From Oligoflexales bacterium (GTDB lineage Bacteria; Bdellovibrionota_B; Oligoflexia; Oligoflexales; RGVZ01): 64,000 nt of DNA. This document shows positions 1-64,000 of the stretch, piece by piece; the first letter of the stretch is position 1, and every line of letters begins with the position of its first letter. The DNA lies in the NCBI GenBank assembly GCA_947494335.1, contig CANLUT010000002.1, forward strand, positions 643,904 through 707,903, read 5' to 3'. The position numbers and the translations under genes were made by a program. The notes beneath the pieces were generated by a model that saw only the letters and a program-made list of their open reading frames with translations, made no database searches and was not told the origin of the DNA.

Positions 1-218
1 TTAATATCTCGGTGCTCGAGAAGTTTGACGCAGGCACGAAGGTGACCCCAGAATTCCTTAACGAAAAGGGACTACTTCGCAACCCAGCCAACCCAGTGAA
101 GGTTCTTGGTAAGGGTGAGCTCAAAAAGAAACTGACAGTCGCAGTTCACAAGGTTAGTGCTACCGCGAAGTCGGCTATTGAGAAAGCGGGCGGAAGCGTC
201 GAAGTTAAGGAGAAATGA
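1..218 (+). CDS. rplO: 50S ribosomal protein L15, C-terminal part (5' end outside window)
   Basis: Partial gene. The reading frame is open from the first bases and ends at TGA 216-218. The visible 71 residues, with a basic KKKLTVAVHKVSATAKSAIEKAG region, match the C-terminal half of ribosomal protein L15, a late-assembly component of the large subunit. The stop overlaps the secY start as ATGA (215-218), so the two are translationally coupled, as in the spc operon of most bacteria. The GTG at 12 is internal and not the real start. Confidence 0.93.
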   Translation, partial: NISVLEKFDAGTKVTPEFLNEKGLLRNPANPVKVLGKGELKKKLTVAVHKVSATAKSAIEKAGGSVEVKEK

Positions 219-1543
219 GCGTGGCTCAAGGCATCAGTAAGCTTCCTGAGGGCACGCTGAATCACCTTCAGAAGAAGATTCTCTATACCCTACTATTTCT
301 TGCTATTTACCGTATCGGTGTCCACATTCCGATTGCCGGAGTTGATACACCTGCTCTTGCGGAATTCTTTAGGACCCAGGGCGCGAATCTTTTCGGGATG
401 TTCAACATGTTCTCGGGTGGTGCACTTGAGCGCTTCAGTGTGTTTGCGCTTGGAGTGATGCCTTACATCTCTGCTTCGATCATTGCGCAGCTTCTGACGG
501 TCGTCGTTCCTTACCTGGAACAACTTTCTAAAGAGGGCGAGGCCGGACGTCGCAAAATTAACCAGTACACTCGTTATGCAACCATGGTTCTGGCTTTGTT
601 CCAGGGCTATATGATTGCCGCCGGCTTGGAAAGCCAAGCTTTCCAGGGTGGTCGATTGGTGATTGAAGGCGGACTCGCTTGGCGTTTAATGACGGCTCTT
701 AGTTTGACCGCTGGTACTGCTTTCGTGATGTGGCTTGGCGAGAGAATTACGGAATTTGGCGTTGGAAACGGCATGTCCCTGATTATCTTCTCAGGTATCG
801 TCGCGGGACTTCCCAAGATTATTACCAGTACGTACTCTCAGTACGCCCAGAGCCAAATGGATCTCGGTCGCATTCTGATGATTATCGTCTTGGTTGTTCT
901 GATTATCGCTGGTGTGGTGTTCATGGAACAAGGCGTTCGTCAGGTTCCGGTTCAGTACGCTAAACGTCAGGTCGGTGGGAAAATTTATGGTGGTCAGAAC
1001 ACTCACTTGCCCATCCGTCTAAATGCTGCTGGTGTTATTCCACCGATTTTTGCGAGCTCCCTGTTACAGTTTCCGCAAACGATAGCGGCTGTATCGCCGC
1101 AGTCCAAGTTTGCCGATGTTGTCAATTCAGCCTTCGTTCCAGGTGGATGGCTTTATAACACTGTTTACGTGTTGCTGATTCTATTCTTCGCGTTTTTCTA
1201 CACGTCTATCACATTTAAAGCAGATGATATTGCTGAGAGCTTGAAAAAGCACGGCGGCTTCATTCCTGGGATTCGCCCTGGCGCGAGAACATCGGAGTAC
1301 ATCAATAAGATTGTGAGTAGACTGACTATCGCTGGAGCTATCTACCTGTCGATCATCTGTGTGTTGCCTAGTGTCTTTGCCGACCAGTTTGGAGTGCAGT
1401 TTTACTTTGGTGGAACGAGCCTTTTGATTGTCGTCGGTACCGCTCTGGAGACTTTCCGCCAGATTGAAGCTCATAGGCAGTCACTGCGCTACGACACGTT
1501 CCTTAAGCGTGGTGTGATCAGACCTCGCAGGAGTGGTGTATGA
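215..1543 (+). CDS. secY: Protein translocase subunit SecY
   Basis: Central channel of the Sec translocon in the inner membrane. The 442-residue length and about ten hydrophobic segments fit the family. Typical SecY stretches are visible: GVHIPIAGVD near residue 35, a plug-like FNMFSGGALERFSVFALG around 62-79, and GMSLIIFSGIV around 186-196. Cytoplasmic loops rich in Arg and Lys near 240-260 and 345-360 are where ribosome and SecA normally bind. It starts by ATGA overlap with rplO and ends by ATGA overlap with adk (1540-1543). SecG lies elsewhere in this window (46.7 kb). Confidence 0.97.
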   Translation: MSVAQGISKLPEGTLNHLQKKILYTLLFLAIYRIGVHIPIAGVDTPALAEFFRTQGANLFGMFNMFSGGALERFSVFALGVMPYISASIIAQLLTVVVPYLEQLSKEGEAGRRKINQYTRYATMVLALFQGYMIAAGLESQAFQGGRLVIEGGLAWRLMTALSLTAGTAFVMWLGERITEFGVGNGMSLIIFSGIVAGLPKIITSTYSQYAQSQMDLGRILMIIVLVVLIIAGVVFMEQGVRQVPVQYAKRQVGGKIYGGQNTHLPIRLNAAGVIPPIFASSLLQFPQTIAAVSPQSKFADVVNSAFVPGGWLYNTVYVLLILFFAFFYTSITFKADDIAESLKKHGGFIPGIRPGARTSEYINKIVSRLTIAGAIYLSIICVLPSVFADQFGVQFYFGGTSLLIVVGTALETFRQIEAHRQSLRYDTFLKRGVIRPRRSGV

Positions 1544-2187
1544 TCATTGTCCTCATGGGAGCGCCCGGTGCTGGTAAAGGCACCCAAGCAGACTTATTGA
1601 GTGAGCGCGCTGGCTATCGCAAGATTTCGACGGGCGACGCCCTAAGAAAGCATGTGAAGCTGGGTACGCAGGTCGGTAAGCAGGCAGGGGAGATCATGGC
1701 CCGCGGCGAACTTGTTCCGGACAATGTTTTGCTTCAAGTTTTAAAGGAAGAGCTCGGCTCTAATCCGAAAGAAATAGTTATTCTTGATGGTTACCCCCGC
1801 AATTTGGCTCAGGCCGAGACTTTGAAAGAGGTCGTCGAGGGTGTCCATCCCGTAGTTTGCTGTGCCCATTTGGACGTTCGCCGAGACGACATTATTGCGC
1901 GATTAAGCGGACGAAGAACCTGTTCTGGCTGTGGCGCGTCCTTTCATGTCTCAGCCAACCCCCCGAAAAAACAGGGAGTCTGTGATAAGTGCGGTTCCAA
2001 TCTAATCCAGCGTCCGGACGATGATGCCAAGAGTATCGCTGTCAGACTGGATGTTTATGATAAGGCGACAGAGCCTGTTTTGGACTACTACCGTAAGCGT
2101 AATTTATACAACCGCGTAAACGGTGGAGGCCAGACAGATCAAATATTTGGGGACCTTAAAGGAGTCATCAACTCTTGTCTAAAATGA
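1540..2187 (+). CDS. adk: Adenylate kinase with Cys4 (zinc-type) lid
   Basis: Converts ATP and AMP into two ADP in the cytoplasm. The P-loop GAPGAGKGT spans residues 7-15. The 215-residue length is that of long-form bacterial kinases with a full LID domain. The LID carries CxxC pairs at C128/C131 and C148/C151, the pattern of zinc-binding adenylate kinases, common in Gram-positives and several proteobacterial groups and absent from the E. coli enzyme. It is coupled to secY by ATGA. No map gene follows, unlike many spc operons with the secY-adk-map-infA order. Confidence 0.96.
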   Translation: MIIVLMGAPGAGKGTQADLLSERAGYRKISTGDALRKHVKLGTQVGKQAGEIMARGELVPDNVLLQVLKEELGSNPKEIVILDGYPRNLAQAETLKEVVEGVHPVVCCAHLDVRRDDIIARLSGRRTCSGCGASFHVSANPPKKQGVCDKCGSNLIQRPDDDAKSIAVRLDVYDKATEPVLDYYRKRNLYNRVNGGGQTDQIFGDLKGVINSCLK

Positions 2188-2198
2188 CGACAAATCGG

Positions 2199-2227
2199 TT
2201 GATTTTTGAGTGAAACTTGTGTATAGT
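2199..2227 (+). promoter_or_regulatory. Sigma70-type promoter ahead of infA
   Basis: A -35 box TTGATT (2199-2204), a 17-base spacer and a -10 box TATAGT (2222-2227) lie in the 84-base gap between adk and infA. Transcription would start near 2234, about 38 bases before the infA ATG. The -10 matches the consensus at 5 of 6 positions with ideal spacing. It would allow infA and the alpha-operon genes to be transcribed independently of the upstream spc genes. Predicted from sequence only. Confidence 0.6.
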
Positions 2228-2271
2228 GCAGCCTCCATTTTCCAAGGGCTGCGGGTTCGGAGAGAAGACGC

Positions 2272-2490
2272 ATGGCGAAAGAAGACGTGATTGAGGTTGA
2301 TGGGGTCGTCAAGGAACCCTTGCCCAACGCGATGTTCAAGGTGACTTTAGAGAATGGTCATGAGGTGTTAGCCCACATCAGTGGCAAGATGCGGATGCAC
2401 TTCATCAAGATCCTTCCGGGTGACAAGGTTAAGTTGGAGATTTCTCCATATGATCTATCCCGCGGTCGAATCACATATCGTGCAAAGTAA
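2272..2490 (+). CDS. infA: Translation initiation factor IF-1
   Basis: The 72-residue OB-fold protein [20 protein letters not shown]... ending GRITYRAK is canonical IF-1, which occupies the ribosomal A site during initiation. Length and sequence are typical throughout. It follows its own promoter candidate and is 12 bases upstream of rpmJ, a common pairing in bacterial alpha operons. Confidence 0.98.
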
Positions 2491-2502
2491 TGGAGTGGTG
2501 AG

Positions 2503-2616
2503 ATGAAAGTACGTACAAGTGTGAAGCCTATTTGTGAAAAATGTAAGGTCATCAAACGTCGTGGTGTCGTTCGGGTGATCTGTTCTATTGGTAAGCATAA
2601 ACAAGCTCAAGGCTAA
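2503..2616 (+). CDS. rpmJ: 50S ribosomal protein L36 (zinc-binding C+ form)
   Basis: A 37-residue protein beginning [19 protein letters not shown] and ending GKHKQAQG. It has C11, C14, C27 and H32, the CCCH zinc ribbon of the C+ version of L36. A GGAGTGGTGAG ribosome-binding region lies at 2492-2502. Its place between infA and rpsM is the usual one. L36 is the smallest large-subunit protein and stabilises 23S rRNA folding near the peptidyl-transferase region. Confidence 0.97.
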
Positions 2617-2631
2617 TTGGAGTAACGACAG

Positions 2632-3012
2632 ATGGCACGTATCGCCGGTGTTGACCTTCCGGGTAACAAAAAAATTGCAATCGCATTAACAAGCATCTAC
2701 GGAATTGGCCGTCGTCAAGCGCAGCGCATTATCGCTGAAGCTGGTGTGAGCCCAGATATCCGTGCAAGTGACTTGAACCAAGCTGACACAAACGCAATCC
2801 GTAAGGTGATTGAAGCGTCATTGCTTGTTGAAGGTGACCTAAAGCGTGAAGTTGGTTTGTCGATCAAGCGTTTGATGGACCTAAACTGTTACCGTGGAAT
2901 TCGCCACCGCAAGAATTTACCGGTTCGTGGTCAGCGCTCTAAAACAAACGCGCGTACTCGTAAGGGTCCTCGTAAGACAGTTGCTAACAAGAAGAAGGCA
3001 GCTCCAGTCTAA
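2632..3012 (+). CDS. rpsM: 30S ribosomal protein S13
   Basis: A 126-residue small-subunit head protein. The start [15 protein letters not shown], the helix-two-turn-helix motif [11 protein letters not shown] (residues 22-32) and the basic C-terminal tail [16 protein letters not shown] are all diagnostic. It contacts tRNA and the B1 inter-subunit bridge. It is preceded by a GGAG site 15 bases after rpmJ and followed by rpsK in the alpha-operon order. Confidence 0.98.
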
Positions 3013-3073
3013 TAAGAGCGGGAATGCTCAAGGTTAGACCAGAGATGAATAAAAAATAACTGGAGAGATTCGA

Positions 3074-3472
3074 ATGTCGACAGTGAAGACCGCAGGGGTC
3101 GTAAAAAAGAAGAAAACTCGCAAAGCCAGCCCAGCTGGAGTTGCGCATATTCAAGCGACGTTTAACAACACGATAGTCACAATTACTGACCTCAACGGCG
3201 AAGTGGTTTCTTGGTCTACTGCTGGCGGTAAGGGGTTCAAAGGCTCTCGTAAAAGTACTCCGTTCGCTGCGCAGGTTGCCGCTGAAGATGCTGGCCGCCG
3301 AGCGATGGATGCAGGAATGCGTTCAATCGCTGTGCTTGTTAAAGGCCCAGGCTCCGGTCGTGAAAGCGCAGTTCGCGCGCTAGCGGCTGCGGGTTTGAAG
3401 GTGACGATGATTAAGGACGTTACGCCGATTCCACACAATGGCTGCCGTCCTTCCAAGCGTCGTCGTGTTTGA
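3074..3472 (+). CDS. rpsK: 30S ribosomal protein S11
   Basis: A 132-residue platform protein. The block [18 protein letters not shown] and the C-terminal [15 protein letters not shown] are canonical. The lysine-rich N-terminus (KKKKTRKAS) is normal for the family. A GGAGAG site lies at 3062-3067 before the ATG. The 61-base gap after rpsM is the longest between ribosomal genes here, and I see no strong hairpin in it. Confidence 0.98.
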
Positions 3473-3504
3473 TTTGAATTGAAAAGAACCCAAGGAGTTC
3501 CAAA

Positions 3505-4131
3505 ATGGCGCTTTATCATGGTCCAGTATGTCGCTTCTGTCGCAGAGAAAATCAGAAGCTATTTTTGAAAGGTGATCGTTGCTTCACCGAGCGTTGTTCA
3601 TTTGAACGTCGCGCTTACGCCCCTGGTCAGCACGGTCAGAAGCGTGGCAAGATTTCCGAATTCGGACAGCAGCTTCGTGAGAAACAGAAAGTTCGTCGTG
3701 TTTACGGCTTGACCGAGAAGACGATGCGTTTGACTTTCGACAAAGCTGCAGCAACGCGCGGTGTTACATCTGATATCTTTTTCCGTAACCTTGAACAGCG
3801 CTTGGATAACGTGGTCTACCGTATGGGTTTTGCCCGTAGTCGTAGCGAAGCGCGTCAAATCGTTCGCCACAATCACATTCTTGTTAACGGCAAACGCTTG
3901 AACATTCCGAGTGCAAAACTTGCTGTCGGTGATGTTGTAACCGTTTCCGAAAAAAGCCGAACCATGCCAGTTTTCCCTTTGGCAGCTGAACTCTTCTCGA
4001 AGCGTGCAGCTATCCAGTGGGTTGATGTGGACCACAAAGGGTTTACGGGCAAGGTCACCGCAGCTCCAGCGCGCGATGATATCCATCTGAACGTGAAAGA
4101 GCGCATGATCGTTGAGCTTTATAACAAGTAA
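3505..4131 (+). CDS. rpsD: 30S ribosomal protein S4 (zinc-type N-terminus)
   Basis: A primary 16S rRNA-binding protein that nucleates body assembly. The 208 residues include an N-terminal Cys cluster (C9, C12, C26, C31) that forms a zinc site in the C+ class of S4, and an S4 RNA-binding domain around residues 98-160 (RLDNVVYRMGFARSRSEARQ, then HILVNGKRLNIPS). The start follows AAGGAG at 3491-3496. In E. coli S4 represses the alpha operon; no such site was recognised here. Confidence 0.98.
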   Translation: MALYHGPVCRFCRRENQKLFLKGDRCFTERCSFERRAYAPGQHGQKRGKISEFGQQLREKQKVRRVYGLTEKTMRLTFDKAAATRGVTSDIFFRNLEQRLDNVVYRMGFARSRSEARQIVRHNHILVNGKRLNIPSAKLAVGDVVTVSEKSRTMPVFPLAAELFSKRAAIQWVDVDHKGFTGKVTAAPARDDIHLNVKERMIVELYNK

Positions 4132-4193
4132 AAAATATTTGACTCTGTGGGACGAGTGAAGTGTCCCCAGGGTCCTTTGAGCGGAGATCGAGT

Positions 4194-5207
4194 ATGCATC
4201 GCAATTGGCAAGATCTGATTACTCCAAAAAATCTTGAGACTGAAGTTTGTTCGGATACCTATGGAAAGTTCGTTGCTAAGCCTTTAGAGCGTGGCTACGG
4301 CTTGACCTTGGGTAACTCTCTTCGTCGCGTGTTATTGTCTAGCTTGAATGGCGCGGCTATCGTCGCTGTAAGAATCACTGGCGTTGACCACGAGTTCTCG
4401 ACGATCTCTGGTGTAAAAGAAGACGTTACTGATTTGATTTTGAATCTTAAGCAGATCAACATGCGTTACCGCGGTGATGGCGATGCAACTGTTCGTTTGA
4501 AGGTAAGTGGACAGGGAGTTGTGACGGCTGGACAGATTGAGACCAGCGGTGATGTTGAGATTCTTAACCCAGAGCAGATTATTGCTCACCTTGACGCAGA
4601 CGGTAAGCTTGACATGGAGATGGTTGTTCGCCTTGGTCGCGGCTATGTCTCGGCTGATGCAAACCGTTCTGATGACCTCCCTGTTGGCATGATAGCTATC
4701 GACTCTATCTTTGCTCCTGTTCGTCGCGTATCGTACAGTGTTTCCAATGCACGGGTTGGTCAAATGACTGACTACGACAAGCTTTCCATTGAAGTTTGGA
4801 CTAATGGTGCTGAGCGTCCAGACGATGCTTTGGCTTATGCTGCAAAGATTTTGAAGGAGCAACTTACGATCTTCGTTAACTTCGATGAAGTTGAAGAAGA
4901 TACCGTGGCTCGTGCAGCTAGTGCAGTTCCTGCGACTGTCGCGATGAACGACAATCTATACAAAGAAGTCAGCACGCTTGAACTCAGCGTTCGCGCTGCA
5001 AACTGTCTTGAGAATGCCAACATCAAGTTCATTGGTGAGTTGGTAACTCGTACTGAGGCAGAAATGCTGAAGACGAAAAACTTCGGACGCAAGTCCCTCA
5101 ACGAGATCAAAGACCTCCTCGCTGAGATGGGTCTTTCTCTTGGGATGAAAATAGATGGCTTTGATCCGTCAACTTTGCGTAGCCGCGACGGACACCACAA
5201 CGATTAA
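4194..5207 (+). CDS. rpoA: DNA-directed RNA polymerase alpha subunit
   Basis: A 337-residue alpha subunit. The N-terminal dimerisation and assembly domain includes AKPLERGYGLTLGNSLRRVLLSS, and the C-terminal domain (about 260-325) has the helix-hairpin region LSVRAANCLENANI that contacts UP-element DNA and activators. I chose ATG 4194 (MHRNWQDLITPKNLE) because GCGGAGA lies 7 bases upstream. An upstream GTG at 4161 would add 11 residues but has no ribosome-binding site. It precedes rplQ as usual. Confidence 0.97.
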   Translation: MHRNWQDLITPKNLETEVCSDTYGKFVAKPLERGYGLTLGNSLRRVLLSSLNGAAIVAVRITGVDHEFSTISGVKEDVTDLILNLKQINMRYRGDGDATVRLKVSGQGVVTAGQIETSGDVEILNPEQIIAHLDADGKLDMEMVVRLGRGYVSADANRSDDLPVGMIAIDSIFAPVRRVSYSVSNARVGQMTDYDKLSIEVWTNGAERPDDALAYAAKILKEQLTIFVNFDEVEEDTVARAASAVPATVAMNDNLYKEVSTLELSVRAANCLENANIKFIGELVTRTEAEMLKTKNFGRKSLNEIKDLLAEMGLSLGMKIDGFDPSTLRSRDGHHND

Positions 5208-5239
5208 TTGTTTACGACTGGTAAATAACGAGGAATGTC

Positions 5240-5611
5240 ATGAGACACTTGAATGGATACAGAAAATTAGGACGCAAGTCAGCTCACCGTAAAGCTATGT
5301 TGAGAAACATGGCTACGTCGCTGGTTCTGCACGAGCGCATTGATACTACCGTTCAAAAAGCCAAAGAGGTTCGATCACTTGTTGAGAAGATGATCACTTT
5401 AGGTAAACGCGGTGATTTGCATGCACGCCGTCAGGCCGATAGCTTCTTCTTCGACGATGCTGCTGTAGCTAAAGTCTTTAGTGGTCTTGCTTCGCGTTTC
5501 AAAGATAGAAATGGCGGATACACTCGTATCCTAAAGCGTGGCTTCCGCGTTGGTGATTCTGCTGATCTAGCGACTATAGAGTTCGTGGATTTTGATGCTA
5601 AGGGCAAATAA
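5240..5611 (+). CDS. rplQ: 50S ribosomal protein L17
   Basis: A 123-residue protein starting [20 protein letters not shown], the family hallmark, and ending [13 protein letters not shown]. It is the last gene of the alpha operon. The ATG follows GAGGAA at 5230-5235. A strong intrinsic terminator lies about 60 bases after its stop, which marks the end of the transcription unit. Confidence 0.98.
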
Positions 5612-5668
5612 GCCCCTGACATTTCAACGTTAAGTTGATTTGTTTGCTAAAAGATCAAGTAAATCAGA

Positions 5669-5705
5669 AGGCGACTTTGAACACATGGTTCAAGGTCGCT
5701 TTTTT
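5669..5705 (+). terminator. Intrinsic terminator of the ribosomal operon
   Basis: A 12-bp stem with one G-U pair pairs GCGACTTTGAAC (5671-5682) with GTTCAAGGTCGC (5688-5699) across a five-base loop, and runs straight into six T residues (5700-5705). This is a textbook rho-independent terminator for the plus strand. Confidence 0.92.
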
Positions 5706-5851
5706 GCATTTGGTTTTTTGGATTCTACGGCCAGTTAAATTCGTTTAGTGGTGTGTTATGGGGACTCCAGCGCAGGTGTTACTTCTCCTCAAACAATGAT
5801 AAAATGAGGGGGTTTGAGGTTGGCTAAACTGTTCAAGTGGCGGGGGCTAAG

Positions 5852-6271
5852 ATGTGGCGTCTTTTTTCAGTGATGCTTGTAGGGCTGCTGGCTTTCTCCT
5901 GTAGTCGCTCCGAGGGTGGTCGCACACGTACAGTTCGGGAAAGCTTGGACTTATGGACGTTCTCGACTTTTGGGACGATGGTATTTGACTCAGTCCCACT
6001 TGAGAATTTTCGCGGTGTCCATTTGGCGGGAGCTGGCCTCTTAAATAGGGATGTTTTGGTGAGCGGCGTTATTGACGCTATGGGTGCTCAGGGGACCTAC
6101 ATTGTTTTGACAGATGACAGTGCCAGAATGCTTGTTGATACAACTCGATTGAGCGCTTCGGGCTTTGGCAAAGAAGGAATCCGGGGTAAGCGGTTCGTGA
6201 TCCATGGAGAGGTAAAGAGCGGCGAGAAAGGCCATATTTACTTAATGGCTAACGCGTTACGCAGGGGCTAG
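5852..6271 (+). CDS. Putative lipoprotein with OB-fold-like domain
   Basis: About 139 residues. The N-terminus MWRLFSVMLVGLLAFSC is a lipoprotein signal peptide with lipobox AFSC. The C-terminal half (VLVSGVIDAMGAQGTYIVLTD ... GKRFVIHGEVKSG) has the strand pattern of small OB-fold domains in exported proteins. I chose ATG 5852 because GGGGG lies 6 bases upstream; a GTG at 5837 would weaken the signal peptide. It ends 9 bases before the LptF/G permease and is probably cotranscribed with it. Whether it takes part in lipopolysaccharide transport is unknown. Confidence 0.75.
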   Translation: MWRLFSVMLVGLLAFSCSRSEGGRTRTVRESLDLWTFSTFGTMVFDSVPLENFRGVHLAGAGLLNRDVLVSGVIDAMGAQGTYIVLTDDSARMLVDTTRLSASGFGKEGIRGKRFVIHGEVKSGEKGHIYLMANALRRG

Positions 6272-6280
6272 TCGACTTTA

Positions 6281-7369
6281 ATGCGTTTATTTTTTTACAT
6301 CCTCCGGGATTACGTCAAATACGTGATTGGCACGCTGATTCTGTGTTTGTTTCTATTTGTCCTTTTCGACTTCATTCATAAAACAACTCGTTACTTTCCT
6401 CAATTTAAGCCCCCCATTGAGTTAATTCTCAAGATGTACGCTTATCAGTTGCCGCTCCATTTCAGCCAAGCACTGCCCATTGCTTCGCTTCTGGCTAGTG
6501 TCATCACCATGGTTTTACTAAGCCGAACCAACGAAGTCACAGCCATGCGGGCAGCTGGAATGGGACCGCTACGAATTGGTCTCCCTCTTGCTGTGGGTGG
6601 CCTGTTTTTAAGTGCACTTGCATACGTGATCAATGAGCGAGTCATCCCACGCTCATCCTATCATCTGCATTATGTGCAGGATGTCCAGATTGAGGGAGGA
6701 CAGGCTGAAGAAGTTGCAAGTCATACCAGGTGGCAGCGTAAGGATAATTTGATTATAAATTTTCGTGATTATGACATTGGTACGCAAACGATTTTGGGCC
6801 TCAACATGGTGGAGGTTCGTCCCAGTTTTCGGCCCGATCGGATCATTGAGGCAACCTCAGCTACATATTCACCTGAGTCAAAAGTCTGGGATGCCAATGA
6901 CATCCAGATAACCTACTTCCATGAAGACGGCACGATTGATTACACGGAAAAAAGAAAGTCTTTGACCGTTCGCCTGAATGTCGATCCAAAAAAACTCATG
7001 CGCGATCGCCGTACTCCTGAGGAGATGAGTATCAAAGAGTTGCGTGAGGTTATTGATCGTGGTGAAAAAAACGGGTCTGACACGTTGGCTTATAGAGTAG
7101 ATATGCAGGTGAAACTGGCCTATCCTCTGGCTGCATTCGTGGTGAGCTTAATTGGTTTGAACTTTGCCTACCGCTCCGAGCGCACAACGGAAACAGCGCG
7201 TAGTGTCCTAATGGCGTTTTCAATTGGGATTAGCTACTGGTTCATACTGAACGCAGTAAAGGCTCTTGGCAAGCGAGGCAACATACCTCCCGTTGTTGCG
7301 GGATGGTTTGCTGACGTTTTTATTTTTGGCGTTGTGATGATCCAAGCTTGGCGGGCGCGCCGAGATTGA
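6281..7369 (+). CDS. LptF/LptG (YjgP/YjgQ) family permease
   Basis: A 362-residue inner-membrane protein with three N-terminal membrane segments (about 12-35, 60-82, 100-118), a long periplasmic beta-rich region (about 130-270) and three C-terminal segments. This is the LptF/LptG architecture. In the Lpt system two such permeases with LptB2 extract lipopolysaccharide from the inner membrane. The motif SRTNEVTAMRAAGM matches the cytoplasmic coupling helix of the family. Only one permease is present here, so the partner and LptB must be elsewhere. I cannot decide between LptF and LptG. The stop is tail-to-tail with the SurA-like gene, with no gap. Confidence 0.88.
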   Translation: MRLFFYILRDYVKYVIGTLILCLFLFVLFDFIHKTTRYFPQFKPPIELILKMYAYQLPLHFSQALPIASLLASVITMVLLSRTNEVTAMRAAGMGPLRIGLPLAVGGLFLSALAYVINERVIPRSSYHLHYVQDVQIEGGQAEEVASHTRWQRKDNLIINFRDYDIGTQTILGLNMVEVRPSFRPDRIIEATSATYSPESKVWDANDIQITYFHEDGTIDYTEKRKSLTVRLNVDPKKLMRDRRTPEEMSIKELREVIDRGEKNGSDTLAYRVDMQVKLAYPLAAFVVSLIGLNFAYRSERTTETARSVLMAFSIGISYWFILNAVKALGKRGNIPPVVAGWFADVFIFGVVMIQAWRARRD

Positions 7370-8347
7370 TTAATCATCCATCCGTTTAACAGAGATGCGC
7401 TGATGCTGCTCGCCTAACCACTTATTGGTTTGGTTTTGTAGCTCAATGAGCCTGAGCTCCTGATCGAGCTTTACTTTTTTGGCTGCAAAATCACGATTTT
7501 CGCCAAGTTTTTTGTCAACTAACTGAAAGATCATAAGGCCGTTTGGCATCGTGATGGGAGCGGTAAACTCCCCAGTCCTGAGGGGTTCAATAGCAGCCTT
7601 TAATGCTCCGGTGAGATCTTTTAGCTTAAGGATCATTGGTTTTTGATCAGGTTTTTTTGCGTTTGGGTCATCGCTGTACAGGCCCACGGCATCGACGAAA
7701 TCTAGGCCTCCCTTGAGTTTGCCGTAAATATCGTTTGCCAAAGATCTTTTAGCTTCAATAAGTTCCTTATTCATTCCAGGTTCAATCTTAATTAATAGTT
7801 GGCGCAAGCTGACATCAATCAAATCGTTCCCTGTCGTTCCCGATTGACTGAGGTAGTAGGTTTCAACGTCTTTTTCAGTGACTTTGATCGATGGGGCGAT
7901 CACTCGTCTTTGAAATCTGCGCAGAATCAATTGATTACGGAAGTCGCGCCGATAGTTGTCGATGGTTTCACCCTCTTGGGCTAAAAGCTCACCAAGTTTA
8001 TCCTTGGAGATTCTTTGCTCTTCCAAATATCGTGATATCTCCTGATCCAAATCTGCTTCAGAAACATCGATATCAAGATCTTTGGCGGCACCTAAGATCA
8101 GCTCAAAGTTGATGGCGTCGTTTAGGGCTTTCGTCTGTGCTGGCGCTTCTTTGTTGGCGGGGTATTCGCTTACGACCACGAGCGGTCCCGTTTCGATTTT
8201 ACGACGAATGTCGCTATAGAAGATTGGGCGGCCATTGACCACAGCCAACACCCGGTCAATCAGAACCTCGCCAGAATCACTTGCGTAGCTTACACCTGAG
8301 GCTAGACAGTGGATGACAAGCAGAATCAAAGAAAATCGTCGCATCAT
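7370..8347 (-). CDS. SurA-like periplasmic chaperone with degenerate parvulin domain
   Basis: A 325-residue exported protein. A signal peptide (residues 1-22, ending VSYA) is followed by a SurA N-terminal domain (VLIDRVLAVVNGRPIFYSDI, about 28-170) and one parvulin-like domain (about 185-290). SurA escorts unfolded outer-membrane proteins to the BAM complex. In the parvulin region the usual GGDLG stretch is replaced by KKPDQKPMILKLKDL, so prolyl isomerase activity is doubtful while chaperone function could remain. The start overlaps the stop of the upstream parvulin gene (8344-8347), so the two are coupled. Confidence 0.82.
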   Translation of the reverse strand: MMRRFSLILLVIHCLASGVSYASDSGEVLIDRVLAVVNGRPIFYSDIRRKIETGPLVVVSEYPANKEAPAQTKALNDAINFELILGAAKDLDIDVSEADLDQEISRYLEEQRISKDKLGELLAQEGETIDNYRRDFRNQLILRRFQRRVIAPSIKVTEKDVETYYLSQSGTTGNDLIDVSLRQLLIKIEPGMNKELIEAKRSLANDIYGKLKGGLDFVDAVGLYSDDPNAKKPDQKPMILKLKDLTGALKAAIEPLRTGEFTAPITMPNGLMIFQLVDKKLGENRDFAAKKVKLDQELRLIELQNQTNKWLGEQHQRISVKRMDD

Positions 8348-9396
8348 TGCAATAGTCCCGTGTTAGGAGATGAAACAGAGATGGCGTTCATAGCTGTATT
8401 TAGCCAACGTTGAAACGCGTCTAGCCTTTTGGTTCGCAAAAGCTCCGCTCTAATTTCAGGCGCAGCTTCAGCTAGGGAGATTGTTTGAGGCGGTAACTTC
8501 TGGACCGGCATTATAATGTGGTAGCCGTATTCAGACTTAATGACGCCGCTGATCTCTCCCATATTCATGGAGAAGACGATATCAAAAAGCGTGGGGAGTT
8601 GCTCCTTCGAAAATGGTCCAATCAAACCACCCTTCTCTGCTTCGGGGGTGATGGAGTTTTTTCTAGATAACTCGCTGAAATTACTCTGCTTAACAACTTT
8701 TCGAAGGTCGTTTGCCAGATCTTCTTTTGCAACCACGATTTGTCTTAGTAGGACCCGGGTTGGTTTTCGGTAAGATTTTTCATGGGTTCGGTAGTAAGAC
8801 GCCATTTCTGACTCAGAAACCTCAAAGGGTCTAAAGACCTGCTCGTCGAGATATTGTTGGATAATGGATTCTTCGCAAATTTTGGCCTTCAATCGCTCTC
8901 GACTTTGCGCAGATTCAAAAAACTCAGGATTTGTTTTTGTCACATCTTGAACCTCTACGAGACATTTTGAAAATCGCGACGGGTCTCCGAGGTCAAATCC
9001 ACGCGTCTTGTCCTTGATAAAAAGATAGAGAACTTTTCGTTCGATCACTGATGACACGATTCGTTCTCTCAGTTCTGGGCTGTCCGTTACAGTAACTGCA
9101 GGCTCAGGTTCGTTGTTTTTAGCCTTTGGTACAGAGAAATAGTCTTCCGAGTCTTCAAACTTAGGCACCTTGATATGTAGCTCTAGTTCCCATTGGAAAT
9201 CTCCCGGGAAAACCGTTGTTCCTCCAATCTCCACCTCCTGGAAGTCTTGGCCTTTTTCAGGGGTGTTGCTTGTCTGTGCGCCCATATCCGGCATGGTGTC
9301 AGGAGTTGGTAAAGGCTTACTGAACATTTTCCAAATGGCGAAACCAACACCTAGGAGAATCAGTACACCGATTGCGTTTTTAAAACGTTGTTTCAT
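8344..9396 (-). CDS. Membrane-anchored parvulin-type peptidyl-prolyl isomerase
   Basis: A 350-residue protein. A single N-terminal membrane segment (about 7-24, GVLILLGVGFAIW) probably anchors it in the inner membrane with a periplasmic body. The C-terminal PPIC/parvulin domain (about 215-315) keeps the family signature: VLLRQIVVA, then EKGGLIGPFSKEQLP, then GYHIIMPVQK. Residues 100-210 resemble a SurA-type substrate-binding region. It overlaps mfd (9393-9396) and the SurA-like gene by 4 bases each, so the three form one operon. The likely role is folding of exported proteins. Confidence 0.87.
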   Translation of the reverse strand: MKQRFKNAIGVLILLGVGFAIWKMFSKPLPTPDTMPDMGAQTSNTPEKGQDFQEVEIGGTTVFPGDFQWELELHIKVPKFEDSEDYFSVPKAKNNEPEPAVTVTDSPELRERIVSSVIERKVLYLFIKDKTRGFDLGDPSRFSKCLVEVQDVTKTNPEFFESAQSRERLKAKICEESIIQQYLDEQVFRPFEVSESEMASYYRTHEKSYRKPTRVLLRQIVVAKEDLANDLRKVVKQSNFSELSRKNSITPEAEKGGLIGPFSKEQLPTLFDIVFSMNMGEISGVIKSEYGYHIIMPVQKLPPQTISLAEAAPEIRAELLRTKRLDAFQRWLNTAMNAISVSSPNTGLLQ

Positions 9397-12300
9397 GTTG
9401 TTTCCAATCCGGCGGCGAGCGGTTCTAAAAGTTCCAAAAGGTGTTTAATGATAGAGCTCTGTGGAGCACTCTCAAGTGACTCAATTTTAGTGTCTGATAT
9501 CCAGTACACATACAGCTTATAGTCTGGCGACAATCGATACGTATTCGGCTTGCGCTGCGCCTCCTTGATAATTCTATCAATTTGTTTTTCCTTGAGGGAA
9601 CCAAATCTTATTTCAAACCAGCCAGCTTTTGCGTTCATTGAGATTTGGCTGGCTCCAAGCCATGATAAGATTAGTTTAAGGCGTGCAACGCCGAACAAAC
9701 GCGTCGTCTCCTCTGGCGGTGGTCCAAAACGATCTGACAGTTCTTCGGCAAGAGCGGAGAGTTCATCAGAACGCTCGACACTGAACAGTGATTTGTAAAA
9801 CTGTAGGCGTAGGCCCTCTTCTGCAATGTAGGTCTCGGGGATCAGCGCAGTCAGCGGAAGCTTGATTTCTGTGTCGATTTTACTTTTTTCCGGCATCTGA
9901 CCGCGAATCTCTGCGATAGCTTCACCCAACAGATCAGTGTACATCTCAAGGCCCACCTCGGATGCGTGTCCAGATTGCTCTGAACCCAGCAAATTGCCGG
10001 CACCGCGGATTTCCAAATCGTGACTTGCGATTTGGAACCCAGCACCAAGCTCTTGATGCATGGCCAGAACATCCAGCCGCCGCCTGGATTCCTCGGTTAA
10101 TCTTTCTGGGTCTTTTGTCAGAAAGTAAGCATAAGCCTGAACTGATGAGCGACCGACACGGCCCCGCATTTGGTAGAGCTGAGCAAGTCCAAATCGATCG
10201 GCATCCATAACGATCAGCGTGTTCACATTTGGCATGTCGACGCCTGATTCAATAATTGTAGTACAAACCAACACGTCAAATTTATGCTCAATAAAATCGA
10301 TAATGGTATTTTCTAACTCTGTCTCGCGCATCTGTCCGTGGGCAAATCGAACAGCAGCTTTTGGTACCAGGCTTTTGACCCATAGCGTGGTGGCCTCAAT
10401 ATCTTCGACGCGATTATGAAGGAAAAATATTTGGCCGCCGCGATCAAGTTCATGGGTGATTGCATCGCGAATGAGAGATTCGTCCATGCGAGCGATATAG
10501 GTTTTTACACTCATGCGATTCTGTGGTGGTGTTGTGATTATTGAAATATCTCTTAGACCAAGCATCGACATGTGAAGGGTCCTCGGAATCGGCGTGGCCG
10601 TTAGCGTGAGGATGTCAGCTCCAGCACGCAGCTCCTTAAGCTTTTCCTTATGCAGTACGCCAAACCTCTGTTCCTCGTCTACAATAACCAGGCCTAATCG
10701 TCTCGTCTTCACGTCCTGACTAAGAAGTCTATGGGTTCCCACGAGTATGTCGACTTTTCCAGCCGCAAGATCATCTAAAGTCTGCTTTTGCTCTTTTGAA
10801 CCAACGAACCGGTTAATTTGCGCGACCCTGAGGCCATGACGGCCAAGGCGGTCACTAAATGTTCGGTAGTGCTGATAGCAAAGAATCGTGGTGGGTACTA
10901 GCACCAGAACCTGGAAGCCTTCGCTAGCGACTCGAAATGTTGCACGTAAAGCAACTTCTGTTTTTCCAAATCCGACATCGCCACAGATGAGTCGGTCCAT
11001 GGCTTTGGATGCCTGCAAATCCGTATTAACCTCGGAGATGGCTTTAATTTGATCGTCAGTCTCTTCGTATGGAAATTCGGCTTCAAATTTAAAGTACTCA
11101 TCGCCGGGAGGGTCAAAGACATGGATGTGCGCAAGAGACCGCTGCGCTTGGATTTTGATGAGCTTGTCGGCCATTTCTTTTACTGATTCTTTTACCCGCT
11201 GCTTTTTCTTATCCCAAGCCCCAGATCCAAGTTTGTCGAGGCTTGGAGATGCTGTCCCCTCGCCTCCACTGCTGTAACGTTGCAAAAGATTCAGCTTGTC
11301 GACTGGAAGATAAATTTTGTCAGTACCTGCGTACTCAATGTGTAAGAAGTCACCCGTGATTCCTCCCACGTGAAGAGTCACCATGCCTTTGTAGCGGCCG
11401 ACGCCATGAAGAACGTGGACAACGAGATCGCCCACTTTGAGATCGCGAAAAGAACTAAGAAAGTTTTTAAGCTTAGTTGACGATGACTTCTGCTTTTTTT
11501 GTGTGACACCTAGAAGAACATGTTCGGGAACGACGAGAGTTTTAGTTTTTTCTATCCATAACCAGGAATTTAGATGACCCGAAAGCACATGGACTTTCTC
11601 GTGAGCTCCCTTACTTAAGACGTCAATAATTGATGGATGATTACGCGAGATCTTGAGTTCTCTGTGGCTGAAAAGATTTGCAATTCTTTCTTCTTGTTCA
11701 GGACTTGAAGCCAGTAAGCAAACCCTTCCACCATCAAGCTGAATAATATTTGTGATAGCCATAGCCCAAGCGTCAAAGCGCGCGCCTCCGCTAATCGCTG
11801 GCGAGACGGGCTCAAATCCGGCCTCTGAAAGAAGTTGCACCTGGCGAAAGTTCTTTCGCAAGACCGGATTACCGAGTTCAATCACTTGGTGAGGTCCATT
11901 GAAAAGTTTTGATTCTACATCTTTGCGGTCAGGAAAATGGTGTTCAGGTCCGAGACTAACGCGTTTTGATTCGAGATCTCTTTCGTGAGCACCAGTGAAT
12001 GTAGCCATCAGATCATCGTAGCTTGCAAATGAAGCGTCTACACCTTTAGCAAATAATAGACATGAATTTTCCTTGAGTAGCTCAAATGTGGAGGCGCTAC
12101 GTGAGCGTAAAATGGGGGCCAAAAGATCCCACCCGGCTGGCCTTGCTCCGGTTGTGAATGCACCACGAAAACCCTCTTTGTCGGCTGCTGGTACAAGCTC
12201 AAGACTCAGCAAATACTCATGAAGTCTCTGAGCTGAGGACTTTCGGTCAGTTGACAAAATTTCGTTAGCAGGACCAATCATGAAAGAATCAATCGATTCA

Positions 12301-12977
12301 CGACTTTTTTGATCGTCAACGCTAAAGGCTCTGATACTTGTGATTTGATCTCCGCTAAATTCGATACGCAGCGGCAACGCGCTATTCGGTGGATATACAT
12401 CTATGAGGGAGCCACGAACTGAAAACAGGCCCTCTTCGTCAACCAGTGTTGATGAGTGATATCCAGCTCTCTCAAGTTTTTTAAGTAAATCATCCTGGTC
12501 TAACTCGTCATTCACCGCGATATTGACGCTAAATTCTTGGACAAGATCCCGTGTTAATGTGCTTTGGAACAACCCAGCCAGAGTGGTGACTACAATGACT
12601 GGCGTTGGAGTTTCACTTAGGCGAAATATCGCATCCAATCTCTGCCGACGACTCAGGGTTGGATTTATAAAACGGTCGGCACCCCACATCGAGAGGTGTG
12701 GAAGGTGGGACGCTACGATGCCGGCTGATGACAACGTAGATGCATTGTGGTCGAGTAAGTTTAAAAAGGCTGATACGTCACGATGTGTTGGCACAACTAC
12801 TATCAGTTGGCGCCAACGCGTGGCTGCGCTCAAAGTGAGAAGTTGAACTGTCACGTCTGAGGTCCCAATCAGTTGGGCGCGATGGGGGAAGTTTTCCTCG
12901 GAATGAAAAATCCCCAATAGCTGCTCAATGTGTAGGCTTGAGCTGTCATTTTCGTGAACTGGTGTTGATTGGCTCAA
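9393..12977 (-). CDS. mfd: Transcription-repair coupling factor Mfd
   Basis: A 1194-residue translocase that removes stalled RNA polymerase and recruits UvrA to damaged template strands. It shows a UvrB-like N-terminal module, an RNA-polymerase-interacting domain near 500-600 (KVGDLVVHVLHGVGRYKGM) and superfamily 2 helicase motifs: Walker A CGDVGFGKTE near 664, DEEQ box and TLTATPIPRTLHMSM. The TRCF C-terminal domain is near 1040-1150 (PLTALIPETYIAEEGLRLQFYK). Length is normal for the family. It is the first gene of a minus-strand operon with two parvulin-family genes, an unusual partnership. Confidence 0.97.
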   Translation of the reverse strand: MSQSTPVHENDSSSLHIEQLLGIFHSEENFPHRAQLIGTSDVTVQLLTLSAATRWRQLIVVVPTHRDVSAFLNLLDHNASTLSSAGIVASHLPHLSMWGADRFINPTLSRRQRLDAIFRLSETPTPVIVVTTLAGLFQSTLTRDLVQEFSVNIAVNDELDQDDLLKKLERAGYHSSTLVDEEGLFSVRGSLIDVYPPNSALPLRIEFSGDQITSIRAFSVDDQKSRESIDSFMIGPANEILSTDRKSSAQRLHEYLLSLELVPAADKEGFRGAFTTGARPAGWDLLAPILRSRSASTFELLKENSCLLFAKGVDASFASYDDLMATFTGAHERDLESKRVSLGPEHHFPDRKDVESKLFNGPHQVIELGNPVLRKNFRQVQLLSEAGFEPVSPAISGGARFDAWAMAITNIIQLDGGRVCLLASSPEQEERIANLFSHRELKISRNHPSIIDVLSKGAHEKVHVLSGHLNSWLWIEKTKTLVVPEHVLLGVTQKKQKSSSTKLKNFLSSFRDLKVGDLVVHVLHGVGRYKGMVTLHVGGITGDFLHIEYAGTDKIYLPVDKLNLLQRYSSGGEGTASPSLDKLGSGAWDKKKQRVKESVKEMADKLIKIQAQRSLAHIHVFDPPGDEYFKFEAEFPYEETDDQIKAISEVNTDLQASKAMDRLICGDVGFGKTEVALRATFRVASEGFQVLVLVPTTILCYQHYRTFSDRLGRHGLRVAQINRFVGSKEQKQTLDDLAAGKVDILVGTHRLLSQDVKTRRLGLVIVDEEQRFGVLHKEKLKELRAGADILTLTATPIPRTLHMSMLGLRDISIITTPPQNRMSVKTYIARMDESLIRDAITHELDRGGQIFFLHNRVEDIEATTLWVKSLVPKAAVRFAHGQMRETELENTIIDFIEHKFDVLVCTTIIESGVDMPNVNTLIVMDADRFGLAQLYQMRGRVGRSSVQAYAYFLTKDPERLTEESRRRLDVLAMHQELGAGFQIASHDLEIRGAGNLLGSEQSGHASEVGLEMYTDLLGEAIAEIRGQMPEKSKIDTEIKLPLTALIPETYIAEEGLRLQFYKSLFSVERSDELSALAEELSDRFGPPPEETTRLFGVARLKLILSWLGASQISMNAKAGWFEIRFGSLKEKQIDRIIKEAQRKPNTYRLSPDYKLYVYWISDTKIESLESAPQSSIIKHLLELLEPLAAGLETT

Positions 12978-13094
12978 AGAATTATTTTCCCCCCAGATTT
13001 CGAGCTCTTACATTAACTGCGCGCTAGCTTATTGGCAATAAGTTGGCTGAGGCTGCATAATGTCTACTAAATGCCGGTAATAGTTAGGAAAAGC

Positions 13095-13140
13095 CAGCCA
13101 AGTTTAGATTGGCTGCACTGGAGTCTCGGATTAGCTCCAG
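13095..13140 (+). promoter_or_regulatory. Two tandem stem-loops in the leader of the HIT gene
   Basis: The 204-base gap between the divergent mfd and HIT genes holds two adjacent perfect inverted repeats: CAGCCAA/TTGGCTG (13095-13101 and 13109-13115, 7-base loop) and CTGGAG/CTCCAG (13118-13123 and 13135-13140, 11-base loop). Neither is followed by a T run, so they are not simple terminators. They could be a structured 5' leader or operators. Nothing else was recognised in this gap. Confidence 0.35.
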
Positions 13141-13181
13141 GTAAGCCAGACGTTATACGGTGGTGACGGAGGATCAGTGTT

Positions 13182-13619
13182 ATGCCAAATCTCAAACCAA
13201 ACTGTCCACACTGTGAAAGGCTAGAAAAGGCAAATCGTGGAGAACTCGAAAGCCTTGTCTGGCAAACGGATCATGTGATCGTTATCGCCGGAGACCATCA
13301 ATACTTTCCGGGCTACTGCGTTGTCATCGCAAAAAAACACATTCGCGAGATTCACAATTTACCGGAGGCCGAGGCACTGGCGATTTTTGCGGACGTTATG
13401 GCGGTAGGTCGCGTTATTGAGCGGGGTTTTAAGCCTCTGAAAATGAATTATGTCTCTCTCGGTAATGTCGATGAGCATCTTCATTGGCATGTCATGCCTA
13501 GATATCACTCTGATCCAGATCATAAGGATCATCCATGGAAGAATGCCGCTAGCTTTGCCACAAGGCTCACAAATTCAGATGCCATCAAACAGATACGTTC
13601 AATTTTTTCGACATCCTAA
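13182..13619 (+). CDS. HIT-family nucleotide hydrolase/transferase
   Basis: A 145-residue histidine-triad protein. The catalytic motif HLHWHVMPRY has histidines at H99, H101 and H103, the nucleophile region of HIT enzymes that act on nucleotide phosphoramidates or dinucleoside polyphosphates. An N-terminal CPHC (C8, C11) is present, as in zinc-binding HIT proteins. The ATG is preceded by GGAGG (13168-13172). It is transcribed away from mfd and ends about 70 bases before the beta-barrel gene. The substrate cannot be told. Confidence 0.9.
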   Translation: MPNLKPNCPHCERLEKANRGELESLVWQTDHVIVIAGDHQYFPGYCVVIAKKHIREIHNLPEAEALAIFADVMAVGRVIERGFKPLKMNYVSLGNVDEHLHWHVMPRYHSDPDHKDHPWKNAASFATRLTNSDAIKQIRSIFSTS

Positions 13620-13688
13620 TCTATACCAATTTATGCTAATCTAATCTGACACTCATATCGAATATCGTGTCGAAAATTGGAGGAATGA

Positions 13689-14420
13689 ATGAGTATTTGG
13701 TGGAAATTATCCGTAGTAGCGGCTCTGTCAGGATTGGGTACGTCAGCTTTTGCTCAACAAGAAGTGATTGGTGACGATGGTTATAATAAAACCTATAACG
13801 ATGAATCGAAAAGCTTTGGTGAGAGAATGAAGGCTGCGCGCACACCTCCCAAAGTTGTCGTTGAAAATACGTACGGCGGCTTCACGCTGGGTGTCGTTGG
13901 TGATTTTGGACCTGTCTATGATGCGGAACCAAGCAGCAGCTCGGGGATGGGATATGGCTTTGGGGTTGAACCTGGCTATGTGATCCAAACGGAGATGATC
14001 AGCCGTATGGAGTTTGGGGCAGAATTTGCTTATCGCTCCTTTGACTGGAAACATACCAAAGGTGTATCAGCGGCGATGACTCCAACCAGTTTTACGCCTC
14101 GCTTTAGCATTGGTCACTCTATGGGTGACAACATGTTTGGTATGCTTCGGTTTGGTTTTGGCTTTGCTAATGCCCAGGCCACTTACAAATCAAACGGTAT
14201 AACCTCCAAGACAGATGAAAAAATGGGTCTTGTGCTGTCGGGTGGTTATGACGTGACTTATGGAGTCGGAATGGGTCAGTTTTTCGGTGGGCTTGGTGCG
14301 AGTCACTTCCGCTGGACGTTCTCTGAGCTAAAGACTGGCACTGTTACTGATAGTAACTACGATGGTCGTCTTGACTTAAATTACGTTAATCTTCGCGCGG
14401 GTATGCGACTTAAGTTCTAA
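13689..14420 (+). CDS. Outer-membrane beta-barrel protein
   Basis: A 243-residue exported protein. The signal peptide MSIWWKLSVVAALSGLGTSAFA is cleaved before QQE. The mature part has alternating aromatic and hydrophobic strands with Gly-rich turns (GGFTLGVVGDFGPVYD, YGFGVEPGYVIQTEM, MLRFGFGFANAQATY) and ends LNYVNLRAGMRLKF, with a terminal aromatic typical of porin-like barrels of about eight strands. GGAGGAATGA gives a good ribosome-binding site. The gene ends in a strong bidirectional terminator. Its exact function is unknown. Confidence 0.82.
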   Translation: MSIWWKLSVVAALSGLGTSAFAQQEVIGDDGYNKTYNDESKSFGERMKAARTPPKVVVENTYGGFTLGVVGDFGPVYDAEPSSSSGMGYGFGVEPGYVIQTEMISRMEFGAEFAYRSFDWKHTKGVSAAMTPTSFTPRFSIGHSMGDNMFGMLRFGFGFANAQATYKSNGITSKTDEKMGLVLSGGYDVTYGVGMGQFFGGLGASHFRWTFSELKTGTVTDSNYDGRLDLNYVNLRAGMRLKF

Positions 14421-14438
14421 TTTATGAAGTAAACAAAC

Positions 14439-14467
14439 AAAAAGGGCAGCCAATCGGCTGCCCTTTT
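14439..14467. terminator. Bidirectional intrinsic terminator between the barrel gene and top6A
   Basis: AAAAGGGCAGCC and GGCTGCCCTTTT form a 12-bp perfect stem around the loop AATC. The plus-strand copy ends in TTTT and the minus-strand copy in TTTTTGTTTGTTT. It can end both the outer-membrane protein transcript and the topoisomerase VI operon. Confidence 0.9.
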
Positions 14468-14470
14468 GAT

Positions 14471-15640
14471 TTATACGTAATTTCCTTTTTTGATCTTCTC
14501 GATAATGATCTTTTCCGCAATTTGTGGATCACGCGGAGCAACCGAATAGTAGGCCTGCTGTTCGCAACGACGCTTGTTTTTGTAAAGCCACTCAAGGATT
14601 TCAGCTAAACCTTTGTTACGCTTATCTCTAAAGAATGGGTCGTTTTGTAGGGCGTCTTTGGCCTTTTTCAAGGCTCGACCTTCCTGAGCGTCTTTCTCAT
14701 TCACAGAGTAATCATTGAGGTCATATTTCTTGATATCTTCCGGAAGAACGCCGAGAAACCTAACTTCTGGTGCTGAAAAGTCACTGTTTCGGATTAGTGA
14801 TGACGCAGAGCCCGCTTTCAGAGTGCGGTAAATATTTTGGAGCGTGTAGGCGTCGAGGTCTCCGAAGAAGTAAAGCGGAATTTTAAGCTGGTCTTGGATG
14901 CGTTTTACCCAGCCACGGACGGCGTTTGATGGAACTCCTTGTGAACCCACCACAATGCAGTTGTGGCGTTTAGTGAAACCATTGGCTACCAAGGTGTTCG
15001 CCGTACCTTCCGACTCAATGATGATGCCGAAATCAATTTTCTTTTTGGCTTTAAGAGTCAAATTCTGTGGGCGGTTTTTTGGTTGGAATGGAGACGTTCC
15101 AAGTTGGCTTAAATCAATGACGGCCTGTGCGCCATCAGACAGGGTCTCAGTTACGACCAGCTGCTGCGAGTATGTTTGGCCGCCGCGGTCGTTGGCAAAA
15201 CAGTTAAGTTCTTCGCGGTAGGCCTCAATCATCTCGCAGATAAAATCGATCACTTCATCGGACTCATCTTGATCAGCAAAATCTAAGGCCTTGAGCAGGG
15301 GGTTTTGCTTAATTTCACCTTTGCTGACGTAGTAAAGTTCGCGTTTGTTGGCGACGTTGCCTGTTTCCAGGTTGCGCAACAGGATTTCCAGCATGAAGAC
15401 GGAGCGAGACATCTTTTTCACGGAGCTGACGTTTAGCTCTGTGCTGACTTTCTTGTCTCCCGGGGTGAGAAAGCCTACGCGGTGATCGTAAAGAGAATTA
15501 TCAAGGCTACACTTTGTCGCCTTAAGCACTGGCCTTTTGGCCTTCTCAAGGTCAGTCAGCATGTGGTCACAAAGCGCTAAACACTGCTTCATGATATCAG
15601 TGTTAATGCGGCCTTTTCTTGGGGAGTGAACAGATGGCAT
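14471..15640 (-). CDS. top6A: DNA topoisomerase VI subunit A (Spo11-like)
   Basis: A 389-residue protein with the two-domain plan of Top6A/Spo11. The 5Y-CAP (winged-helix) domain contains the tyrosine motif KRELYYVS (100-106), with Y104 the predicted nucleophile that attaches to the 5' DNA end. The Toprim domain has the acidic residue E209 in IIIESEG, the GSQGVPSNAVRGW loop (232-244) matching the family GxPxxxxR pattern, and DLD (D261, D263) for magnesium. Motif LQNIYRTLKAGS (267-278) also matches archaeal Top6A. With Top6B it would form a heterotetramer that passes duplex DNA through a double-strand break using ATP. It starts 18 bases after the top6B stop, behind an AGAGGA site. All key residues are intact. 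Confidence 0.93.
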   Translation of the reverse strand: MPSVHSPRKGRINTDIMKQCLALCDHMLTDLEKAKRPVLKATKCSLDNSLYDHRVGFLTPGDKKVSTELNVSSVKKMSRSVFMLEILLRNLETGNVANKRELYYVSKGEIKQNPLLKALDFADQDESDEVIDFICEMIEAYREELNCFANDRGGQTYSQQLVVTETLSDGAQAVIDLSQLGTSPFQPKNRPQNLTLKAKKKIDFGIIIESEGTANTLVANGFTKRHNCIVVGSQGVPSNAVRGWVKRIQDQLKIPLYFFGDLDAYTLQNIYRTLKAGSASSLIRNSDFSAPEVRFLGVLPEDIKKYDLNDYSVNEKDAQEGRALKKAKDALQNDPFFRDKRNKGLAEILEWLYKNKRRCEQQAYYSVAPRDPQIAEKIIIEKIKKGNYV

Positions 15641-15658
15641 ATATGTCCTCTTTCTGAG

Positions 15659-17677
15659 TTATTTCTTGTTGGCGGGAGCTTTGGCGGTTGCCTTTTTTGC
15701 CGTCGTTTTGGGTTCAGGTTTTTTCTCAGCAGCCTTCTTCGCAGTCCCTTTTTTAGAGGCGTCTTTTTTGGTCGCCTTACTTTTGGTTTTTTCTGGGGCA
15801 AATACGGAAAGAATATCCTCGTCTGACTTCTTTTTCTTTTTGCTTTTTGGAGCGTCGTCCGAGTCGCCTGAAACCTCTCCAAAACTCTCTTCAGATGATG
15901 AATCCTCAGATGCTTCTGCTTCCATGGCTTCTAACTCCTCAGGAGTTGGAGCTCTGGATGCCTCAAGCGCAGAGTCCTCATCTCGGAAGGCTTTGAGGCG
16001 CTTTTTACGCGCCAAGTTTGCTTCGTCAAGAGCGGTTTCAGCCGAGGCAAGTTTCGTTTGGGCTTCATCTGTATCGCGGCCGAGGATTTTCTTTAATCCC
16101 TCGTATGCGGCTGTTTTTCGCTTGTCTGGGCTCTTCGTGATCCGAACTAATGTATCAACGAGGACTGGTCCAAACTTTTCTATGTGTTGAATTTTCTCTT
16201 CGAGATCGGCGGCCTTGGTCTCACGTGAAAGGTGGCGAGATAAGCGTTGGCCTGCTTGCATGAGAGCTCGGCGAATTTCTTCGACAAGCTCGTCGGAAGC
16301 ATCGATGGTTTCTTTGGAGGCGTTTTTGAATTTAATAAATGGCGACACGATGGAAACGGCCAAAATATATGGGCCTGTTGGCAGTGCGTCCTTCGGTTGT
16401 CTCAGTCCGTAGGAGCGCCAGTTCACAGTTGTAATCGCTTTTACGATCGCACAGGCTGCTTTATCAAATTGCAGCGGCACACGGTTTGCAAAGCGAAGGA
16501 CTTGTACGGGCTCATCGCCATCAATGCCTGCACCGTGAACCCGGGCAATGGCTACCTCCACCTGAATCGGCTTGAAGTCACAGATGGTTGGCTTTCTAGT
16601 CGCAACAGCAAAGAAGTCAATCTCACCAAGACGCTCAACAGAAAGTGACATCGCGTCTTCGCCGATGCTGACAACACTTTGCGTGCTTGGCGCCATAAGC
16701 TGAGTGGCTTGGACGGCGGCATAGACTGACTTTAAACTTTCGTCAGAAACAGATTCTACACCCTTATCAAGAAGGTTCGCAGGGAGGCTTTGAGCCTTCC
16801 ACATATCGGTGATGACTTTGTCACTCATCCGGGAAAAGCCGGTTTTGAGCCAAGTTTGAAGTTTTGTGCGACCAAAGAGTCGAGCGTGCGCCAAAAATTC
16901 CCCAAGTTTCATAGTGTGAGGATGCGGCTCGGTTGCGTCAGGGACGTGAGGTACGTCTTGTGTTACACGCTCATAAGTGGCCGAGCCAACTTCAGGCAAT
17001 GTATAGGTCAACGTCATGTGCGGGTTGACCAGGACGTTTCCGCGCAGGTAGCTAAGTAGACCGGCCTCGCCGTTTAGTTGAACGCGGCCTTCCATGATGA
17101 ACTCAACGGATGTTCCGTGGTTGCGATCCCAATCAATGGTTTGACGGTCGCGCACAATACCCTTGTTGTTTTTAAGATCGACTTCAATGGAGCAAGAGAT
17201 GGCTTTGCGCTGATCTTTGGTCTTTGTAATAACTCGTACAGGTGTGGCTGTCGTTTGAAGAGCCCAGGTTGTCGCAGCGGAAATACCGATACCCTGCTGA
17301 CCACGGCTACAGCGACCGCGTCCAAACTTGGAGCTTGCCAGATATTCGCCAAAGACTTTCGCGATGTCGTTTTCGGGGATGCCAGGACCGTTGTCATCAA
17401 TGACAATTTTCAGGCGGTCCGTGTTTTTCATCGTGCCCGCACCCATTTTCTCAATCACAATATTGATATTGGGTAAAATGCCGTGATCTTCGCAGGCATC
17501 AAGGCTGTTATCCATCGCCTCTTTGACGGTGGTTAAAACGGCTTTTGTCGGCGATGAAAAGCCCACTTGCTGCAGGTTTTTTGAAAAATATTCAGCAGTT
17601 GAGCTCGATGTAATCTTCTTGCTCGCCCGTGGTTTTGGTGCTTCTTCAGCGGCTGGTTTTGCTGACTTTTTAGTCAT
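15659..17677 (-). CDS. top6B: DNA topoisomerase VI subunit B (GHKL ATPase)
   Basis: A 672-residue ATPase subunit. GHKL motifs are intact: E53 and N57 in KEAMDNSLDA, DDNGPGI (94-100), RGQQGIGIS (125-133) and GTS (188-190). A helix-two-turn-helix region lies near 271-330, then a transducer domain with LRFANRVPLQFD (394-405), NWRSYG (419-424) and K455 in NASKETIDA, the likely switch lysine that senses ATP. After about residue 545 comes a 125-residue tail, first acidic and serine-rich, then Lys/Ala-rich (KKATAKAPANKK), unlike archaeal Top6B. I chose ATG 17677 because TGGAG lies 9 bases upstream; a longer frame starts at 17806. It precedes top6A in an operon of two. Confidence 0.93.
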   Translation of the reverse strand: MTKKSAKPAAEEAPKPRASKKITSSSTAEYFSKNLQQVGFSSPTKAVLTTVKEAMDNSLDACEDHGILPNINIVIEKMGAGTMKNTDRLKIVIDDNGPGIPENDIAKVFGEYLASSKFGRGRCSRGQQGIGISAATTWALQTTATPVRVITKTKDQRKAISCSIEVDLKNNKGIVRDRQTIDWDRNHGTSVEFIMEGRVQLNGEAGLLSYLRGNVLVNPHMTLTYTLPEVGSATYERVTQDVPHVPDATEPHPHTMKLGEFLAHARLFGRTKLQTWLKTGFSRMSDKVITDMWKAQSLPANLLDKGVESVSDESLKSVYAAVQATQLMAPSTQSVVSIGEDAMSLSVERLGEIDFFAVATRKPTICDFKPIQVEVAIARVHGAGIDGDEPVQVLRFANRVPLQFDKAACAIVKAITTVNWRSYGLRQPKDALPTGPYILAVSIVSPFIKFKNASKETIDASDELVEEIRRALMQAGQRLSRHLSRETKAADLEEKIQHIEKFGPVLVDTLVRITKSPDKRKTAAYEGLKKILGRDTDEAQTKLASAETALDEANLARKKRLKAFRDEDSALEASRAPTPEELEAMEAEASEDSSSEESFGEVSGDSDDAPKSKKKKKSDEDILSVFAPEKTKSKATKKDASKKGTAKKAAEKKPEPKTTAKKATAKAPANKK

Positions 17678-17702
17678 GCGGTAGCTCCAGGACATGAAAG
17701 TT

Positions 17703-17743
17703 AACTGGTCATTCAAAGCTTTAGGGCATTTGAACTGGTCATT
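17703..17743. promoter_or_regulatory. Direct repeats just upstream of top6B (candidate operator)
   Basis: AACTGGTCATT occurs at 17703-17713 and again at 17733-17743, exactly 30 bases apart (about three helical turns). The similarity extends to 15 bases with one mismatch (AACTGGTCATTCAAA and AACTGGTCATTGAAA). On the minus strand a weak promoter, TTGACG (17770-17765) with 17-base spacing to TTTCAA (17747-17742), would overlap the distal copy. The proximal copy would lie in the leader, 26 bases before the top6B ATG. This arrangement suggests a regulator site, but no regulator is identified. Confidence 0.4.
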
Positions 17744-17871
17744 GAAACAGGGATTTTCGGCCTTCGTCAACAGCCGATTCAAAATGGCAGGCCCTTTGGA
17801 TGGCAATTCGGTGCCACTGGCACTACTATTTAAGGGTATGAAATAAATGGAAAAATATTTTTGAGGTCCAG

Positions 17872-18861
17872 ATGTCGTCGAAAAAAAATCCGTGGCCGAA
17901 TCGGTTTACAAAACATGCCGGTATTGAGATTCCAGTCATTTGTGGCGCCATGTACCCATGCAGTAACCCGGAATTAGTCGCTGCAGCCAGCGAAGCAGGA
18001 GGCATTGGAATCGTTCAGCCTGTCTCGTTAGTGTTTGCTCATGGCCATGATTTTCGCGAAGGTCTTCGCTACATGCGAACTTTGACCAAAAAGCCCCTTG
18101 GTCTCAACCTGCTGGTCGAAAAAAGTGCAAAACGATACGAAGACCGACTAAAGGTCTGGCTTGATATCGCAGTCGAAGAAGGCATCAAGTTTTTTGTCAC
18201 CGCTTTGGGTAATCCGACGTGGGTCATTGAAAAAGTTCGACCTGTGGGGGGCATCGTTTATCACGATGTCACTAATCTTAAATGGGCAGAGCGTGCTGTT
18301 AACTACGGTGTGGATGGTCTCATTTGTGTCAATAATCGTGCGGGTGGACACCTTGGAACAGAGTCGCCCGAAAAGTTGATGACAGACCTGAAGCAATTTG
18401 GGCTTCCCCTTGTTTGTGCAGGCGGTGTCGGAAGTCACAAAGAGTTTCGCGACATGCTAGCGATTGGCTATGAGGGTGTGCAGCTCGGCACACGATTTAT
18501 TGCCTCGAAGGAATGTACGGCGCACCAAGATTATAAAGACGCCATTTTGAAGGCCAAAGAAAAAGATATAGTAGCAACCGACAAAATCAGTGGGGTTCCT
18601 GTATCCATCATTAAAACCCCGTACATCGAAGCAATTGGTACTGAGGCGGGACCAATTGCGAAGTGGATGCTGAAGCATCCGACATTTAAGCATTACGCGA
18701 GGATGTTCTACACGCTCAAAAGTATTTGGCAGCTCAAGCAAAGTAATCAGCGTGGCTCAAGCTATAAAGACTTTTGGCAGGCTGGAAAAAGTGTAGAGAC
18801 CATCGACCAAATTTTATCGGTGGATGCCATTATGAAAGAGCTGGTTCAGTCTAAATCGTAG
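17872..18861 (+). CDS. Nitronate monooxygenase / FabK-like flavin oxidoreductase
   Basis: A 329-residue TIM-barrel flavoprotein of the 2-nitropropane dioxygenase family. Visible signatures are GGIGIVQPVS (residues 44-53), AGGHLGTESPEKL near 157-169, the FMN phosphate-binding VCAGGVGSHKEF near 182-193 and GVQLGTRFIASKE near 202-214. Family members oxidise alkyl nitronates or reduce enoyl-ACP (FabK); sequence alone does not separate these. It is preceded by GAGG (17863-17866), is transcribed divergently from the top6 operon and converges on cinA. Confidence 0.85.
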   Translation: MSSKKNPWPNRFTKHAGIEIPVICGAMYPCSNPELVAAASEAGGIGIVQPVSLVFAHGHDFREGLRYMRTLTKKPLGLNLLVEKSAKRYEDRLKVWLDIAVEEGIKFFVTALGNPTWVIEKVRPVGGIVYHDVTNLKWAERAVNYGVDGLICVNNRAGGHLGTESPEKLMTDLKQFGLPLVCAGGVGSHKEFRDMLAIGYEGVQLGTRFIASKECTAHQDYKDAILKAKEKDIVATDKISGVPVSIIKTPYIEAIGTEAGPIAKWMLKHPTFKHYARMFYTLKSIWQLKQSNQRGSSYKDFWQAGKSVETIDQILSVDAIMKELVQSKS

Positions 18862-18868
18862 AATTACG

Positions 18869-18898
18869 TCGGGTGGCCCTAATTTTGGAGCCACCCGA
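18869..18898. terminator. Hairpin between convergent genes (possible terminator)
   Basis: TCGGGTGGC (18869-18877) pairs with GCCACCCGA (18890-18898), giving a 9-bp GC-rich stem with a 12-base loop. It lies where the flavin oxidoreductase and the cinA-like gene converge and includes the cinA stop codon in its loop. T runs are weak on both sides (TTAGTTTTAT on plus), so termination would be imperfect. Confidence 0.45.
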
Positions 18899-20012
18899 TT
18901 AGTTTTATAAATGACTTCTCTGCGACGTAGGCTTTTAGACGCTCAGTGTTAACGGGACCTTTGTAGCGAGACGGTTCTGAATGAGTGTGTCGTTTCGTTG
19001 AAGACTGCAAAGAAACAGTCCAATCGCCAGTGTTCGAATCAGCGGTGATTTTTGCAATTGGAGCAACTTCGCCAATAGAAAATTTGTCCTCATTTGTGGT
19101 GATCACGCTGATGCTTTGGCCTTTGTCCTGAGCTTTGAAGATTCTTGTTGCGGCGTAGCCTGCCGTAGCGAGATCGATGATGGTCAGCGTGGTGTTATCG
19201 TTCACGCTTTGAACTAATTCTTTTGCGGCATCAAAATCATTTCGTCCCACAAGCCAAGGCTGAACGGCGTCTTCTAATTTCTTGCGCCAGTTTTTCTCAA
19301 AGTCCTCCCGTCTTGTAGCCGGGATCCAAACTTTTACATGAATGTAAGGAGCGTGGCTGCGGTAGCCGGTTATAAATCCGCTGTTAGATAACGCATCCTC
19401 GACGATCTCACCAAGTCGTGATTCGCTTTGACCGAGGCAATGCCAAACATCTGGAGTCTGATCTTTGTCTTGCGGAGAGCGGGCTTTAAGGATTGCTTGA
19501 ATGTGATCAATCCACAGTCCTTCGATCTCTTTCGGAGGACCTGGTAAGACCATGACAAGACAGTTTTTGATCTCAATACTAAATGCCGAAGCTGTGCCGT
19601 GACGGCTGGGATAAATAATAGCCGACTCCGGAAAGAAGGCCTGCTGCCTGTTAGACTCAGCAATCGGTGCTCCCACCGTTTGAAGCCTTTGAACGATGCG
19701 CTGCCAGTCAGCCTCATTCCATTTGAGCTTTTGGTCCGCAACGCTTGCAACAATGTTTCTCGTGACATCATCAGTGGTGGGGCCTAGGCCTCCGGTCACT
19801 AAAACGATGTCGTGAGTTGCAATTAGATCGCTGAGAGCTTTGGTCATCAGGGCTTGGTAATCGGGTACAGCAACGTGTTGATCGCAGGTAAAACCAAGTT
19901 CAGTTAAATTTGCCGCTAATGTTGAAGCGTTTAAATTGACCACCTCGCCAGAAGTGATCTCCGTTCCAATGGCCAGAATAGCCACGGTTGATTTTCTGGA
20001 GACTTCACTCAT
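18879..20012 (-). CDS. CinA-like protein with degenerate C-terminal domain
   Basis: A 377-residue protein. The N-terminal molybdopterin-binding-like (MoCF/COG1058) domain covers about 8-175: ILAIGTEITSGEVVNLNAS, then LVTGGLGPTTDDVTR, then VLPGPPKEIEGLW. In CinA this domain hydrolyses ADP-ribose-type substrates. The C-terminal part should be a PncC nicotinamide-nucleotide amidase of about 160 residues, but here it is only about 115 residues (from NTTLTIIDLATAGYAATRIF). It lacks the usual ESCTGG-type active-site stretch, so the amidase is probably inactive. The start overlaps the gpsA stop (20009-20012). Confidence 0.85.
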   Translation of the reverse strand: MSEVSRKSTVAILAIGTEITSGEVVNLNASTLAANLTELGFTCDQHVAVPDYQALMTKALSDLIATHDIVLVTGGLGPTTDDVTRNIVASVADQKLKWNEADWQRIVQRLQTVGAPIAESNRQQAFFPESAIIYPSRHGTASAFSIEIKNCLVMVLPGPPKEIEGLWIDHIQAILKARSPQDKDQTPDVWHCLGQSESRLGEIVEDALSNSGFITGYRSHAPYIHVKVWIPATRREDFEKNWRKKLEDAVQPWLVGRNDFDAAKELVQSVNDNTTLTIIDLATAGYAATRIFKAQDKGQSISVITTNEDKFSIGEVAPIAKITADSNTGDWTVSLQSSTKRHTHSEPSRYKGPVNTERLKAYVAEKSFIKLIGWLQN

Positions 20013-21046
20013 GGGCGTTCAAAGGTGAATTCTGGCTTGGCATCTCTTGTTATGAGATCCATCAGCGCCGCCTTCGTGGGCTTATGTTCATAAAGAACCT
20101 GGTACACCTGCTCGGCAATTGGCGTCTCCACGCCAAGTTTTTTTGCCAGAGAGTGAGCTGCCTTGGCAGTCGTAAAGCCTTCGGCAACTGAACCGAGGCT
20201 TTGCAATGCGTCGTGAACACTCATTCCTTGGCCGAGTTTGAAACCAAGAGAGTAGTTTCGACTTTTTTCAGATCCACACGTTAAAAACAGATCTCCGACA
20301 CCGCCTAGTCCTTGGAACGTGATCGGATTTGCTCCCAGCTTGACCCCCATATGCGTAATCTCGGCAAGTCCGCGAGTGATAAGACCTGCCATGCTGTTCA
20401 TTTGGAGTCCTAAACCAGCGCATGCTCCCGCGGCAATGGCCACAACATTTTTCAAAGCTCCAGCAACCTCGAGGCCAAGCGGATCTTTTGATGTATAAAC
20501 ACGAAAAAAGGACGTGTGAAAGATTTTCTGAACGGCATTTGCGCGATCCGCGTCTTTACTCGCGGCAACCACAGCTGTGGGTAGTTTTTGTGCAACTTCG
20601 ACGGCGAAGCTGGGTCCGGACAGCACAACGGTCTTGTTTGCAATGTCTGTGCCGCATAAATCAGCAATGACATCGACAAAGAAAAATCCGGTACTGATTT
20701 CGATTCCTTTCACAGCGCTTATCAACACTGGTGTTGTGTTTAAATGTTGTGCAAAAGGTTTCAGTGTTTCCCTGACAGCCTGCATCGGGACCGCGACAAC
20801 GATCGCGCGATAGTCATTTATCTGCGCGGGCTCGATGTGGTTGATCGCTGTGAGGGTCGGTGCTAAGGTAATCGTGCTAAGATATTTGGGATTTTTGTGG
20901 AGTTTGTTGATACCATCAACGAGCACTTTCGAACGGGACCAAATATCGACACTCCAGCCCTCGCGCGCGAGATGCTCCGCCAGGCATGTTCCGAAGTTAC
21001 CGGCACCGAGAACGAGAATTTTTCCTTGTTTACTTGAGCCGCTCAT
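20009..21046 (-). CDS. gpsA: Glycerol-3-phosphate dehydrogenase [NAD(P)+]
   Basis: A 345-residue cytoplasmic enzyme that reduces dihydroxyacetone phosphate to sn-glycerol-3-phosphate for phospholipid synthesis. Motifs are the dinucleotide-binding GAGNFGTCLAEHL (15-27), SAVKGIE, LSGPSFAVEV, GALKNVVAIAAGACAGLGLQ with the catalytic Lys, and the C-terminal AEGFTTAKAAHSLAKKLGV. It is coupled to cinA by ATGA overlap and transcribed divergently from nuoA with about 70 bases between the two starts. Confidence 0.96.
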   Translation of the reverse strand: MSGSSKQGKILVLGAGNFGTCLAEHLAREGWSVDIWSRSKVLVDGINKLHKNPKYLSTITLAPTLTAINHIEPAQINDYRAIVVAVPMQAVRETLKPFAQHLNTTPVLISAVKGIEISTGFFFVDVIADLCGTDIANKTVVLSGPSFAVEVAQKLPTAVVAASKDADRANAVQKIFHTSFFRVYTSKDPLGLEVAGALKNVVAIAAGACAGLGLQMNSMAGLITRGLAEITHMGVKLGANPITFQGLGGVGDLFLTCGSEKSRNYSLGFKLGQGMSVHDALQSLGSVAEGFTTAKAAHSLAKKLGVETPIAEQVYQVLYEHKPTKAALMDLITRDAKPEFTFERP

Positions 21047-21116
21047 CGAAACAAATCTCCTGTGAAGAGGTTAGCTGGGGTAACAGTTTACCAGACTTTT
21101 CTGGCAGGTGGACAGA

Positions 21117-21470
21117 ATGAATCCTTACATTCCGGTGCTAATTGTTTTGATTTTCGGATTGACGCTTGGAGCCATACTTAGTGGTTTAGCAGCGTTTCTT
21201 GGCCCCAAAAATCCAAGGCCTGAGAAGATTGACCCCTATGAGTGCGGTGTACCAAAGGTAACCGGCGCAAACGAAAAGATGAGCGTTAAGTTTTATCTGA
21301 CTGCCATTCTTTTTATTCTCTTCGATATCGAAACAATCTTTTTATACTTATGGGCCAAAGCATTCCCACAATTGGGCTGGTTTGGCGTGGCTGAAGTCAT
21401 GGTGTTTATGGTGATTTTGGTCGCTGGATACATTTATGTAGTGAAGCGGGGGGCTCTGGAATGGGATTAA
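21117..21470 (+). CDS. nuoA: NADH-quinone oxidoreductase subunit A
   Basis: A 117-residue membrane subunit of complex I (mitochondrial ND3). Three membrane segments are visible, with the conserved loop KIDPYECGVP between the first two. I chose ATG 21117 because AGGTGG (21106-21111) is a good ribosome-binding site for it; GTG 21108 lies inside that site. It is the first gene of the nuoAHJKLMN operon and overlaps nuoH by 10 bases (21461-21470). The neighbours nuoB, C and D that usually follow nuoA are missing. Confidence 0.95.
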   Translation: MNPYIPVLIVLIFGLTLGAILSGLAAFLGPKNPRPEKIDPYECGVPKVTGANEKMSVKFYLTAILFILFDIETIFLYLWAKAFPQLGWFGVAEVMVFMVILVAGYIYVVKRGALEWD

Positions 21471-22543
21471 CGGCAGACGAATTTACAATTCAATTCATTG
21501 CGACCCTCGTCAAGTTTGCAATCGTTGCTGGGCTCCTACTGCAGATTCCACCAGTGATGGTTTGGGTCGAACGTCGCGTTCCAGCGATGATGCAGCGTCG
21601 CAAAGGACCAAACAGGGTTGGTATCTTTAAGTGGCGTATTTACGGCCTCATGCAATCACTTGCCGATACAATCAAGCTGATCTTTAAAGAGGAAGTGGTT
21701 CCTGAAGGTGCTCAGAAAGCCTTTTATCACCTCGCTCCGGTTTTCTCTGTATTTCCTGCCTTTTTGATTGCGATGGCGATCCCCTATGGTCCAGATATTC
21801 ATGCTTTTGGCACAACGATTCCCCTATCGATCATTCGTGTCGATGTGGGCTTTTTGTTTATTTTTGCAGTGAGTTCATTGGCGGTTTACGGAGTAACCAT
21901 TGCTGGATGGGCCTCAAACAACAAGTACTCACTACTTGGCTCTTTGCGCGCTTCGGCACAGATGATCAGCTACGAGATCCCCCTGGGGATGTCTCTTATT
22001 CCAATTGTGTTGATCTACGGTACTTTGGATCTCAATAAAATTGTTGAGGCGCAAAGTCACTTTTGGAAATGGGGCGTATTCCTATCTCCAGTTTCGTTTC
22101 TATTGTTTTTGATCGCCATGTTTGCTGAAACTAATCGTGCGCCGTTTGACCTCGCAGAAGCTGAGGGTGAGCTGGTCGCGGGCTTTCATACAGAGTACAC
22201 GTCGGCAAAGTTTGCGGCCTTCTTCTTGGGCGAGTACGTGAGCATGTTCGTGTTGAGCTGTTTGGCGTCTACAGTCTTTTTTGGTGGATGGCAGGTACCG
22301 TTTTTCAGCGTCCAAAAACTTGACGACTTGACCGGATTTATTGGCGTCAGTGCTTTGATTGGCCACGTTACCCTAATGCTTAAGGCGACGTTCTTCATGT
22401 GGCTGTATATCTGGGTTCGCTGGACTATTCCGCGCTTTAGATATGACCAACTGATGTCGCTTGGTTGGAAGTATATGATTCCTCTTGGTCTGGTGAATGT
22501 TGTTGTGACGGCGGTGGTGATCGCTGCCTTTAGATTTTCCTAA
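21461..22543 (+). CDS. nuoH: NADH-quinone oxidoreductase subunit H
   Basis: A 360-residue subunit (ND1) at the junction between membrane and peripheral arms, lining the quinone chamber. Signatures are VWVERRVPAMMQRRKGPNRVG near residues 30-50, ETNRAPFDLAEAEGELVAGFHTEY near 222-245 and IWVRWTIPRFRYDQLM near 316-331. About eight membrane segments are present. It starts inside the end of nuoA. The ferredoxin-like nuoI that usually follows is absent and nuoJ comes directly after. Confidence 0.97.
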   Translation: MGLTADEFTIQFIATLVKFAIVAGLLLQIPPVMVWVERRVPAMMQRRKGPNRVGIFKWRIYGLMQSLADTIKLIFKEEVVPEGAQKAFYHLAPVFSVFPAFLIAMAIPYGPDIHAFGTTIPLSIIRVDVGFLFIFAVSSLAVYGVTIAGWASNNKYSLLGSLRASAQMISYEIPLGMSLIPIVLIYGTLDLNKIVEAQSHFWKWGVFLSPVSFLLFLIAMFAETNRAPFDLAEAEGELVAGFHTEYTSAKFAAFFLGEYVSMFVLSCLASTVFFGGWQVPFFSVQKLDDLTGFIGVSALIGHVTLMLKATFFMWLYIWVRWTIPRFRYDQLMSLGWKYMIPLGLVNVVVTAVVIAAFRFS

Positions 22544-22558
22544 TTGTCGGAGTCGGCG

Positions 22559-23119
22559 ATGTCTGATTTTTCTCTTTTAATGACTCACGGAGTTTTTCAC
22601 CTGTTTGCGGCTTTGATCACGCTTTGCTCGGTGTTGGTCGTGATGTCAAAGCACCCGGTGAAAAGTGCGGTCTTTCTCGTCGTGGATCTATTTTTGTTGG
22701 CCGGTCTTTACGCCACCTTGGACAGTCACTTTGTAGCGGCGATTCAGGTTTTGGTTTATGCCGGAGCGATTGTGGTCTTGTTCCTCTTTGTCATCATGCT
22801 TTTGAACCTTCAGCCTGAGCAACTTAGGGGGCTGAAGTTTTCTGCTGTTGAAGCTGGAACTCTCGTGATCTCGCTTGTTGGGTTCTTGATCACTGTTGTG
22901 GCTACTTTCAAAGGAGACCAGACTGGGCTCGGTGACGGTTCGTTGGATCCAGTTGCCATCGAAGCGGCCGGCGGTAACACCTACGTGGTCGCGATGAAGC
23001 TACTCACTAATTACATTTGGCCGTTTGAACTTGCGTCAGTTCTGATTTTGATGGCAATTGTTGCTGCTGTCGTGATCGCGAAAAAAGACAAGAAAAAAAC
23101 CTCTGCCCCCATAAGCTGA
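22559..23119 (+). CDS. nuoJ: NADH-quinone oxidoreductase subunit J
   Basis: A 186-residue subunit (ND6). Five membrane segments are visible, with the conserved third-helix region VLVYAGAIVVLFLFVIMLL containing the pi-bulge Tyr/Gly pattern of the family. I chose ATG 22559 because CGGAG lies 6 bases upstream; TTG 22544 would extend it into the ribosome-binding site. The C-terminus is lysine-rich (KKDKKKTSAP) and presumably cytoplasmic. Confidence 0.95.
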   Translation: MSDFSLLMTHGVFHLFAALITLCSVLVVMSKHPVKSAVFLVVDLFLLAGLYATLDSHFVAAIQVLVYAGAIVVLFLFVIMLLNLQPEQLRGLKFSAVEAGTLVISLVGFLITVVATFKGDQTGLGDGSLDPVAIEAAGGNTYVVAMKLLTNYIWPFELASVLILMAIVAAVVIAKKDKKKTSAPIS

Positions 23120-23138
23120 GAAACGAGGAGAATATATA

Positions 23139-23441
23139 GTGGTACCCGTTGATTTTTACTTTGTTCTAGCCTGTCTGATCTTCTCGCTTGGACTTTTCGG
23201 CGCTTTGTTTCGTCGGAATCTCATCATGGTGTTGATGTCAATTGAACTGATGCTAAATGCTGTGAACTTGGTTTTTGTTGCAGCTGGGCGTGCCATTGGA
23301 AATGTTGATGGCCAGGTGATGGTCTTGTTTGTGATTACGGTCGCCGCATGTGAGGCGGCTGTCGGTCTTGCCATGGTCATTGCGCTGTTCCGTAAATATG
23401 GAACCGTTAATACTGATATTCTTAGACTTTTACGCGGCTGA
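23139..23441 (+). CDS. nuoK: NADH-quinone oxidoreductase subunit K
   Basis: A 100-residue subunit (ND4L) with three membrane segments and conserved buried glutamates (SIELMLNAVNL and CEAAVGLAM) that belong to the proton pathway. It starts with GTG behind GAGGAG (23125-23130). The length is standard for bacterial NuoK. Confidence 0.96.
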   Translation: MVPVDFYFVLACLIFSLGLFGALFRRNLIMVLMSIELMLNAVNLVFVAAGRAIGNVDGQVMVLFVITVAACEAAVGLAMVIALFRKYGTVNTDILRLLRG

Positions 23442-23456
23442 TTGGGGGGATTTCTT

Positions 23457-25451
23457 ATGATGCTATGGATCATGCTTTTGGCTCCTCTGTTCGGCGCAGC
23501 GCTCAATGGCCTTGTACTTCGCAAAGCGCCAAAAATTGTGAGTCACCTCGTGGCTGTTGCTGCAATGGCGATTTCATTTGCTGCAGCGTTGATGACGTTC
23601 CTCGACATGATGAAAACTGGCGGTGAAGCGAAGACTTACTTGGCTTTTGACTGGCTTGATGCGGGAGGGTTTCACGCGCCCTTTAAGTACATTGTGGATC
23701 GTCTGTCTGGTCTTATGATGCTCGTGGTTACAGGTATCGGCACCTTGATTCACATCTATGCCGGTGGATACATGCATGAAGAAAAATCCACAGCTCGCTT
23801 TTTCTCTTATCTGAATTTGTTCGTCTTCATGATGCTTCAACTTGTCATGGGCGATAACCTGATGGTGATGTTTGTGGGTTGGGAAGGCGTCGGTCTTTGC
23901 TCCTACCTGCTGATTGGTTACTGGTTTCATGATGATAAGAACGCTGCAGCCGGAATGAAGGCCTTCCTGGTAAACCGCATTGGCGATATCGGTTTTCTTC
24001 TCGGAATTTTTCTCACCTACAAACATTTCGGAACAGTGAGTTTCAGCGAGCTCAAAGAGATGATCGGTGGCAACACTTTGGACGCGGTTCACATGGGTGC
24101 CATCGGTTGGATCACGATCTGCTTATTCATAGGCGCGACCGGAAAGTCGGCACAGCTTCCTCTTTATGTTTGGCTGCCTGATGCGATGGCGGGCCCGACT
24201 CCTGTGTCGGCCCTTATCCATGCGGCGACCATGGTGACGGCCGGTATCTATATGATGACTCGTCTTAACTTTATGTTCTATCTCGCACCACTAACTATGC
24301 AGATTATCGCTATTGTGGGTGGGCTCACGGCGCTCATGGCTGCAACGATTGCTATCGTTCAGTCTGATATCAAGAAGGTCTTGGCGTACTCTACAGTGAG
24401 TCAGTTGGGCTATATGGTGATGGCCTGTGGAGTGGGAGCTTTTGATGCGGGTGTTTTCCATCTTTTTACGCACGCATGCTTCAAAGCATTGATGTTCCTT
24501 GGTGCTGGTTCCGTCATCGTGGCCATGCATCACGAACAGGACATGTTCAAGATGGGTGGCCTAAGAAAGTATATGCCGGTCACTCACCTCGTGTTCTTGG
24601 TTGGAGTTCTGGCCATCATTGGTATGCCGCCTTTTGCTGGCTTCTTCTCAAAAGATGAAATTCTTTGGAAATCATATATTGGCGGCGGCCCTGCCCTTTG
24701 GGGAATTGGAGCCATTACGGCGGGTTGCACATCCTTTTACATGGTGCGCTTGCTGTGTTTGACATTCTACGGTGAGCACCGTGGTGGTGGTCATGCAGCA
24801 CATGGTCACGATGATCATCACGGTCATGCAGATCACAAATCACATGGCCACGGCGATGGTCATGCTCACACACCCCATGAGACAGGTGTCGATATGTGGG
24901 GTCCCTTGGTGATTTTGGCAATCATGAGTGCTGGAGTTGGCTTTTTGGGAGTGCCGCATGTTTTGGGCGGACATAATATTTTTGCTGAGTATCTCAAGCC
25001 TGTCATGCTCATTCCAGAAGCTGCTGAGGAACATTGGGCATTTCTTGAGGGTACTTACAGTCACTCACTGGAGATTGGTTTGATGGCCGCCTCAGTGGTC
25101 GTGATGCTTATTGCAAGCGGCACAGCGGTCGTATTGTATGGTCGTGGTCCAAAGCCTGTGCTGGATAGCTGGAAAAAATCAATGTCAGGCGTTTACAACA
25201 CACTTTGGAACAAATATTTCGTCGACGAATTTTACTTCGCAAAAATTGTTCAACCGGTTCGCGATATTGCTGAGTTCCTTTGGGCTTTTGTCGATGTGAA
25301 GATTATCGATGGAGCAGTCAACGGTGCTGCTGAGTTTTGTCGATTTATCGCTGGTGCAGTGAGCTTTAAAATGACTGGCTCGATCCATCGTCATGCGATG
25401 GTTCTCGTTTTAGGTCTGGTCTGCCTTTTGTCCGCTTTGGTCGTTAATTAA
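23457..25451 (+). CDS. nuoL: NADH-quinone oxidoreductase subunit L with His-rich loop
   Basis: A 664-residue antiporter-like subunit (ND5). It has the core signatures VGWEGVGLCSYLLIGYW and GKSAQLPLYVWLPDAMAGPTPVSALIHAATMV, about 14 antiporter helices, and a C-terminal extension (about 480-664) containing the lateral helix and terminal membrane segment. Between two membrane segments, about residues 438-475, sits a loop with 13 histidines (GHAAHGHDDHHGHADHKSHG and following), absent from typical NuoL. I chose ATG 23457, 6 bases after GGGGGGA. Confidence 0.96.
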   Translation: MMLWIMLLAPLFGAALNGLVLRKAPKIVSHLVAVAAMAISFAAALMTFLDMMKTGGEAKTYLAFDWLDAGGFHAPFKYIVDRLSGLMMLVVTGIGTLIHIYAGGYMHEEKSTARFFSYLNLFVFMMLQLVMGDNLMVMFVGWEGVGLCSYLLIGYWFHDDKNAAAGMKAFLVNRIGDIGFLLGIFLTYKHFGTVSFSELKEMIGGNTLDAVHMGAIGWITICLFIGATGKSAQLPLYVWLPDAMAGPTPVSALIHAATMVTAGIYMMTRLNFMFYLAPLTMQIIAIVGGLTALMAATIAIVQSDIKKVLAYSTVSQLGYMVMACGVGAFDAGVFHLFTHACFKALMFLGAGSVIVAMHHEQDMFKMGGLRKYMPVTHLVFLVGVLAIIGMPPFAGFFSKDEILWKSYIGGGPALWGIGAITAGCTSFYMVRLLCLTFYGEHRGGGHAAHGHDDHHGHADHKSHGHGDGHAHTPHETGVDMWGPLVILAIMSAGVGFLGVPHVLGGHNIFAEYLKPVMLIPEAAEEHWAFLEGTYSHSLEIGLMAASVVVMLIASGTAVVLYGRGPKPVLDSWKKSMSGVYNTLWNKYFVDEFYFAKIVQPVRDIAEFLWAFVDVKIIDGAVNGAAEFCRFIAGAVSFKMTGSIHRHAMVLVLGLVCLLSALVVN

Positions 25452-25475
25452 TCCCAATAAAAGGGTTTGCTTGAA

Positions 25476-27029
25476 ATGGAACTTATCAATTCACACATTT
25501 TGTCCTTTTTGATCTTCATGCCGCTGGTGGCTGCTGGGGTTATTTTGTTTTTACCCTCGCTAGCAACTGCCCGCGTAGTGGCGATGCTCGCTTCGGTCGT
25601 CGCGTTTCTAGGAGGCTTGCACGTATGGTATTGGTTTGACGGGACCTCCTCGGCACTGCAGTTTGTTGAAAGCTACGAGTGGATCCCGTCACTTGGTATG
25701 AAGTACATTGTCGGTGTGGATGGGCTTAGTCTTCTGCTAGTCGTTTTAACCACGTTTCTGATGCCTCTTGTGCTTTTAAGTCAGTGCCACATATCAGAGC
25801 CAAGCCAAAAGCCATTTTTGGCGCTTCTCTTGGCTCTCGAGTCCGGGATGATTGGTGCGCTGGTGGCCATGGATATGGTGTTCTTTTATGTGTTTTGGGA
25901 AGCAATGCTTATTCCGATGTATTTTATCATCGGTGTTTGGGGTGGAAAACGCCGCATTTACGCGGCGACAAAGTTCGTCTTATACACCGTCATCGGCTCA
26001 CTACTCATGCTTGCGGCTGCTGTTGTTTTGTATTTTGCCCACTTTCGTCAGACCGGGGTCTATTCAACAAGTTTGCTAGATCTGTATCAAGTCAAGCTTC
26101 CCATTGCGACGCAGATGTGGATGTTCGTAGCGTTTGCTGTGGCCTTTGCAATTAAAGTTCCGATGTGGCCATTCCACACGTGGCTGCCTGATGCCCACGT
26201 TGAGGCGCCCACCGTTGGTTCGGTGATTTTGGCCGGTGTATTGCTGAAGATGGGTACCTATGGCCTCCTTCGCTTTGCAGTCCCACTGTTCCCAGAAGCA
26301 ATGGTGCAGGCGGCGCCGGTTCTTATATTCTGCGGCGTGGTTGGAATTATATATGGAGCATTGACGGCTTGGGTTCAGAAGGACGCCAAAAAGATGGTCG
26401 CCTATTCGTCGGTATCACACCTTGGCTTTGTGGTGATCGGTACATTCGCCGTGATGGCGGGTGGTGAGATTAGCGTTGAAGCTCTGACGGGTGCGACTTA
26501 CCAGATGATTAATCACGGGATTTCAACAGGAGCGTTGTTCTTTCTTGTTGGGGTGATTTACGAGCGACGTCATACACGGATGCTCTCTGATTTCGGTGGT
26601 CTGGCGGAAAATATGCCGCTGTTTGCCATCATGTTGATTGTGGCTACATTAAGTTCGGTGGGTTTGCCTGGTACGGGTGGGTTTGTTGGTGAGTTCTTGA
26701 TTCTAAACGGAACATTTCAAGCAATGCCATTGGCAGGAGTTCTAGCATCCCTCGGCGTCCTGTTGGGTGCTGTGTACATGCTGACATTATGCCGCAAAAT
26801 TTTGTTTGGACCGCTTGATAATCCTGAAAATAAAGAGATGGAGGATTTGAACGCTCGAGAGCTCGGCTATCTTGTTCCCCTGGCAGTGCTAGCGATCGTG
26901 ATGGGTATTTTTCCAAACGCATTTATTGGTAAGACCAAGCCGTCGATCGAACATCTAGCGAAAAACTACAAGAACTATAGTTTGGATTTCCGTATGGGAT
27001 CCGACATGTCATCAAAGTCCGCGAACTAA
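25476..27029 (+). CDS. nuoM: NADH-quinone oxidoreductase subunit M
   Basis: A 517-residue antiporter-like subunit (ND4). Signatures are VFFYVFWEAMLIPMYFIIGVWGG with the conserved Glu of helix 5, KVPMWPFHTWLPDAHVEAPTVGSVILAGVLLKMG, and AYSSVSHLGFVVIG with the central Lys just before it. About 14 membrane segments are present. I chose ATG 25476, with AAGGG 11 bases upstream; TTG 25467 is too close to that site. It lies between nuoL and nuoN in conserved order. Confidence 0.96.
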   Translation: MELINSHILSFLIFMPLVAAGVILFLPSLATARVVAMLASVVAFLGGLHVWYWFDGTSSALQFVESYEWIPSLGMKYIVGVDGLSLLLVVLTTFLMPLVLLSQCHISEPSQKPFLALLLALESGMIGALVAMDMVFFYVFWEAMLIPMYFIIGVWGGKRRIYAATKFVLYTVIGSLLMLAAAVVLYFAHFRQTGVYSTSLLDLYQVKLPIATQMWMFVAFAVAFAIKVPMWPFHTWLPDAHVEAPTVGSVILAGVLLKMGTYGLLRFAVPLFPEAMVQAAPVLIFCGVVGIIYGALTAWVQKDAKKMVAYSSVSHLGFVVIGTFAVMAGGEISVEALTGATYQMINHGISTGALFFLVGVIYERRHTRMLSDFGGLAENMPLFAIMLIVATLSSVGLPGTGGFVGEFLILNGTFQAMPLAGVLASLGVLLGAVYMLTLCRKILFGPLDNPENKEMEDLNARELGYLVPLAVLAIVMGIFPNAFIGKTKPSIEHLAKNYKNYSLDFRMGSDMSSKSAN

Positions 27030-27064
27030 ATAAACAAGAACCTGGAAAAGCTCAGGAGTAGACA

Positions 27065-28567
27065 GTGCAATTTGAAGTCCCACAATTAACAGCAAGTTTT
27101 TATGGTGCAGCTCTTCCTATTATAATTCTGTGTAGCACAGGGATTGTTGCTCTGCTCATGGCGGTTAGTAAGAGTCTGGCGAGTCCGAAGGTTCAATACT
27201 GGCTAAATTTTGGTGCCCTTTTATTGTCGCTGTTGCTGGTGATTCGTCTCTACGCCATCTCGGGTGCTGCCAGTGAGATGTTTCTAAGTGGAGGATTTGT
27301 TTCGGGGCGATTGGGCTTTTTTGGTCAGGGAGCGATCATTGGTATCGCCCTGGTGATCTCGCTACTGATGGGTGAAGGCTACCTTAAAGAGAAGTTCTTT
27401 CGCGGAGAAATCATCGCGCTATTCCATATGGTGATTGCTGGTATGTGCACCATGGTGGCCACTGATGACCTTGTCACTTTGTTTGTGGGTCTGGAAATGG
27501 CATCGATCGGTGTTTATGCACTAATAGGCTACACCAATCCTACCAAGCTCTCGCAAGAGGGTGCTATCAAGTATTTTGTTTTGGGAGCTGTCGCGGCCGC
27601 AATTTTATTATTCGGTTTTGCTTTCTTATATGCTGCGACCGGGACGCTGAGAATTAGCGAGATTAGTTCTTCGATCGGTAAGATAAGTGGCCACTCATGG
27701 GTTGAGCTGGGTGCGATTTTGACCATTGCGGGTTTAGGGTTCAAAATGGCGTTAGTTCCTTTTCACATGTGGACTCCAGATGCTTACGAGGGTTCTCCAA
27801 CTGGCTTAACAGCTTTCATGGCGACTGCCATGAAGACGATGATTATGGTGGCTGCTATTCGCATGTTTGAAAACGGTTTAGACGGCGTCCATGCTGTATG
27901 GCTGCCTGTCATCGGTTTCATGGCTGCGGCATCACTGCTGTTTGCCAACATCATGGCTCTTGCTCAGCAGAGTGTTAAGCGAATGCTCGCCTACTCGTCA
28001 ATTGCTCATAGCGGTTACATGGCTTTATCGCTGGCATCGATGAGTGGCGGTGTGTCACAGTATTCTGTACCTTCTATTTTGTTTTATTTGATTGGTTATG
28101 TTTTGGTGAGTCTTGGCGCGTTTGCTGTGATCATGTGGCTGGAAAACGAACGTTGCGAGAATATTATAGTCGACGATTTAACCGGCTTAGGAAAACAACA
28201 TCCTTATGCAGCCACAGCCTTAGCCCTTTTCATGTTTAGCTTGGGTGGTATGCCGCCTACGGTGGGATTCATCAGCAAGCTCTATATTTTTAATTCGGCT
28301 CTAAGTAACAACATGATTGGATTGGTTGTGATTGCTGCCATCGGTTCGACAATCTCCCTTTACTACTACATGCGCATCATCGTACGCATGTTTATGATGG
28401 ACTCAAGTCCAGTTCTTGGTGCGTTGATCAAGCCTGTAGCTTCAAAGGTTACGTCTGGTGTTGTTTTGGTTTGCGCCATCCTGATTATTCTATTTGGAAC
28501 ACTGCTTCCGGAGTCAGGCATGCGTGTTGCAAGGCATACCTCAGGCGAAGTGACAGGCGGGCTTTAA
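27065..28567 (+). CDS. nuoN: NADH-quinone oxidoreductase subunit N
   Basis: A 500-residue antiporter-like subunit (ND2). Signatures are LFVGLEMASIGVYALIGY with the conserved Glu, FKMALVPFHMWTPDAYEGSPTGLTAFMATAMKT, and AYSSIAHSGYMALSL. It starts with GTG behind AGGAG (27054-27058). It is the last gene of the nuoAHJKLMN operon and stops 16 bases before the convergent HAD gene. No intrinsic terminator is evident in that short gap. Confidence 0.96.
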   Translation: MQFEVPQLTASFYGAALPIIILCSTGIVALLMAVSKSLASPKVQYWLNFGALLLSLLLVIRLYAISGAASEMFLSGGFVSGRLGFFGQGAIIGIALVISLLMGEGYLKEKFFRGEIIALFHMVIAGMCTMVATDDLVTLFVGLEMASIGVYALIGYTNPTKLSQEGAIKYFVLGAVAAAILLFGFAFLYAATGTLRISEISSSIGKISGHSWVELGAILTIAGLGFKMALVPFHMWTPDAYEGSPTGLTAFMATAMKTMIMVAAIRMFENGLDGVHAVWLPVIGFMAAASLLFANIMALAQQSVKRMLAYSSIAHSGYMALSLASMSGGVSQYSVPSILFYLIGYVLVSLGAFAVIMWLENERCENIIVDDLTGLGKQHPYAATALALFMFSLGGMPPTVGFISKLYIFNSALSNNMIGLVVIAAIGSTISLYYYMRIIVRMFMMDSSPVLGALIKPVASKVTSGVVLVCAILIILFGTLLPESGMRVARHTSGEVTGGL

Positions 28568-28583
28568 TTAGCTTCATCTAAAA

Positions 28584-29318
28584 TCATTTAGTGAAGGCGA
28601 GCTGACGAAAGTCTTTAATCCATGCAATGGATTTAATCGGAGTTTCGGGATGACCGGCGTGGCGCCGGTCAACGAAAACCACGTGCGCCTCAGGAATAGT
28701 TTCTTTCATCATGTTGACGTGGCGAGGCTCGTTGTCAAATGCCGCGAGGATAAGATCTGTCCCGGCCAAGCCGAAGACCTCCTCTCGCTTGAACCGAAAA
28801 TCACACATACTAGATTCTGGTTTTAAAATGAGTTTGGCTCGCTCGCCGTGAGGAAAGCCCTGTTTTACAAGGCTGGCGTGGGTGGCAGAGCCCATCCGTA
28901 TACGGTCTCGTCCAGTTAGGTAGACAATCGTTGCGCCCTCAGAATGAAGCGCGTTAACAAAGTCGGGGGCACCGGGAACCACTTCGTCGATTTCACACAT
29001 TAAAAAAAATCGATCCCACCATGCTTTTGTAGCCTCGGACCTTATCCTGGGGTCTGTAACGCCCAGAAGATCCAAATTGTCCTCGACCCGATACCTCATG
29101 TCATCGTTAGTTAGCATCGCGAGCCGCTGCAGAAGCTCTGGATTTGCTTTTTTTATGTCTGGACGTTCAGCAAACGAGGTCAGAATATGACGAGTTCGGC
29201 TACCCGCATCGAAGATCGTATCGTCCAGATCAAAAATGACGTGAGGAGTCTCTCCGAGTCTGATTCTATTTGCCGTCTCAGTTATTATGATGCCTAAAAT
29301 CTCAGAACTATAAACCAT
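28584..29318 (-). CDS. HAD-superfamily hydrolase (putative acid-phosphatase-like)
   Basis: About 244 residues from ATG 29318. HAD motifs are visible: VIFDLDDTIFD (motif I, nucleophile Asp plus acid/base Asp), IVYLTGRD (motif II, Thr), a lysine in AKLILKPESS, and LAAFDNEPRHVNMM (motif IV). It resembles HAD phosphatases of small metabolites, with substrate unknown. A TTG at 29369 would add 17 residues, but neither start has a strong ribosome-binding site, so the start is uncertain. It faces the nuo operon and is divergent from the antiporter gene, which imports phosphorylated compounds in characterised relatives. Confidence 0.8.
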   Translation of the reverse strand: MVYSSEILGIIITETANRIRLGETPHVIFDLDDTIFDAGSRTRHILTSFAERPDIKKANPELLQRLAMLTNDDMRYRVEDNLDLLGVTDPRIRSEATKAWWDRFFLMCEIDEVVPGAPDFVNALHSEGATIVYLTGRDRIRMGSATHASLVKQGFPHGERAKLILKPESSMCDFRFKREEVFGLAGTDLILAAFDNEPRHVNMMKETIPEAHVVFVDRRHAGHPETPIKSIAWIKDFRQLAFTK

Positions 29319-29354
29319 ACGAATCTTATGCTTAAGCGTTACGACAAGAGTTGA

Positions 29355-29368
29355 TGGACTATAGTCCA
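29355..29368. promoter_or_regulatory. Perfect 14-bp palindrome upstream of the HAD gene
   Basis: TGGACTATAGTCCA at 29355-29368 is a perfect palindrome in the divergent region between the HAD hydrolase and the organophosphate antiporter. It is the shape of a dimeric repressor or activator site. It overlaps the alternative TTG start of the HAD gene, which favours the internal ATG. No regulator is known. Confidence 0.35.
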
Positions 29369-29596
29369 ATCAAAAGGGTGTACCAAGCGCATTTACCAGG
29401 GGCTTAGAAGGTTTGCTGGGTCTTGGAGGCCGTTTTAGTCGGACTTGAAAGCATATCTTGCTCAAATCTGCCAAAGTGACGTCTTCTCGGGGGGTTAACA
29501 CCATAAATCGTCATTGAAAACTAGCTTCGGATGGGGTACGAACCTCGCTCGGCAAGAAGTCGTGACCAGAATCTTAATTAAGACCAAGGGGTATCC

Positions 29597-31126
29597 ATGG
29601 ATCTCGTGATCGTAGGTGTAACACTACTCATCGTTGTTGGCCTTTATTTCCGAAATAATCCTCTGGGTCACTCTCCTAAATTCATGTGGCATCGTTTCTA
29701 CAACTGGTTTGCCATGGGTATGACCTACGCGTTCCTCTATATGGCTCGATACAACCTTAGTGTCTCGAAGAACGCTCTAGGTGACATGATGTCTAAGCAG
29801 GACTTCGGATATATCTTCGGGATTGGAACTATCACCTATGGTCTTTCCTTCCTTTTGACAGGTCCGATGGTTGATCGCATGGGTGGTCGTAAAGGGATGC
29901 TGATTGCTGCAGTTGGCTCCAGTATCGCCAATATCATGATGGGGGGCGTGGTTTTCTACTTCCTAAATGGAGGCCGGGACCTGGATCTGACCATCACGAT
30001 GACAGCACTGTATTCTCTGAATATGTTCTTCCAAAGCTATGGTGCTGTTTCGATTATCAAAGTTAAAGCATATTGGTTCCACGTCCGCGAACGTGGACTG
30101 TTCGGTGCAATTTTTGGAACTCTTATCTCATTTGGTGTTTATTTTGCATTTGACTGGGGACAGGCGATTGCAGATGCCATGAAGCTTGAACCAAATAAGG
30201 AGCTTTCATCGTTTCAGCAAGGTCTTCGCACCATGTTTGCAGTGGACGTCGGTACAACTGATGCTTACTGGTTTGTTTTCTTGATTCCTGCAGGAATTTT
30301 GTTGGTATGGGCATTAATCGACCTTCTGCTTCTAAAAGACTCTCCTGCTCATGCTAACTTTGATGACTTTGATCCTCATGATGCATCCTCTGATGAGGAG
30401 ATGGTCGATCTACGCATAACAGCACTCCTAAAGAGGATCTTTACCAATCCTATTTTATTAACTGTCGCCTTGGTGGACTTCACATCCGGTATTTTGCGTA
30501 ACGGTATCATGCAGTGGTACTTTGTTTACGCAAAAGAAGTTCCTCAGATTGGTGCCGAGTTTTTCAAAGAAAACTGGGGTATGCTCCTCTGTATCACTGG
30601 AATTATCGGCGGATTCACCGGCGGACTGATGTCGGATAAGTTGTTTCAATCGCGTCGAGGTCCCCCAGCAGCAATCCTTTGTTTCACTATGGCTATCTTC
30701 TGCTCCGGAATGATCTATGCGATTCCAGATAAGCCTGTGATGCTGGGTACATGTGCTGTGCTAATTACGTTATCTGTGATTGGCGTTCACTCTCTCATGT
30801 CGGGAACTGCCGCTGCCGACTTTGGCGGTCGTAAGGCGACAGCCACCGCTTCAGGAATCGTCGATGGCTGCGTGTATCTTGGCAGTGGTCTACAGTCCAT
30901 TTCCCTCGGATATTTAACCTCAAAAAGCTGGACCTACTGGCCTTTGTTCCTTTTGCCTTGGGCAGTTCTGGGAACGTTGTTGGCTATGAGAATCTGGCAT
31001 AGTTTGCCAGAAGCTACGAAAAGGTATTTAAAGACTGTGGAAAGAGTGGATGTAACGGAAGTACGAACAGCACGTGGAAAAATTAAAGTGACAAGATCCA
31101 CAAAAGTTACAACCGAGAATGACTGA
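29597..31126 (+). CDS. MFS transporter, organophosphate:phosphate antiporter (GlpT/UhpT-like)
   Basis: A 509-residue inner-membrane carrier with about 12 membrane segments. The first helices carry YMARYNLSVSKNALGD, matching the OPA family pattern, followed by GPMVDRMGGRKGM, the MFS loop motif. A charged central loop (about 240-275, rich in Asp/Glu) separates the two halves. Family members exchange phosphate for glycerol-3-phosphate or hexose phosphates; the exact substrate is not clear. The C-terminal tail is basic. It ends just before a strong bidirectional terminator. The start ATG follows AAGGGG. Confidence 0.85.
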   Translation: MDLVIVGVTLLIVVGLYFRNNPLGHSPKFMWHRFYNWFAMGMTYAFLYMARYNLSVSKNALGDMMSKQDFGYIFGIGTITYGLSFLLTGPMVDRMGGRKGMLIAAVGSSIANIMMGGVVFYFLNGGRDLDLTITMTALYSLNMFFQSYGAVSIIKVKAYWFHVRERGLFGAIFGTLISFGVYFAFDWGQAIADAMKLEPNKELSSFQQGLRTMFAVDVGTTDAYWFVFLIPAGILLVWALIDLLLLKDSPAHANFDDFDPHDASSDEEMVDLRITALLKRIFTNPILLTVALVDFTSGILRNGIMQWYFVYAKEVPQIGAEFFKENWGMLLCITGIIGGFTGGLMSDKLFQSRRGPPAAILCFTMAIFCSGMIYAIPDKPVMLGTCAVLITLSVIGVHSLMSGTAAADFGGRKATATASGIVDGCVYLGSGLQSISLGYLTSKSWTYWPLFLLPWAVLGTLLAMRIWHSLPEATKRYLKTVERVDVTEVRTARGKIKVTRSTKVTTEND

Positions 31127-31156
31127 AAGACAAGTTTTTTAGCAATTAAGTGTCCT

Positions 31157-31189
31157 AAAATAACAGCGCCCAAAGCGCTGTTATTTTTT
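31157..31189. terminator. Bidirectional intrinsic terminator after the antiporter
   Basis: AATAACAGCGC (31159-31169) pairs with GCGCTGTTATT (31175-31185) around a 5-base loop, with T runs on plus (31184-31189) and a shorter one on minus. It closes the antiporter transcript and the minus-strand ABC cluster. Confidence 0.9.
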
Positions 31190-31194
31190 GGTAT

Positions 31195-31386
31195 TTAATG
31201 CGAAGGCTGGAGTGCAGGATTTTTTGATATCGCAGACAGCCGCTGGTCGACAACTTTGCTTTTTCGATCAGGCCATCCATGGATGTAAACTAAAACGGGA
31301 CAATCACTCTTGCCGTACGATTCGATATGTACTGATTCGCGCGGCACTATCGTTATCACAGTTTGATGATCGTAGCTGGAGGCCAA
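31195..31386 (-). pseudogene. Truncated alpha/beta-hydrolase N-terminus (probable remnant)
   Basis: A 63-codon open frame whose residues 18-42 (VHIESYGKSDCPVLVYIHGW, then PDRKS) look like the start of an alpha/beta-hydrolase fold: first strands plus the HGWPD oxyanion-hole motif. It then ends after about 20 more residues, with no nucleophile elbow or catalytic His. The only start in frame is TTG 31386, with a stop just upstream and no clear ribosome-binding site. It follows the DUF4340 gene by 18 bases on the same strand and runs into the shared terminator. A decayed gene is most likely. Confidence 0.4.
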
Positions 31387-31404
31387 TGTTCAAGACCACC
31401 TGAG

Positions 31405-32886
31405 CTACCTCGTTGGCTCCTCTGGCGGCATGGACTGTAAAGGGTTCATCGTCGCCTCATCTCCGGCGGGTGCGATTTTTGAGGGTGTCAGACTTGCAAT
31501 TATTGACCGCTTAGACTTAAAAATTTGTGGGGCTCCCGTACGACGAAGATAAATCATTTCTGGGTTATCCTGAGCAGTCCAAACATCAATGGTTATGTCT
31601 GGCTCCTTTGGTGTTAGTCCAAGAATAACTCGATGTTTAGGTGCTTTAGGTAGGTTTTTTGCCACGTCACTTGCGGCATCATAAACATCTTCAGCCCTTG
31701 CGTATTCCAAGTCCACAACCAATCCTCGCACATGCGATGCACCGCTCGGTTTCTCCTCGGCCTTGCCAGTGAATTTTCCATCTGCGGCAAACTTACCTGC
31801 ATCTTCTGCTCGGTACCAGTCGGTAGCAACTTTGGCAAACGCTTCGCCATCGATTGTAACTTTACTGACATCTGCGGAGCCAAATGAAAATATTTTTTTA
31901 TCGCGTAAGTCTTTCGCTGTTTTGACAATTTTTCCGCGGGCATCGTCTGCCAGTTTAAAAACAGTCAACGTGTTTACCGCGCGTGCGTAGATGCCGTCTT
32001 TTGTTTGGTAGAAGGTTAGTTGATGAGATCCCTGGCTTTGCGTCAGGTCTATCTTTGCGAGCAGGTTTTTATCTGACATGGCAGCAAGGAGGGCTTGATT
32101 TGGAGAGTCGATAAACTCGGTTGCTTTGAGTCCAAAAAGATCGTCTAGGTAATTTTTGACGGAAACGGAATCTCCCGGTGCACTTACCGGACGTTGTATT
32201 AGCCATTTGCCATCCGCTTGTGACAGTGCAAGCGTCCCAGTTCCTTGATTGTTTTTCGCGGTCACAGTCAGTCCAGTCACTGTAGATGCAGAGCCTGAAA
32301 GGATCTTTTTGTCTCGAAGATCAAAAAGGGATTTCCCCGTCGACGTGACAATGTATTGGCTCCCCGCGAATGCTTTGGGGCTATCAGATGTAGCGACGTA
32401 CGCACTGAAGCCTACCGGCGTATTTAGACCGATATAAAAGCTAAGTTTTTTGCCGTCCTTCGTTTCAATCTCGATATCACGGCGAGGTTTGTCGAGTCCG
32501 AACTGGGGCCACTGGTCCTTTGAAGTGGAGACCTCGGACTCTGTTTTGTAGTCCGTCAGATTTTTGATGAGATCAGTGACGACTTGCTGGTCAGCCGCAG
32601 TCGTCACAGGAACAGAAATGGCCCAAGTTCCGTCCGTATTCTTAAGTGTCACGTCGGTGGCACCCGCACTGCTAATGGCAGAACCGCCGGTTTTGGCTCC
32701 TCCGTCTTCCTCAGTTGTGGCTCTGATGCGAAGTCCGACGATGCTCTCAGGCTTTATTGGAAGAAGTATTCCTTTCGTCTCCTTCTCTTTTTCCTCATTT
32801 TTAGTCTTCCATTCATCCCATGTGGCTAAGGCGCCAAGTCCAATAAGAAGAGTTGCCAGTCCGGCAATTTGCTTCCATTTTTGCAT
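31405..32886 (-). CDS. DUF4340 domain protein of the GldG-type ABC cluster
   Basis: A 493-residue protein with one N-terminal membrane segment (about 8-24) and a long, probably periplasmic region of repeated beta/alpha units (about 110-230 and 235-360). One unit reads DGTWAISVPVTTAADQQVV and another DGKWLIQRPVSAPGDSVSV, typical of DUF4340. Such proteins travel with GldG-like ABC transporters; their role is not established. The ATG (32886) shares one base with the upstream stop (TGATG) and has AGGAGG upstream. I preferred it to TTG 32889. The C-terminal tail is acidic and proline-rich. Confidence 0.8.
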   Translation of the reverse strand: MQKWKQIAGLATLLIGLGALATWDEWKTKNEEKEKETKGILLPIKPESIVGLRIRATTEEDGGAKTGGSAISSAGATDVTLKNTDGTWAISVPVTTAADQQVVTDLIKNLTDYKTESEVSTSKDQWPQFGLDKPRRDIEIETKDGKKLSFYIGLNTPVGFSAYVATSDSPKAFAGSQYIVTSTGKSLFDLRDKKILSGSASTVTGLTVTAKNNQGTGTLALSQADGKWLIQRPVSAPGDSVSVKNYLDDLFGLKATEFIDSPNQALLAAMSDKNLLAKIDLTQSQGSHQLTFYQTKDGIYARAVNTLTVFKLADDARGKIVKTAKDLRDKKIFSFGSADVSKVTIDGEAFAKVATDWYRAEDAGKFAADGKFTGKAEEKPSGASHVRGLVVDLEYARAEDVYDAASDVAKNLPKAPKHRVILGLTPKEPDITIDVWTAQDNPEMIYLRRTGAPQIFKSKRSIIASLTPSKIAPAGDEATMNPLQSMPPEEPTR

Positions 32887-34445
32887 CAAGCTTGCCTCCT
32901 CTTAAGCCAATAAAATGCGCCAAATCCGAGGAATACGAATGGATAGATGAAGCAAATGAATAACAGATTTAAAGTGGCGCTTCCGGTCGCTATTGTTAGC
33001 GTACTTTTGGTCGTATCCTTTGGGCGAATTGAGATGAAATCTTCGTCCTGAGTTAGCCAGCTGACAGAGTTAGCCAGTAAGTCACGATTTTCTGCCGTCA
33101 GAAATCCCTGGTTAGTGATAAACTGAACAGATCCAAACGCTGCGATTCTCGATTCCTTCTCGCCAATCTTTCCGTAAGAAGTAGCCATAACCGCGAACGA
33201 TCCTTGCTCCACACGCTCCTGCGTAATCCCTTTTAGATCAGCCGCAGATTGGACATTTTTTACACGAACAGTCGTCTCCCCTGCTGTTTTCCCAATGAGG
33301 CTGACTTTGAATTTAGAGGGGTTGTCTGGAATTTCTGTTACCGTCCGCGTGTTCTGAAACAGAATGGCAACACTGCTTTTGCGAGCAAAGTCCTTTGTAA
33401 TCGGGCTGAATTCATCAAAGTCTTGAATGATTGCATTGTTTTGTCCCAATCGCTGCGTGAGGGGATCATCCGGAAGCAGGATCATCAGATCGTCGTTGAA
33501 CGACATGCCATATTTTGAAAGGAACTTATTTATGTTTTGCGCCTGCACCATCGCATCAACGAACGCGATGATGCTGCCGCCTCTCCCGATGAAATCTTCC
33601 AGAAACTTAATTTCAGCATCCTTGAAATCGTACTTGGGTCCGGCAATCAACAGGGCAACAGCGTCATCTGGCACCTTTCCTTGATCAAGAAGTGTAACGT
33701 CTGCAACGTCGTAGCGATTGTTTTTGATTTCTTGTGCAGCGCGGTCAAATCCTTCAGCATCTTGACCCGTTAATTGTCCCTCGCCGTGCCCTTTCGTGAA
33801 GTAGATTTTTTTACTACCTTCTTTAAGCACGGCCACCAGTGCATTTGTGATCTTCTCTTCGGTGAATGTTGTGACGCGGTTTTCCTGAGTTCCTAGCTTA
33901 AAAATAGCCGTATTACCACTTGTCAGCTTATCAGCCATGGCTCGCGTATTCTCGCGCTGGGGGTTTACATACTCAATTTTTATTTTGGCATTTTTGGCGA
34001 GGTAGAGACCCATGAGGTCGCGAAATGTTTGTTCCTGCTGCTGGTCCATGAAATAAGCTGTAACGCTTAAGGTCTGATCTTTTTTTGAGAGAGTTTCTAT
34101 CGCCTTAACAGACTGATCCGATAACGTATTTGTTTTGTCTCGACTGAGGTCCCATGTTTTGTCAAATCTTGGTCTACTTGTTATCACCGAAATACCAACA
34201 AAGACTAAAACTGAAAGGATCAGAACGGCTCCCGAGGATGCCCCATACTTTGCACCCTTGCGTGAGAAGAATTTTCGAAAGCCCGACAGGTCCAGCCACA
34301 CCCAAAGAGCGATGAGCCCCGCAGCAAGCCCCCATCCTGTTGATTTAAACAGTAGTGCCTGACTTGCAAAGCTTGATGCCAGCGTTGTGCCAAAGGCAGC
34401 GATAAAGATAGCTAAGAAGGGTAAAATAAATAATCCACTGCGCAT
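32886..34445 (-). CDS. GldG-family ABC transporter accessory protein
   Basis: A 519-residue membrane protein. There are three N-terminal membrane segments (about 4-25, 33-52, 70-92), a large soluble domain (about 95-480) of the ABC_transp_aux type, and a final membrane segment near 488-512. Matching stretches are TLSDQSVKAIETLSKKDQTLSVTAYF-like sequence, IYFTKGHGEG and VALLIAGPKYDFKDAEIKFLEDFIGRGGS. In Bacteroidetes GldG acts with GldA and GldF in gliding; in other phyla the same cluster is widespread with unknown substrate. It follows the permease by 6 bases. Confidence 0.85.
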   Translation of the reverse strand: MRSGLFILPFLAIFIAAFGTTLASSFASQALLFKSTGWGLAAGLIALWVWLDLSGFRKFFSRKGAKYGASSGAVLILSVLVFVGISVITSRPRFDKTWDLSRDKTNTLSDQSVKAIETLSKKDQTLSVTAYFMDQQQEQTFRDLMGLYLAKNAKIKIEYVNPQRENTRAMADKLTSGNTAIFKLGTQENRVTTFTEEKITNALVAVLKEGSKKIYFTKGHGEGQLTGQDAEGFDRAAQEIKNNRYDVADVTLLDQGKVPDDAVALLIAGPKYDFKDAEIKFLEDFIGRGGSIIAFVDAMVQAQNINKFLSKYGMSFNDDLMILLPDDPLTQRLGQNNAIIQDFDEFSPITKDFARKSSVAILFQNTRTVTEIPDNPSKFKVSLIGKTAGETTVRVKNVQSAADLKGITQERVEQGSFAVMATSYGKIGEKESRIAAFGSVQFITNQGFLTAENRDLLANSVSWLTQDEDFISIRPKDTTKSTLTIATGSATLNLLFICFIYPFVFLGFGAFYWLKRRQA

Positions 34446-34451
34446 GATAAT

Positions 34452-35216
34452 TTACCTCCAACGCTGACTGTCTAAGGTGACATTAGTGAAGAAAAGAAAC
34501 ATCGCCGTAAAGACGAGAAAGTATGCGGTATGACCCACGGACAGTGTTCCCTTGAAGAAGGCGTCCAAGTGATCCGAGTTGGCCAAGTACTTGAGAACCG
34601 ACTCCATGATTCCCCCACCACTTAAGTTGGTGGCCATCCAGTTGAGGATGAGCAACAGAAAGAGTCCGAACATTGTGAATAAGAAGGCCATAAATTGGTT
34701 GCTGGTCATGGAACTGACCCACAGGCCGAAGGCAATCTGAGAGCAAACCAAGAGCAGAAGTCCGATATAGCTGGTCAGGATGACCATTTTGTCGGGGTTA
34801 CCATGAGTTACCGTGAAAAGAGGATAGACCGCAGAAGCGACCAAAACTAAAGCCATCAAGCTGGCGGCAGCAAAAAACTTGCCAAGAACAATCTCCATAG
34901 GTGTACACGGGGATGTTTGCAGAAGCCTGATCGAGTGATTTCTTTTCTCCTCACTAAAGCTAGCCATGGTGACTGCAGGGACGACAAGTAACAGTATGAA
35001 GTGAAGATTATAGAATAATGCTTTCAGCAGCTGCTCTAACGTTGGGGCCTGTCCTCCCATCATGGGAGCCTGCTGTGTCATCTGCATAAACAGGCCAATA
35101 AAATTATTGAAAAAGAAGCCCATGAAAATCAGAAAAAACCAAAAAATGGCGGATGCCCGTGGTGAGGCGAAATAGGCTTTAAGATCACGACGTGCAATAG
35201 CGAATATACTACTCAT
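34452..35216 (-). CDS. ABC-2 type permease (GldF-like)
   Basis: A 254-residue integral membrane protein with six predicted segments (about 18-38, 63-84, 108-128, 142-162, 170-192, 225-246). It begins MSSIFAIARRDLKAYFASPRA, the usual N-terminus of the GldF/NosY-like ABC-2 permease group, and has SFSEEKRNHSIRLLQTSP with the conserved coupling Glu. It is the membrane partner of the ATPase encoded just upstream in the operon (17-base gap). Confidence 0.88.
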   Translation of the reverse strand: MSSIFAIARRDLKAYFASPRASAIFWFFLIFMGFFFNNFIGLFMQMTQQAPMMGGQAPTLEQLLKALFYNLHFILLLVVPAVTMASFSEEKRNHSIRLLQTSPCTPMEIVLGKFFAAASLMALVLVASAVYPLFTVTHGNPDKMVILTSYIGLLLLVCSQIAFGLWVSSMTSNQFMAFLFTMFGLFLLLILNWMATNLSGGGIMESVLKYLANSDHLDAFFKGTLSVGHTAYFLVFTAMFLFFTNVTLDSQRWR

Positions 35217-35233
35217 GATAGATCTCCTTGGTT

Positions 35234-36154
35234 TTATTTGGTTAGCTGCAGGAATACGTCTTCTAGGGAGCGTGTTTTGAGAGCGAGTCCTCGCAGTCCA
35301 AACCCTCCATCAACGACAGCTTTTGCAACGTCATCTAGAATTTGATCGCCCGTAGTCGCACTGACTGCGAATTCAATATCACCATCAGTCGAGCCAGCCT
35401 TGAGATTTTGTAAGCCGAGTCGACCAAGCGTTGTCAGCGCATTAGCTCCATTACGGGCAACTTTAAGTTTGTAGGTGTGTCCCGTTTCCATGGCGGCAGC
35501 TAGCTGCTCATAGGTCCCTTGTTTAACAATCTGACCTTTGTTGATGATTACGATTTTGTCACATGTGTTCTGCACTTCGCTGAGAATATGCGAAGAGAGT
35601 AAAATCGTGTGCTGACCCGCCAAAGATCTAACGAGCTTTCTGATCTCTGCAATCTGCGTAGGATCAAGGCCCTCTGTTGGTTCGTCAAGAACCAACACCT
35701 CTGGATCGTGCACCAGCGCTTGGGCTAAGCCCACACGTTGCCTGTAACCTTTTGAAAGATTGCCAATCAATCTTTTGCGCACGTCACCGAGTGCCAACTT
35801 TTCAATGGTCGCGTCGACTCTGACGCGAATTGAATGCGAGGGAACTTTGTGCAGTTCTGCAACATAGCGGATAAAATCTTCAACAATCATTTCATGGTGA
35901 AGCGGTGCGACATCAGGTAGGTAGCCGAGCCTTTTTTTTGCCTCGATGGGCTGCTCAGTTATGTCAAAACCTGAGATTTTTGCAGTGCCGCTATCGGGTC
36001 CGATACATCCACATAGAATGTCCATCGTTGTCGATTTGCCGGCACCGTTCGCTCCAAGAAAACCAACGATCTGGCCTTTCTCAACGGTGAATGTCACATT
36101 GGAAAGTGCCGCTAGATCACCGTAATTTTTACAGAGACTCGATACTTCGATCAT
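35234..36154 (-). CDS. ABC transporter ATP-binding protein (GldA-like)
   Basis: A 306-residue ATPase. Walker A GANGAGKSTT (34-43), Q-loop region, signature LSKGYRQRVGLAQALVHDPEVL, Walker B VLVLDEPTEGLDP and switch His in LLSSHIL are all present. A C-terminal extension (about 220-306, GHTYKLKVARNG and later LEDVFLQLTK) is typical of ABC-2 exporters such as GldA and NatA. It is the first gene of the ATPase-permease-GldG-DUF4340 operon. GGAGGAG precedes the ATG. A small CGTGGC/GCCACG hairpin lies 26-44 bases upstream of the start. Confidence 0.9.
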   Translation of the reverse strand: MIEVSSLCKNYGDLAALSNVTFTVEKGQIVGFLGANGAGKSTTMDILCGCIGPDSGTAKISGFDITEQPIEAKKRLGYLPDVAPLHHEMIVEDFIRYVAELHKVPSHSIRVRVDATIEKLALGDVRKRLIGNLSKGYRQRVGLAQALVHDPEVLVLDEPTEGLDPTQIAEIRKLVRSLAGQHTILLSSHILSEVQNTCDKIVIINKGQIVKQGTYEQLAAAMETGHTYKLKVARNGANALTTLGRLGLQNLKAGSTDGDIEFAVSATTGDQILDDVAKAVVDGGFGLRGLALKTRSLEDVFLQLTK

Positions 36155-36263
36155 GTAACTCCTCCAAACTTGTTTGGGACGTGGCTTTTTCCGCCACGAG
36201 TGACTCAGAAGGCTAATATTAAATATCTTTTAGCTAATGAAATCAAAGCGCAAAATGAAAAAA

Positions 36264-38492
36264 TCACGGGGTAGACGGGATGGCTACAAGACCGCCTGTT
36301 TGCCAAATATTTGACCAATCCTTAAAGTGCGGTGAAAAAATGTGTCCGCTCGTACCTGTGGGAAATGCCCAAACACTTGTTTCTGGGCGCCCAGGGGACC
36401 AAATCATCCTGGTGCTTGGGCCATGGTTAGGCTTTTCAGCTCGTAGAACCGTCGAGGCGCCGTACTGCAGAGGAGCGTCTATTTCAAACAGTCTACCCAC
36501 TACTGGGACTCGCCCCACAAAAGGATGTTGCGTCGCCCATTGGTTACGAATTTGCCACTCCTTTCGCGTCTGAGTGGGAGTGCGCATCAGCGACTTGATG
36601 ACGCCAGAGGCTAACGCTTTAGAGTCAAAGCCAAGCAGTGTGGCAACATTCGGATTCTCAATAAGAGCCACGACTCTTGCTCGGTCCATGTTACGTCTGA
36701 CTTTGGGCAACCCACCATCACCTTTTGTAAACTGATGCTCAATTTTCTTGATGATAATTTGATCTAGAAGCAGCGCGCCATCATTTGCTTCACTCATACA
36801 TTGAGGACAGCTTTTGATATTGCCATCCCATTTCTGCCAGTCATTTTTTTGATCTTGAGGAAGACCTTCTGTCATGCCGGTGTCCAGTAACCACCGTAAG
36901 ACGCGCGCGTGAATATGACTGACGGTATCTAGCTGCATAATACCCATATCTTCAAAGCCCAAGTCGTTTTTACCTAACAGTTCTCGGAGGCGAAATGCTC
37001 GGTCATCATCAGCCCAATTATGAAGTTTTCCATCGACCCATATCTGCTCGTTGGCAGTTGAAATGTAAGCAGTCTCCCCAGCGTCTTTTGGAATAAACAG
37101 CTTTCGACGCTGATCCACCTGGCAGTCTAGGGCCCAAGTCGATTGCTCCCAGGATTCAGCGAAGTCTCCATTATTGCCACGTCCGATGTCGCACCCTGAT
37201 ATTCTGAGCCCCATATTGCCGTGGCGATCAAGCATCGTAAAATTTAGTGGTACGAATCGAAATTGATCCAGAGCTTGATTGAAAGACTCCCAATCAAGTG
37301 ATCGGTTTAGTGTCTCAATTGGCAGTGATAAAATGCCCGGTTTTAAAGCAATCCATTGACGAATAATGAACGTTCCATCGCCAGAGTCTTTTACGATTGG
37401 TCCCTTGTCAGTTCTGCGAACAACGAGGATCTCCTCTTTACCGCCGCGCACAGCAATCTTGCGTTTCTCTTCTTCGACCTGGATACCCTCAGCAGCAATA
37501 ACTGCGTCATCAACATCTTCACCATTGTTGGTAATGGCCCAGGCAAGACTGTTATTCATCCCGATTAATATTCCTGCGACCCCAGGGAGAGCACTGCCAA
37601 CTGCCCACCAACCGTCGTCAGTCACAAGCTTCATGGGAATCCATAGTTGTGGAACCTGGTTGCCTAAGTGTGGATCATTTGCAAGCCAAGCGCCTTTTTT
37701 TCCGCGGTAAGCCCATGAATTGCTACCATCGATCACCGCTTGGCGCTCAGAGATGGCAGGTTGGAAATCTGAGTCTGACAGCTGCGAATATGGCAACTCT
37801 GTCGTTGGCCATAACGATTGAGCAAGCTTATCTGTGCTGTTTTCAAACCAAGGTCTATTCCAAGGGTGTCTAGAGGGGAAGACGAAAGACCACCACTCCT
37901 TTGGCAGAGAGTCGTGCCATGCCTTCATGTCGAGATCGCGGCTCCATGAGTGGCTCATGTTATTACTCATTAAAAGTACAATTAACAGGCTGTCGACACA
38001 GCTCCAAGATTGGGGTGCTTGTCGTAGCAGGGTGTATTCGATTCCAACTCTAGTTGGGTATTCCGTGAGAAATTCATTAACTCCCCGCGCGTACGCATCA
38101 CAAATTTTTTTCTGAGAATCTGGAAGCTGATCTGCAGCTGCTTTGGCGTAGTGTCTCCAGTCTTCCATGCGTTGTCTGCGGTCGAAGGTTAGTGCAACTG
38201 GTCCAAAAATTTCGGCCAAGGCGCCGTCAGCTCTTCGGCGCATCAAATCCAGTTGAAACATGCGTTCGCTTGCGGTGATAAATCCCTGGGCTTCAGCGAG
38301 GCTAAGCCAATTAGAAGCACGAATTGAGATAACCCCACGATGGTCCCTTTGGATTACGGCTTTTGAATAGGCTTTTAGCTGATTGTCAGAAAGTCCCTGA
38401 TTTTTAGTGTGGTTAAACAGGTACGCGCCGGTACCTATAGCAAGGACCAGCAGAGCAGAAATCAGTATTAAAAAAATCTTGCGAATGCGCAT
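36264..38492 (-). CDS. Penicillin acylase family (Ntn) hydrolase
   Basis: A 742-residue precursor. An N-terminal membrane segment or uncleaved signal (about 5-25) places it in the periplasm. The autoprocessing site reads DGSNSW with S257 as the predicted new N-terminal nucleophile, giving an alpha chain of about 230 residues and a beta chain of about 486. Downstream family blocks are AWLANDPHLGNQVPQLWIPM and NNSLAWAITNNGEDVDD. Members cleave amide bonds in penicillins, acyl-homoserine lactones or other acylated amines. Signal interference or acyl-amide recycling is possible but unproven. It lies 109 bases upstream of the ABC operon start, on the same strand but transcribed before it only if read-through occurs in reverse order (its 3' end faces the ATPase gene only in coordinates), so cotranscription from 38492 into that operon is possible. 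Confidence 0.88.
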   Translation of the reverse strand: MRIRKIFLILISALLVLAIGTGAYLFNHTKNQGLSDNQLKAYSKAVIQRDHRGVISIRASNWLSLAEAQGFITASERMFQLDLMRRRADGALAEIFGPVALTFDRRQRMEDWRHYAKAAADQLPDSQKKICDAYARGVNEFLTEYPTRVGIEYTLLRQAPQSWSCVDSLLIVLLMSNNMSHSWSRDLDMKAWHDSLPKEWWSFVFPSRHPWNRPWFENSTDKLAQSLWPTTELPYSQLSDSDFQPAISERQAVIDGSNSWAYRGKKGAWLANDPHLGNQVPQLWIPMKLVTDDGWWAVGSALPGVAGILIGMNNSLAWAITNNGEDVDDAVIAAEGIQVEEEKRKIAVRGGKEEILVVRRTDKGPIVKDSGDGTFIIRQWIALKPGILSLPIETLNRSLDWESFNQALDQFRFVPLNFTMLDRHGNMGLRISGCDIGRGNNGDFAESWEQSTWALDCQVDQRRKLFIPKDAGETAYISTANEQIWVDGKLHNWADDDRAFRLRELLGKNDLGFEDMGIMQLDTVSHIHARVLRWLLDTGMTEGLPQDQKNDWQKWDGNIKSCPQCMSEANDGALLLDQIIIKKIEHQFTKGDGGLPKVRRNMDRARVVALIENPNVATLLGFDSKALASGVIKSLMRTPTQTRKEWQIRNQWATQHPFVGRVPVVGRLFEIDAPLQYGASTVLRAEKPNHGPSTRMIWSPGRPETSVWAFPTGTSGHIFSPHFKDWSNIWQTGGLVAIPSTP

Positions 38493-38538
38493 GGCCAGTG
38501 CTCTGATGGGTTGAAAGTTAACGTAATCATGGAGCTTT

Positions 38539-38576
38539 ATCCCCTTGTTGACAAGATAAATGACGCATAAGGGGAT
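38539..38576. promoter_or_regulatory. Inverted repeat between the acylase and HU genes
   Basis: ATCCCCTT (38539-38546) and AAGGGGAT (38569-38576) are perfect 8-bp inverted arms, 30 bases centre to centre, flanking TTGACA at 38548-38553. The site is in the 246-base divergent region between the penicillin-acylase-type gene and the HU-family gene. It may be an operator acting on either promoter. No factor is identified. Confidence 0.35.
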
Positions 38577-38646
38577 GGCCTATCATTTGTAAATACATGT
38601 AATTATTGGTTTTTTATGGTGCTGCTAAAACTATTTGTATGGGGGG

Positions 38647-38676
38647 TTGCATCCATGGGCAGGGAAGTTGCATAAT
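38647..38676 (+). promoter_or_regulatory. Candidate promoter of the HU-family gene
   Basis: TTGCAT (38647-38652), an 18-base spacer and CATAAT (38671-38676, 5 of 6 to the -10 consensus) precede the HU-family ATG by about 60 bases. The hexamer TTGCAT occurs again at 38668-38673, 21 bases downstream. The -35 box is weak, so this is tentative. Confidence 0.4.
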
Positions 38677-38738
38677 ATGTTTAGTAACTTACGACTTACC
38701 AATCAGCTGCCGACGATTGATATAGAGGAGACCCTGAC

Positions 38739-39071
38739 ATGGCGACGCTAACCAAGGATGCACTGATCGAACTTATTCGCGACAAGGTCGGATACCCGGT
38801 CAAAGAAGCGAAAGAAATCCTTGAAATGATTCTGGAAGAAGTCAAGGCGAAGCTCGAAAAAGGCAAGGAAGTCAAGATTAGTGGCTTTGGTAAGTGGATT
38901 GTTAAAGAAAAACGCAGTCGTCCGGGACGTAATCCTCACACTGGACAAAAGATTGAAATCACTGCTCGTCGCGTCGTAACCTTTCATCCGTCCGATAAAT
39001 TGAGAGACTGTGTGAATCGTCAAGTTCCACCAACTGATCTGCTGAACTCAAAAGGCGGATCTGACGATTAA
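38739..39071 (+). CDS. HU/IHF-family nucleoid DNA-binding protein
   Basis: A 110-residue protein. It begins MATLTKDALIELIRDKVGYP and has KISGFGKWIVKEKRSRPGRNPHTGQKI, where the beta-arm RPGRNPHTGQ with its DNA-intercalating proline is diagnostic. The sequence is closer to IHF-alpha than to HU, but family assignment beyond that is unsure. The C-terminal 18 residues (RQVPPTDLLNSKGGSDD region) extend beyond the usual 90-100-residue core. It precedes the PduO gene by 20 bases and may be cotranscribed with it. Confidence 0.9.
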   Translation: MATLTKDALIELIRDKVGYPVKEAKEILEMILEEVKAKLEKGKEVKISGFGKWIVKEKRSRPGRNPHTGQKIEITARRVVTFHPSDKLRDCVNRQVPPTDLLNSKGGSDD

Positions 39072-39091
39072 GCCTCGAGTTTGGCTAGGTT

Positions 39092-39676
39092 GTGACTATT
39101 AGGCTATCAAAAATCTACACGAAAGTTGGCGACAAGGGTTCAACCTTGATTGCCACTGGAGAAAAGCTCCTCAAAAGCAACGTCCGCATTGAGGCCTACG
39201 GCACCGTTGACGAACTCAACGCTGTTGTCGGAGTTCTGCGCGATACGCTTGCACCTGAACCAAAGCTGGCAGACATTGTAAAGTCATTGATTCAGATTCA
39301 AAACGAACTATTTGATATAGGCGGTGAGTTGTCCGTTCCATTGGATGTGCTCAATGTTAGTGTTCAGCAAGTTGTTTCAATGGCAGATGTTGAGCGGCTA
39401 GAGCGGGAGATGGACACATTCAATGAGTCACTGCCCCCGCTTGAAAATTTTGTATTGCCTGGTGGCCATATTGCAAATTCGACTTGTCACTTAGCACGAA
39501 CTGTTTGTCGACGTGCTGAGAGAGCTGTCGTTCGTATGTCTGAGCAGGATGCTGTGCGGGATGAGGTCCGAATTTATCTAAATCGACTGAGTGATTGGTT
39601 TTTTGTCGTGAGTCGGGAGTTATCACGCCGCTTCGGGGTCCCGGAGGCTTTGTGGGCGCAAAACAAAAAGCAATAA
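39092..39676 (+). CDS. Cob(I)alamin adenosyltransferase, PduO type
   Basis: A 194-residue enzyme that transfers the adenosyl group of ATP to cob(I)alamin to make adenosylcobalamin. Motifs are TKVGDKGSTLIATGEKLLKS (8-27, ATP-binding), RIEAYGTVDELNAVVG (32-47) and the C-terminal RRAERAVV and NRLSDWFFVVSRE. It starts with GTG 39092. Together with the cobalamin-dependent QueG homologue in this window it implies that the cell uses B12. The last 25 bases overlap the next gene. Confidence 0.92.
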   Translation: MTIRLSKIYTKVGDKGSTLIATGEKLLKSNVRIEAYGTVDELNAVVGVLRDTLAPEPKLADIVKSLIQIQNELFDIGGELSVPLDVLNVSVQQVVSMADVERLEREMDTFNESLPPLENFVLPGGHIANSTCHLARTVCRRAERAVVRMSEQDAVRDEVRIYLNRLSDWFFVVSRELSRRFGVPEALWAQNKKQ

Positions 39677-40056
39677 TTGCTATCCCGTGGCTACTGGCAT
39701 TTTTAATAGCCTTTTTATGGTCCTTCTCGGATTCTATTAAAGTTCTTGTTGCTACTCGTCTGCATCCCTTACTTGGTGGCGAGAGCATGAACCTTGTTGA
39801 GCCAGCGAGAACAGAATTTAAGCGCCAAGAGCAGAAATATTTTCTCGAATATGGCGTTTATGTGCCTCTAGAAGATATTATGTATGTCGAGCAGCTACCA
39901 TCTTCAGGGGAGCGTTACGCGGCATCAATCAAGATGACTTGTGCTGACCTCTCGACAAAGAATGGACTAGCGATTTGGTTGCCACTGCGTGTCAAACTTC
40001 CATTATTGGGAGAAAGGGTCTTCGAATGGTGTTGGAAACCGCGGGTGAAATCATGA
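39652..40056 (+). CDS. Hypothetical membrane-anchored protein
   Basis: About 134 residues. An N-terminal membrane segment (about 7-25, AIPWLLAFLIAFLWSFSD) is followed by a soluble region of about 100 residues without recognised domains (MNLVEPARTEFKRQEQKYF, then YGVYVPLEDIMYVEQLP). I chose GTG 39652 because GGAGG lies at 39643-39647; the open frame begins at 39595. It starts inside the pduO end and ends by ATGA overlap with the next gene (40053-40056). Its place before pilB suggests a pilus-related role, but there is no direct evidence. Confidence 0.7.
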   Translation: MGAKQKAIIAIPWLLAFLIAFLWSFSDSIKVLVATRLHPLLGGESMNLVEPARTEFKRQEQKYFLEYGVYVPLEDIMYVEQLPSSGERYAASIKMTCADLSTKNGLAIWLPLRVKLPLLGERVFEWCWKPRVKS

Positions 40057-40772
40057 GCGATCAGAACTTTGGTCGGATGGAATCAGAGCAATCCTCCGCT
40101 GCAGGATCCATAAAGTCAGCTTCGATAGATGATTGCCTTGAGGTGGTCATTTCGTGGATTGAGGGGATCGCCGGCAAAAACTATTTTATGACACCATTGG
40201 GGGATTTTCAGGCCCAATTTGGTAAAGTGAATTCTGATGACGAATTTTATCAAACGAGAATGAATTACTTCTTGGAGCATTGTGTCCTTGAGCGCGCGAT
40301 GACAGGTCATGCCGGAGGTCGGAGTCCTCTATCAGTATTCCTTGAGCAAAATTCCGATTTGACCGCCAATGATGACGCGTCAGCGCGTCATTGGCGCTCA
40401 TTTTGTGGTTTTAGACACGGGCTATTTCAGGTCATGAAAACCGGTGAAAAAGAAATCATGGTGATGGATTTACTTGCTGAAAGAAAACTCAAGATTTCCT
40501 CAAAAGCTGGTGAAACCTTAAAATACTTCCCGAAGAAATCAGTCATTCAAGGCTACATATTTGGTCAAGCTGACCAATATGTTCTAGGACAGGGATTGAT
40601 TATCCACCCAGAAGCAGCGACTCAGCAGATTCTCAAATTTCTTAAAAATCACAAGAAATATCCGCGCTTTTCAGCGCAGGAGATAGCTCGCTTAATGGCG
40701 CAGACAAACATGCGTTTCTTGCGTATGCAACATGTCAACCCTGCAGTGATTTATAGCGGAATTTCGGCTTAA
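40053..40772 (+). CDS. Conserved-looking hypothetical cytoplasmic protein before pilB
   Basis: A 239-residue protein of unknown function, without signal peptide or membrane segment. It has a low-complexity N-terminus (about 1-25) and then mixed alpha/beta sequence: CLEVVISWIEGIAGKNYFMTP, HWRSFCGFRHGLFQVMKTGE and IFGQADQYVLGQGLIIHP. I chose ATG 40053 because of the ATGA overlap and GGGTGAA just upstream; longer frames exist from 39975 and 40026. It is coupled to the membrane-anchored gene and 104 bases from pilB. Confidence 0.75.
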   Translation: MSDQNFGRMESEQSSAAGSIKSASIDDCLEVVISWIEGIAGKNYFMTPLGDFQAQFGKVNSDDEFYQTRMNYFLEHCVLERAMTGHAGGRSPLSVFLEQNSDLTANDDASARHWRSFCGFRHGLFQVMKTGEKEIMVMDLLAERKLKISSKAGETLKYFPKKSVIQGYIFGQADQYVLGQGLIIHPEAATQQILKFLKNHKKYPRFSAQEIARLMAQTNMRFLRMQHVNPAVIYSGISA

Positions 40773-40876
40773 ACCAATAAATTTAATTGTTCGCGATATC
40801 AGATTTAGATTAATTACCAGGCTTATTCTGACCGATATCTCCCATATGTTTTTGTCTAAATGGGGGTTTGTTGGCA

Positions 40877-42595
40877 ATGGGTGCTCCTGCCACTGACATC
40901 TTGAGCGAAAAATTGATCTCGCTGGGCTTTTCGCCGGCCGACTTGGATGCGGCCCGCGATAAAATGACAGTCTCTAAAATGAGTTTTCTGCAAGCTCTTG
41001 AGAGCATGGGTAAAATGCCATCTAGAGATCTTGTCGAGGCTATCGGATCAGTCATCAATTGCGCCGTAGTCCATCTTGAAGATCGTGATATTCCGGGATC
41101 AATTATTGATCTTGTTCCAAAAGATATCGCTGTAAAGCTGCGGGTAGTTCCGATTGAGCGGAGTGCAAACAATTTGATTATTGCAACAGGTAACCCGCAG
41201 AGTGCTGACACATTGAGGGCTGTACAGGTTAATACAAACTTTTTCGTAAGAGCAGTCCTCGCAAGCGAAGCTCGTATAACGGAGGCTCTGGATAAGTATT
41301 ACGCTGGCGTTCTTGACGTAACAAAATTAAAAGTTGACGAACGTAATAGCGAAGCTGAGCAGGTTCAGCGTCAAGATATCTCCATTACTGATGGTGATGC
41401 CGGTATAACGCAGATAGCCAGCTTTATTTTGCAGCAGTGTGTTGCTAAAGGAGCTTCCGATATTCACATAGAGCCTTATGAGACAGATATGCGGGTTAGA
41501 CTGCGTATCGATGGTGCTTTAATGGAGCTACAAAAAGTGAAGCTAGCATGGAAAGATCAGCTCATTACAAAAGTAAAAATCATGGCGAAGATGAACATTT
41601 CAGAAAAGCGTTTGCCTCAAGATGCCAATATGAATGTTTCAATTAACGGCCGTCCAATTGACTTCCGTGTAAACTCTTGCCCCACGGCCTTCGGTGAAAA
41701 AATAGTTTTGCGGATTTTGGACAAGGGCAGCCTTCAGACAGACATGACAAAGTTAGGCTTCGAATCCGATGACCTACTTAAGTTTAAAGAGTGCATCAGT
41801 CTTGCAAATGGAATGGTGCTGGTGACTGGTCCGACTGGATCGGGTAAGACGGTGACCCTCTACTCAGCGTTGGCTGAGCTTAACAAGTCTACAGACAACA
41901 TTGTAACGGCTGAAGACCCGGTGGAGTTTACGCTACCCGGTATCAATCAGGTTCTTATCCGTAATGAAATAGGCTTTAATTTCGCCTCGGCACTTCGCGC
42001 CTTCCTGCGGCAGGATCCAGACGTCATCATGGTGGGTGAGATTCGTGATCTTGAAACTGCAGAAATCGCTATGAAAGCTGCATTGACCGGTCATATGGTG
42101 TTGTCAACTCTACACACAAACAGCGCACCTGAGACAATTACGCGTCTTCTCAATATGGGGGTGGAGCCCTTTAACTTGGTATCCGCTCTGACCTGTGTTG
42201 TGGCGCAGCGACTTATCAGGAAGGTTTGCGCTAAATGCAGTGCGCCTGATCCTGATGTTAACGCTGATGTTCTTATAGACCTCGGTTTTCATCCTGCGTT
42301 CGCATCCAAAGTCGTTGCTAAAAAAGGCAAGGGTTGCTCCGCTTGTAATAACAGTGGTGAAAAAGGTCGAACAGCCATTCATGAAGTTCTTGTCATCACA
42401 GAAGAGGTCAAGCGAGCAATCGCATCTAAGTGCCCTCCGATGGAGTTGAAAAGAGTGTGTATGGCCTCTGGTATGCGGACGTTGCGTCAAGCGGCATTGC
42501 TAAAACTTGCCGCCGGAATGATTTCCGTGAAAGAAGTTTTGGCGATGACGATGGCTGATGATGATAATGATCGTTCCAGTCAGGAAGCAGGGTGA
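40877..42595 (+). CDS. pilB: Type IV pilus extension ATPase PilB
   Basis: A 572-residue secretion-type ATPase that powers pilus extension. An N-terminal GspE-N/MshEN-like domain covers about 1-140. The ATPase core has Walker A GPTGSGKTVTLYS (near 315-327), Asp box, Walker B-like RQDPDVIMVGEIRD and the His box STLHTNSAPETITRLLNMG. The zinc site CAKC...CSAC near 452-490 is typical of PilB/GspE. I chose ATG 40877 behind GGGGG. The stop overlaps the pilT GTG (GTGA, 42592-42595). Confidence 0.95.
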   Translation: MGAPATDILSEKLISLGFSPADLDAARDKMTVSKMSFLQALESMGKMPSRDLVEAIGSVINCAVVHLEDRDIPGSIIDLVPKDIAVKLRVVPIERSANNLIIATGNPQSADTLRAVQVNTNFFVRAVLASEARITEALDKYYAGVLDVTKLKVDERNSEAEQVQRQDISITDGDAGITQIASFILQQCVAKGASDIHIEPYETDMRVRLRIDGALMELQKVKLAWKDQLITKVKIMAKMNISEKRLPQDANMNVSINGRPIDFRVNSCPTAFGEKIVLRILDKGSLQTDMTKLGFESDDLLKFKECISLANGMVLVTGPTGSGKTVTLYSALAELNKSTDNIVTAEDPVEFTLPGINQVLIRNEIGFNFASALRAFLRQDPDVIMVGEIRDLETAEIAMKAALTGHMVLSTLHTNSAPETITRLLNMGVEPFNLVSALTCVVAQRLIRKVCAKCSAPDPDVNADVLIDLGFHPAFASKVVAKKGKGCSACNNSGEKGRTAIHEVLVITEEVKRAIASKCPPMELKRVCMASGMRTLRQAALLKLAAGMISVKEVLAMTMADDDNDRSSQEAG

Positions 42596-43701
42596 GGCTT
42601 GTCGTGAACTTTACATTACCTCAACTACTAAAAGCTCTGATCGACCAAAAAGGTAGTGATCTGCATATTAGTCCTGAAACGCCTCCGCGACTGCGAATTG
42701 ACGGGGCACTTCTCCCCTTGGATGTTCCAGCTCTTACGCCTCAAGAGTCCATGCAATTGTGTTACAGCGTGCTGACAGATGAGCAGAGGAAGATTTTCGA
42801 GGAAAATCATGAACTCGATCTTGCATTCTCGGTAAAAAATCTGGCGCGATTTCGCGGCAATATTTTTTTGCAAAAAGGACATGTAACTGGCGCGTTCCGC
42901 GTGATTCCACTAAAGACTTTCACGCTACAAGAACTTAATCTACCGCCAATCATCGAACGCCTTTGCAATTTACCGCGTGGATTGATTCTGGTAACTGGTC
43001 CTACCGGGTCAGGTAAATCAACAACAATCGCATCGATGATCAACCACATCAATGAGACGCAGCAAAATCACATTCTCACAATTGAGGATCCCGTTGAGTT
43101 TGTTCATCCACATAAGCAGTCGATGGTGAATCAAAGAGAAATTGGAAATGATACTAAGTCGTTTGCTCGAGCTTTGAAAAGCGCTTTGCGACAGGATCCC
43201 GATGTCGTTCTGGTCGGAGAATTGCGAGATCTTGAGACAATTGCTCTTGCCGTGACGACTGCGGAGACCGGACATCTTGTGTTCGGCACCCTCCACACTA
43301 ACTCTTGCGTTTCAACTCTAAGCCGAATTATCGATGTTTTCCCTGCCGAGCAGCAGCCACAAATTAGGGGTCAACTGGCGGCTAATCTGCAGGCAACAGT
43401 TTCGCAGATATTGATGCCAGTGCAGGGTGGCGGCCGAGTCGCTGCATTGGAGATCATGATTCCCAACGCGGCTATCCGAAATCTAATCCGTGAAGATAAA
43501 TTCAACCAAATTTATACGGCAATTCAGACTGGCCAGGATAGTTCCGGGATGCTAACTCTAAATCAGTCTTTGATTCATCTTGTGCAGTCCCGTCACATTA
43601 CACCGCAAGCAGCCATGGATGTTGCATATGAGCCTCAGGAGCTTGAAATGCTACTTGCGAGTAAGCTTGGAATAAAAGTTCAAGCGTCGGTAAAGAGATG
43701 A
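42592..43701 (+). CDS. pilT: Type IV pilus retraction ATPase PilT
   Basis: A 369-residue hexameric motor that depolymerises pilin. Walker A GPTGSGKSTTIASM (near 139-152), RQDPDVVLVGELRD, the His box GTLHTNSCVSTLSRIIDVFP and the PilT-specific AIRNLIREDKFNQIYTAIQTG near 301-321 are present. The last distinguishes it from PilB and GspE. It starts with GTG inside the pilB stop, so synthesis is coupled. PilC follows after 9 bases. Confidence 0.96.
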   Translation: MRLVVNFTLPQLLKALIDQKGSDLHISPETPPRLRIDGALLPLDVPALTPQESMQLCYSVLTDEQRKIFEENHELDLAFSVKNLARFRGNIFLQKGHVTGAFRVIPLKTFTLQELNLPPIIERLCNLPRGLILVTGPTGSGKSTTIASMINHINETQQNHILTIEDPVEFVHPHKQSMVNQREIGNDTKSFARALKSALRQDPDVVLVGELRDLETIALAVTTAETGHLVFGTLHTNSCVSTLSRIIDVFPAEQQPQIRGQLAANLQATVSQILMPVQGGGRVAALEIMIPNAAIRNLIREDKFNQIYTAIQTGQDSSGMLTLNQSLIHLVQSRHITPQAAMDVAYEPQELEMLLASKLGIKVQASVKR

Positions 43702-43710
43702 GGCTAGACG

Positions 43711-44988
43711 ATGGCTAACTACAAATACAAAGCCAGGAATTCAGCTGGGAAAGTCCAGGAAGGGACAATCGTCGGTCCTTCCAAGGAGATGGCGAAAACA
43801 ATGCTATCCCGTCAGCGTCTGGTTGTAATTACGTTGCAAGAGGTCCAGCTCGATGCGGACGGAAAAGAAATGGGTGGTCTGAGCCTACTAGGCGGACGTA
43901 TCAAGATCGACGGCAAAGGTAACGTTGTGCTTGGTGGCGGGGATAAGTTCAAAGTTCCCGATAAAGATTTGATAGTCATGACAAAACAATTATCGACGAT
44001 GCTCGGCAGCGGACTCCCTGTTAACCAATCTTTAGATATTCTATCTCGACAACAACGACTTCCTCAATTTGGCGAGGTTCTGGCCGGGTTGCGTAAAGCT
44101 ATCGAAGAAGGCAGTAGCTTAAGTTTGGCCATGGCACGGTACCCTCTTTGTTTTGATGATCTATTCCGTGCGATGGTTAAGGCCGGTGAGGAGAGTGGTA
44201 AGCTTGCTGATATCATGGCCAAGTTACTCGTTTACATTGAAAAGTCCTCAAAAATTAAATCTCAAGTAAAATCGGCCCTCACCTATCCCACGCTTATTCT
44301 TGTTGTTGCGGTTGTAGTGATAACTGGCCTTCTCGTCTTCGTAGTGCCAACCTTTACAGCGCAATTTACCAACTCTGGTAAGGAGCTTCCGGCAATAACA
44401 CAGTTTGTTATAGATTTGTCAGATTTTATTGCTGCTCAATGGTTAAAGATATTTGGATCCATTGGCATAGCCATTTTTGGGGCTACTCAATATAAAAAGA
44501 CACCAAAGGGTCGAGTCTTCTTTGATGGGTTAATCCTTCGCCTGCCATTGATTGGCGATGTTATGAAAAAAATCGCAGTCGGTCGCTTTTGCTCGACGAT
44601 GGCTTCAATGCTGTCGTCCGGTGTGAATCTGTTGCAGGCTCTTTCGATCTGTGCTGCGTCTGCCGGAAATGTCGTGCTTGAAGAGTTTATATTATCTTGT
44701 AAGACTCGCATTGAGAAAGGACAGCAGCTTAGTGTTCCTTTATCTGAGAACCCGATGTTCCCTAAGATGGTTATTTCCATGGTCCAGGTTGGTGAGAAGT
44801 CAGGTAAGCTGGATGAGATGCTTATGAAGATATCAAGCTTTTATGAAGAAGAAGTTGATGAAGCAGTTAAGACTATGCTTAGCATGATTGAACCTATCAT
44901 GATTGTTGGTATCGGCTCTGTGGTCGGTGTATTGGTCATTGCAATGTATTTGCCAATTATGGATATGGGCAATACGGTTGGTGGATAG
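43711..44988 (+). CDS. pilC: Type IV pilus inner-membrane platform protein PilC
   Basis: A 425-residue protein with two GspF domains (about 90-215 and 290-415) and three membrane segments near 190-212, 240-262 and 398-420. It begins MANYKYKARNSAGKVQEGTI, typical of PilC. A Gly-rich insertion (about 50-75, GGLSLLGGRIKIDGKGNVVL) lies between the N-terminal beta part and the first GspF domain. It connects the pilus to the PilB and PilT motors. Pilin and the alignment genes are not in this window. Confidence 0.94.
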   Translation: MANYKYKARNSAGKVQEGTIVGPSKEMAKTMLSRQRLVVITLQEVQLDADGKEMGGLSLLGGRIKIDGKGNVVLGGGDKFKVPDKDLIVMTKQLSTMLGSGLPVNQSLDILSRQQRLPQFGEVLAGLRKAIEEGSSLSLAMARYPLCFDDLFRAMVKAGEESGKLADIMAKLLVYIEKSSKIKSQVKSALTYPTLILVVAVVVITGLLVFVVPTFTAQFTNSGKELPAITQFVIDLSDFIAAQWLKIFGSIGIAIFGATQYKKTPKGRVFFDGLILRLPLIGDVMKKIAVGRFCSTMASMLSSGVNLLQALSICAASAGNVVLEEFILSCKTRIEKGQQLSVPLSENPMFPKMVISMVQVGEKSGKLDEMLMKISSFYEEEVDEAVKTMLSMIEPIMIVGIGSVVGVLVIAMYLPIMDMGNTVGG

Positions 44989-45010
44989 TATCTAATGCAA
45001 GACACTCAGT

Positions 45011-45238
45011 CTATTGTGTCCACGAGTGCTCGCAATCCGAACAACTGTAGCTCCACTTGTTTTCTCTCCAAACTGCTTGAGCGATATCTGTTGCACCACA
45101 ACGAGGGCACTTTGCTTTTGAATGGTTCTGGCGACAGGAGCTGTTACGACAGCGAACGCCTTCTGGATATTTTTGATCAGTCAAAGCCGGTCCCTGACAA
45201 ATTGGGCACCGCGCTGCGGAACGTCGCTCCCCGGTCAC
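45011..45238 (-). CDS. Small zinc-ribbon protein
   Basis: A 75-residue protein with four CxxC-type pairs: CPIC (11-14), CRNSSC (30-35), CPRC (44-47) and CSDC (66-69). This gives two zinc ribbons, the second (CPRCGATDIAQAVWRENKWSYSCSDC) like those in TFIIS-type or archaeal rubrerythrin-type ribbons. It starts with GTG by GTGA overlap with the VTT-domain gene (45235-45238), so translation is coupled. Function unknown. It lies tail-to-tail with pilC. Confidence 0.75.
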   Translation of the reverse strand: MTGERRSAARCPICQGPALTDQKYPEGVRCRNSSCRQNHSKAKCPRCGATDIAQAVWRENKWSYSCSDCEHSWTQ

Positions 45239-45957
45239 GATTCACCTCTACTAATGGTTGTTTTTTGGAATTTAGCGAGCATCAATAGTAAGAGACAGCT
45301 GCCGATGATGCTGTTTTTGAATGGGGCGATGTCTGCTCCGAGAGCATGATTGACGGCGGCGCATCCAATGCTACCTCCGGCAAGTGAATAGGCGACAACG
45401 TATAGAATTGAGGCTGCAAAAATTCCAGAAATGATTGGCGCTAACTTCAAATGACGTACTTTGACCGCGACTAAAGCGGTGAAGTGAGGGAATGAAAGAG
45501 GGCATTTGATAGAGAATGTCTTTACCCAGTCAAAAGCGGAATCTGTTCGCTGATCCATCATTTCCTGATACCAGCTTTGCTGGATTTTTTTCTCGAGGAG
45601 GTCGGGAAAGACCCCTTTCCGAAAGGTCAATCTTGCAATGAGCCATGTTAAAATGGCCCCGGCAGAGATCGCCGCTGATGTCATGGCTCCACCAGTGATT
45701 GGTCCGAGGAGCAAGCCAGCCAATGCTGAGATAATCGCAATAGGCGCGCCAAATATCGCCAATATGGTCGCAGCTACAAATACGAGGCTCAGGCCCGTAA
45801 TGCCCCCTGCGCGTAGATTTGCCTGGATAGTTTGACAGTCTCCGGTGGCCAATTGTAAAGCAACTTGGTAGATCAAAAAAGCGATGCATGTGCCGATCAG
45901 GATTCGAAATAAGCCTGAAAAAAGTCCCGGTTGAATTTTATCGAGAACAGGTCGCAG
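45235..45957 (-). CDS. VTT/DedA-like (TVP38-type) membrane protein, probable CTG start
   Basis: About 240 residues with five to six membrane segments and the VTT-type block APIAIISALAGLLLGPITGGA, then SFPHFTALVAVKVRHLKLAPIISG. Family members are linked to lipid flipping and membrane homeostasis. The first ATG/GTG/TTG is TTG 45876, but the frame stays open upstream and encodes a further membrane segment (LFRILIGTCIAFLIYQVALQ). The only codon with a good ribosome-binding site is CTG 45957, with AGGGAG 8 bases upstream, so a non-canonical start is likely. Divergent from YkgJ by 31 bases. Confidence 0.7.
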   Translation of the reverse strand: MRPVLDKIQPGLFSGLFRILIGTCIAFLIYQVALQLATGDCQTIQANLRAGGITGLSLVFVAATILAIFGAPIAIISALAGLLLGPITGGAMTSAAISAGAILTWLIARLTFRKGVFPDLLEKKIQQSWYQEMMDQRTDSAFDWVKTFSIKCPLSFPHFTALVAVKVRHLKLAPIISGIFAASILYVVAYSLAGGSIGCAAVNHALGADIAPFKNSIIGSCLLLLMLAKFQKTTISRGES

Positions 45958-45988
45958 CTTCGAGTCTCCCTAGGAAAAAGGAAAAGTT

Positions 45989-46528
45989 GTGAAACAGAAT
46001 AACCGCTATGATCATTACACTCAACTCTTAGAAAAGGTGGATTTGATGTTTCATGGCGTTCAAAAGCGTCACGCCGACAAGTTTAGCTGTCGGCGCGGTT
46101 GCTACGGATGCTGCAAACCATCTCTAACCGTTTCTTTTGTCGAAGCCAGTCGAATTACGGAGTGGCTTAAGGCAAACCCTGCTGTCTTGAATAGGATTCA
46201 GCATCGCACGGCGATGCTCAATGATCCGGATTTTTGTCCCATGTTAGATCATGATGGTGCGTGCGCAATTTATGAAGTTAGGCCACTTATTTGCCGCAGT
46301 CACGGGCTACCTGTGTCGTGGTCTGAAGACGACTCCGTTGAGGGCGCTAAAGAGTCGCGCGACGTTTGTCCCCTCAATTTTGACGGGTTCAATTTGGACG
46401 ATCTGAGTGAGCAGGATGTTTTGTCACTCGACAAGGTCAACGTGTTGTTGAGTCTAATCAATCGAGCATTTGACGAAAAACGCTCTGGCGAACGTGTGCC
46501 GCTTGAGCACATCACAAACATGCTATAA
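45989..46528 (+). CDS. YkgJ-family cysteine-cluster protein
   Basis: A 179-residue protein with the CxxxCxxCC motif (CRRGCYGCC, about 31-39), then FCPML, CAIYEVRPLICRSHG and DVCP. This is the YkgJ/UPF0153 family pattern, thought to bind zinc or an Fe-S cluster. The role is unknown. It starts with GTG behind AAGGAAAAG. It ends just before the convergent tRNA-Leu gene. Confidence 0.88.
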   Translation: MKQNNRYDHYTQLLEKVDLMFHGVQKRHADKFSCRRGCYGCCKPSLTVSFVEASRITEWLKANPAVLNRIQHRTAMLNDPDFCPMLDHDGACAIYEVRPLICRSHGLPVSWSEDDSVEGAKESRDVCPLNFDGFNLDDLSEQDVLSLDKVNVLLSLINRAFDEKRSGERVPLEHITNML

Positions 46529-46548
46529 ATATTTTATGAGTTAAAAGT

Positions 46549-46629
46549 GCAGTCGGTGGGACTTGAACCCACACGAGTCTCCTCACATGCCCCTCAAACA
46601 TGCGTGTCTACCAATTCCACCACGACTGC
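46549..46629 (-). tRNA. tRNA-Leu (anticodon GAG)
   Basis: The minus strand folds as a class II tRNA of 81 bases: acceptor GCAGTCG with CGACTGC, D-arm containing GGAATTGGTAGAC, anticodon stem CATGT/GCATG with loop TTGAGGG (anticodon GAG), a variable arm (TGAGGAGACTCG) and T-arm GTGGGTTCAAGTCCCAC. CCA is not encoded. It follows secG on the same strand, as E. coli leuU does. Confidence 0.95.
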
Positions 46630-46678
46630 CTGTTTGGGTCTTGGCCGGGTTAGGCCAAACTCCGAATATAATCCCAGG

Positions 46679-47059
46679 TTACTTCTGCTCAGGGACCGCG
46701 GCTGGAGCCGGGGCTGGAGCGTTAGCTGGCGCTGCTGATTCAGAGGGGGTAGCAGGAGCCGCTGGGGGTGTTACGCTTGTAGCGGCCGGTGAAGAGGACT
46801 CCAATTTTTCTTGAAGGCCTGTCTTACCAGATTTGCCCTGCATAACGGTCAAAACGATTGAAGTCAGCATGAATACGCCCGCTGCGGCGTATGTCAAACG
46901 ACTGAGAAACTGATTTGCACCTGTTGCTCCAAAGACTCCAGAGGAGTTGCCGCCGCCGAACGCTGCACCAACGCCACCGGAGTTACCCGCTTGCACTAAA
47001 ACTACAAGCACGAGAAAAACGGCTACGACGATATGAACAACGGTTACGAGGGTTTCCAT
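46679..47059 (-). CDS. secG: Protein translocase subunit SecG
   Basis: A 126-residue SecG with two membrane segments (about 5-25 and 55-75) and the conserved loop VLVQAGNSGGVGAAFGGGNS. The C-terminal third is an Ala/Pro/Ser-rich tail (from about 93: SVTPPAAPATPSESAAPANA), low complexity and common in some SecG proteins. It stabilises the SecYE channel and eases SecA cycling. It lies between tRNA-Phe and tRNA-Leu, all on the minus strand. Confidence 0.94.
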   Translation of the reverse strand: METLVTVVHIVVAVFLVLVVLVQAGNSGGVGAAFGGGNSSGVFGATGANQFLSRLTYAAAGVFMLTSIVLTVMQGKSGKTGLQEKLESSSPAATSVTPPAAPATPSESAAPANAPAPAPAAVPEQK

Positions 47060-47141
47060 GCTGCGCCTTCACTGTGACGATAAATGGACCAAATTTTGTG
47101 ACTTTTGCAGACCCAAGTTTCTCCCCCTTAGGGGTGGAGAA

Positions 47142-47217
47142 TGGTGGCGCCTCCCAGAATCGAACTGGGGACACATGGATTTTCAATCCATTGCTCTACC
47201 GACTGAGCTAAAGCGCC
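47142..47217 (-). tRNA. tRNA-Phe (anticodon GAA)
   Basis: The minus strand folds as a standard 76-base tRNA with encoded CCA: acceptor GGCGCTT with the 3' arm ending GGCGCCACCA, D-arm GCTCAGTCGGTAGAGC, anticodon stem ATGGA/TCCAT with loop TTGAAAA (anticodon GAA) and T-arm CCCAGTTCGATTCTGGG. It precedes secG by about 80 bases on the same strand. Confidence 0.96.
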
Positions 47218-47318
47218 GTCCGGCAAAAGTGAGCGTTTTTTCTATATGTGACCGTACATTTAGTCAAGGAGGTTTAGGGGCTTTTCTGGTATAGCAAAGA
47301 ATTGGAGGATGAATTTAT

Positions 47319-48167
47319 ATGCAAGTCTCAGAAATTACACGCCCTATTGTCTATGCTGGTCCCTGTGTGGCCGAGTCGCTGGAGATTTTAGAGGCAGTGG
47401 CTGCTCCGCTTACGAAACTTTCCAAAGAACTCGATTTTGACTTCACGTTTAAAGCTAGTTTTGACAAGGCAAATCGAACTGCAGTCGATTCCTACAGAGG
47501 GCCTGGGCTCGAACAGGCGATGAAATGGTTTGATGTTATCAAGAAAAAATACTCTGTGCCTGTGCTTACAGATATTCACGAATCCTACCAGGCAAAAGCG
47601 TGTGCAGATGTTGTCGATGTTTTACAAATTCCAGCTTTTTTATGCAGGCAAACGGACCTTTTGGTCGCGGCGTGTCAGACTGGTCGCATGGTGAATATCA
47701 AGAAAGGTCAGATGGTATCTCCAAATGCAATGTTGAATGCTGTTGAAAAGGCTAAGTCGGCATGCTCGGCAAAGGGCTTGCCTTTGCGTGTGGCTCTTAC
47801 CGAGAGAGGCGCGAGTTTCGGATACGGAAATCTTGTTGTGGATATGCGTTCATTTCCAATCATGGCCGAGGCCGGTGTTCCTGTTATTTTTGATATTACC
47901 CACTCCACTCAATTACCTGCTGGTGCGGACGGTGGCAAAACATCAGGCGGTGACCGGCGCTTCGCACCAGTATTGGCTAGATCGGCAACCGCAACGGGTT
48001 ACGTTTCGGGTTACTTCCTTGAAGTCCATCCGGACCCAATGCGTGCAAAAAGTGACAAGGCTGTGCAGTTATCAATAACTCAAGCGGAGACGCTGTTACG
48101 GCAGATGATCCCGTTGTGGCGACAGTCCAAAGCTTTTAGCGCGCAAGATAAGATATATTGCGATTAG
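47319..48167 (+). CDS. kdsA: 3-deoxy-8-phosphooctulonate (Kdo-8-P) synthase
   Basis: A 282-residue enzyme that condenses arabinose-5-phosphate and phosphoenolpyruvate into Kdo-8-P for the lipopolysaccharide core. Motifs are YAGPCVAES (12-20), FKASFDKANRTAVDSYRGPG (44-63), VLQIPAFLCRQTDLLVAA (101-118) and NLVVDMRSF followed by VIFDITHSTQLP. Metal-independent versus metal-dependent class was not decided. ATG follows GGAGG (47304-47308). Its last 32 bases overlap the convergent GWY-repeat gene. Confidence 0.96.
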   Translation: MQVSEITRPIVYAGPCVAESLEILEAVAAPLTKLSKELDFDFTFKASFDKANRTAVDSYRGPGLEQAMKWFDVIKKKYSVPVLTDIHESYQAKACADVVDVLQIPAFLCRQTDLLVAACQTGRMVNIKKGQMVSPNAMLNAVEKAKSACSAKGLPLRVALTERGASFGYGNLVVDMRSFPIMAEAGVPVIFDITHSTQLPAGADGGKTSGGDRRFAPVLARSATATGYVSGYFLEVHPDPMRAKSDKAVQLSITQAETLLRQMIPLWRQSKAFSAQDKIYCD

Positions 48168-48945
48168 GTTGGCAGGATTCTGCCGCGATCAATTCTGGTT
48201 GAGATGTTTCAAATGTGGTCCATCCTTCATTGGGGGAACCACTGTCGGAGCACTCAATTTTCTTAGTCGAACAGGAAGCATCCGCAAATAGAAGTGACCC
48301 GCCAAGGTACCATCCAGAGGCCACGTCATTGACGATACATGCGGGAGTTGCTTGTTGTCCGGAACAGGGTGTCTTCAGTATCTTATTTTGTTTTAGTTTT
48401 TCCTGAACATACCATCCGCTGGTCGGCTGACTACCACAGGTTAAAATCTTTGACTGGCATTGGGTTGTGTGCTGAATGATGCGCCCCGACTGGTACCATC
48501 CCTCAGCAGGCGTGCCGAGGGCTTGGCAACTTACGGTACGCGATTGTGCACTCGCTTGCAGCTGAATGCAATTAGATGGTTTTGAAAGATCTTTAGAAGC
48601 GTTGATCTTAGCGATGACGGGTTTTCCTGTCAGTGAAATCGCAAGTTCGTCTGTGTTGGACATTGTAAGAATTAGAAGTCCATCTGATGGAATTTCGAGC
48701 TCTAGGTGACGAGTTGCCTCTTCTGAGCCTTTCCGTATCGTGATGTCAGCGGCATTGTATGCACTCGTGGAAGGCTTGATCTCAACGGCAAGAACTTCAG
48801 AATCGTTATCTGACATCTTCATGGAACAGTAAATGGAAGCATCGCGCAGCAAATTATTGTCTTCGCTCTCATTTGCAAGCTTGATGGTCTGACATGAGTT
48901 CACTAATAGAGAGGAACTCAAACCTAAATAAAGCAATTTCATCAT
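48136..48945 (-). CDS. Putative lipoprotein with four Cys/GWY repeats
   Basis: A 269-residue protein. The N-terminus MMKLLYLGLSSSLLVNSC ends in a plausible lipobox (VNSC, C18). Residues 40-130 are beta-rich without known domains. Residues 140-258 contain four repeats of about 31 residues: C140-C163, C170-C194, C203-C225 and C232-C258. Each has GWY (149-151, 177-179, 211-213) or GWT (241-243) between two cysteines. Consensus is roughly C-x(6-8)-GWY-x(11-15)-C, which suggests disulfide-bonded extracellular units. I do not recognise the family. The 3' end overlaps kdsA tail-to-tail by 32 bases, and the gene lies downstream of queG. Confidence 0.75.
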   Translation of the reverse strand: MMKLLYLGLSSSLLVNSCQTIKLANESEDNNLLRDASIYCSMKMSDNDSEVLAVEIKPSTSAYNAADITIRKGSEEATRHLELEIPSDGLLILTMSNTDELAISLTGKPVIAKINASKDLSKPSNCIQLQASAQSRTVSCQALGTPAEGWYQSGRIIQHTTQCQSKILTCGSQPTSGWYVQEKLKQNKILKTPCSGQQATPACIVNDVASGWYLGGSLLFADASCSTKKIECSDSGSPNEGWTTFETSQPELIAAESCQPNRNISYLAR

Positions 48946-48953
48946 CTGAGATC

Positions 48954-49055
48954 CTAATTTTGTTCCAACTTATTAGGTGGATCGACAGATTTGCGTACTT
49001 CTTTAAGATCGACGACGGCTTCAACGGCGTAAGCATCTAAATCAACGAGTTTTTT
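48954..49055 (-). pseudogene. Open reading fragment without start codon (possible gene remnant)
   Basis: A minus-strand frame of 33 codons reads KKLVDLDAYAVEAVVDLKEV and continues RKSVDPPNKLEQN before TAG. It has natural-looking amino acid composition but no ATG, GTG or TTG that would start it near its 5' end, and it is preceded by an in-frame TAA and a run of eight A residues. It fills the 122-base gap between queG and the GWY lipoprotein. It may be the 3' end of a decayed gene. Chance cannot be excluded. Confidence 0.25.
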
Positions 49056-49067
49056 TTAAAGTAATAT

Positions 49068-50177
49068 CTATTTTGTCAAAAAATCTATGGCTGCTTTTGC
49101 TGTGGCCTTTATGGTTGGGTCTTCATCCTCGCTCAAAATACCGAGGAGGTCTGTCACCCGCGCGTCTCGTCTGACGGTGGCTGCGATGATGGCGTTTCGT
49201 CTTAGTCCAGATCTTTTGGCTCTTGTCATCGGAGTCCCGCCAAATATCTCCTCATATTTGGCCTGATCCATCGTGGCCATCTCCAGTAGGTCAATACTAT
49301 CGATCTTGGTCAATGATTGGCTTTCGGGTGATGCGGGACGATGACGGTTATAAGGACAAACCAGCTGACAGATGTCGCATCCAAAGATGTATCTTGCAAC
49401 CCACTGCCAGTATTCCCGTGGAATTTCTCCGCGATGCTCAATGGTCCAATATGACAGACACTTGCGCGCATCGATACGGTAGTCTTGATCCAGTGCCCCG
49501 GTGGGACAGTGCACCTGGCATCGTCGACACGTTCCGCATCCCCCGCTCTCAGAGCGATTTTGATGGGTCGATTGTTTTTCCAAAATAAGTTCAGGATCAA
49601 ACCATGTACTGATGATTTCACCCAAAAGGAAGAAGCTACCCTGCTTTGGATGGATGGCGCAGGTGTTTTTGCCGATGAAAATGGAACCGGTTTTCGCTGC
49701 GATTGCTCGCTCAAGAAGGGGCGCAGAGTCTACGGTTATTCGGAATGACTCCTGTTCGCCCAGGATCTCCGATAGTTTTTTCGTGACTTTGGTCAACTTT
49801 GACCGCATGAACTTATGGTAATCAGCAATGCGGGCGTATTGAGCGACTTTGGGAGTCAATTCCATCTGTCCCAGGCTCCACTTGTCACCGAGAAAATAGT
49901 CAAATCCAAAAACAAAAGCTGACTTTGCATTTGGATGTAGAAGCGTTGGATTGTTTCTAATGGCCATATGATTGGCCATCCAAGTCATTCCAGCATGACG
50001 ACCCTCGTCAAGCCAGGTCTGATAGCGTTCCCCATCACGAGTCACATCTAGTGATGTAACCCCCATGAATTTAAGCCCGTTATCTTGAGCCGCTCGCGTT
50101 ATTTGGTCCAATAATGGTGATTCGTTATGATTAGAATTTCTCATGAGATCTATTTTTGCCAAAAATTTGACGGCCAT
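49068..50177 (-). CDS. queG: Epoxyqueuosine reductase QueG
   Basis: A 369-residue enzyme for the last step of queuosine synthesis on tRNA, reducing epoxyqueuosine. QueG is cobalamin-dependent with two [4Fe-4S] clusters. The N-terminal DUF1730-type region includes VDSAPLLERAIAAKTGSIFIG. Cluster ligands are CGTCRRCQVHCPTGA and CDICQLVCPYN, and the C-terminus (about 295-369) looks like HEAT repeats (RNAIIAATVRRDARVTDLLG). An internal ATG at 50144 (MRNSNHNES) could be the start; neither start has a clear ribosome-binding site. Confidence 0.93.
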   Translation of the reverse strand: MAVKFLAKIDLMRNSNHNESPLLDQITRAAQDNGLKFMGVTSLDVTRDGERYQTWLDEGRHAGMTWMANHMAIRNNPTLLHPNAKSAFVFGFDYFLGDKWSLGQMELTPKVAQYARIADYHKFMRSKLTKVTKKLSEILGEQESFRITVDSAPLLERAIAAKTGSIFIGKNTCAIHPKQGSFFLLGEIISTWFDPELILEKQSTHQNRSESGGCGTCRRCQVHCPTGALDQDYRIDARKCLSYWTIEHRGEIPREYWQWVARYIFGCDICQLVCPYNRHRPASPESQSLTKIDSIDLLEMATMDQAKYEEIFGGTPMTRAKRSGLRRNAIIAATVRRDARVTDLLGILSEDEDPTIKATAKAAIDFLTK

Positions 50178-50265
50178 TTCGCAGTGCCGGTAAAATTAAG
50201 TTTAATCCTGAATCTGAAAATTCTCCAGGTGATGGACAACAATTCGTGGCGTTAGGAGTACGCGC

Positions 50266-51723
50266 ATGCAAACACAGGTACGTGGAAAAGTAGGCTGTTT
50301 GAAAATTGCTCTCATGAGCGCGATGCTGGTCGGCGGAGCTATGACAGCTCAGGCACACGTGGGATCGCACCTGCAAGGCGGTAAGGCCTCAATCGTCACG
50401 ATCAAGCTGAAAGATTATAATCTTGGCCTGCGTCAATTGATCAGTGAGGGATTTGATATCGCTGGTGTCGACGTCACCAATGGAACTGTTGATGTGGTTG
50501 TTGGACAAGCCGTGGTTGGTGAACTAAGTGCCCTTCAGCTTGGCAAAATCACTCAAACAAAAGATGTTAATCCCGAGGTAGCCCCGGATCCTGGTTACAA
50601 AACCTACGCGGAGTTAACGACAATTCTCGAAGAATACCGCAACCGTTTCCCAGGCATCCTTTCAGTAGAGTCGATTGGTAAAAGCCATGAGGGTCGGGAT
50701 ATTTGGGCTGTAAAAATCAGTGATAACGTAGAGGCGGAAGAAAATGAGCCAGTCGTATTTTTTAATGCGATGCATCATGCGCGCGAGGTCATGACGACCG
50801 AAATCGCGATTGATATTATCGATCAGCTGACCGGCACGTACTCATCAAACTCAAGAACTCAGAGTTGGGTTAACGATAACGTGATCTGGATTGTTCCCAT
50901 GGTCAATCCTGATGGAAATAATAAAGTTTGGACTGCTAACAATATGTGGCGCAAGAACACGCGCGAAGGTTATGGTGTTGACATCAATCGCAACTACCCC
51001 TTCGCGTGGGGGACATGCAACGGGAGCAGCGGCAGCACCTACAGTGACACTTACAGAGGCCCGGGCGCAGGAAGTGAGCCTGAGACTCAAGCAATGATGG
51101 GTCTGGTTAATAGGATCAAGCCGGTTCTTTCCATCAGCTATCACTCGTATAGTGAATTGGTCATTTACCCCTACGGATGTGATGGAGAGCACACGCCGGA
51201 CCGAGATGTCGTAGAAAGTCTTGGTCGTCAGTTGGCAGGTAGACTACCAAAAGATGGTTCGTCTGGAACTTACGATCCCGGTACGTCATGGGAGTTGCTG
51301 TACGCGGTCGATGGAGGCGATATCGACTGGTACTACAATGAGCATCAAGTTCTACCTTACGTGATCGAAGTCAGTTCATCGGCTCAGGGATTTCAGCCCC
51401 CGTTTAGCTGGCGTCAAAGAACGGTGGAAAAAAACCGCGCTGGTTGGGGGTTTATGATCGATCGTCTTGCCCAAAGCGGCATTCGAGCTTCGGTCTTTGT
51501 TGATAACCAGATGGCGGTAGATGGAACAGTCACTTTGACCCCGATGAACCAGTCGGCTGTATCAGCAGAATCTGGACGTGTTTACAAAGTTAAGTCTGAT
51601 GGAACATTCCATATCGTTGCTGAACCCGGGATGTACAAATTGACGGTGACATCAGGTGATAAGACTGAGGCTCGCGAAATCATGGTCGCTGGACAGCGTG
51701 AAGATATGGTGTTCAAGCTTTAA
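50266..51723 (+). CDS. Secreted M14-family zinc carboxypeptidase
   Basis: A 485-residue exported metallopeptidase. The signal peptide ends AMTAQA (residue 30) and a propeptide-like region spans about 31-110. The peptidase domain has zinc ligands H171 and E174 (HARE) and H293 (SYHSYS), substrate-binding NRNY (241-244) and catalytic E368 (YVIEVS). A C-terminal beta-sandwich-like domain (about 400-485, ASVFVDNQMAVDGTVTLTP) resembles carboxypeptidase regulatory-like modules. It probably trims peptides outside the inner membrane. AGGAG precedes the ATG, and a terminator follows. Confidence 0.93.
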   Translation: MQTQVRGKVGCLKIALMSAMLVGGAMTAQAHVGSHLQGGKASIVTIKLKDYNLGLRQLISEGFDIAGVDVTNGTVDVVVGQAVVGELSALQLGKITQTKDVNPEVAPDPGYKTYAELTTILEEYRNRFPGILSVESIGKSHEGRDIWAVKISDNVEAEENEPVVFFNAMHHAREVMTTEIAIDIIDQLTGTYSSNSRTQSWVNDNVIWIVPMVNPDGNNKVWTANNMWRKNTREGYGVDINRNYPFAWGTCNGSSGSTYSDTYRGPGAGSEPETQAMMGLVNRIKPVLSISYHSYSELVIYPYGCDGEHTPDRDVVESLGRQLAGRLPKDGSSGTYDPGTSWELLYAVDGGDIDWYYNEHQVLPYVIEVSSSAQGFQPPFSWRQRTVEKNRAGWGFMIDRLAQSGIRASVFVDNQMAVDGTVTLTPMNQSAVSAESGRVYKVKSDGTFHIVAEPGMYKLTVTSGDKTEAREIMVAGQREDMVFKL

Positions 51724-51745
51724 CGCATCCGACGAAAAAAATTGC

Positions 51746-51787
51746 ACTCCGGCCGAGTGAGCCTAGCTTCGCCAGCCGGAGTTTTTT
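51746..51787 (+). terminator. Intrinsic terminator after the M14 peptidase
   Basis: ACTCCGGC (51746-51753) pairs with GCCGGAGT (51775-51782), followed by six T residues (51782-51787). The loop holds the stop codon of the convergent aroE gene, so the terminator of one gene is built inside the 3' end of the other. Confidence 0.82.
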
Positions 51788-52635
51788 ATTCCTAAGACCA
51801 AGTCATCATATGATGCCGCCTTCCCCCACCAAATTTGTTGGCTGAGTCGCGCCTGTTCAATCAGCATGGGAAGTCCGTCTTGGCAGCGAAGTCCCCGTGC
51901 GATAGCAGCGAAGTATAAGGCACTGGGCGTATCGTAAATTAGGTCTACAAAAAGATCATCGTTTGACATGTAATCAAGTGCAGGGATCATGTTTTCCAAA
52001 GAGTTTCCTGTCTTTGGAGCGCTGGTAGCCTGAATGACTAAACGACGTTGTCCTTGAGTTTGCTTCATGGAATCACAAAAAGACTCTGCTGAGATATCTC
52101 GTAAGGTGAGCATCTGCGCGGTCACTCGCTGGTCGTTGACGTGAAGTCGTTGATCGTTTGATCGTGAGCGTCGATGGACGATGACTGGTAGTAGTCTATC
52201 GTTTGAGGCTAGCGTAATAGCTGATACGACTGCTTGAGCGGCGCCTCCTGAACCTAGCACAATCGCCATCTCAAAGTCGTCTATAGTGGCATTAGAGCGC
52301 TCAAGCGCCCGTAAAAATCCGTCCCCATCGGTCGAGTGCCCCGCCCAACCTGTTTGGGTTCTCGAGAGTGTGTTAACGGAGGCGAGTCCTTCGGACTCCA
52401 CCAGGGACGCGACAAGGTTTTTGTGGGGCATCGTAACGTTGAGGCCCTGTCCACCCATGTGCCAAAAGATATCGAGGAATGCAGCGACTTTGTCAGCTGT
52501 GATGTCAAAATTAAGGTATACGAGGTCTTTTCGAAATAAATTTGCGGCATGATTATGGATTGCCGGCGATAACGTGGTCTTAACGCCGTGACTCAAGAGG
52601 CCGAATAGCTTTGTATCTCCAGTGATAGTGGCCAT
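51763..52635 (-). CDS. aroE: Shikimate dehydrogenase
   Basis: A 290-residue NADP-dependent enzyme that reduces 3-dehydroshikimate to shikimate in aromatic amino acid synthesis. Signatures are GLLSHGVKTTLSPAIHNHAA (substrate Ser pair), LNVTMPHKN with the catalytic Lys, STDGDGFLRAL with Asp, and the nucleotide-binding LGSGGAAQAVVSA. The C-terminus is somewhat divergent from E. coli. It is 32 bases downstream of the membrane-anchored gene on the same strand. Confidence 0.9.
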   Translation of the reverse strand: MATITGDTKLFGLLSHGVKTTLSPAIHNHAANLFRKDLVYLNFDITADKVAAFLDIFWHMGGQGLNVTMPHKNLVASLVESEGLASVNTLSRTQTGWAGHSTDGDGFLRALERSNATIDDFEMAIVLGSGGAAQAVVSAITLASNDRLLPVIVHRRSRSNDQRLHVNDQRVTAQMLTLRDISAESFCDSMKQTQGQRRLVIQATSAPKTGNSLENMIPALDYMSNDDLFVDLIYDTPSALYFAAIARGLRCQDGLPMLIEQARLSQQIWWGKAASYDDLVLGIKNSGWRS

Positions 52636-52667
52636 CGTGGGTTTGTGCCCTACTGCTGAAAGGATGT

Positions 52668-53129
52668 TTAGGCGTGTAGATGCTTTAGATAGTTAATCAT
52701 CGAGTCTTGCAGGGTCATAGATGAACCTGGAACATTTAATTTCAGACTCACCAAATAATTATGGTTTTGGCCACCTATTGGTTTTACTTTGGCAACCGTA
52801 CCGACAACCAAAGTCTTATCACTGGGAAATCCAGGAAGTGATGATAGATTCATTTCAAGCGCCTCGCCCCGGGTCGGTGCTTCGGTCATGACCAGTCGCA
52901 TCTGATCCAAATCAAGGGTTCTTACAAACCCCGTAAGCTCCCTGCCAGACCTCTTAAAAAGTATTTTCAAAAACAGGTGGTGTACGGCAAAGCTTCTGGC
53001 GCGTAGGCTCCTTGAAGAAATGATTCCGATCAAAATGACCACGCACAGAATAAACAGAACAACGGGCAGGCTCAGATTGTGGACGTCCCCTGATGATCGG
53101 GAAGTTGCCTCAATTCCTATGCTGTCCAT
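52668..53129 (-). CDS. Hypothetical membrane-anchored protein (possible PilZ-like domain)
   Basis: A 153-residue protein. One membrane segment (about 21-41, LPVVLFILCVVILIGIISS) is followed by a basic stretch and a beta-rich cytoplasmic domain: MRLVMTEAPTRGEALEMNLS, then VVGTVAKVKPIGGQNHNYLV. The spacing of hydrophobic strands vaguely resembles PilZ domains, but the c-di-GMP-binding RxxxR and (D/N)xSxxG motifs are not seen. Function unknown. It is probably cotranscribed with aroE. GGAGGAACC precedes the ATG. Confidence 0.65.
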   Translation of the reverse strand: MDSIGIEATSRSSGDVHNLSLPVVLFILCVVILIGIISSRSLRARSFAVHHLFLKILFKRSGRELTGFVRTLDLDQMRLVMTEAPTRGEALEMNLSSLPGFPSDKTLVVGTVAKVKPIGGQNHNYLVSLKLNVPGSSMTLQDSMINYLKHLHA

Positions 53130-53265
53130 GGTTCCTCCGCTTGAAATAAGAGATTGACCAAATAACGCTCTCTCGCTAATGGACGATTCTACTTCGAATG
53201 TCGACGCCGGGACGTCGGGAGTACATTAAAAAATAGAATTTGACTATATGAAATGATGAAATCCC

Positions 53266-54234
53266 ATGATCGTTGCTAATAATCTAGAAATATTGCATAA
53301 ATTACTGCCTCCTCACCCTGTGCGGATTGCTCTTGGTAATTTTGATGGCGTGCATTTGGGTCACCGAAAGCTTCTCGGGCAGCTGGTTGCAAAGTGTAAA
53401 GCAAACGCAGAATCCAGTGTTGTTGTCACTTTTTCCCCCCATCCAGCCCAATTTTTTGGGCGGAATAAGGACTTTCGTAAGATCGACACTCCTGCTGTCC
53501 AACAAACCATTTTTAGGGACTTGGGCGTGGACGCGACTCTTGAATTGGCTTTTAACGAGCAGTTGGCCTCCCTGACGGGTGACGAATTCGTTGACTCGTT
53601 TCTCAAAATTCTTCCTGTTCGTGAGATCCTTGTGGGGGAGGACTTCCGTTTTGGCAAAGCCAGAGCATCTGGCTTAGACACGCTTCAAGCGAACGGAAAA
53701 AGTCGCGGATTTGATGTGACGGTTGTAAAGACCGTTGAAACGGATGGCGCTGCGGTCAGCAGTTCTCGTCTTCGTGCACTCATTGCGCAGGATGGCGACA
53801 TGCTCTTGGTCAACAAATACTTGGCTAGGCCCTTTTGTCTGCAGGGTGTGGTTACTGATGGAAGAAAAATTGGTCGCACTTTGGGCTTCCCAACTGCAAA
53901 CCTTAGCCACCTGACCCAAGTCATTCCAAAAACCGGTGTTTATGCAGGATGGCTTTCCTCTGCGGAAAACTTAAGCGATGGGCGGATTGTTGCAACGGAT
54001 TTGCCTTGTGTTGTCAACGTGGGAGTCCGTCCTACCTTCGGCAGTGACTCGACCTTAGCGGTTGAAGCCCATGTATATGGACCAAATGGCAACAATCTCA
54101 ATCTCTATCATCAGACTGTTTTTTTAAAATTCATCCGGCGCATTCGCGCTGAGCGTCGATTTGAATCGGCGGATGACTTAAAGCAACAAATTTTAAAAGA
54201 TATTGAGGCTGCACAAGAGGCGCTTGCCCACTGA
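53266..54234 (+). CDS. ribF: Bifunctional riboflavin kinase / FAD synthetase
   Basis: A 322-residue enzyme that makes FMN and then FAD. The N-terminal nucleotidyltransferase has GNFDGVHLGHRKLL (residues 25-38) and VGEDFRFGKARASG, and the C-terminal kinase has GRKIGRTLGFPTANLSHL and KTGVYAGW. All expected blocks are present at normal length. Flavin supply fits the flavoproteins in the window (complex I elsewhere, the nitronate oxygenase). Divergent from the minus-strand aroE operon. Confidence 0.95.
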   Translation: MIVANNLEILHKLLPPHPVRIALGNFDGVHLGHRKLLGQLVAKCKANAESSVVVTFSPHPAQFFGRNKDFRKIDTPAVQQTIFRDLGVDATLELAFNEQLASLTGDEFVDSFLKILPVREILVGEDFRFGKARASGLDTLQANGKSRGFDVTVVKTVETDGAAVSSSRLRALIAQDGDMLLVNKYLARPFCLQGVVTDGRKIGRTLGFPTANLSHLTQVIPKTGVYAGWLSSAENLSDGRIVATDLPCVVNVGVRPTFGSDSTLAVEAHVYGPNGNNLNLYHQTVFLKFIRRIRAERRFESADDLKQQILKDIEAAQEALAH

Positions 54235-54307
54235 TGCTCTAGCACCAGAAGATTGAATGTGCTACACATATTGGTAGCTTGTGCATCAATCCGGAAAGTC
54301 TTGGCGA

Positions 54308-56026
54308 ATGTACGTTCGTTCCTCCTCTACTCACACTCAGACAGTTGCAGCCATTGATATTGGTAGCAATTCCATTCACCTTAGCGTTGCCCGCATGGAT
54401 AAGTCCGGGCACCTGGAAATCCTGGATTCGGAAAAGATTAGTGTTCGCCTGGGAGAGTTTCTCATGGCTGACGGCAACATGTCGCAAGAGGGTCAGAAGA
54501 GAGCTACGCGCACTATTGCTCACATGGCCAAGATTGCTAGCGCATATGGCGCTACAATTAGGGCCGTGGCGACTCACTCTTTCAGGGAGGCAAAAAATCA
54601 TCAATTATTGATGGATCAAATTCACGACAAAACCGGTGTGAAGATTGAACTGATCGACGGTGTTGAAGAGGCTCGCCTTGTATATCTCGGTATGCGATAT
54701 GCATTGCCGATCGAAAACATGACCTGCTTGGGAATGGATATCGGTGGTGGCAGTACAGAAATCATTTTAGCTCGCGGAGAGCATATCAAATTTGTTACCA
54801 GCGTTAAGCTCGGCGCAGTTACTTTGACGGCAAAGCATTTCAAAAAGAAAATTGCGACATCCTCCGAAATCAAAAAACTTCATGAGTACATCAATCTCCG
54901 GCTTGAGCCTCTAGGCGGCGAAGTTGAGAAAAAATCATTTAAAAAAGCAGTTGCATCGTCTGGAACTGCAAAAGCGATTGCCGTGATGCATAGCCGACTT
55001 TTTCGCAAGCGGATCTTGGTTGATGAAAACGGTTATAAGCTTCCGGTGAAGGATGTGCGCGCACTTTTAGGTGCTATGGAGCGTCTGAAAAATCCAAAGC
55101 GAATAAAAGACGTTTTGGGAGTCGACGCATCCCGCGCTGATATCATTTTAGCCGGTGCCGCCATCATGCATGAGGTTTCCCGTGTATTTGGGGTAAGTGA
55201 GTGGACCATAACATCTTTTGGCTTACGCGAGGGCGTCATTGTTGACAGCTTCAGGCGTATGGCGGGTGAAAGAGTTGGACGAGCCAGAGACATTCGAGGG
55301 GAAAGTGCTCGCCAATTGGCAGAGACCTGGCAGGTGGATGCTGATCAGGCGTCGAACGTTGCCAAGCTGGCGCTGGAAATTTTTGATAAAATTGCTGATT
55401 CACTGCATCCTGTTCAGGTCAAAGAGCAGTGGCTGGACGACCGAGAATTACTCCACGTTGCAGCTTGGTTGCACGAAGCTGGAAAATTCATTTCGCAGTC
55501 GTCTTATCATAAACACTCTTATTATTTGATTAACAACGGCCGTCTTCTTGGTTTCACACAGGATGAGCGTCATTTAATTGCTCTTGTCGCCATGCATCAC
55601 AGGAAGGCTGAACCTAAGTTTGATCAAGGTGAGCTTGGTGGCTTGCATAGGCCTGAGTTTGAACGTGTGGAGTTCCTCGCTGGGATTTTGCGATTAGCCG
55701 TTGCCCTAAACCGCTCCCGCAAAGGAACCATTAAGGGAATTACCGTTCGCAGAGGTAAAACTCCAGAAATCAAATTCAGGTTAAAAGACGGCGCCGATCC
55801 TTTGGTGGAGCTTCAGCAGGTTGAAAGAGAGCAGGATTCTCTGGAGAAAGCAATGGGTTGGCATTTTATTGTGGACTACGAGCGTTGCTCTGTGCGAGGA
55901 CTAAAACGTAGAGTGGCTAAAAAGAAAAGCGTTAAACGCAAGAGATCAGTGACAAAATTGGCAGAGCGATTAATCCGAAGTGGTCGCCATCGATCAAAAA
56001 AAAGACTTGCGACAAAAAAGAAATAG
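54308..56026 (+). CDS. Ppx/GppA family phosphatase
   Basis: About 572 residues. The ASKHA-fold N-terminal half has AAIDIGSNSIHL, ATHSFREAKN and MDIGGGSTEIILARGE, typical of exopolyphosphatase / pppGpp phosphohydrolase. The C-terminal half (about 330-490) has HD-like helical sequence (HVAAWLHEAGKF, HHRKAEP). The last 40 residues are strongly basic (KRKRSVTKLAERLIRSG...). I chose ATG 54308; a GTG at 54281 would add 9 residues. It could link polyphosphate or the stringent alarmone to metabolism. The exact substrate is not clear. Confidence 0.88.
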   Translation: MYVRSSSTHTQTVAAIDIGSNSIHLSVARMDKSGHLEILDSEKISVRLGEFLMADGNMSQEGQKRATRTIAHMAKIASAYGATIRAVATHSFREAKNHQLLMDQIHDKTGVKIELIDGVEEARLVYLGMRYALPIENMTCLGMDIGGGSTEIILARGEHIKFVTSVKLGAVTLTAKHFKKKIATSSEIKKLHEYINLRLEPLGGEVEKKSFKKAVASSGTAKAIAVMHSRLFRKRILVDENGYKLPVKDVRALLGAMERLKNPKRIKDVLGVDASRADIILAGAAIMHEVSRVFGVSEWTITSFGLREGVIVDSFRRMAGERVGRARDIRGESARQLAETWQVDADQASNVAKLALEIFDKIADSLHPVQVKEQWLDDRELLHVAAWLHEAGKFISQSSYHKHSYYLINNGRLLGFTQDERHLIALVAMHHRKAEPKFDQGELGGLHRPEFERVEFLAGILRLAVALNRSRKGTIKGITVRRGKTPEIKFRLKDGADPLVELQQVEREQDSLEKAMGWHFIVDYERCSVRGLKRRVAKKKSVKRKRSVTKLAERLIRSGRHRSKKRLATKKK

Positions 56027-56047
56027 CCTTGAATTACGGAGTGCTCC

Positions 56048-56983
56048 TTGGCTGGAAAATTCTCACAGACTCAGACCTACAGTCAGTATGTGGCATCTCT
56101 TAAGCCGTTGTTAGCGGCAAAAAGTCAGACTGAATGGCCGAAAATCATAGTATTGACTGGTTCGTCTGTTTATTTGCAGCAGCGCACCTGCCAAGCGTTG
56201 ATCGCGGCATGGAAGACGTTTGAATTGGGTGATCCCCAATCTATCGAGGTCTCTGAGACGCAGCAGTCTGAATTTCGCTCGTTATGGTCCCAAGTAAGTC
56301 TTTTTGAGCCGAATACACTTTTTATTTGTAGGCGCTCGCAGCAAAATCGAGCTTTTGGTTCGTGGCTCTCTGAGATCAAATCTGTTCAGGATATTAAGTC
56401 GAATTTTGTCTTCGAATTTTCTGAAAAGTTGTCAGCGGATGTCGTGAAGCAATTATCGAGGCTTGGAGTTGTGACGGTCAACTGCGTTGAGCCATCTGCC
56501 TCCCAGGAATTTGAGAGAGTTGCAGAATCTTTTTGCAGGCGCAGAAGTTTGTCACTGGCTCCTGATGCTATTAGGTTGGTCGTAGATTCGATGGGACATG
56601 ACCTTGCAAAAATCGAAAATCAAATTGATATACTGTCGCTTCAGTTCCATGGCGTTAACAGAACTCTCAGTCGTATCGATGTCGCGTCATCAATTGGTAC
56701 GCTGCGCGAAGACGACGTTTTTGAACTTTTTGACGCTCTTCGCAGGAATAATCTAGCCGAGGCTCACTTACTTTCTGAGGCATTCATTGATCGTGGTGAA
56801 TCCGCCATAGCATTGACAGGAATTTTTGCGCGATTTGCTCGAGAGCAAATTGAAAAAGCCGGTTCGCGAAAAGGAATCGTACCGCTCAGCGCTTGCGCTT
56901 CAGCCGATCGGCGTTTGAAGTCGTCGCGAGTCGACGAGTCATTGATCATTTCGTCCATCATTGACTCGTTTACGGTGGTTTAA
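56048..56983 (+). CDS. holA: DNA polymerase III delta subunit (clamp loader)
   Basis: A 311-residue protein with the HolA plan: an N-terminal domain (KIIVLTGSSVYLQQRTCQALIAAW), a middle region (LFEPNTLFICRR) and a C-terminal helical collar part (DDVFELFDALRRNNLAEAHLL). HolA opens the beta sliding clamp. Similarity is moderate, as usual for delta subunits. It starts with TTG 56048 behind GGAG. The stop TAA shares a base with the next ATG (56981-56983). Confidence 0.8.
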   Translation: MAGKFSQTQTYSQYVASLKPLLAAKSQTEWPKIIVLTGSSVYLQQRTCQALIAAWKTFELGDPQSIEVSETQQSEFRSLWSQVSLFEPNTLFICRRSQQNRAFGSWLSEIKSVQDIKSNFVFEFSEKLSADVVKQLSRLGVVTVNCVEPSASQEFERVAESFCRRRSLSLAPDAIRLVVDSMGHDLAKIENQIDILSLQFHGVNRTLSRIDVASSIGTLREDDVFELFDALRRNNLAEAHLLSEAFIDRGESAIALTGIFARFAREQIEKAGSRKGIVPLSACASADRRLKSSRVDESLIISSIIDSFTVV

Positions 56984-58005
56984 TGACGGGGTTGTGGTCA
57001 TTAAAGTTGACTCTAGTGATGATTTTGCTGCTGAAATCCAACGCGGCTAGCTCGCAGAGCCAGGTGTTTGAAAAGTTAGATTGGACAGAAATCAGGCCAG
57101 CAGCCATCCATGCTGAATCCATACTGGCTGACGAACCTATGGGGCGTCCTGTGGTTGATGTCAGTACAAATGAAATTTGGATAACGGGAAAAAGTTTTCT
57201 TTGGCGCTGGAGTTTGACAGATGGTTCATTAGTCCGGTTGGAACAGCCTGTGGCTCGAACTGAATCCTTCAACCTAATCCATGTTAAATCTGGTGTTTTG
57301 ATAGGCGTTGATAAAAAATCTGCCTGGATATTGAAGGGTGAAAAACAGACGTGGCGAAAGCTTGATGGAAGCTTTCCTGCAGCCTGTATTCCTTTGGGCG
57401 CATCTCCGCTGCCTTATGATAACAGCCACCGCGTCTACTTTATGAATAATTGCGGAATTTTTCTTGTTTTGGTTGATCCTGGCCAATTATTGAAATCAAC
57501 CGGTAGTGATTTGGAGGTTCAGGGCGGACAGTCAAAGCTTTTTGCTGGACTGGAGCACGACGGAGCTGTGTTAACAACAAAAGATCACCAGCTCTTAAAG
57601 CTGCTGATGGATGGGCCACGCGTCAGGCAGTCCGAGGTGTATCGGGCAAAATCAAAACTAAAGGGCGTCGTTCGGTCTGGGAAGTATTTCATTGCTTGGT
57701 CGTCTCAAGCGCTGATTTTCTTTGATGAGAAATTAAGGCGAAAGCAGGTCATACCCGTTTTGGGTAGTCGGAAGATAGACTCTTTTGGTGCTTCTGCTGA
57801 CCGCCATGTCCTGGCCTTTGCTGATGGTGCTATTGAGGTTATGGATATTACCACTCGTAGAAAGCAGGCTAGCGGTAAGGGAGAGTATTCGCCGAATTTT
57901 ATTGATGTTTTTCCGGACGGCGAGCTCATTGTTTTATCGTCGGAGGCCGGAATCCCGCGTGTATTCAAGCTTTCAGCCGGAATTCGTGTGACGCCAGCTC
58001 AATAA
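56983..58005 (+). CDS. Hypothetical secreted protein, beta-propeller-like
   Basis: A 340-residue protein. The signal peptide (about 1-23, LVMILLLKSNAASS) is followed by repeated blades of about 45 residues with patterns such as EIWITGKSFLWRWSLTDGSL, SAWILKGEKQTWRKLDG and HVLAFADGAIEVMDITTRR, reminiscent of WD40 or PQQ-like propellers. It starts by overlapping the holA stop by one base, and precedes the lytic transglycosylase by 17 bases, so a periplasmic role near the cell wall is plausible. No family recognised. Confidence 0.7.
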   Translation: MTGLWSLKLTLVMILLLKSNAASSQSQVFEKLDWTEIRPAAIHAESILADEPMGRPVVDVSTNEIWITGKSFLWRWSLTDGSLVRLEQPVARTESFNLIHVKSGVLIGVDKKSAWILKGEKQTWRKLDGSFPAACIPLGASPLPYDNSHRVYFMNNCGIFLVLVDPGQLLKSTGSDLEVQGGQSKLFAGLEHDGAVLTTKDHQLLKLLMDGPRVRQSEVYRAKSKLKGVVRSGKYFIAWSSQALIFFDEKLRRKQVIPVLGSRKIDSFGASADRHVLAFADGAIEVMDITTRRKQASGKGEYSPNFIDVFPDGELIVLSSEAGIPRVFKLSAGIRVTPAQ

Positions 58006-58022
58006 AAAGCTATGATTTCTTT

Positions 58023-60323
58023 ATGAAAAGATGGTCTGTGTTATCCATTTTATGTTTTTCAGCCTGCGCGTCGGGCCCAAAGCCTATTCCTTTGGCGTTG
58101 GACCCGCTGAATCCCTCAGTTGCTCCATCTAAGACTTTGCTCCAAGAAAGAGACGCGTTGCGAGGCTACTTAGCCAAAAATCCAGCAGATTCTGATTTGT
58201 TGGAGGACGCTGGCTATATGCTTGATGCAATGATTGCTGATTCCAAGGTTGAATCGGCTGAATCAGCAAAGCTGTGGTTTACTGCATTAACTCGCGCAAA
58301 GGGTAGCTTTGGAGAAAAAGCGTTTGCCGGCTGGCTTCGTGCCTATGTGAAGCAACAGCCTAAGGCGACTGCAAAGTCCCAGTTGCTATCCCAGATTTTG
58401 GCCGAATTAAATGGTGGATCAGTGTCTCCCTGGATGCTGGACAAAGGTTTGACCTCCGAGCAGAAAATTTCCCAGTTAATTGATCGAGATTTTTCCGATT
58501 TGTTGCCAGCGGATAACGTGCCAGCAGGCGCAAAAGCAGAAGTACCATCGGTGAGTGGCATCGATCCATCTGATCCACTCATGATTCGGCTCGCGGCAAA
58601 TATTTGTAAGAGTAAGTCGCAACTTGGGTCCGGTTGGGAAGATTGGCAGCGACGTTTAGACGTAGACGTGCGTCAATATTTTACGGGCCTCATTAACCAG
58701 TGCAGCGGACAGATTTCTAAGTCTGTAAGTATTCTTTCGGAAGTTGTTCCGCGACTTGCCGCAAATTCACCGACAGCACCCTTAGCTCTTGAAGCCTATG
58801 CTAGAATCATCAAGATGCGAAGAGAACAGGGTGAGCGCGAGTCTGTGGCGCCACTTTATGTTCCCTTCATGAGACTCTGGAAAAGTCCTGCTATCTCGGA
58901 GTCATCACTGGGACTCACTAGAAATCAATTCGAGCAACGAAGAATTGAAGATACGTTGTGGGCTGCGCGTGCACGCGCTGCAATTGGTGATGGTGAGTCA
59001 GCAAAAAATTACGCGGAAGATGTGATCGCATATGTTGAAGCAGCTTTGAGTCAGTCTTACAGTTTGACAAGTGAACAGAAGCAAAGTTTGAACGCCACTT
59101 TGGCCGAGACTTATCATTTTTTGGCATTTCGCCTCGCGGTAGAAGCTCGGGACTGGGATAAAGCTGCCAGTATTGCGCAGTTAGCCATTGAGCGACATTC
59201 GTTTTCCGGTGAGTGGTCAGATCGTCTTAGATTTAGTCTCGGGTTTTATCGGTTTTTAGCCGGACGATATGAGGACTCCAGGAGGGTCTGGGAGGAAATG
59301 CTCACAGATTCCAAAGATGATAAATTACGTCCTGCTCTACTTTTTTGGGTTTCACAGGCACACACAAAGCTCGGAAATAAATCGGAAGCATCTTTTTACC
59401 GCAAGTCTGTAGCCCAAGATCATCCCCTTAGCTTCTATAGCGTTGTCGCTTTGAGGCAAACAGGGTCCGATTATCATGATGAGTGGTCACGAATCTTTAC
59501 GGACGTCAAATCACTTCGCAAATCGGTACGAGATTGGCAGAAAAGTGATCTTGACGATTTAAGATCTGAAAAAAAACGAGGAGCTCTTCTGAGACGGGCA
59601 GAAATCTTTACTTTGTTAGGAATACAGCAATTTTCGAATTATAGTCTTGATGACCTAATGAAGGCGATTGACTTTCAGTCTATGGATGAACGTGAGTTGG
59701 AATGGGGTGTTTATATTTCCCGTCTGTACGCCGCCAACTCAAACTGGTTGGGGGCGATTGCCACAACCACAAAGCTCACAAAGGAGACATCTTTTTGGCA
59801 GCGTTGGCCTGAACAGATGATTGTGTATTTTCCTCGTCCCTACGCATCCCAGTTTATCGCGATGGCAAAAGAGAAAGACCTTAGCCCTGAGGTCTTAATG
59901 GGCCTGACCAGGCAAGAGTCGAGCTTTAGATCTGATATTCGAAGTGGCGCTAATGCTTGGGGCTTGATGCAACTAACCCCGCCAACGGCCAAAGGTCTAG
60001 TTGGTGAGGCTGGGTTCGCCAGTCCAAGTGCGATTAAGATTCCCGAAGACCTTCTTGTTCCTGAATCCAACATCCGCTTGGGTTCAACTTACGTGAAACA
60101 GTTGAATGGTCGATATGCTGAAGATCGCTCTAAGGTATTTGCAGCCTATAATGCGGGCATACAGACCGTTGAAAACTGGGTCTCTCGGCGGCTATTTGAG
60201 GACCAGCTTGTCTTTATTGAATTAATCCCCTACCAGGAAACGAGAGACTATGTGAAAGGGGTGTGGCGCAATGAACTCGTCTACAGATTCCTTTTTGAAA
60301 AAGCCCCAGGTCTGCCTAATTAA
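58023..60323 (+). CDS. Soluble-lytic-transglycosylase-like lipoprotein (Slt family)
   Basis: A 766-residue protein. The N-terminus has a lipoprotein signal (LSILCFSACASG). A long helical, TPR-like region (about 45-600) resembles the Slt70 ring. The C-terminal SLT domain has MGLTRQESSFRSDIRS with catalytic E632, then GLMQLTPPTAKGL and AAYNAGIQTVENW. Such enzymes cleave the glycan chain of peptidoglycan, leaving 1,6-anhydromuramic acid. Length and architecture exceed simple MltC-type enzymes and fit the Slt70 class. Confidence 0.9.
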   Translation: MKRWSVLSILCFSACASGPKPIPLALDPLNPSVAPSKTLLQERDALRGYLAKNPADSDLLEDAGYMLDAMIADSKVESAESAKLWFTALTRAKGSFGEKAFAGWLRAYVKQQPKATAKSQLLSQILAELNGGSVSPWMLDKGLTSEQKISQLIDRDFSDLLPADNVPAGAKAEVPSVSGIDPSDPLMIRLAANICKSKSQLGSGWEDWQRRLDVDVRQYFTGLINQCSGQISKSVSILSEVVPRLAANSPTAPLALEAYARIIKMRREQGERESVAPLYVPFMRLWKSPAISESSLGLTRNQFEQRRIEDTLWAARARAAIGDGESAKNYAEDVIAYVEAALSQSYSLTSEQKQSLNATLAETYHFLAFRLAVEARDWDKAASIAQLAIERHSFSGEWSDRLRFSLGFYRFLAGRYEDSRRVWEEMLTDSKDDKLRPALLFWVSQAHTKLGNKSEASFYRKSVAQDHPLSFYSVVALRQTGSDYHDEWSRIFTDVKSLRKSVRDWQKSDLDDLRSEKKRGALLRRAEIFTLLGIQQFSNYSLDDLMKAIDFQSMDERELEWGVYISRLYAANSNWLGAIATTTKLTKETSFWQRWPEQMIVYFPRPYASQFIAMAKEKDLSPEVLMGLTRQESSFRSDIRSGANAWGLMQLTPPTAKGLVGEAGFASPSAIKIPEDLLVPESNIRLGSTYVKQLNGRYAEDRSKVFAAYNAGIQTVENWVSRRLFEDQLVFIELIPYQETRDYVKGVWRNELVYRFLFEKAPGLPN

Positions 60324-60391
60324 TAATCAAGACGGTTGTCTCCGTTTATATGCCATTTTTCAGCTAACTGATTGGAAATTGCTTTTTTAAT

Positions 60392-60423
60392 CCTAAGCCG
60401 CCATGATAAAAGCTTGGCTTAGG
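60392..60423. repeat. Inverted repeat upstream of the small membrane gene
   Basis: CCTAAGCC (60392-60399) and GGCTTAGG (60416-60423) are perfect 8-bp arms around a 16-base loop, in the 132-base gap between the transglycosylase and the small membrane protein. It lacks a following T run on plus. It may be an operator or a leader hairpin of the ctaB group. Confidence 0.35.
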
Positions 60424-60455
60424 TGAAAACTTCTGTGACGGAGAATGGTTAGACT

Positions 60456-60602
60456 ATGTCGACTAAGAATGTTCCGCATCGTGACATCAGTAGAGAGGGT
60501 AAAGGATGGTTAGCTATGGTGCTGATCATGTTCATGTTCCCTACTCTTTTCTTTTTGTGTGTATTTTTTCCGATCTGGGTGGGCTGGACCCCTCGTTGGT
60601 GA
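60456..60602 (+). CDS. Small membrane protein (48 residues) upstream of ctaB
   Basis: A 48-residue open frame. A polar N-terminus MSTKNVPHRDISREGKGW is followed by one membrane helix (about 19-41, ending FLCVFFPIWV) and a short tail GWTPRW. GGAG lies about 12 bases before the ATG. It ends 15 bases before ctaB and is read in the same direction, so it is probably cotranscribed. No family recognised; its place suggests a role in oxidase assembly, which is inference. Confidence 0.6.
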   Translation: MSTKNVPHRDISREGKGWLAMVLIMFMFPTLFFLCVFFPIWVGWTPRW

Positions 60603-60617
60603 TGGACGGTTTAAAGA

Positions 60618-61535
60618 ATGTCTCAGACAAGTGTTTTGTATGATGCGTCTCAGACAGCTCAACTGACGGCGAGCTGGCGCGACTATTTTCAGATGACAAA
60701 ACCTACAATTACATTGTTGGTTGTCGTCACAGTCTTTCCTGGCGTTTTGCTTGCATCACCAGCGACAATTCCTCACATGAGCTTGATACTTGCGAGTCTT
60801 GTTGGCACTTGGCTCGCCTCCTCATCAGCGGCAGTGTTTAATCACTTGGTTGATGCGGATATTGATCGAAGTATGACGCGCACCCATCGTCGTCCAGTGG
60901 CTAGTGGACGCATTGATCGCTCAACTGCAATCATATTTGCTACTGTGCTTGGTTTGTCTTCTGTTGCTGTTTTGGCGATGTGGACCACTTGGTTGGCTGC
61001 TGTCATTGCTGTGTTAGCTAATGGTTTTTACGTCCTGTTTTACTCGATGTACCTCAAGCGTCGGACAGTCCAGAATATCGTCATTGGCGGTGCCGCAGGA
61101 GCAGTCGGGCCGCTGATTGGTTGGGCCGCTGTTGACGCCTCAATTGGTTGGCCAGCGTGGATGTTGTTTCTAGTCATCTTTCTTTGGACACCCCCGCATT
61201 TTTGGGCGTTAGCTCTAAAGTATAAAGACGACTACGCGGCTGCGGGTATTCCCATGATGCCTGTTGTTTTCGGTGAGGAAAAAACTCGTAAACAAATGTT
61301 CTGGTACACGGTCAGTTTGGTTCCCGTCGTGGCATCTCTTTGGGTATTCGGAGTAGCTGGTTCTATATATATGACTTTTGCAATGGCATTTACGCTGTAT
61401 TTCGTGTGGATGGCTTGGAGACTCATGGTCACCCGAGATGCAAAATTAACGATGCCGTTGTTCCATTATTCGTGTCTTTATTTATTCGGCGTATTTGGAG
61501 CTTTAATGCTTGATCGCCTGATCGTCGGATTATGA
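60618..61535 (+). CDS. ctaB: Protoheme IX farnesyltransferase (heme O synthase)
   Basis: A 305-residue UbiA-family membrane prenyltransferase that attaches a farnesyl group to heme b, making heme O for heme-copper oxidases. It has the two Asp motifs NHLVDADIDRSMTRTHRRP (about 74-92) and YKDDYAAAGIPMMP, and about nine membrane segments. The stop overlaps the ATG of the next small gene (ATGA, 61532-61535). No other oxidase genes are in the window. Confidence 0.94.
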   Translation: MSQTSVLYDASQTAQLTASWRDYFQMTKPTITLLVVVTVFPGVLLASPATIPHMSLILASLVGTWLASSSAAVFNHLVDADIDRSMTRTHRRPVASGRIDRSTAIIFATVLGLSSVAVLAMWTTWLAAVIAVLANGFYVLFYSMYLKRRTVQNIVIGGAAGAVGPLIGWAAVDASIGWPAWMLFLVIFLWTPPHFWALALKYKDDYAAAGIPMMPVVFGEEKTRKQMFWYTVSLVPVVASLWVFGVAGSIYMTFAMAFTLYFVWMAWRLMVTRDAKLTMPLFHYSCLYLFGVFGALMLDRLIVGL

Positions 61536-61711
61536 AGCGCGAGCCCGCCATTGGTACAGTTCGATCTCGCCTCCTGTCCAAGTCGTTTTGGCTAGGAAGT
61601 GATGCCAGCGCCGTTAATACTGATCGCTTCTGGCTCTATTTAGTGTCGATCGGTTTGATTTTATGTTTGGTTTGCCTTGTCCGGGCGCTCGAAATATCTC
61701 AAAGCCCCTGA
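61532..61711 (+). CDS. Small membrane protein (59 residues) coupled to ctaB
   Basis: A 59-residue open frame starting in the ctaB stop (ATGA). The N-terminal half is polar and basic (MKREPAIGTVRSRLLSKSFW) and the C-terminal half is one membrane helix (FWLYLVSIGLILCLVCLV). ATGA overlap is a strong sign that it is translated. No family recognised. It may be a partner of heme O synthesis. Confidence 0.6.
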   Translation: MKREPAIGTVRSRLLSKSFWLGSDASAVNTDRFWLYLVSIGLILCLVCLVRALEISQSP

Positions 61712-61774
61712 TTTTAAAGAATAAATAGAGACTTTGACGATAATGTGGGTCCAATGCCTTGATTTTAAAGGATA

Positions 61775-61802
61775 TTGACATTGTATTAAATTAATTTAAA
61801 TT
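61775..61802 (+). promoter_or_regulatory. Candidate promoter of the NifU-like gene
   Basis: TTGACA (61775-61780, perfect -35) is followed by a 16-base spacer and TAAATT (61797-61802, 4 of 6). Transcription would start near 61809, about 27 bases before the ATG. An 11-bp direct repeat TGATTTTAAAG lies upstream at 61709-61719 and 61760-61770. Confidence 0.5.
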
Positions 61803-61835
61803 GCTCCCCGATGCTAAATAATGGAGCAAATGGCA

Positions 61836-62057
61836 ATGATTGATCAAATCAAGGAAATCATCGAAAAAGACATAAACCCTCAGCTGGCGTTTCACGCTGG
61901 AAGCTGTGAGTTGATTGACGTTGAAGACGGGGTCGTTACGATCCGTTTGTTCGGTGGTTGCTCGGGCTGCCCATCGAGTCACATTACATTGTTCAATGGA
62001 ATTGTGCCTATCTTCAAAGAAAAGCTACCTGAAGTAAAAGACGTCGTTCTGGGTTAA
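61836..62057 (+). CDS. NifU C-terminal-domain (Nfu-type) Fe-S scaffold
   Basis: About 73 residues, the stand-alone Nfu domain. The cluster-binding motif CSGC is in FGGCSGCPSSHIT, and the helix-strand pattern IDQIKEIIEKDINPQLAFHAG is typical. It carries or transfers Fe-S clusters to target proteins. I chose ATG 61836 because GGAG lies 9 bases upstream; ATG 61821 and 61830 are less well placed. It is a single-gene unit with its own promoter candidate and terminator. Confidence 0.9.
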   Translation: MIDQIKEIIEKDINPQLAFHAGSCELIDVEDGVVTIRLFGGCSGCPSSHITLFNGIVPIFKEKLPEVKDVVLG

Positions 62058-62084
62058 CGTACAGCTTCTAAATCAAACAGTGAT

Positions 62085-62130
62085 GTCCGCTAATAGGAAA
62101 AATTTTCCTAGTTAAGCGGACCTTTTTTTT
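62085..62130 (+). terminator. Intrinsic terminator after the Nfu gene
   Basis: GTCCGCT (62085-62091) pairs with AGCGGAC (62115-62121), with an inner TAGGAAAA/TTTTCCTA helix, followed by eight T residues (62123-62130). Strong rho-independent terminator. Confidence 0.92.
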
Positions 62131-62168
62131 ATCCGATCAGGATTCTGTTGGGGAAAGAAGGAGGATCC

Positions 62169-62651
62169 ATGAATAGGTTGCCAAATTATGTCTTGGCTCT
62201 TGCAGGCTTTTTTACGCTTACAAATTTGTCGATGGCGCAATCCTCCAGTTATGGTCCAGGTAAATCGCTTCCCATGCCAGGAATGAAAAGTAAATATACT
62301 TATCCGCAGCCTCCAAAACGGCAGGCGACAGGTCCAGAGCGTTTTGTTCCGGCATTCGAGATTCCAGAAAAACCGGAAAAATACATTTGGAAACTCAAAG
62401 CAAATCCTTTAGCAACTTCAAACGGAAGTCAGGATATCCCAGTGGTTTATTTTGGAACAACTGAGAGACCCAGTGCCGTCGGTAGTGCTCGTGCGGGAGA
62501 GGAAATTACGCTCGAAGAATTTCGAGTCGTCGGTCGGCGAAACTTTTATAAATTTAATTGGAATGGAGCTCCCGACAGCAAGGTTGTTGTCGGAAGCCAG
62601 CCTGAGTATTTCGTCGACGGAATGTATATCGAGTTCGCTGGCAAGAAGTAA
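62169..62651 (+). CDS. Hypothetical exported protein
   Basis: A 160-residue protein. The signal peptide MNRLPNYVLALAGFFTLTNL is cleaved near SMAQ. A Pro-rich segment (YGPGKSLPMPGMKSKYTYPQ) follows, then a compact beta-rich region ending VGSQPEYFVDGMYIEFAGKK. I chose ATG 62169, with AAGGAGG (62158-62164) upstream. No family recognised. It converges on the beta-barrel gene with 5 bases between the stops. Confidence 0.75.
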   Translation: MNRLPNYVLALAGFFTLTNLSMAQSSSYGPGKSLPMPGMKSKYTYPQPPKRQATGPERFVPAFEIPEKPEKYIWKLKANPLATSNGSQDIPVVYFGTTERPSAVGSARAGEEITLEEFRVVGRRNFYKFNWNGAPDSKVVVGSQPEYFVDGMYIEFAGKK

Positions 62652-62656
62652 TTTGA

Positions 62657-63583
62657 TCAGAAATAAGTAGCCATTCCCAATCCAAGAGCTAAATTTGTTC
62701 CCGAGACAGTTGCCACAAGTTCTGTCCCGTTTTCGTCATTTTTGTCGTCACCACTAAAGGTGAGATCAAAATTAAGAAATGGTTTTAGAGCCACGTGCCC
62801 TCCCATGAAGAACTTTCCACCCAGCTCGATTCCAGCCGATAATCCGGTTTGTGATGCCTTTGATTCGTCGGAGCCATCTGTTTTGGTTGTGGATGCGACC
62901 GATAGACTGTAGAAACTAAGTCCTGCATAGGGAACGAACGTGTCTTGGTGAATGTTGCCTAAATTAAGTGAGAACGCTGCCCCAAACCCAATGGCTGTCG
63001 TTAACTTGGTCTGTGAAATACTACTGCTTAATTGCTCTTTAGTTGAGTTGTTCTTGTACTTCATCAATGGTCCAAGCTCTATTTTCCCCAAGATAAAAAG
63101 ATACTTTAAATCGAGATTAATTTCTGTTTCCGTGTCCTTCAGGGATTTGTCTGAGTACTTCCGCGTTTTCGCATGTGATGAATACGTTAATCCTATGTCT
63201 GCATTCGCATAGTAGGGTTTTCCGCTTTCTTGTGCTCCATGTCCGGCTCCGAGCTCGGCAGTTGATTCATCACTTGATGACTTTTTCTTCTTCCTTTTCT
63301 TTTTTGTTTTCTTCTTGGGTTTCTCTGCATCATCTGCCGGAGTTTCTTCGCTCGGAGTCACTGTTGTCGCGTCCGTAGCTTTCTCGCTTTCATCGGTCTG
63401 GGCAAAGCGAATCAGCGGACTATCGCCACTATCGTTGTTTTCAGAATCATCCTCGTCATCAAGAGCACTTTCAAAATACTCCTGGATCAAGTCATAATTT
63501 TGCTGATCAATTGCAGCCTCGTTATCAGCTAAAGCCAAGGCTGACATAAAACTAAGCAAGCAAATAAGAAACCTAACGCTCAT
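62657..63583 (-). CDS. Putative outer-membrane beta-barrel with charged linker
   Basis: A 308-residue protein. The signal peptide (about 1-19, LLSFMSALALA) is followed by an acidic segment and a lysine-rich stretch (KPKKKTKKKRKKKKSSSDE, about 85-105), then a barrel-like C-terminal half (about 125-308) with alternating hydrophobic strands (IGFGAAFSLNLGN, YAGLSFYSLSVAS, VALKPFLNFDLTF) ending LALGLGMATYF. I chose ATG 63583 because AGGAGA lies 8-9 bases upstream. The charged linker may be periplasmic or surface-exposed. Function unknown. Confidence 0.72.
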   Translation of the reverse strand: MSVRFLICLLSFMSALALADNEAAIDQQNYDLIQEYFESALDDEDDSENNDSGDSPLIRFAQTDESEKATDATTVTPSEETPADDAEKPKKKTKKKRKKKKSSSDESTAELGAGHGAQESGKPYYANADIGLTYSSHAKTRKYSDKSLKDTETEINLDLKYLFILGKIELGPLMKYKNNSTKEQLSSSISQTKLTTAIGFGAAFSLNLGNIHQDTFVPYAGLSFYSLSVASTTKTDGSDESKASQTGLSAGIELGGKFFMGGHVALKPFLNFDLTFSGDDKNDENGTELVATVSGTNLALGLGMATYF

Positions 63584-63625
63584 GATGCGCTCTCCTGTAA
63601 GCAAAGATGTGGCGTGTTAAGTTTA

Positions 63626-64000
63626 TCAGATTTTATCAGCAAATAGAAATGCAGCGAGAGTGACGAAATCGTCAGGCGTCAATGTCTCAGCTCTTCGATT
63701 GAGATCAATCGGGCAGTCTTCGTCTGGACGACCTCGCATGAACGGCCGCACAGCATTCCTCAGCTTCTTTCTGCGCTGCGTGAAAGCGATGCGACAAATC
63801 GTCTCCGTATATTGTAGGAGTTTTCCTTGGCCTGGCTCATCCGAACGTGGACGAAGTGTGATCACGGCGCTGTCAACTTTTGGGACCGGAGTAAAACAGG
63901 TCTTCTCCACCCGAAAGTTGAAGTCACAGTGTGAGCGAAGCTGGCAGTAAACACTCAAGCTTCCGTAATCTTTATTATCTGGCGGCGCAACGACTCTTTG
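63626..64000 (-). CDS. rsmA: 16S rRNA dimethyladenosine transferase RsmA/KsgA (5' end outside window)
   Basis: Partial gene, 124 visible residues, open to the window end. The C-terminal part of the methyltransferase shows QRVVAPPDNKDYGSLSVYCQ, then CFTPVPKVDSAVITLRPR and FTQRRKKLRNAVRP, all family hallmarks. RsmA dimethylates A1518 and A1519 of 16S rRNA. The S-adenosylmethionine-binding N-terminus lies beyond 64000. Confidence 0.92.
   Translation of the reverse strand, partial: QRVVAPPDNKDYGSLSVYCQLRSHCDFNFRVEKTCFTPVPKVDSAVITLRPRSDEPGQGKLLQYTETICRIAFTQRRKKLRNAVRPFMRGRPDEDCPIDLNRRAETLTPDDFVTLAAFLFADKI

Follow-up and report, generated by a model that had tools for sequence, protein, structure and literature searches.

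Topoisomerase VI (topo VI), a type IIB enzyme, has already been described in Bdellovibrio bacteriovorus (PMC11302465, PMC11318664). The survey of Allen and Maxwell (2024, PMC11302465) counts topo VI in 17 bacterial families, Pseudobdellovibrionaceae among them, calls the presence of the enzyme across three domains puzzling, derives the bacterial enzymes from archaeal ones by transfer, and terms the placement of B. bacteriovorus Top6B "anomalous." According to this survey, B. bacteriovorus has gyrase without topo IV; a review on Bdellovibrio, which names Bd2864 as topo VI, is at odds with it in that it also lists "Top IV (Bd0005)" (PMC11318664). The substitution of topo VI for a missing topo IV has likewise been argued before (PMC11302465). 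With regard to function, the M. mazei enzyme is described as a preferential decatenase (PMC8837201), and it complements an E. coli parE-ts mutant according to unpublished data cited in PMC11302465. In the literature searched, we found no mutant phenotype for Bd2864 or Bd2865.

Here, we analyze a topo VI locus within the window, that is, the whole stretch of 64,000 nucleotides of an Oligoflexales bacterium. The locus belongs to the known Bdellovibrionota-wide Top6 family and is not a new system. What is new is the distribution of the enzyme within a single order, a site at which it was apparently lost cleanly, the existence of Bdellovibrionota-related genomes that combine gyrase, topo IV, and topo VI, and the tail of Top6B. 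The genomes with all three type II enzymes correct the published restriction of this combination to Pseudomonadota and Terrabacteria (PMC11302465).

Structure and conservation of the top6BA locus

The subunits are encoded by separate, adjacent genes on the minus strand, both intact and spaced 18 bases apart. The features of the locus, in window positions, are as follows.

14440..14467, no strand assigned: intrinsic terminator, bidirectional, separating top6A from the convergent open reading frame 13689-14420 (12-pair stem with a T-run)
14471..15640, minus strand: top6A, encoding the 389-aa subunit A of topoisomerase VI (Pfam PF04406 and PF21180; alignment to 1d3y), with a winged-helix domain carrying the nucleophile Y104 and a Toprim domain carrying E209, D261, and D263
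15659..17677, minus strand: top6B, encoding the 672-aa subunit B of topoisomerase VI (above the cut-offs of TIGR01052 and NF003218; 2q2e_B, 2zbk_B), with a GHKL ATPase, an H2TH domain, and a transducer carrying the switch-lysine candidate K455
15662..16003, minus strand: tail of top6B, residues ~559-672, an acidic linker followed by a Lys/Ala/Pro-rich part, predicted to be disordered (pLDDT, composition)

The original prediction of a complete topo VI operon in a bacterial chromosome agrees with both reading frames, their strand, and the 18-base gap, and its description of the neighbors as ordinary genes also stands (mfd, HIT, NMO, a CinA-like gene, gpsA, and nuo). The strong terminator that it assigned to the operon is real, with its 12-pair stem, but sits between convergent genes and serves both. 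An in-frame TTG start would lengthen Top6B to 715 aa (window 17678-17806), with the added stretch overlapping the probable promoter; we take the ATG at 17677 to be the more likely start.

Top6A matches the Pfam families TP6A_N and TOP6A-Spo11_Toprim, and Top6B matches Topo-VIb_trans (PF09239) and HATPase (PF13589). Top6B exceeds the cut-offs of the NCBIfam topo VI-B equivalogs, while the best topo VI-A model scores slightly under its own cut-off with Top6A. For both proteins, the closest solved PDB chains are topo VI subunits only. In M. jannaschii Top6A (1d3y), the counterpart of Y104 is the second Tyr of the motif REAYYVSK; E209, D261, and D263 align to the Toprim acids of the same structure, and K455 aligns to K427 of S. 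shibatae Top6B (2zbk_B). These Top6A residues show no variation in 100 Top6A relatives, and neither K455 nor the GHKL residues E53, N57, D95, G97, G99, R125, G129, and G131 vary in 81 Top6B relatives; the catalytic positions that had been picked out in both subunits are thereby borne out. The AlphaFold model of Top6A (mean pLDDT, 71) finds its best fold match in 1d3y (E = 1.9e-17), and that of Top6B (mean pLDDT, 74) in M. mazei 9o0g_B (E = 1.9e-42).

Top6A is homologous to Spo11, and its model also matches the Spo11 fold (8urq_A). The pair could thus be viewed as a meiosis-like Spo11 break-maker that does not carry out strand passage, or else as a nonfunctional relic. We give this reading hardly any credence: the Top6A fold is nearer to 1d3y than to Spo11, Top6B is complete and includes the transducer, and the ATPase, switch-lysine, and cleavage residues are all invariant in the relatives. 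The Top6A/Top6B pair is almost surely functional.

Distribution of topo VI and topo IV

The genome containing the window (3.3 Mb, 97% complete) encodes one GyrA/ParC-type and one GyrB/ParE-type protein in adjacent genes, and the canonical GyrA box QKRGGKG identifies this pair as gyrase. A search for parC and parE (topo IV) in this 97%-complete genome returned only the single gyrA and gyrB. Two type IA topoisomerases are also present. The suggestion that topo VI works beside gyrase and topo IV is therefore right for gyrase and wrong for topo IV.

Across the 58 genomes of the window's phylum, Top6A occurs in 30 and Top6B in 33. Absence of Top6A from G034, G038, and G011 was rejected in favor of an assembly gap, since Top6B reaches the contig end in all three; a 34th Top6B row, from G025, was discarded as a low-complexity match to the tail. 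The window's order is represented by 43 genomes, of which 26 have Top6 without parC, 7 have parC without Top6, 7 have both, and 3 have neither, one of these last (G002) containing only gyrA fragment(s). A Fisher test of Top6 versus topo IV on genome counts yields a P value of 0.003, which ignores relatedness; the tree holds two to three pairs of independent events, too few for a formal test of mutual exclusion.

Six of the seven genomes with both enzymes belong to a single family, f11. In the three f11 genomes that carry both gene pairs on one contig (G027, G030, and G033; loci L158, L159, and L160), parE-parC is located 12 to 17 kb from top6B-top6A. Two other members of the order, G025 and G026 of family f10, apparently have gyrase but lack topo IV and topo VI alike; the G025 assembly consists of 7 contigs and is 92% complete. 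The sister order (family f13; 14 genomes, G044 to G057) has gyrase alone, the exception being a single ParE gene in G046, truncated where its contig ends. The GyrA box of f13 reads QNRAGKG or QHRAGKG (QNRGGMG in G046), versus Q[RK]RGG[KR]G (examples are L113 to L115, L121, and L129). A search for PF00808 as a link to bacterial histones gave one match in the 58 genomes and was uninformative.

A scan of genome_contigs returned 110 Top6 relatives, all of Bdellovibrionota type and partly from the same genomes as the phylum set. Among the best 80 of these 110, Top6A identity is 68 to 91%, in records titled Bdellovibrio, Pseudobdellovibrio, Bacteriovorax, and Oligoflexales, among others; by record title, the nearest relatives are Pseudobacteriovorax and Oligoflexales. 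These identities and the position in the tree place the locus in the Bdellovibrionota Top6 clade. Relatives titled Bdellovibrio and Pseudobdellovibrio fall in the same Top6A tree, within a common bacterial clade, so the locus does not have the novelty as a bacterial occurrence that the original prediction had attached to it. A scan of viral contigs gave a single contig with topo VI, IMGVR_UViG_3300028558_000016 (482 kb), which carries a Bdellovibrionota-like top6BA pair with 71% Top6A identity (L208/L209); although filed as viral, this contig is probably of bacterial origin or contains a prophage.

Evolutionary history of the locus

In families f1, f3, and f7, top6BA is flanked by gpsA/nuo on one side and by mfd on the other. 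Within f3, two genomes that have topo IV and lack Top6 (G003 and G004) show 111 bp between mfd and the next conserved gene, and G006, G007, and G009 carry top6BA exactly at the position of this gap. Because the site is common to three families, we favor clean loss of top6BA in G003 and G004 over gain elsewhere. The families of the gyrase tree reappear in the Top6A+B tree. This family-level agreement, together with a site next to mfd and gpsA that recurs in three or more families, upholds the earlier impression of an operon that is settled rather than freshly acquired.

Since the ParCE tree also groups f3 and f11, the simplest account is an ancestor with both topo IV and topo VI followed by reciprocal loss. 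This account is not proven, as support is 89 for f3 and 88 to 99 for the forks within it and independent events on the tree are few. A single clade for the Top6 rows of the window's phylum is not rejected (p-AU = 0.56). One tree hinted that f11 received its Top6 by transfer from other Bdellovibrionota; we set this candidate aside, as the hint is unsupported and the single phylum-wide clade is not rejected.

Another proposal would be that top6BA came by recent transfer from archaea, or that it represents a mobile-element topoisomerase akin to Topo VIII or to a nuclease of the Wadjet/MksG type. Such a proposal can draw on the mainly archaeal occurrence of topo VI and on the origin of the bacterial copies by transfer (PMC11302465). 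Yet Top6A identity is 68 to 91% across the phylum set versus 26% to Natrinema Top6A, three families share the chromosomal site, and the A and B subunits are separate and full-length; our search of plasmids for Top6 gave matches in haloarchaea only. We consider this proposal very improbable. The conserved site and the tree reject transfer as a recent event, while an ancient transfer is the accepted origin. In the reading that we favor, topo VI was already present early in the order and then passed on vertically.

The degree of constraint is as expected for core genes. Between families, mean identity is 0.723 for Top6A versus 0.686 for GyrA, with Top6A higher in 85% of pairs, and the values for Top6B and GyrB (0.62 and 0.64) are about equal.

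Proposed role of topo VI

We propose that these genes encode a vertically inherited A2B2 topo VI which most likely serves as the main decatenase and stands in for topo IV, because gyrase is the sole other type II enzyme in the genome. In such an enzyme, two Top6B subunits would bind ATP and shut like a gate, and two Top6A subunits would cut both strands of one duplex via Y104, with the Toprim acids holding the metal; a second duplex would then be passed through the cut one. In this way, topo VI would separate and unknot daughter chromosomes, a role that belongs to topo IV in most bacteria. It counts against this proposal that the two type IA topoisomerases could help in the task.

Topo IV and topo VI do not strictly exclude each other, since seven genomes have both, and f10 and the sister order f13 manage on gyrase alone; topo VI is thus not strictly required for chromosome separation. 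One may go further and suppose that gyrase alone separates the chromosomes here, too, with topo VI as an accessory that acts in DNA repair or that relaxes the positive supercoils of fast replication or compaction. The f10 and f13 genomes, with gyrase and without topo IV or topo VI, and the retention of topo IV beside topo VI in seven genomes speak for such a role. However, 7 of the 10 genomes of the order that lack Top6 kept topo IV, and G002, among the other three, has gyrA fragment(s) only. The loss site in f3 also lies in topo IV-bearing species, and Top6A is as constrained as GyrA. As for f13, its gyrases, with the GyrA box variant QNRAGKG, may behave unlike the gyrase considered here. An accessory role is therefore unlikely, and we favor topo VI as the main decatenase.

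This one order offers a natural experiment: its genomes carry topo VI alone, topo IV alone, the two together, or neither, and one site looks like a clean deletion. The substitution hypothesis thus becomes directly testable in a culturable relative.

The lysine-rich tail of Top6B

Past residue ~558, Top6B continues into a disordered tail of 114 aa, with pLDDT below 50 for residues 589 to 672. Its final 60 residues are 37% Lys and have a net charge of +15. Among the 81 Top6B relatives, tail length ranges from 2 to 162 aa, and the tail is Lys-rich in 26 (defined as at least 20% Lys over the last 60 residues in a tail of at least 60 aa); some of these tails are KKVAKKKVAKKK repeats. According to Allen and Maxwell, the immunoglobulin-like domain that M. 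mazei Top6B has at this end is missing from bacterial Top6B (PMC11302465). In the literature searched, that survey included, we found no mention of a lysine-rich Top6B tail, nor did we find a test of tail function on any Top6B.

Actinobacterial TopA also has a variable lysine-rich C-terminal tail, which may raise processivity (PMC7398561), but it is a type IA enzyme unrelated to Top6B. By analogy, the tail of Top6B may hold the enzyme on DNA. We tentatively extend this to a broader scenario, which we find conceivable though somewhat short of an even chance: topo VI and topo IV would be interchangeable as decatenases in the group, with an ancestor of the order that had both, loss of topo IV in most lineages, clean loss of topo VI from the conserved site in some, and one family that keeps both at a short chromosomal distance, and the Top6B tail would be a DNA tether that raises processivity.

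Comparison with known systems

The closest described system is the topo VI of B. bacteriovorus HD100 (Bd2864 and Bd2865), likewise a complete type IIB enzyme encoded in a bacterial chromosome, in a species reported to have gyrase without topo IV. It differs in belonging to another lineage of the Bdellovibrionota group, and the long Lys-rich Top6B tail is a feature of the protein studied here, HD100 having been compared by its published description. The archaeal enzymes of M. mazei (2q2e/9o0g), S. shibatae (2zbk), and M. jannaschii (1d3y) have the same domain order, catalytic residues, and predicted folds. The M. mazei Top6B carries an immunoglobulin-like C-terminal domain, whereas our protein has the disordered Lys-rich tail in its place. 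A haloarchaeal locus (L206) shares the B-then-A gene order, but the haloarchaeal proteins are only ~26% (A, as for Natrinema Top6A) and 28 to 35% (B) identical to those described here. In contrast to Topo VIII and plasmid-borne type IIB enzymes, which are characterized by fusion or a mobile location, the locus has two separate genes, and its place in the chromosome is conserved. Bacterial topo IV (ParC/ParE), whose genes are absent from this genome, is a type IIA enzyme with another cleavage architecture; what it is proposed to have in common with this topo VI is the decatenation of daughter chromosomes.
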